From assembly GCA_002781805.1 (NCBI GenBank), contig PFFZ01000029.1, positions 1-10,933 of the forward strand: DNA of 10,933 nucleotides, in the 5' to 3' direction. Below are positions 1-10,933 of the stretch, piece by piece. The position numbers were made by a program, and so were the translations under genes. The notes beneath the pieces were generated by a model. It was not told the origin of the DNA. It made no database searches and saw nothing but the letters and a program-made list of their open reading frames with translations. Source of the DNA: Nitrosopumilales archaeon CG15_BIG_FIL_POST_REV_8_21_14_020_37_12 (lineage in GTDB: Archaea > Thermoproteota > Nitrososphaeria > Nitrososphaerales > Nitrosopumilaceae). Positions within the stretch are counted from its first letter, which is position 1. Every line of letters begins with the position of its first letter.

Positions 1-75
1 TGGAACCCAAGAAAATTTGGTATTTTGTCCATAAAATCTTTTGTAAACCACAAAGATTTTTTTATTGGCAGATAA
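1..75 (+). CDS. Possible 3' end of an upstream gene (C-terminal 24 residues)
   Basis: Frame 1 is open from the left edge to a TAA at 73-75 and would encode a 24-residue tail beginning WNPRKFG and ending FFIGR. The stop lies against the AAGGAG motif of the next gene and 11 bases before its ATG, the usual spacing inside an archaeal operon. That arrangement is the main argument that this is real. The stretch is too short to assign a family. The frame of the downstream gene is also open to the edge but lacks a start codon, and chance openness over 75 AT-rich bases is possible, so confidence is low. Confidence 0.35.
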   Translation, partial: WNPRKFGILSIKSFVNHKDFFIGR

Positions 76-79
76 GGAG
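74..79 (+). promoter_or_regulatory. Shine-Dalgarno motif AAGGAG for the CADD-like gene
   Basis: AAGGAG at 74-79 lies 7 bases before the ATG at 87 and matches the anti-Shine-Dalgarno end of 16S rRNA. Most other genes here show a TATA-like box about 25 bp before the start codon and no such motif. Its presence suggests that this gene is internal to an operon whose first gene lies left of the window. A T-rich stretch at 56-66 could alternatively act as a TATA box. Confidence 0.6.
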
Positions 80-86
80 TTGTGTC

Positions 87-719
87 ATGAATCTAATAAA
101 ACGCATTGATCAAATGATTGAAGAAAGAAGCTTACTCAAACACCCATTTTATGAAATGTGGTCTGATGGAAAATTAACTCTTGACTCTTTAGCTGGATAT
201 TCAAAAGAATATTTTCAACTAGTCAAATCTGTTCCAGGCTTTATGACTCCTATTATTGAAAAAGCTCCACAATCTGAAATAAGTGAACTTGTTGCAAACC
301 AGAAAGAGGAATCTGAACATATACAGCCATGGATTCGATTCGCTGGAGCACTAGGAATATCTGAAGAAGAATTAATGCAGTACGAAGGTCTTCCAAAAAC
401 ACAACATGCAGTTTCTGATCTGGCACAACTGATGAACACCTATGAGGGTGGCTCGTGCGCAATGTATGCATTTGAAAAAGAAATACCAAAAATTAGCCAA
501 ACAAAGCTGGAGGGACTGGCAGAATTTTATGGCATGTCAAGCCAAGATGCCACTGAGTACTTTAAACTACACACTGAAGCTGACATTAGACACGCTGCAG
601 CTTGGAGACATATTCTTGAGAATGCATCTACTGACAAAGATAATTTGATTGAAATTGCAGACAAGTCAATCTCTGCACAAAACCTGTTACTTGACAGTTG
701 TTACGAAGCATATTGTTAG
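87..719 (+). CDS. TENA/PQQC-superfamily diiron protein, CADD-like (candidate p-aminobenzoate synthase)
   Basis: This 210-residue, all-helical protein belongs to the TENA/THI-4/PQQC superfamily. It resembles Chlamydia CADD and Nitrosomonas NE1434 more than thiaminase TenA. Likely metal ligands are E74 or E75, H78, E130, H162, D166 and H169; the last three form the HxxxDxxH pattern in 'HTEADIRH'. Compared with CADD as I remember it, Y22 matches the sacrificed Tyr27, Y38 matches Tyr43 and K140 matches Lys152, while CADD Tyr141 is Phe129 here. CADD is reported to make p-aminobenzoate from its own tyrosine in a metal- and oxygen-dependent reaction. The TenA catalytic cysteine context is absent. 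ATG 87 is favoured by the AAGGAG motif. Automatic pipelines may label it TenA family or iron-containing redox enzyme. The superfamily is secure; the p-aminobenzoate role is inferred. Confidence 0.8.
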   Translation: MNLIKRIDQMIEERSLLKHPFYEMWSDGKLTLDSLAGYSKEYFQLVKSVPGFMTPIIEKAPQSEISELVANQKEESEHIQPWIRFAGALGISEEELMQYEGLPKTQHAVSDLAQLMNTYEGGSCAMYAFEKEIPKISQTKLEGLAEFYGMSSQDATEYFKLHTEADIRHAAAWRHILENASTDKDNLIEIADKSISAQNLLLDSCYEAYC

Positions 720-730
720 GCTCATAACAT

Positions 731-736
731 TTTATA
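731..736 (+). promoter_or_regulatory. TATA box for the tRNA(CAU) gene
   Basis: TTTATA at 731-736 is centred about 27 bp upstream of the first tRNA base at 761, the expected place for an archaeal TATA box. It starts only 12 bases after the CADD-like gene's stop codon, so the tRNA probably has its own promoter. Confidence 0.55.
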
Positions 737-760
737 CCTAAGTAAAATTTCATCTGCTTA

Positions 761-834
761 GGGCCCATAACTCAGCTTGGTAGAGTAACCGGCTCATAAC
801 CGGTGAGCCAAGGGATCGAAGCCCTTTGGGCCCA
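761..834 (+). tRNA. tRNA with anticodon CAU (elongator Met or Ile2)
   Basis: A full cloverleaf can be folded. The acceptor stem is GGGCCCA (761-767) with TGGGCCC (827-833), and A834 is the discriminator. The D stem is ACTC/GAGT. The anticodon stem is ACCGG/CCGGT with loop CTCATAA, placing CAT at 795-797. The variable loop has 5 bases and the T stem is AAGGG/CCCTT. There is no intron, and CCA is not encoded. An initiator is unlikely because the anticodon stem lacks the three G-C pairs next to the loop. The sequence alone does not separate elongator tRNA-Met from tRNA-Ile2, which also carries a genomic CAU later modified at C34. Confidence 0.95.
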
Positions 835-941
835 CTCTCTTCCATTAGTTTTAAAATGAGCAAGGACTAATTTTACTGGCTGCAATGAAGAATCAGAGTT
901 ATATCTGAAAGATGATGTGAAGGCATTTGACTGAGCTGCCT

Positions 942-1547
942 CTAATTTCCAATTTGGTCTTTTACTTTTTGTAGTACCGAGTCGTCAACAAGATTTTGTT
1001 CATACAGTACCTGGGTAATTTGCATTACGTTTAGAATTGAATGCATTTTCACTCCTTGTTCCTTTAGTGCTTCATCTGCCCCTTCCATCCTATTCACAAT
1101 TACATATGCGTCTGTTACCTTGATGTTTGCCTCTCTGAGCGATTTTATGGCGTTAACAACTGATCCTCCCGTCGTCGCCACATCATCTATCATCAAAACC
1201 TTCATCCCATCTTGAATTTTTCCTTCGACTGACTTTGATGTGCCGTACTCTTTTGGCTTGCTTCTGACATAGATTAGTGGTTTGACCGTTTCAATGGCCA
1301 ATGCTGATGCTATCACCAGTCCTCCTGTTGGCACGGATACAATTGAATCAAAACTATCCAGCCCTATGTTCGTGGCAACGTCGTTTTGAAGATGCTTGAT
1401 CATCATTCTAAATTCATGAGGATAGCTAGGGACTAGCCTCAAGTCGACATAATACGAGCTCTTTTTACCGCTTGCAAGAGTAAAATCTCCGAATTTTATT
1501 ATTCCATTTTGATGTAAAAATTTTGCAAACTCTTTTACAAATTCCAT
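942..1547 (-). CDS. pyrE: Orotate phosphoribosyltransferase
   Basis: PyrE joins orotate to PRPP, giving orotidine 5'-phosphate in de novo pyrimidine synthesis in the cytoplasm. The PRPP-binding motif is clear: 'VLMIDDVATTGGS' in the second half. Upstream are 'FTLASGKKSSYYVDLR', typical of the orotate site, and 'VSVPTGGL'. I place the start at ATG 1547, giving 201 residues that begin MEFVKEF and match the normal family N-terminus. A TTG at 1595 would add 16 residues with no family character and leave only 2 bp to the divergent gene. An AT-rich element at 1568-1577 lies about 25 bp upstream of ATG 1547, which fits leaderless transcription. The next pathway gene, pyrF, is not in the window. Confidence 0.95.
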   Translation of the reverse strand: MEFVKEFAKFLHQNGIIKFGDFTLASGKKSSYYVDLRLVPSYPHEFRMMIKHLQNDVATNIGLDSFDSIVSVPTGGLVIASALAIETVKPLIYVRSKPKEYGTSKSVEGKIQDGMKVLMIDDVATTGGSVVNAIKSLREANIKVTDAYVIVNRMEGADEALKEQGVKMHSILNVMQITQVLYEQNLVDDSVLQKVKDQIGN

Positions 1548-1567
1548 ACTAAAATTAACTACACTGG

Positions 1568-1577
1568 ATTTATTTTG
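1568..1577. promoter_or_regulatory. Shared divergent TATA-like element between pyrE and the LarA-like gene
   Basis: The 50-bp gap between the pyrE ATG (1547) and the LarA-like ATG (1598) holds one strong AT element. It reads TTTATTTT at 1569-1576 on the plus strand and AAAATAAAT on the minus strand. Its centre is about 25 bp from each start codon, so it could serve leaderless transcripts in both directions. This is a positional inference. Confidence 0.45.
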
Positions 1578-1597
1578 GTTTGTATTGACTATCAATT

Positions 1598-2680
1598 ATG
1601 CCTGAAATCTGGTTAAACTATGGTATTACTGATGTAGTTTTAGACATTAAAGCAGAGAATCTAGAGCAGAAAATCGATTCTGATGCCAAAACTCTCGAAG
1701 ACGAGGCGATCAATGAAAAAATTGCCTCCATTGATTTGAAAAAACCAATGGAGTTGGTGGTCTTGCATAATTCCAAGCCGGTTCAAAAAATCATTTCATC
1801 GCTATTTACTATGTGTGAGCAAAAATCTGCCCCATTTCCAAAGATATTGGCTGAAAAAAAAATCCTGAATTTGGTAAAGTCTGGATTGCCAGAGGGAAGC
1901 TCCATAAACGAATTTGACAATGCGGATATCTCCAACTCTAATCTTGTATTTATGGGTGAGGTAGAGTTTGATGGACTTTTTGGTTATGAGACTATTGCAA
2001 CCAGATTGATCAAAAAATTTGGCCATGATTCTATGCTCTCTGCATATGCAAAAAGAAAAGACAATCTTCCTGCACCTGGTCAACCAACAGAAAGTTTTGA
2101 GGAAGCAAAAAAATTTGCAGACAATTTTGAGATTCAAGGCATAGAGATTATTGCAAATTCGAGCGGTATTGTGGACTTTGTACTTGGACATCCCTCAAAA
2201 ACAGTATCTGCTACAAAGACTCTGGAATCGTTTGGAATAAAAGACATTGGTGAGCAAAAATCAATGATAATCAGCACAGGTAAAGATGCAAGCAATGACA
2301 CTCTTGGAAAGTCTCTCTCATCGCTATGGAATTGTGCTGGTGCAATTAAAAAAGATGGACTTGCAATACTAGTTGCTGAATGCAAAGGCGGATTAGGCTC
2401 TGATGCAATACAGCAGTTCATCGAAGATCGATTAAGTGTGGAGCAGCTTAGAAATCCCGCAAAATATGTCAACGGCATGGAGGATCTACTGTTCTTGTCT
2501 GAGATCCAAAAGAATTTTCAAATTGGATTGGTTTCAATCTTGCCAGAATTTTATGCAAAGAAATTAAGCATGATCTCTCTTCCCGGCATAAAATATGCGA
2601 TGGACTATATCTTGAAAACGCAAGGTACGAGACAAAAAGTTGCAGTAGTGTCAGACGGTGCGCGACTACTACTACGGTAA
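1598..2680 (+). CDS. LarA-like (DUF2088-related) protein, probably without the nickel-pincer cofactor site
   Basis: This 360-residue protein has the outline of nickel-dependent lactate racemase LarA. Its N-terminus, 'LNYGITDVVLDIKAENL', matches the LarA 'lpYGk..v...ip.eNl' opening. Residues 254-267, 'GLAILVAECKGGLG', match the 'GG.iilvaEC.eGlG' element of the C-terminal domain. The LarA active-site signatures are missing. The LarA segment VEPHYFAGFSGG-K is replaced near residues 122-136 by a run with D125 where a catalytic His should be and no Lys at the pincer-attachment position. The N-terminal RxRP-like motif is 'HNSKP' (57-61). The gene may encode a different LarA-superfamily activity or a non-catalytic protein. 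No larB, larC or larE is in view. ATG 1598 has a TATA-like box 26 bp upstream. Its 3' end overlaps the convergent protease gene by 9 bp. The CDS is secure; the family call is moderate. Confidence 0.65.
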   Translation: MPEIWLNYGITDVVLDIKAENLEQKIDSDAKTLEDEAINEKIASIDLKKPMELVVLHNSKPVQKIISSLFTMCEQKSAPFPKILAEKKILNLVKSGLPEGSSINEFDNADISNSNLVFMGEVEFDGLFGYETIATRLIKKFGHDSMLSAYAKRKDNLPAPGQPTESFEEAKKFADNFEIQGIEIIANSSGIVDFVLGHPSKTVSATKTLESFGIKDIGEQKSMIISTGKDASNDTLGKSLSSLWNCAGAIKKDGLAILVAECKGGLGSDAIQQFIEDRLSVEQLRNPAKYVNGMEDLLFLSEIQKNFQIGLVSILPEFYAKKLSMISLPGIKYAMDYILKTQGTRQKVAVVSDGARLLLR

Positions 2681-3766
2681 AAGACTGGATGGCAGTGGCG
2701 CACACAAAATAGCAAGCACAATCACACCAACATATGCTAACTTACGGTTTTTTGACAGTGGTGATATGTCATCTAATGGATTTGCACTTGGGTTTCTTGA
2801 ACTCATCACAAGAATTAGCATTGCCATTAACCAGTAGCCTAATAGAACCAGTATGGCCATACTCCCAAACGTAGCATATCTGTGTAACTTCGGTCCAAGT
2901 AATGTTCTTGCCATGTGACCCCCATCTAATTGCCATGCAGGTAGTAAATTCAAAAATGTAATCAAGAAACCGATCCATGCTGCAAATAAAACTGGAGTCA
3001 TAATTACATCGTGACCTTGTCCTCCTTTCCCAAACAATGCAAGACTGGCAGTCATGAGAAGAGGTTCTCCTTGGTTCCATTCTATCAGCTTTGATTCTGC
3101 AAACAATCCTTGTGCAATTTCTTCTCCAAGAATTGGGGCAGTGTATGCTCCATAAATTGAAACAATCACTGCAACAATCAGTCCTGCAATGGGACCTGCA
3201 ATTGCTACGTCAAACAGAATTTCCCTGTTTATTGTTAATCCTTTTGACTGAATAAATGCCCCAAATGTTGGAATTCCGATGACTGGAAGTCCTGGAATAA
3301 AGTATGGCCATGTTGTCTTTAGTTTGTGAATCTTTGCTGCAATGATGTGACCCATCTCATGAATGCCTAAAATTCCTAACAACGATAAAGTATAGACTCC
3401 GGCCATCTCTAAAGGATCTCCGATATTTACTATGGAATTTGTCCCCGCAGTTCTATAGTACCCATCAATCATTACAAATGTGACGACAACTGCAAAGAGA
3501 ATTCTTGGAGTCCATGCTGTATTGAGCCATTTTCTTTGTTTTTTTGCAGCAAGCTTTTGAATTATGATGTATTTTTCATTGTTCATCAATTCCATCTTGC
3601 AAACATAGTTTTTTGACTCTAACTCTCGTGCAAGATTCTCGAATTTTTCTTTAAAATCATGATCCTCTATTCGAAATTCCAGAGAGTACATGCCTTTGTT
3701 GAACAGAGTAACATCAAACAAGGAATTGACTAAAGAAATAACATCTTCTTGATAGGGATCACTCAT
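2672..3766 (-). CDS. Site-2 protease family (M50) membrane metalloprotease
   Basis: This 364-residue protein has a hydrophilic N-terminal region of about 85 residues followed by roughly six or seven membrane segments (near 88-104, 121-145, 152-170, 183-206, 255-275, 292-315 and 342-360). The zinc motif HEMGH lies at residues 136-140, with E137 as the catalytic base. A second motif, 'LLPAWQLDGGH' (274-284), supplies D281 as the third ligand and corresponds to the S2P NPDG-type signature. Such enzymes cut substrates within the membrane, often releasing regulators or clearing membrane peptides. No PDZ domain is apparent. The substrate cannot be told from the context. ATG 3766 has the octamer TTTAATGC about 25 bp upstream in the promoter shared with the divergent 57-aa gene. 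Confidence 0.9.
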   Translation of the reverse strand: MSDPYQEDVISLVNSLFDVTLFNKGMYSLEFRIEDHDFKEKFENLARELESKNYVCKMELMNNEKYIIIQKLAAKKQRKWLNTAWTPRILFAVVVTFVMIDGYYRTAGTNSIVNIGDPLEMAGVYTLSLLGILGIHEMGHIIAAKIHKLKTTWPYFIPGLPVIGIPTFGAFIQSKGLTINREILFDVAIAGPIAGLIVAVIVSIYGAYTAPILGEEIAQGLFAESKLIEWNQGEPLLMTASLALFGKGGQGHDVIMTPVLFAAWIGFLITFLNLLPAWQLDGGHMARTLLGPKLHRYATFGSMAILVLLGYWLMAMLILVMSSRNPSANPLDDISPLSKNRKLAYVGVIVLAILCAPLPSSLLP

Positions 3767-3787
3767 TTATTTTTAGACCTATGTTTT

Positions 3788-3828
3788 GCATTAAATGGTT
3801 TTGTGATTTATCTGATATATTTTAATGC
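3788..3828. promoter_or_regulatory. Symmetric divergent promoters: inverted TTTAATGC octamers
   Basis: The octamer TTTAATGC occurs at 3821-3828 on the plus strand and, inverted, as GCATTAAA at 3788-3795. The arms are 25 bp apart. Each lies about 20-25 bp before a start codon: 3766 on the minus strand (protease) and 3846 on the plus strand (57-aa protein). They are most simply two TATA boxes of related sequence, though an inverted repeat of this form could also bind a dimeric regulator. Confidence 0.4.
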
Positions 3829-3845
3829 GCGAAATCCATTAAAAC

Positions 3846-4019
3846 ATGGAATTATTACATCTAATCATGTTAGATGAAGCAACAATAACAAAAAAGGCAA
3901 ATCAGCTACTTTCAGAACTGCGAAGCAATCCTGATATGGCAATTGATGAAAAAGATTTCAAACAAGGCTATTTCAAAGCTCTGGAATGGGTATTATCAGA
4001 TACTGAAATCAGAAAATAA
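3846..4019 (+). CDS. Small conserved-looking protein of 57 residues, function unknown
   Basis: The ORF starts at ATG 3846 and ends with TAA at 4017-4019. It encodes a charged, mostly helical protein that includes 'ITKKANQLLSELRSNPDMA' and 'GYFKALEWVL'. An in-frame ATG at 3867 would give a 50-residue form beginning MLDEA. TATA-like sequence fits either start: 3817-3826 for 3846, or CCATTAAAAC near 3835-3844 for 3867. It has no cysteines, no membrane segment and no signal peptide, and I recognise no family. Support comes from protein-like composition, the divergent promoter and a gap otherwise lacking a gene. Confidence 0.6.
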   Translation: MELLHLIMLDEATITKKANQLLSELRSNPDMAIDEKDFKQGYFKALEWVLSDTEIRK

Positions 4020-4072
4020 TGACTTGAATGTATCTTCTCAATACTCTTAAGTTGAAATGATCATTAGAATAA

Positions 4073-4456
4073 TTGTTGCCTGACAACAGAATTGAATTCC
4101 TTGCTGAGAAGGTTTATTTTCATCACTGGCCACCAGATACTCCCAAATGGAGTGACTTCAGAAAAGACAAAGTTAACGCAGACATTAATACAAATGTGGC
4201 AAAAAAACATGTCTTGATTAGTGGCAAATCAATCCAAATTAATGATTATGTGTTTGACAATGTTAAGAAAGTTGGACTTACGATACCTCAGTTCAAGAGG
4301 CAAAGCGTAATGATCTTTGAAGGCCATTGTGAGGACTTTGATGCTCATGTTCACGTTACAACAAGATCTGAAAACTATCTGGAAATTTTTTACAACCTTA
4401 TGAAATGGCGAGATCTGTGTTTTCCAGACACTCCATTTCTGGATTCTAAAAACTAA
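4073..4456 (+). CDS. Hypothetical protein of 127 residues
   Basis: I do not recognise this protein. It is soluble and mixed in charge, with aromatic-rich stretches 'YFHHWPPDTPKW' (about residues 15-26) and 'LMKWRDLCFPDTPF' near the end. The repeated 'PDTP' in both is notable. The middle carries 'HCEDFDAHVHV', with several His and acidic residues that could bind metal, though no known motif fits. No ATG is available: the frame closes with TAA just before TTG 4073, so the start is TTG 4073 or TTG 4076. A short ATG reading frame (4057, MIIRIIVA) overlaps the start in another frame. The stop overlaps the stop of the convergent zinc-ribbon gene by 4 bp. Confidence 0.75.
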   Translation: MLPDNRIEFLAEKVYFHHWPPDTPKWSDFRKDKVNADINTNVAKKHVLISGKSIQINDYVFDNVKKVGLTIPQFKRQSVMIFEGHCEDFDAHVHVTTRSENYLEIFYNLMKWRDLCFPDTPFLDSKN

Positions 4457-4638
4457 ACTCCAAACGATTGAGGTTTTTGTTTACATCTCGGACAGTCAAG
4501 ACCATTAGTCTCAAAACCGCATTTTTTACAACGTATCTTCATTCCGACTATTGCTGTGGATGAGGTCTTTGATGCTTTTGCAATCAAGACTATTACCAGC
4601 AAAATTCCTATTGCAATTCCAATCCATAACAGTACCAT
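4453..4638 (-). CDS. Small membrane-anchored zinc-ribbon protein (61 aa)
   Basis: One hydrophobic segment (residues 2-20) is followed by a short polar linker and a C-terminal zinc ribbon, C37-X2-C40-X8-C49-X2-C52, in the sequence 'CKKCGFETNGLDCPRC'. The likely topology places the ribbon in the cytoplasm. The role is unknown; such proteins may act as membrane-tethered nucleic-acid or protein binders. ATG 4638 has TATATA at 4661-4666 centred 25 bp upstream, and no Shine-Dalgarno sequence. That promoter lies within an inverted repeat. The gene diverges from the acetyltransferase gene and meets the 127-aa gene tail to tail. Confidence 0.85.
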   Translation of the reverse strand: MVLLWIGIAIGILLVIVLIAKASKTSSTAIVGMKIRCKKCGFETNGLDCPRCKQKPQSFGV

Positions 4639-4670
4639 GAACTATGTTTATTATTCATAGTATATAGTTC
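4639..4670. repeat. Inverted repeat GAACTAT-N18-ATAGTTC over a promoter (candidate operator)
   Basis: The perfect 7-bp arms GAACTAT (4639-4645) and ATAGTTC (4664-4670) enclose 18 bp. A second nested pair, CTATG (4642-4646) and CATAG (4656-4660), is also present. One arm abuts the start codon of the zinc-ribbon gene and the other overlaps its TATA box, so a protein bound here could block transcription. It lies just upstream of the acetyltransferase TATA box as well. Confidence 0.4.
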
Positions 4671-4676
4671 TAAAAA

Positions 4677-4684
4677 TTAAATAT
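4677..4684 (+). promoter_or_regulatory. TATA box for the Ard1/RimI gene
   Basis: TTAAATAT at 4677-4684 is centred 25 bp before ATG 4706, consistent with a leaderless transcript. No Shine-Dalgarno motif precedes the start. Confidence 0.5.
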
Positions 4685-4705
4685 TGAGTTGAGCCTACAT
4701 TACTC

Positions 4706-5203
4706 ATGCAAGTTATTCTCAGACAGCTGGGAGATTGTATTCTTAGACGGGCCGAGCCAAGCGATCTAATCCCTGTTATGGAAATAAATCTGAAAACGCT
4801 TCCAGAGCATTATTCTGACTATTTCTATGAGAGCCTCCTTGCAGAAATTCCAGAGGCATTCATTGTTGCAGAAATTGGTGGCAAACATGTTGGATATATC
4901 ATGTGTAAAACAGAATATGGGTTCTCAAATTTCAAAAAATTGGGTTTTGTAAAAAAAGGTCATGTTGTCTCAATTGCCGTTTTGGACGAATATCGAAAAC
5001 GAGGAATCGGAAAAGCACTTGTTGAAGAGTCAATTAATGGAGTTAAAATCAAAAAATGCGATGAATTCTATCTTGAGGTTCGATGTTCAAACACTGATGC
5101 AGTAAGACTGTATGAAAAACTTGGCTTTATGATTAGACAGCAACTTAACGCGTATTATCGCGATGGTGAGGATGCGTATCTTATGGCCATTGAGATAAAT
5201 TAG
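4706..5203 (+). CDS. rimI: Archaeal Ard1/RimI-type protein N-alpha-acetyltransferase (GNAT)
   Basis: This 165-residue GNAT enzyme would transfer acetyl from acetyl-CoA to the N-terminal amino group of proteins. It closely resembles Sulfolobus Ard1. Shared features include 'LPEHYSDYF' (32-40) in the substrate-binding loop, 'GYIMCKTEYGFSNF' (63-76), 'KKGHVVSIAVLDEYRKRGIG' (83-102) with the acetyl-CoA pyrophosphate loop R97-x-x-G100-x-G102, 'YLEVRCSN' (122-129) with E124, and 'YYRDGEDAYLM' (150-160). This family acetylates a broad range of N-termini in archaea, including ribosomal and Alba proteins, so the bacterial name RimI (ribosomal S18 specific) is only a label. ATG 4706 fits the TATA box at 4677-4684. 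Confidence 0.93.
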   Translation: MQVILRQLGDCILRRAEPSDLIPVMEINLKTLPEHYSDYFYESLLAEIPEAFIVAEIGGKHVGYIMCKTEYGFSNFKKLGFVKKGHVVSIAVLDEYRKRGIGKALVEESINGVKIKKCDEFYLEVRCSNTDAVRLYEKLGFMIRQQLNAYYRDGEDAYLMAIEIN

Positions 5204-5211
5204 TTCAAACC

Positions 5212-5220
5212 AATAAATAA
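5212..5220 (+). promoter_or_regulatory. TATA box for the two-TM protein gene
   Basis: AATAAATAA at 5212-5220 is centred 26 bp before ATG 5242. It supports that ATG over the TTG at 5233, for which the spacing would be only 17 bp. Confidence 0.5.
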
Positions 5221-5241
5221 CTCACGAAAAATTTGTCCGCC

Positions 5242-5460
5242 ATGGACAAGCGTAAAGGGATGGGAATTGCAATATTTGTTCTTTGTATTGGCGGATTCTT
5301 TCTTTATGCATATCTGCTGATGTTATCTGAATGGAGTCCTATTGTTTTGCAACTGTCTGTTTTGATGATCGCAGGTGGAATCCTTGGAGTTATTGCATGG
5401 ATTGGCTATGTAATGGCAACGACAAAACCTTCCACTGCCTCAATCTCTTCTGATGATTAG
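5242..5460 (+). CDS. Small two-transmembrane protein (72 aa), function unknown
   Basis: The protein begins MDKRKGMGIAIF and has two hydrophobic segments, about residues 7-27 and 33-57, joined by a short loop containing 'SEWSP'. The tail after 'MATTKP' is Ser/Thr-rich and acidic. The basic N-terminus suggests that both ends are cytoplasmic. No family is recognised; it resembles the many small lineage-specific membrane proteins of ammonia-oxidising archaea. ATG 5242 is preferred to TTG 5233 because of promoter spacing. Its stop lies one base from the stop of the convergent methyltransferase gene. Confidence 0.8.
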   Translation: MDKRKGMGIAIFVLCIGGFFLYAYLLMLSEWSPIVLQLSVLMIAGGILGVIAWIGYVMATTKPSTASISSDD

Positions 5461-5461
5461 A

Positions 5462-6289
5462 TTATTTTGTAATCCTTACATCCACTACTGTTTGATAGTA
5501 TCTGGGACCCACTGGTCTTACGATTTTTGAACCCAGTATCTCCGATTTTACTGGGGTTACATGCAAATAATGCTCCTCAGACAGTTTTCCCGCCTCGGAT
5601 TTTCTATCTGCATGAATGTGAGAATAATAGTGAATAATACCTCCACTTTTTGTAGCATCTATTGCCGACTGTAGAAACTCGTCTGATCTCTCAGGAAGCA
5701 GCATCAGAGTCCTGTCTGACTTGTTTTCTAGCTGTTCTTTGATTATTTTAGATGCATCGCCGTTTATTGAAATTACTTTGCCTAAAAGCTTGTTTGACGC
5801 TATGTTTTTTTCACATAACATTGATGCCACAGGGTTGATGTCTATGCTGTATACAGTACATTTCTTCTTTTTTGCAGCCATGATTGAAAACATTCCCACT
5901 CCTGCAAACATGTTAACTACTGTTTCTCCATCATTTACCTGATTTGCTATTCTTTCCCTCTCTGTAGACAATCTTGGTGAAAAGAATGCGTTTTCAACAT
6001 CTACTGTAAACTTGCATCCAAATTCCTTGTATTCTGTCTCTGTTTTGTCTTCCCCTGCTAAAATCTCCAAATGCCTTGTACGGAAATCCCCTTCAACTGC
6101 TGAGGCTTGATAAAATACGCTTTTTGCTATTTTTACTTCTTTTAGCAGCGTTTCTCCAATTATTTTCTTCTTTGATAACAATGAATCTGGGATTCTTACG
6201 ATGATGATGTCTCCTATCTGGTCAAATGCAGAAATTAGCTCGCTGCTCTCCTCTTCTGTAAGGATACTCTCTAATGCTTGCTTTAACAT
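5462..6289 (-). CDS. Trm5/TYW2-family tRNA (G37) methyltransferase
   Basis: A class I SAM-dependent enzyme of the family that methylates N1 of G37, or in the TYW2 branch adds the acp group to the wyosine precursor. Numbering from TTG 6298 (subtract 3 for the chosen ATG start): 'GDFRTRHLEILAG' (70-82) and 'FFSPRLSTERERI' (105-117) carry the Arg and Glu used by Trm5, 'NMFAGVGMFSI' (129-139) is the SAM motif I, 'SIDINP' (151-156) is motif II, and 'GGIIHYYS' lies near the end. The Trm5 'MNLP' motif is 'LLPE' here (200-203), so its Asn is replaced. IDINP favours Trm5 over TYW2. The length lacks the N-terminal D1 domain of longer Trm5. ATG 6289 sits 5 bases after the ABCE1 stop; a TTG at 6298 would overlap it as TTGA. 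Either implies co-transcription and likely coupling with ABCE1. Confidence 0.85.
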   Translation of the reverse strand: MLKQALESILTEEESSELISAFDQIGDIIIVRIPDSLLSKKKIIGETLLKEVKIAKSVFYQASAVEGDFRTRHLEILAGEDKTETEYKEFGCKFTVDVENAFFSPRLSTERERIANQVNDGETVVNMFAGVGMFSIMAAKKKKCTVYSIDINPVASMLCEKNIASNKLLGKVISINGDASKIIKEQLENKSDRTLMLLPERSDEFLQSAIDATKSGGIIHYYSHIHADRKSEAGKLSEEHYLHVTPVKSEILGSKIVRPVGPRYYQTVVDVRITK

Positions 6290-6294
6290 CCGAG

Positions 6295-8082
6295 TCAATT
6301 CTTGTAATAGAAATTTCCAGAGCTTTTTTGTTCTTTATCAAGCCTGCTTTCTAATTTATTGACACGGGGTCTCAAGCTCTTCTCATCTCTCCTAAATGAC
6401 ATGTCAAGGGACTTTAGGAACCTGTTCATGGCATTTGATTTGTTCATTGGCGATGTTGCATGGCCTGTCTTTCCTGACTCACCTTCGAAAATTACCATTG
6501 AATCTGAAATGAGATCCATCAACTGCAAGTCATGATCAATTACTATTGCTGATTTTCCAAATGAGCGAACAAACTTTTGTAAAAACTTTGCGACTGCAAT
6601 TCTGTCTTCGACATCCAAGAAAGCTGATGGCTCGTCTAGCGCATAAAGGTCTACTTTTTGCAATAGGCATGATGCTACGGCAACCTTTTGAAGTTCTCCA
6701 CCTGACAAATTCTTGACTGATTTGTTATACAGTTTTTTAATTTTTAATGGATCCAGGATCTGCTCTTCTTCCTGACTTCCTTCAATTGCCCCATCGTTTG
6801 CTTTTTCTAGTAATGCAATAACTTCAACATCTATATCGTTTTGAAGGTATTGCGGTTTGTATGCAATTTTTATTTTCTTGTCTATGAAACCCGAGTCAGG
6901 TTTTTCTACGCCTGCAATCATTTTCATCATTGTAGTTTTGCCAAGAGCGTTTGCTCCCATTATTCCGAGAATCTCGCCTTTTCTTACCACGCCTGGATCA
7001 ATGGTTACTGAAAACGTTGGATATTTTTTTTCTAGTTTTGGATACGATACAATCTCGCTTCCTTCCTGGAATTCATCAGTTGATGACGATGAAACATCAA
7101 ATGAGAATTTTTTGTCTCTGAACCTCACGTTCTCGTTTGGAAGATAACCGTCAAGAAACACATTGATTCCAACCTTGGTGGATAAGACACTAGATACCAC
7201 TCCATATGCTGCTGGCTCTCCATACAGGACTTCGATATAATCACTTAGGAAATCTAATAACGTAAGGTCGTGCTCTACAACCATGACGCTTTTTCCAATC
7301 TCTGCAAGACTCTGAATGACTCTTGCAACACCCCTTCTTTGGAAAACGTCATTGTATGACGACGGCTCGTCAAAAAAGTAAAACTCTGTGTCTTTTGATG
7401 CTGCAGCTGCAACTGCAATTCTTTGCAGTTCTCCACCGCTCAGCTCTTTTAGATTTTGCTCAAGTGAGTTTTCTAGTCCTAACTCCTTGATTATCTGACC
7501 TGACACTCCCCGTTCATCGTATTTTTCAATGAGCTCCTTGCCTGTCCCATTAAATGCCTGGGCGATGTGATGTACCTGTTGGGGCTTGATAGATGCGCGA
7601 ATTTTGTTTTGTTTTATTTTTTCAAAATGTGATTTCAACTCTGTTCCGCTGTAATACTTTAGAATTTCATCCCATTCTGGAGGATCTTCATACCTGCCAA
7701 GATTTGGTTTGAGGTTTCCTGAAAGAATGTTCACCACCGTACTTTTTCCCATTCCATTTCTTCCAAGTAGTCCTACTACCTCGCCTTTTTTTGGAGTGGG
7801 CAGTTTGTAAAGCCTAAATGAATTTGGACCGTATTGATGAATTTTATCTGTAGCAAGCTCTGAAGCTAAATTGACAATGGTGATTGCCTCAAACGGACAT
7901 ACTTTGACACATATACCACATCCATTGCAAATGTTCTCGTCAATCTGGGCTTTTTTTGTCTCTTCGTTGAGGACTATGCAATCTGCCCCTGATTTGTTTA
8001 CTGGGCAGTATTTTATGCACTCCAATCCACATTTTCTAGGCTGACAAAGTTCCTTGTCAAGTACTGCTACCCTATGCGTCAT
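6295..8082 (-). CDS. abce1: ABCE1/Rli1 ribosome-recycling ATPase
   Basis: ABCE1 splits post-termination ribosomes and also acts in initiation. The 595 residues match the family's usual length. The N-terminal iron-sulfur domain has cysteines at 13, 18, 22, 26, 35, 52, 55, 58 and 62, enough for two [4Fe-4S] clusters. ABC domain 1 has Walker A 'GRNGMGKST' (107-115), signature 'LSGGELQR' (214-221) and Walker B 'FYFFDEPS' (234-241), with the family-specific helix-loop-helix insertion near 140-165. ABC domain 2 has Walker A 'GANALGKTT' (376-384), signature 'LSGGELQK' (459-466) and Walker B 'LYALDEPSAFLD' (479-490). The first D-loop reads SSYND rather than the usual SSYLD. ATG 8082 has a TATA box at 8107-8111. 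The gene is followed by the Trm5-family gene as an operon and diverges from the 5S rRNA. Confidence 0.97.
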   Translation of the reverse strand: MTHRVAVLDKELCQPRKCGLECIKYCPVNKSGADCIVLNEETKKAQIDENICNGCGICVKVCPFEAITIVNLASELATDKIHQYGPNSFRLYKLPTPKKGEVVGLLGRNGMGKSTVVNILSGNLKPNLGRYEDPPEWDEILKYYSGTELKSHFEKIKQNKIRASIKPQQVHHIAQAFNGTGKELIEKYDERGVSGQIIKELGLENSLEQNLKELSGGELQRIAVAAAASKDTEFYFFDEPSSYNDVFQRRGVARVIQSLAEIGKSVMVVEHDLTLLDFLSDYIEVLYGEPAAYGVVSSVLSTKVGINVFLDGYLPNENVRFRDKKFSFDVSSSSTDEFQEGSEIVSYPKLEKKYPTFSVTIDPGVVRKGEILGIMGANALGKTTMMKMIAGVEKPDSGFIDKKIKIAYKPQYLQNDIDVEVIALLEKANDGAIEGSQEEEQILDPLKIKKLYNKSVKNLSGGELQKVAVASCLLQKVDLYALDEPSAFLDVEDRIAVAKFLQKFVRSFGKSAIVIDHDLQLMDLISDSMVIFEGESGKTGHATSPMNKSNAMNRFLKSLDMSFRRDEKSLRPRVNKLESRLDKEQKSSGNFYYKN

Positions 8083-8106
8083 ATCGTATTTCCATAAGCA
8101 TTTGCC

Positions 8107-8112
8107 TTATAC
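8107..8112 (-). promoter_or_regulatory. TATA box for the ABCE1-Trm5 operon
   Basis: The minus strand reads GTATAA here, centred about 27 bp upstream of ATG 8082, which suits a leaderless transcript. The 5S rRNA promoter lies some 35 bp further on in the opposite direction. Confidence 0.5.
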
Positions 8113-8144
8113 CTCTTTTGAACTAATCTCAGTTACGGCGTTAC

Positions 8145-8154
8145 GTTAATAGAT
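8145..8154 (+). promoter_or_regulatory. TATA-like box for 5S rRNA
   Basis: GTTAATAGAT is centred about 27 bp before the predicted 5S start near 8177. It indicates that the 5S gene has its own promoter and is not processed from a longer rRNA precursor. Confidence 0.45.
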
Positions 8155-8176
8155 GAGAATCTGACATTGATTTTCA

Positions 8177-8292
8177 AGCCGGCCATAGCGTTAGGGTGCG
8201 ACCCAATCCCTTTCCGAACTTGGAAGTCAAACCTGACGTCGCTGTTGTGCTACTAAGATGCGAGAGCTCTTGGGAAGCAACAGTGCTGGCAT
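8177..8292 (+). rRNA. rrf: 5S ribosomal RNA, stand-alone
   Basis: The roughly 116-nt segment has the archaeal 5S layout. Terminal helix GCCGGC (8178-8183) pairs with GCTGGC (8285-8290), with one G-U pair. It also contains the GCGACCCAATCCC segment, the highly conserved CCGAACTTGGAAGTC loop near 8215-8229, and 'GATGCGAGAGCTCTTGGGAA' in the second domain. A short T run at 8292-8295 follows and may terminate transcription. No 16S or 23S sequence is adjacent, consistent with the unlinked 5S known in Thaumarchaeota. Exact ends are uncertain by a few bases. Confidence 0.93.
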
Positions 8293-8311
8293 TTTCCATT
8301 ACTCTTCAATC

Positions 8312-8321
8312 TTTTAATATA
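8312..8321 (+). promoter_or_regulatory. TATA box for the C2H2 zinc-finger gene
   Basis: TTTTAATATA lies about 30 bp before ATG 8348 and after the 5S termination region, so the small gene probably has its own transcript. Confidence 0.45.
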
Positions 8322-8347
8322 GACGCAAATCATGAAATTTGATTCTA

Positions 8348-8476
8348 ATGCCAAACTGTAGTGTATGTGGAGAAAAATTCTCAGATGACATTCGCTTCTT
8401 AAATCATATGATGGAAAAACATGGTTTTAGAAATCCAAATATCGACAAACCTGATAGAAACAGCAGAGGATACTAG
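8348..8476 (+). CDS. Single C2H2 zinc-finger microprotein (42 aa)
   Basis: ATG 8348 to TAG 8474-8476 encodes 42 residues with one classical C2H2 finger: C4-X2-C7-X12-H20-X4-H25, including F11 and L18 at the usual core positions ('CSVCGEKFSDDIRFLNHMMEKH'-type layout, shown here only by its ligands and core). The tail, from 'GFRNPNIDKPDRNSRGY', is basic and probably disordered. A single finger of this sort may bind nucleic acid or protein. It lies just downstream of 5S rRNA with its own TATA box. Its TAG overlaps the TAG of the opposing small gene through the palindrome CTAG. Confidence 0.75.
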   Translation: MPNCSVCGEKFSDDIRFLNHMMEKHGFRNPNIDKPDRNSRGY

Positions 8477-8664
8477 TCTAGCTCTTTTAGAATGTCTTTC
8501 AGAGTATCAATCTCGTCTTTAAGAAAATCTGCAGTAGCAATAACGCTGTTTTTTGCCGTATCTGATATGTTGTACTTCATCTCTTTTTCAATCAGTTCTT
8601 TTAGTTGCTCTCTTTCCATAATCAAATCGCTTAATCTCATTACGGCATTTTCTACTGTCAACAT
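8473..8664 (-). CDS. Small helical, coiled-coil-like protein (63 aa), function unknown
   Basis: The protein is highly charged and appears almost wholly helical. Heptad-like hydrophobic spacing runs through 'RLSDLIMEREQLKELIEKE' (about 10-28) and again through the C-terminal 'FLKDEIDTLKDILKEL' (about 47-62), suggesting a two-helix coiled coil or helical hairpin. It has no cysteine, membrane segment or recognised domain. ATG 8664 lies 2 bases after GGTGAG (8667-8672), which resembles an anti-Shine-Dalgarno match but is unusually close. The upstream His/Cys-rich ORF overlaps this start by 7 bp, so translational coupling is likely. Confidence 0.75.
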   Translation of the reverse strand: MLTVENAVMRLSDLIMEREQLKELIEKEMKYNISDTAKNSVIATADFLKDEIDTLKDILKELD

Positions 8665-8795
8665 TTCTCACCAATCTTATGAACATGACTATCTGGATGA
8701 ACACGCCGTTCGTCTATGTGCCTGTAACGTGTGAAATCATATCCTGCATGACGTGTATCATTACAGATTTTCTTACCCATGTGATGACAATCCAT
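8658..8795 (-). CDS. His/Cys-rich basic small ORF (45 aa), probable gene
   Basis: ATG 8795 to TGA 8658-8660 encodes 45 residues with three Cys (3, 11, 45) and eight His (4, 5, 16, 26, 33, 37, 39 and neighbours), many Arg and Lys, and no hydrophobic stretch. The pattern suggests a metal-binding or nucleic-acid-binding microprotein, but it fits no family I know. Its stop overlaps the start of the 63-aa gene by 7 bp and its 3' end carries that gene's GGTGAG motif, a typical coupled-operon arrangement. An inner ATG at 8780 fits a TATA-like TATATTATTATA (8802-8813) with leaderless spacing; ATG 8795 fits a weaker AT element near 8818-8823. The opposite strand also has an open frame, so this is probable rather than certain. 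Confidence 0.5.
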   Translation of the reverse strand: MDCHHMGKKICNDTRHAGYDFTRYRHIDERRVHPDSHVHKIGEKC

Positions 8796-8853
8796 ATTTT
8801 GTATAATAATATAGAAATTAATTTTCAATACTGATAATTGATCTCACATATGC

Positions 8854-10320
8854 TCAAATATTTTGTAAATAATCAAGAATCAGTCTTACTCCAAACCCCG
8901 TAGCTCCTTTTGGATTGTATGGTTTGTCTTTTGTTGCAACTTGAGTCCATGCCACGCCTGCAATATCCATGTGAACCCATGGCGTATCTTTTATTGCATT
9001 TCTTAGAAATGCTGCAGCAGTTATTGTCCCTGCCGCTCTTCCGATCCCTACGTTTTTCATGTCTGCCACGTCTGACTTTATCATGTCCATGTAATCGTCA
9101 TTTAGGGGTAACTCCCAAATTTCCTCGGTGGTGTTTCTTGACGACTCTAACATCTGCTGCTTTAGTTTGTCATTGTTTGAAACCATTCCCGCTACGTTAG
9201 TCCCTAATGCGACAATACATGCACCCGTTAATGTTGCAAAGTCTATGATTGCTTTTGGAGCATAGTGTTTTTCTCCAAATGATAATGCGTCAGCTAAGAT
9301 TAATCGACCCTCTGCATCTGTGTTTAGTATTTCTGCAGTTTTTCCGCTATACAGTTTTATGATGTCTCCTGGTCTGTATGATTCTCCTCCTGGCATGTTT
9401 TCAACTGACGGGACAATTCCTACAACGTTTATTGGAAGTTTCAATTCTGACACTGCCTTCATTATTCCCAAGACTGTACAGCCTCCACACTTGTCAAATT
9501 TCATCTCGTCCATTTTTTCTCCGGGCTTTAGAGATATCCCGCCAGTGTCAAATGTTACTGCTTTTCCAACCAACACAATTGGCTTTTCTGATGTCTTTCC
9601 TCTATTGTGCTCTAGAATTATCAACTTTGGATCATTTTTACTTCCTTGACCCACTGCAGTAATCCCGCCAAAACCCCTTTTCTTTAACTCATCTTTGGAA
9701 ATTACGGTGCATTTCATTTTGTTCTTTTTTGCCATGTCTCTTGCAAAATTGGCTAATGTTGATGGCGTACATTCGTTTGGAGGCAAATTTGCAATACTTT
9801 TTGTAAATATTGCGCCATCTGAGACTGTCTCTGCAGTTTTTATTGTATTGATAATTTTGTCTGATTTTGGTGAGATTATGAAAAGATCCGGCATAGAGTT
9901 GTCTTTTTCTGATCTGTATTTTTCAAATTTGTATAGTGATAACTTACAACCTTCTACAATCTGTGAAACTGTAGATGTTGACTCTGAACTTGGCGGGCAT
10001 ATGATGGAAAATTCTCTTAACTTCAACTCTCTTGCTTTTTGAGCAATCTTTCCTGAGACGTACCTAAAAGTATCCTTTGTAAACTGCTCTTTCTTGCCAA
10101 TGCCTGCCAATAGAATTCTTTGAGCAGGCGATTTTACAGGAATGACTGATATCTTGCCAAACTTTCCCCCCATATCTATGATGGACTGCTTAACAAATGG
10201 GGCAATTTCTGAATCAATTCTGTCAAGCCCTAAAATTTTATCTGATCCCTCCACTACAAATCCACAAAGCATGGATGTCTTTTTTTTATCGGGACTTGAC
10301 GTCTCTATCTTGATTTTCAT
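8854..10320 (-). CDS. pepA: M17 leucyl aminopeptidase (cytosol aminopeptidase)
   Basis: This 488-residue enzyme removes N-terminal residues from peptides in the cytoplasm, using two metal ions. All key residues of the family are present. Metal ligands are K253, D258, D276, D335 and E337; K265 and R339 are the catalytic pair. They lie in 'VGKAVTFDTGGISLKPG' (251-267), 'MKFDKCGG' (273-280) and 'NTDAEGRL' (333-340), with spacing equal to E. coli PepA as I recall it. The N-terminal 165 residues form the more variable macro-like domain. The length matches the family. ATG 10320 lies 23 bp after the stop of the DCC-family gene; a TATA-like CTAAATAAC that includes that stop is 27 bp upstream, so both operon read-through and a private promoter are possible. 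E. coli PepA also binds DNA in recombination and regulation, which cannot be judged here. Confidence 0.96.
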   Translation of the reverse strand: MKIKIETSSPDKKKTSMLCGFVVEGSDKILGLDRIDSEIAPFVKQSIIDMGGKFGKISVIPVKSPAQRILLAGIGKKEQFTKDTFRYVSGKIAQKARELKLREFSIICPPSSESTSTVSQIVEGCKLSLYKFEKYRSEKDNSMPDLFIISPKSDKIINTIKTAETVSDGAIFTKSIANLPPNECTPSTLANFARDMAKKNKMKCTVISKDELKKRGFGGITAVGQGSKNDPKLIILEHNRGKTSEKPIVLVGKAVTFDTGGISLKPGEKMDEMKFDKCGGCTVLGIMKAVSELKLPINVVGIVPSVENMPGGESYRPGDIIKLYSGKTAEILNTDAEGRLILADALSFGEKHYAPKAIIDFATLTGACIVALGTNVAGMVSNNDKLKQQMLESSRNTTEEIWELPLNDDYMDMIKSDVADMKNVGIGRAAGTITAAAFLRNAIKDTPWVHMDIAGVAWTQVATKDKPYNPKGATGFGVRLILDYLQNI

Positions 10321-10343
10321 ATGAAAACGACTATTCTGCTGTG

Positions 10344-10733
10344 TTATTTAGATTTACCAAACTCTATCTTCCTGCTTTTAGATATCAAACTTGCAGATCT
10401 GACAAACACTGCTTTTATTGTTTTACAGTCTTGACTGCACTCATCATCAAAATTTACCGTCCCTGTTTCTTTTCTCTTAAACCGCATAATTTCTTTTACC
10501 AGTGGTAAAAGGGCCGCTCTTCCACCAAAGGCGTTTTTTTCATCAATAAACCAAAACATTTCAAGTGCAGAGTCATCCAAAATTTTATCTCTGATTGTTT
10601 TTCCTAAATTTGTATAATGGCCCACCATTGTTATTCTTCCTCTTGACATAAAGTTGATCATTTTGGCAAACTTGACACAGAGATAGCACTGATTATCGTA
10701 CACTATTATTGGAATTTGCTCTTTGTAGCTCAT
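10344..10733 (-). CDS. DCC-family (DUF393) thiol-disulfide oxidoreductase-like protein
   Basis: The 129-residue protein opens with 'IVYDNQCYLC' (10-19), the DxxCxxC motif that defines the DCC/DUF393 group, a thioredoxin-like family of mostly unknown substrates. 'FGGRAALLPLVKEI' (69-82) corresponds to the family's second conserved helix. An additional C99-X3-C103 pair near the C-terminus, in 'DDECSQDCK', is not part of the core motif as I know it and could form a second redox pair or share a metal site with C16/C19. There is no signal peptide, so it should act in the cytoplasm. ATG 10733 has TTTTAATT (10755-10762) centred 25 bp upstream. It is followed closely by pepA. Confidence 0.82.
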   Translation of the reverse strand: MSYKEQIPIIVYDNQCYLCVKFAKMINFMSRGRITMVGHYTNLGKTIRDKILDDSALEMFWFIDEKNAFGGRAALLPLVKEIMRFKRKETGTVNFDDECSQDCKTIKAVFVRSASLISKSRKIEFGKSK

Positions 10734-10754
10734 GACGTTTAATCACATTCATCG

Positions 10755-10762
10755 AATTAAAA
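10755..10762 (-). promoter_or_regulatory. TATA box for the DCC-pepA gene pair
   Basis: The minus strand reads TTTTAATT, centred about 25 bp before ATG 10733. This is the likely main promoter of the two-gene unit. Confidence 0.5.
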
Positions 10763-10817
10763 TTTTACACGTAAAACTCATAATCTAAATTAATGAAAAT
10801 ATTAGAATAAACTAGAA

Positions 10818-10829
10818 TTTTTTAAAAAA
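10818..10829. terminator. Palindromic T6A6 tract, likely terminator of the zinc-ribbon gene
   Basis: TTTTTTAAAAAA at 10818-10829, flanked by AGAA/TTCT-type bases, follows the stop of the partial minus-strand gene within 5 bases. On that strand it gives a run of six T, the usual archaeal intrinsic stop signal. It separates that gene from the DCC promoter. Confidence 0.5.
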
Positions 10830-10833
10830 TCTT

Positions 10834-10933
10834 CTAATTTTGTCTATGGTTTTGGAAACATTCTCTGCAATAAACAGGTCTGTCGTCTTTTGGTTTGAAT
10901 GGTATTTGACATTCATTTCCACAGTCACCGCAC
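10834..10933 (-). CDS. Zinc-ribbon protein, C-terminal part only (CxxC-X17-CxxC)
   Basis: The minus strand is open from the right edge to TAG at 10834-10836 and encodes 32 residues. They contain CGDC, then 'IPFKP', then 'RPVYCRECF', giving the ribbon CxxC-X17-CxxC, and end in a short basic tail. This arrangement with a conserved RPVYC(R)xC(F) is common in small bacterial and archaeal zinc-ribbon proteins of unknown role. The start and any N-terminal domain lie beyond the window, so neither length nor function can be judged. Confidence 0.8.
   Translation of the reverse strand, partial: CGDCGNECQIPFKPKDDRPVYCRECFQNHRQN

Follow-up and report, generated by a model that had tools for sequence, protein, structure and literature searches.

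A candidate self-sacrificing p-aminobenzoate synthase of divergent type in ammonia-oxidising archaea

Does the gene at the start of this archaeal contig encode one more protein of the TenA/PqqC fold, or an enzyme that makes p-aminobenzoate (pABA) out of its own tyrosine? The window, that is, the whole stretch of 10,933 nucleotides analysed here, comes from the draft genome of a Nitrosopumilales archaeon, 1.02 Mb in 110 contigs and 61% complete. The open reading frame at positions 87 to 719 of the forward strand starts with ATG, ends in a stop codon and encodes 210 amino acids. Only 86 bases of contig C29 precede it, so that its upstream neighbours lie outside the window. No amoA is found in this 61% complete genome and all four relatives of the same genus carry one, so ammonia oxidation is inferred for this archaeon from its kin. 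The first-pass annotation proposed a CADD-like pABA synthase. On sequence comparison the protein is very probably the pABA synthase of ammonia-oxidising archaea. It is classed among the self-sacrificing pABA synthases as a putative, divergent archaeal form, sharing their fold, metal ligands and key residues but falling short of the family score and departing from the family motif spacing.

The Pfam matches of the protein, Haem_oxygenas_2 (54.1 bits, cut-off 28.9) and TENA_THI-4 (51.1 bits, cut-off 22), show the fold only. By these labels the protein could be a plain TenA (thiaminase II) or a PqqC, both of which share the fold. Such an identity is barely credible; both were ruled out on score, ligands and structure. 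The PqqC model TIGR02111 yields 33.6 bits against a cut-off of 240. The best NCBIfam match is TIGR04305 (fol_rel_CADD), with 160.6 bits (E 4e-47) against a cut-off of 200. Six other archaeal orthologues score between 136.3 and 176.6 bits on this model, whereas four bacterial relatives, at 265.9 to 296.5 bits, all exceed the cut-off. This leaves a concrete gap in annotation: the seven archaeal members scanned all lie below the NCBI CADD threshold, and a pipeline relying on it would leave these proteins unnamed. In a phmmer search of the PDB the top matches are a 4-aminobenzoate synthase, 9pj4 (E 4.3e-31), and CADD (1rcw and 8va9, E about 1e-30), with PqqC 25 orders of magnitude behind, and the heme-oxygenase-like fold is closest to that of CADD. 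The 9pj4 chain is 99% identical to proteins of Nitrosomonas supralitoralis and N. ureae and 84% identical to that of N. europaea ATCC 25978. By identity its source is a species near the first two, and the chain is probably not the characterised N. europaea enzyme itself. The family match lies far beyond chance, as orthologues at 45-98% identity occur in 40 of the 60 relatives searched. The best profile match, the PDB ranking and the aligned residues together favour the first-pass reading of a CADD-like candidate.

The residues were compared across 41 archaeal orthologues and 80 listed of at least 535 confirmed bacterial relatives, an uneven set with 59 sequences of Nitrosomonas type and 21 of other kinds. 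Of the protein's 210 residues, 22 are the same in all 121 rows listed. They include Y22, Y38, K140 and the ligands E75, H78, E130, H162, D166 and H169. K140 is the only one of 14 lysines that is invariant among these archaeal and listed bacterial rows, and four of the ten tyrosines are (Y22, Y38, Y42 and Y148). The proposed sacrificed tyrosine Y22 (codon 150..152, forward strand, as are all codon and motif positions below) aligns with CADD Y27 and with the 9pj4 equivalent of Y25 in Nitrosomonas PabS. The proposed amino donor K140 (504..506) aligns with CADD K152 and the equivalent of PabS K159. Both are present in 41 of 41 archaeal and 80 of 80 bacterial matches listed. The second invariant tyrosine, Y38 (198..200), falls on CADD Y43, so that all three residues named in the first-pass annotation are confirmed by alignment. 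At the published PabS positions 25, 148, 159 and 177 (offset 21), 9pj4 has Tyr, Phe, Lys and Phe. The sacrificed pair is published as Tyr27/Lys152 for CADD and Tyr25/Lys159 for N. europaea PabS (PMC11965152). Two PqqC-like proteins from the relative G049 have Leu or Thr at the position of Y22 and Phe or Arg at that of K140.

The dimetal site is of the three-histidine, three-carboxylate type. By alignment, its proposed ligands are E75 and H78 in the first motif (E75-x-x-H78, 309..320), the invariant E130, which follows F129 (471..476), and H162, D166 and H169 (H162-x3-D166-x2-H169, 570..593). The ligand pattern described in the first-pass annotation is kept, with one feature that had been missed: the first motif is compact, E-x2-H in 41 of 41 archaeal rows as against E-x6-H in 80 of 80 bacterial matches listed, so that CADD and PabS have four more residues in this loop. 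Alignment favours E75 as the ligand in this motif, the bacterial column being Glu in 80 of 80 matches listed; E74 is also invariant in archaea.

Two further positions vary within the family. At the position of CADD Tyr141 (F129 here, F148 in PabS) the 41 archaeal rows have Phe in 24, Leu in 12 and Tyr in 5. The first-pass annotation noted the change to Phe and suggested that the mechanism may differ in detail; the substitution stands, but it marks no departure, because N. europaea PabS carries F148 there. At the position of CADD Tyr170 (Y158, codon 558..560), which sets the metal choice in PabS, Tyr is found in 41 of 41 archaeal rows and in 9 of 80 bacterial matches listed. PabS has Phe at both positions. 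In the available text of the PabS study, F177Y, alone or with F148Y, switched the enzyme from Fe/Fe to Mn/Fe, and with F148Y as its sole change it was metal-flexible (PMC11965152). Counting the window protein, 24 archaeal rows show the Phe/Tyr pairing of the F177Y variant, and five show the Tyr/Tyr of CADD. Since Y158 recreates the Phe/Tyr pairing, a Mn/Fe or metal-flexible site is a fair prediction by analogy, weakened by the different loop, and the archaeal clade may use Mn/Fe rather than Fe/Fe. E41 and S137 recur in only 3 and 1, respectively, of the 80 bacterial matches listed. W173, four residues past the ligand H169, might have a role in an archaea-only radical path.

The same conserved residues could also be read in another way. 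They might be kept for structure or radical transfer in a dimetal oxidase that has the heme-oxygenase-like fold and belongs to the CADD clade, yet carries out another oxidation on some small substrate. The clade is long-branched and scores below the TIGR04305 cut-off, its first metal motif differs, and all 41 archaeal rows, but none of the 80 bacterial matches listed, have E132 and W173. Moreover, members of the heme-oxygenase-like dimetal oxidase (HDO) superfamily with similar ligand sets catalyse very different reactions, according to the available text of a 2026 review (PMC13108848). A different oxidation is nevertheless unlikely. K140 is not a ligand and yet is the sole invariant lysine among the matches listed, Y22 and K140 are both absent from the two PqqC-like rows, and the searches of these genomes turned up nothing else that would carry out the pABA step.

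In the window genome and 60 relatives (61 genomes) a match at E 0.001 or better is present in 42, of which 41 are counted as carrying orthologues (E 1.9e-51 or better). The remaining genome, G049, was dropped as a carrier, as it has three weak hits only (best 3.3e-15), PqqC-like where scanned (L102 and L103). These two proteins of G049, which lacks amoA, score 180.8 and 232.9 bits against a PqqC cut-off of 240, and L103 deviates at all six metal-ligand positions in the alignment. Of the 61 genomes, 41 bear amoA. The gene is found, in single copy, in 38 of these and in 3 of the 20 genomes without amoA: the window genome (61% complete), G033 (84%) and G041 (94%). Fisher tests give p 2e-9 for the gene against amoA and p 3e-4 for the gene against FolP, values that ignore kinship and so are not proof. 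Archaea were searched within the phylum of the window. In a sample of 398 genomes from that phylum, 73 match at E 1e-15 or better and 325 show no match at that threshold; 63 of the 73 belong to the family of the window and 10 to two further families in the same order. The tree comprises 69 rows: 41 archaeal sequences, 6 of the 59 of Nitrosomonas type, 21 other bacterial sequences (the bacteria being taken from the matches listed) and one PqqC-like protein. A branch with support 94/85 sets the archaeal rows apart from all the rest, and a long branch lies between the archaeal and bacterial clades. The only outgroup in the tree is the one very long PqqC-like row.

The folate pathway of these archaea has a gap where such an enzyme would fit. 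Dihydropteroate synthase is the enzyme that uses pABA. A protein of this type (FolP, PF00809, E 1e-40 or better) is encoded in 46 of the 61 genomes, and that of the window genome passes the equivalog cut-off. Chorismate_bind proteins number one in 48 genomes and none in 13, and no genome of the 61 has two. TrpG and TrpD adjoin the gene at 29 of the 30 loci examined, including that of the window genome. At the remaining locus, in G057, the best match is archaeal TrpE at 510.0 bits, just below the cut-off of 512.05. The protein of the window genome also matches archaeal TrpE best (495.7 bits), and the best PabB models give these two proteins 314-332 bits. In all 30 cases examined the single chorismate-binding enzyme looks like TrpE, and no PabB was found in the 61 genomes by the Chorismate_bind search, with neighbours checked at 30 of the 48 loci. 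TrpG could double as PabA. Aminotran_4 matches are present in 60 of the 61 genomes, with one or two in 56 of those. Six of these proteins were scanned, two each from G000, G003 and G037, and none is PabC by the aminodeoxychorismate lyase cut-off. All six, the two of the window genome included, pass the branched-chain transaminase cut-off.

The canonical pABA route thus appears, from gene content, to be missing. The first-pass annotation gave a complete pabABC set as grounds against its reading, and none was recovered, with no PabB found in 61 genomes and no PabC among the six proteins scanned. The window genome itself, at 61% complete, has a dihydropteroate synthase, and no PabABC route was recovered from it. 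The available text of two papers assigns PurN to Thaumarchaeota (PMC3261824) and describes N. viennensis stocks kept through multiple transfers without vitamins, trimethoprim inhibition of that species in vitamin-free medium only, and a medium for N. maritimus in which no vitamins are listed (PMC11897584). These published data fit de novo folate synthesis.

Three amoA-bearing genomes lack the gene, namely G007, G016 and G028. In G016 clear orthologues of both flanking genes are absent as well, so that this is probably an assembly gap and is not counted as a loss. G007 and G028 represent a reduced genus (0.8 Mb, 93-95% complete) that has amoA and FolP and no gene. Between the kept flanks in G007, PyrE and the neighbouring synthase, 476 bases (C1, 55849-56325, L220) hold tRNA-Met and tRNA-Glu. 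No remnant of the gene was detected there in a comparison with 43 rows (best E 0.15), and the gap in G028 is of similar length. This is read as a true loss with FolP kept. If it is real, the genus would depend on pABA from outside or on another source, and would be a natural case of dependence on pABA or folate.

Six relatives without amoA (G044, G046, G048, G050, G059 and G060) have FolP and no CADD-like gene, and no second chorismate-binding enzyme was found in them. For this reason it seems that archaea near the group have some other pABA route or rely on salvage, and either might serve ammonia oxidisers too. The protein could then be able to make pABA and still be a secondary source, or have another main role, with most pABA coming from an undescribed archaeal route or from salvage. 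Methanogens, which make pABA, are not known to do so through PabABC. The six relatives have FolP with neither this gene nor a PabB found, and the genus of G007 and G028 has kept FolP without the gene. That most pABA comes from elsewhere is very unlikely, however, given that a single-copy gene is kept in 38 of 41 amoA-bearing genomes and that the absence in G016 is probably an assembly gap.

The gene context lends no support through folate-gene neighbours (22 stretches compared by clustering, Pfam scans covering the window ORFs). Ten other ORFs of the window were scanned; four have no Pfam match, and no Pfam name among the rest points to a folate gene. Downstream of the candidate lie a tRNA-Met (761-835) and, on the opposite strand, an orotate-phosphoribosyltransferase-like gene (942-1595; Pfam Pribosyltran), whose product is read from its letters as PyrE. 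In 12 of the 22 stretches the next ORF is a gene of cluster c2, prenyl-synthase-like by its letters, and in 11 of those 12 it is followed by genes of cluster c0, which are putatively NADH-dehydrogenase-like. A 360-residue protein at 1598-2680 recurs in 10 of the 22 stretches and has no Pfam match at E 1e-4. Ordinary genes at 6298-8082, 5465-6298, 8857-10320 and 2675-3766 include, by Pfam scan, an RLI-type (ABCE1-like) ABC protein, a TRM5/TYW2 methyltransferase, an M17 aminopeptidase and an M50 peptidase.

The case for a pABA synthase is made by the family and fold of the protein, its conserved residues, its spread among taxa, the presence of FolP in most genomes, and the failure to find PabB in any genome or PabC among the six proteins scanned. 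The chemistry of the protein and the steps of that chemistry are extrapolated from two characterised bacterial enzymes. The dimetal site (E75, H78, E130, H162, D166 and H169) would bind two metals, activate O2 and form an oxidant. From this oxidant a radical would travel along a chain of aromatic side chains (Y158, Y38 and perhaps tryptophans) until it reaches Y22, whose own side chain would be cleaved off the backbone to leave glycine behind. Oxidation of the ring by O2 would yield the carboxylate, and the side-chain nitrogen of K140 would aminate it. pABA would then be released, leaving a spent, single-use protein. It would be used by dihydropteroate synthase on the way to tetrahydrofolate, the whole replacing PabA, PabB and PabC. 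A wider reading, which we hold tentatively and at slightly under even chances, is that ammonia-oxidising archaea, which rank with the most abundant microbes on Earth, make all their folate at the price of one protein destroyed per pABA. The enzymes would form a distinct archaeal class of self-sacrificing synthase. Its dimetal site would be of the compact ExxH kind, the invariant Y158 would make the cofactor Mn/Fe or metal-flexible, and a radical relay confined to archaea might run through W173. The common ancestor would have gained the gene together with the aerobic lifestyle, oxygen replacing an anaerobic pABA route.

If the assignment is true, the pABA step that is missing from the folate pathway of ammonia-oxidising archaea would have a name, and the protein would be the first archaeal self-sacrificing pABA synthase as far as the literature searched shows. 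No archaeal CADD/PabS protein appears among the open-access titles and abstract openings listed, which is not proof of novelty. The discussion in the 2025 PabS paper names bacteria only, with no 'archae-' word in the main text (PMC11965152), and the available text of the 2026 HDO review has none either (PMC13108848). A third, divergent enzyme class would also be at hand for the unsettled chemistry of tyrosine cleavage and for the Fe/Fe versus Mn/Fe rule. The assignment predicts tyrosine-derived pABA, peptides with Y22G and modified K140 in proteomes and a strict need for oxygen, as well as reliance on pABA in the reduced genus without the gene. For the Y22 peptide of this protein, HPFYEMWSDGK, the calculated MH+ is 1396.599 when intact and 1290.557 with Gly in place of the tyrosine.

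The closest known systems are the two bacterial enzymes. CADD of Chlamydia trachomatis (CT610; 1rcw, 8va9 and 8vag) is a self-sacrificing pABA synthase with a Mn/Fe cofactor, to which the window protein is 31% identical in a structural alignment. It differs from CADD in having E-x2-H in place of E-x6-H and Phe at Tyr141, where some other archaea have Leu or Tyr. The Fe/Fe enzyme PabS of Nitrosomonas (NE1434 in N. europaea; chain 9pj4), likewise self-sacrificing, also comes from an aerobic ammonia oxidiser. At 34% identity, the window protein shares with it the equivalents of Tyr25 and Lys159 and the Phe at the Tyr141 position. In contrast, PabS has E-x6-H for E-x2-H and Phe177 for Tyr158, the residue whose introduction as F177Y switched PabS to Mn/Fe (PMC11965152, available text). 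PqqC and TenA have the heme-oxygenase-like fold and the TENA_THI-4 match in common with the window protein, but identity in the structural alignment is only 15-17% to PqqC rows and 10-22% to rows labelled TenA or TENA/THI-4, and the pair Y22 and K140 is missing from the two PqqC-like rows. UndA has a similar ExxH first motif. Most of the other dimetal HDOs, such as UndA, BesC, HrmI and FlcD, also use a three-histidine, three-carboxylate ligand set, as given in the available text of the review (PMC13108848).
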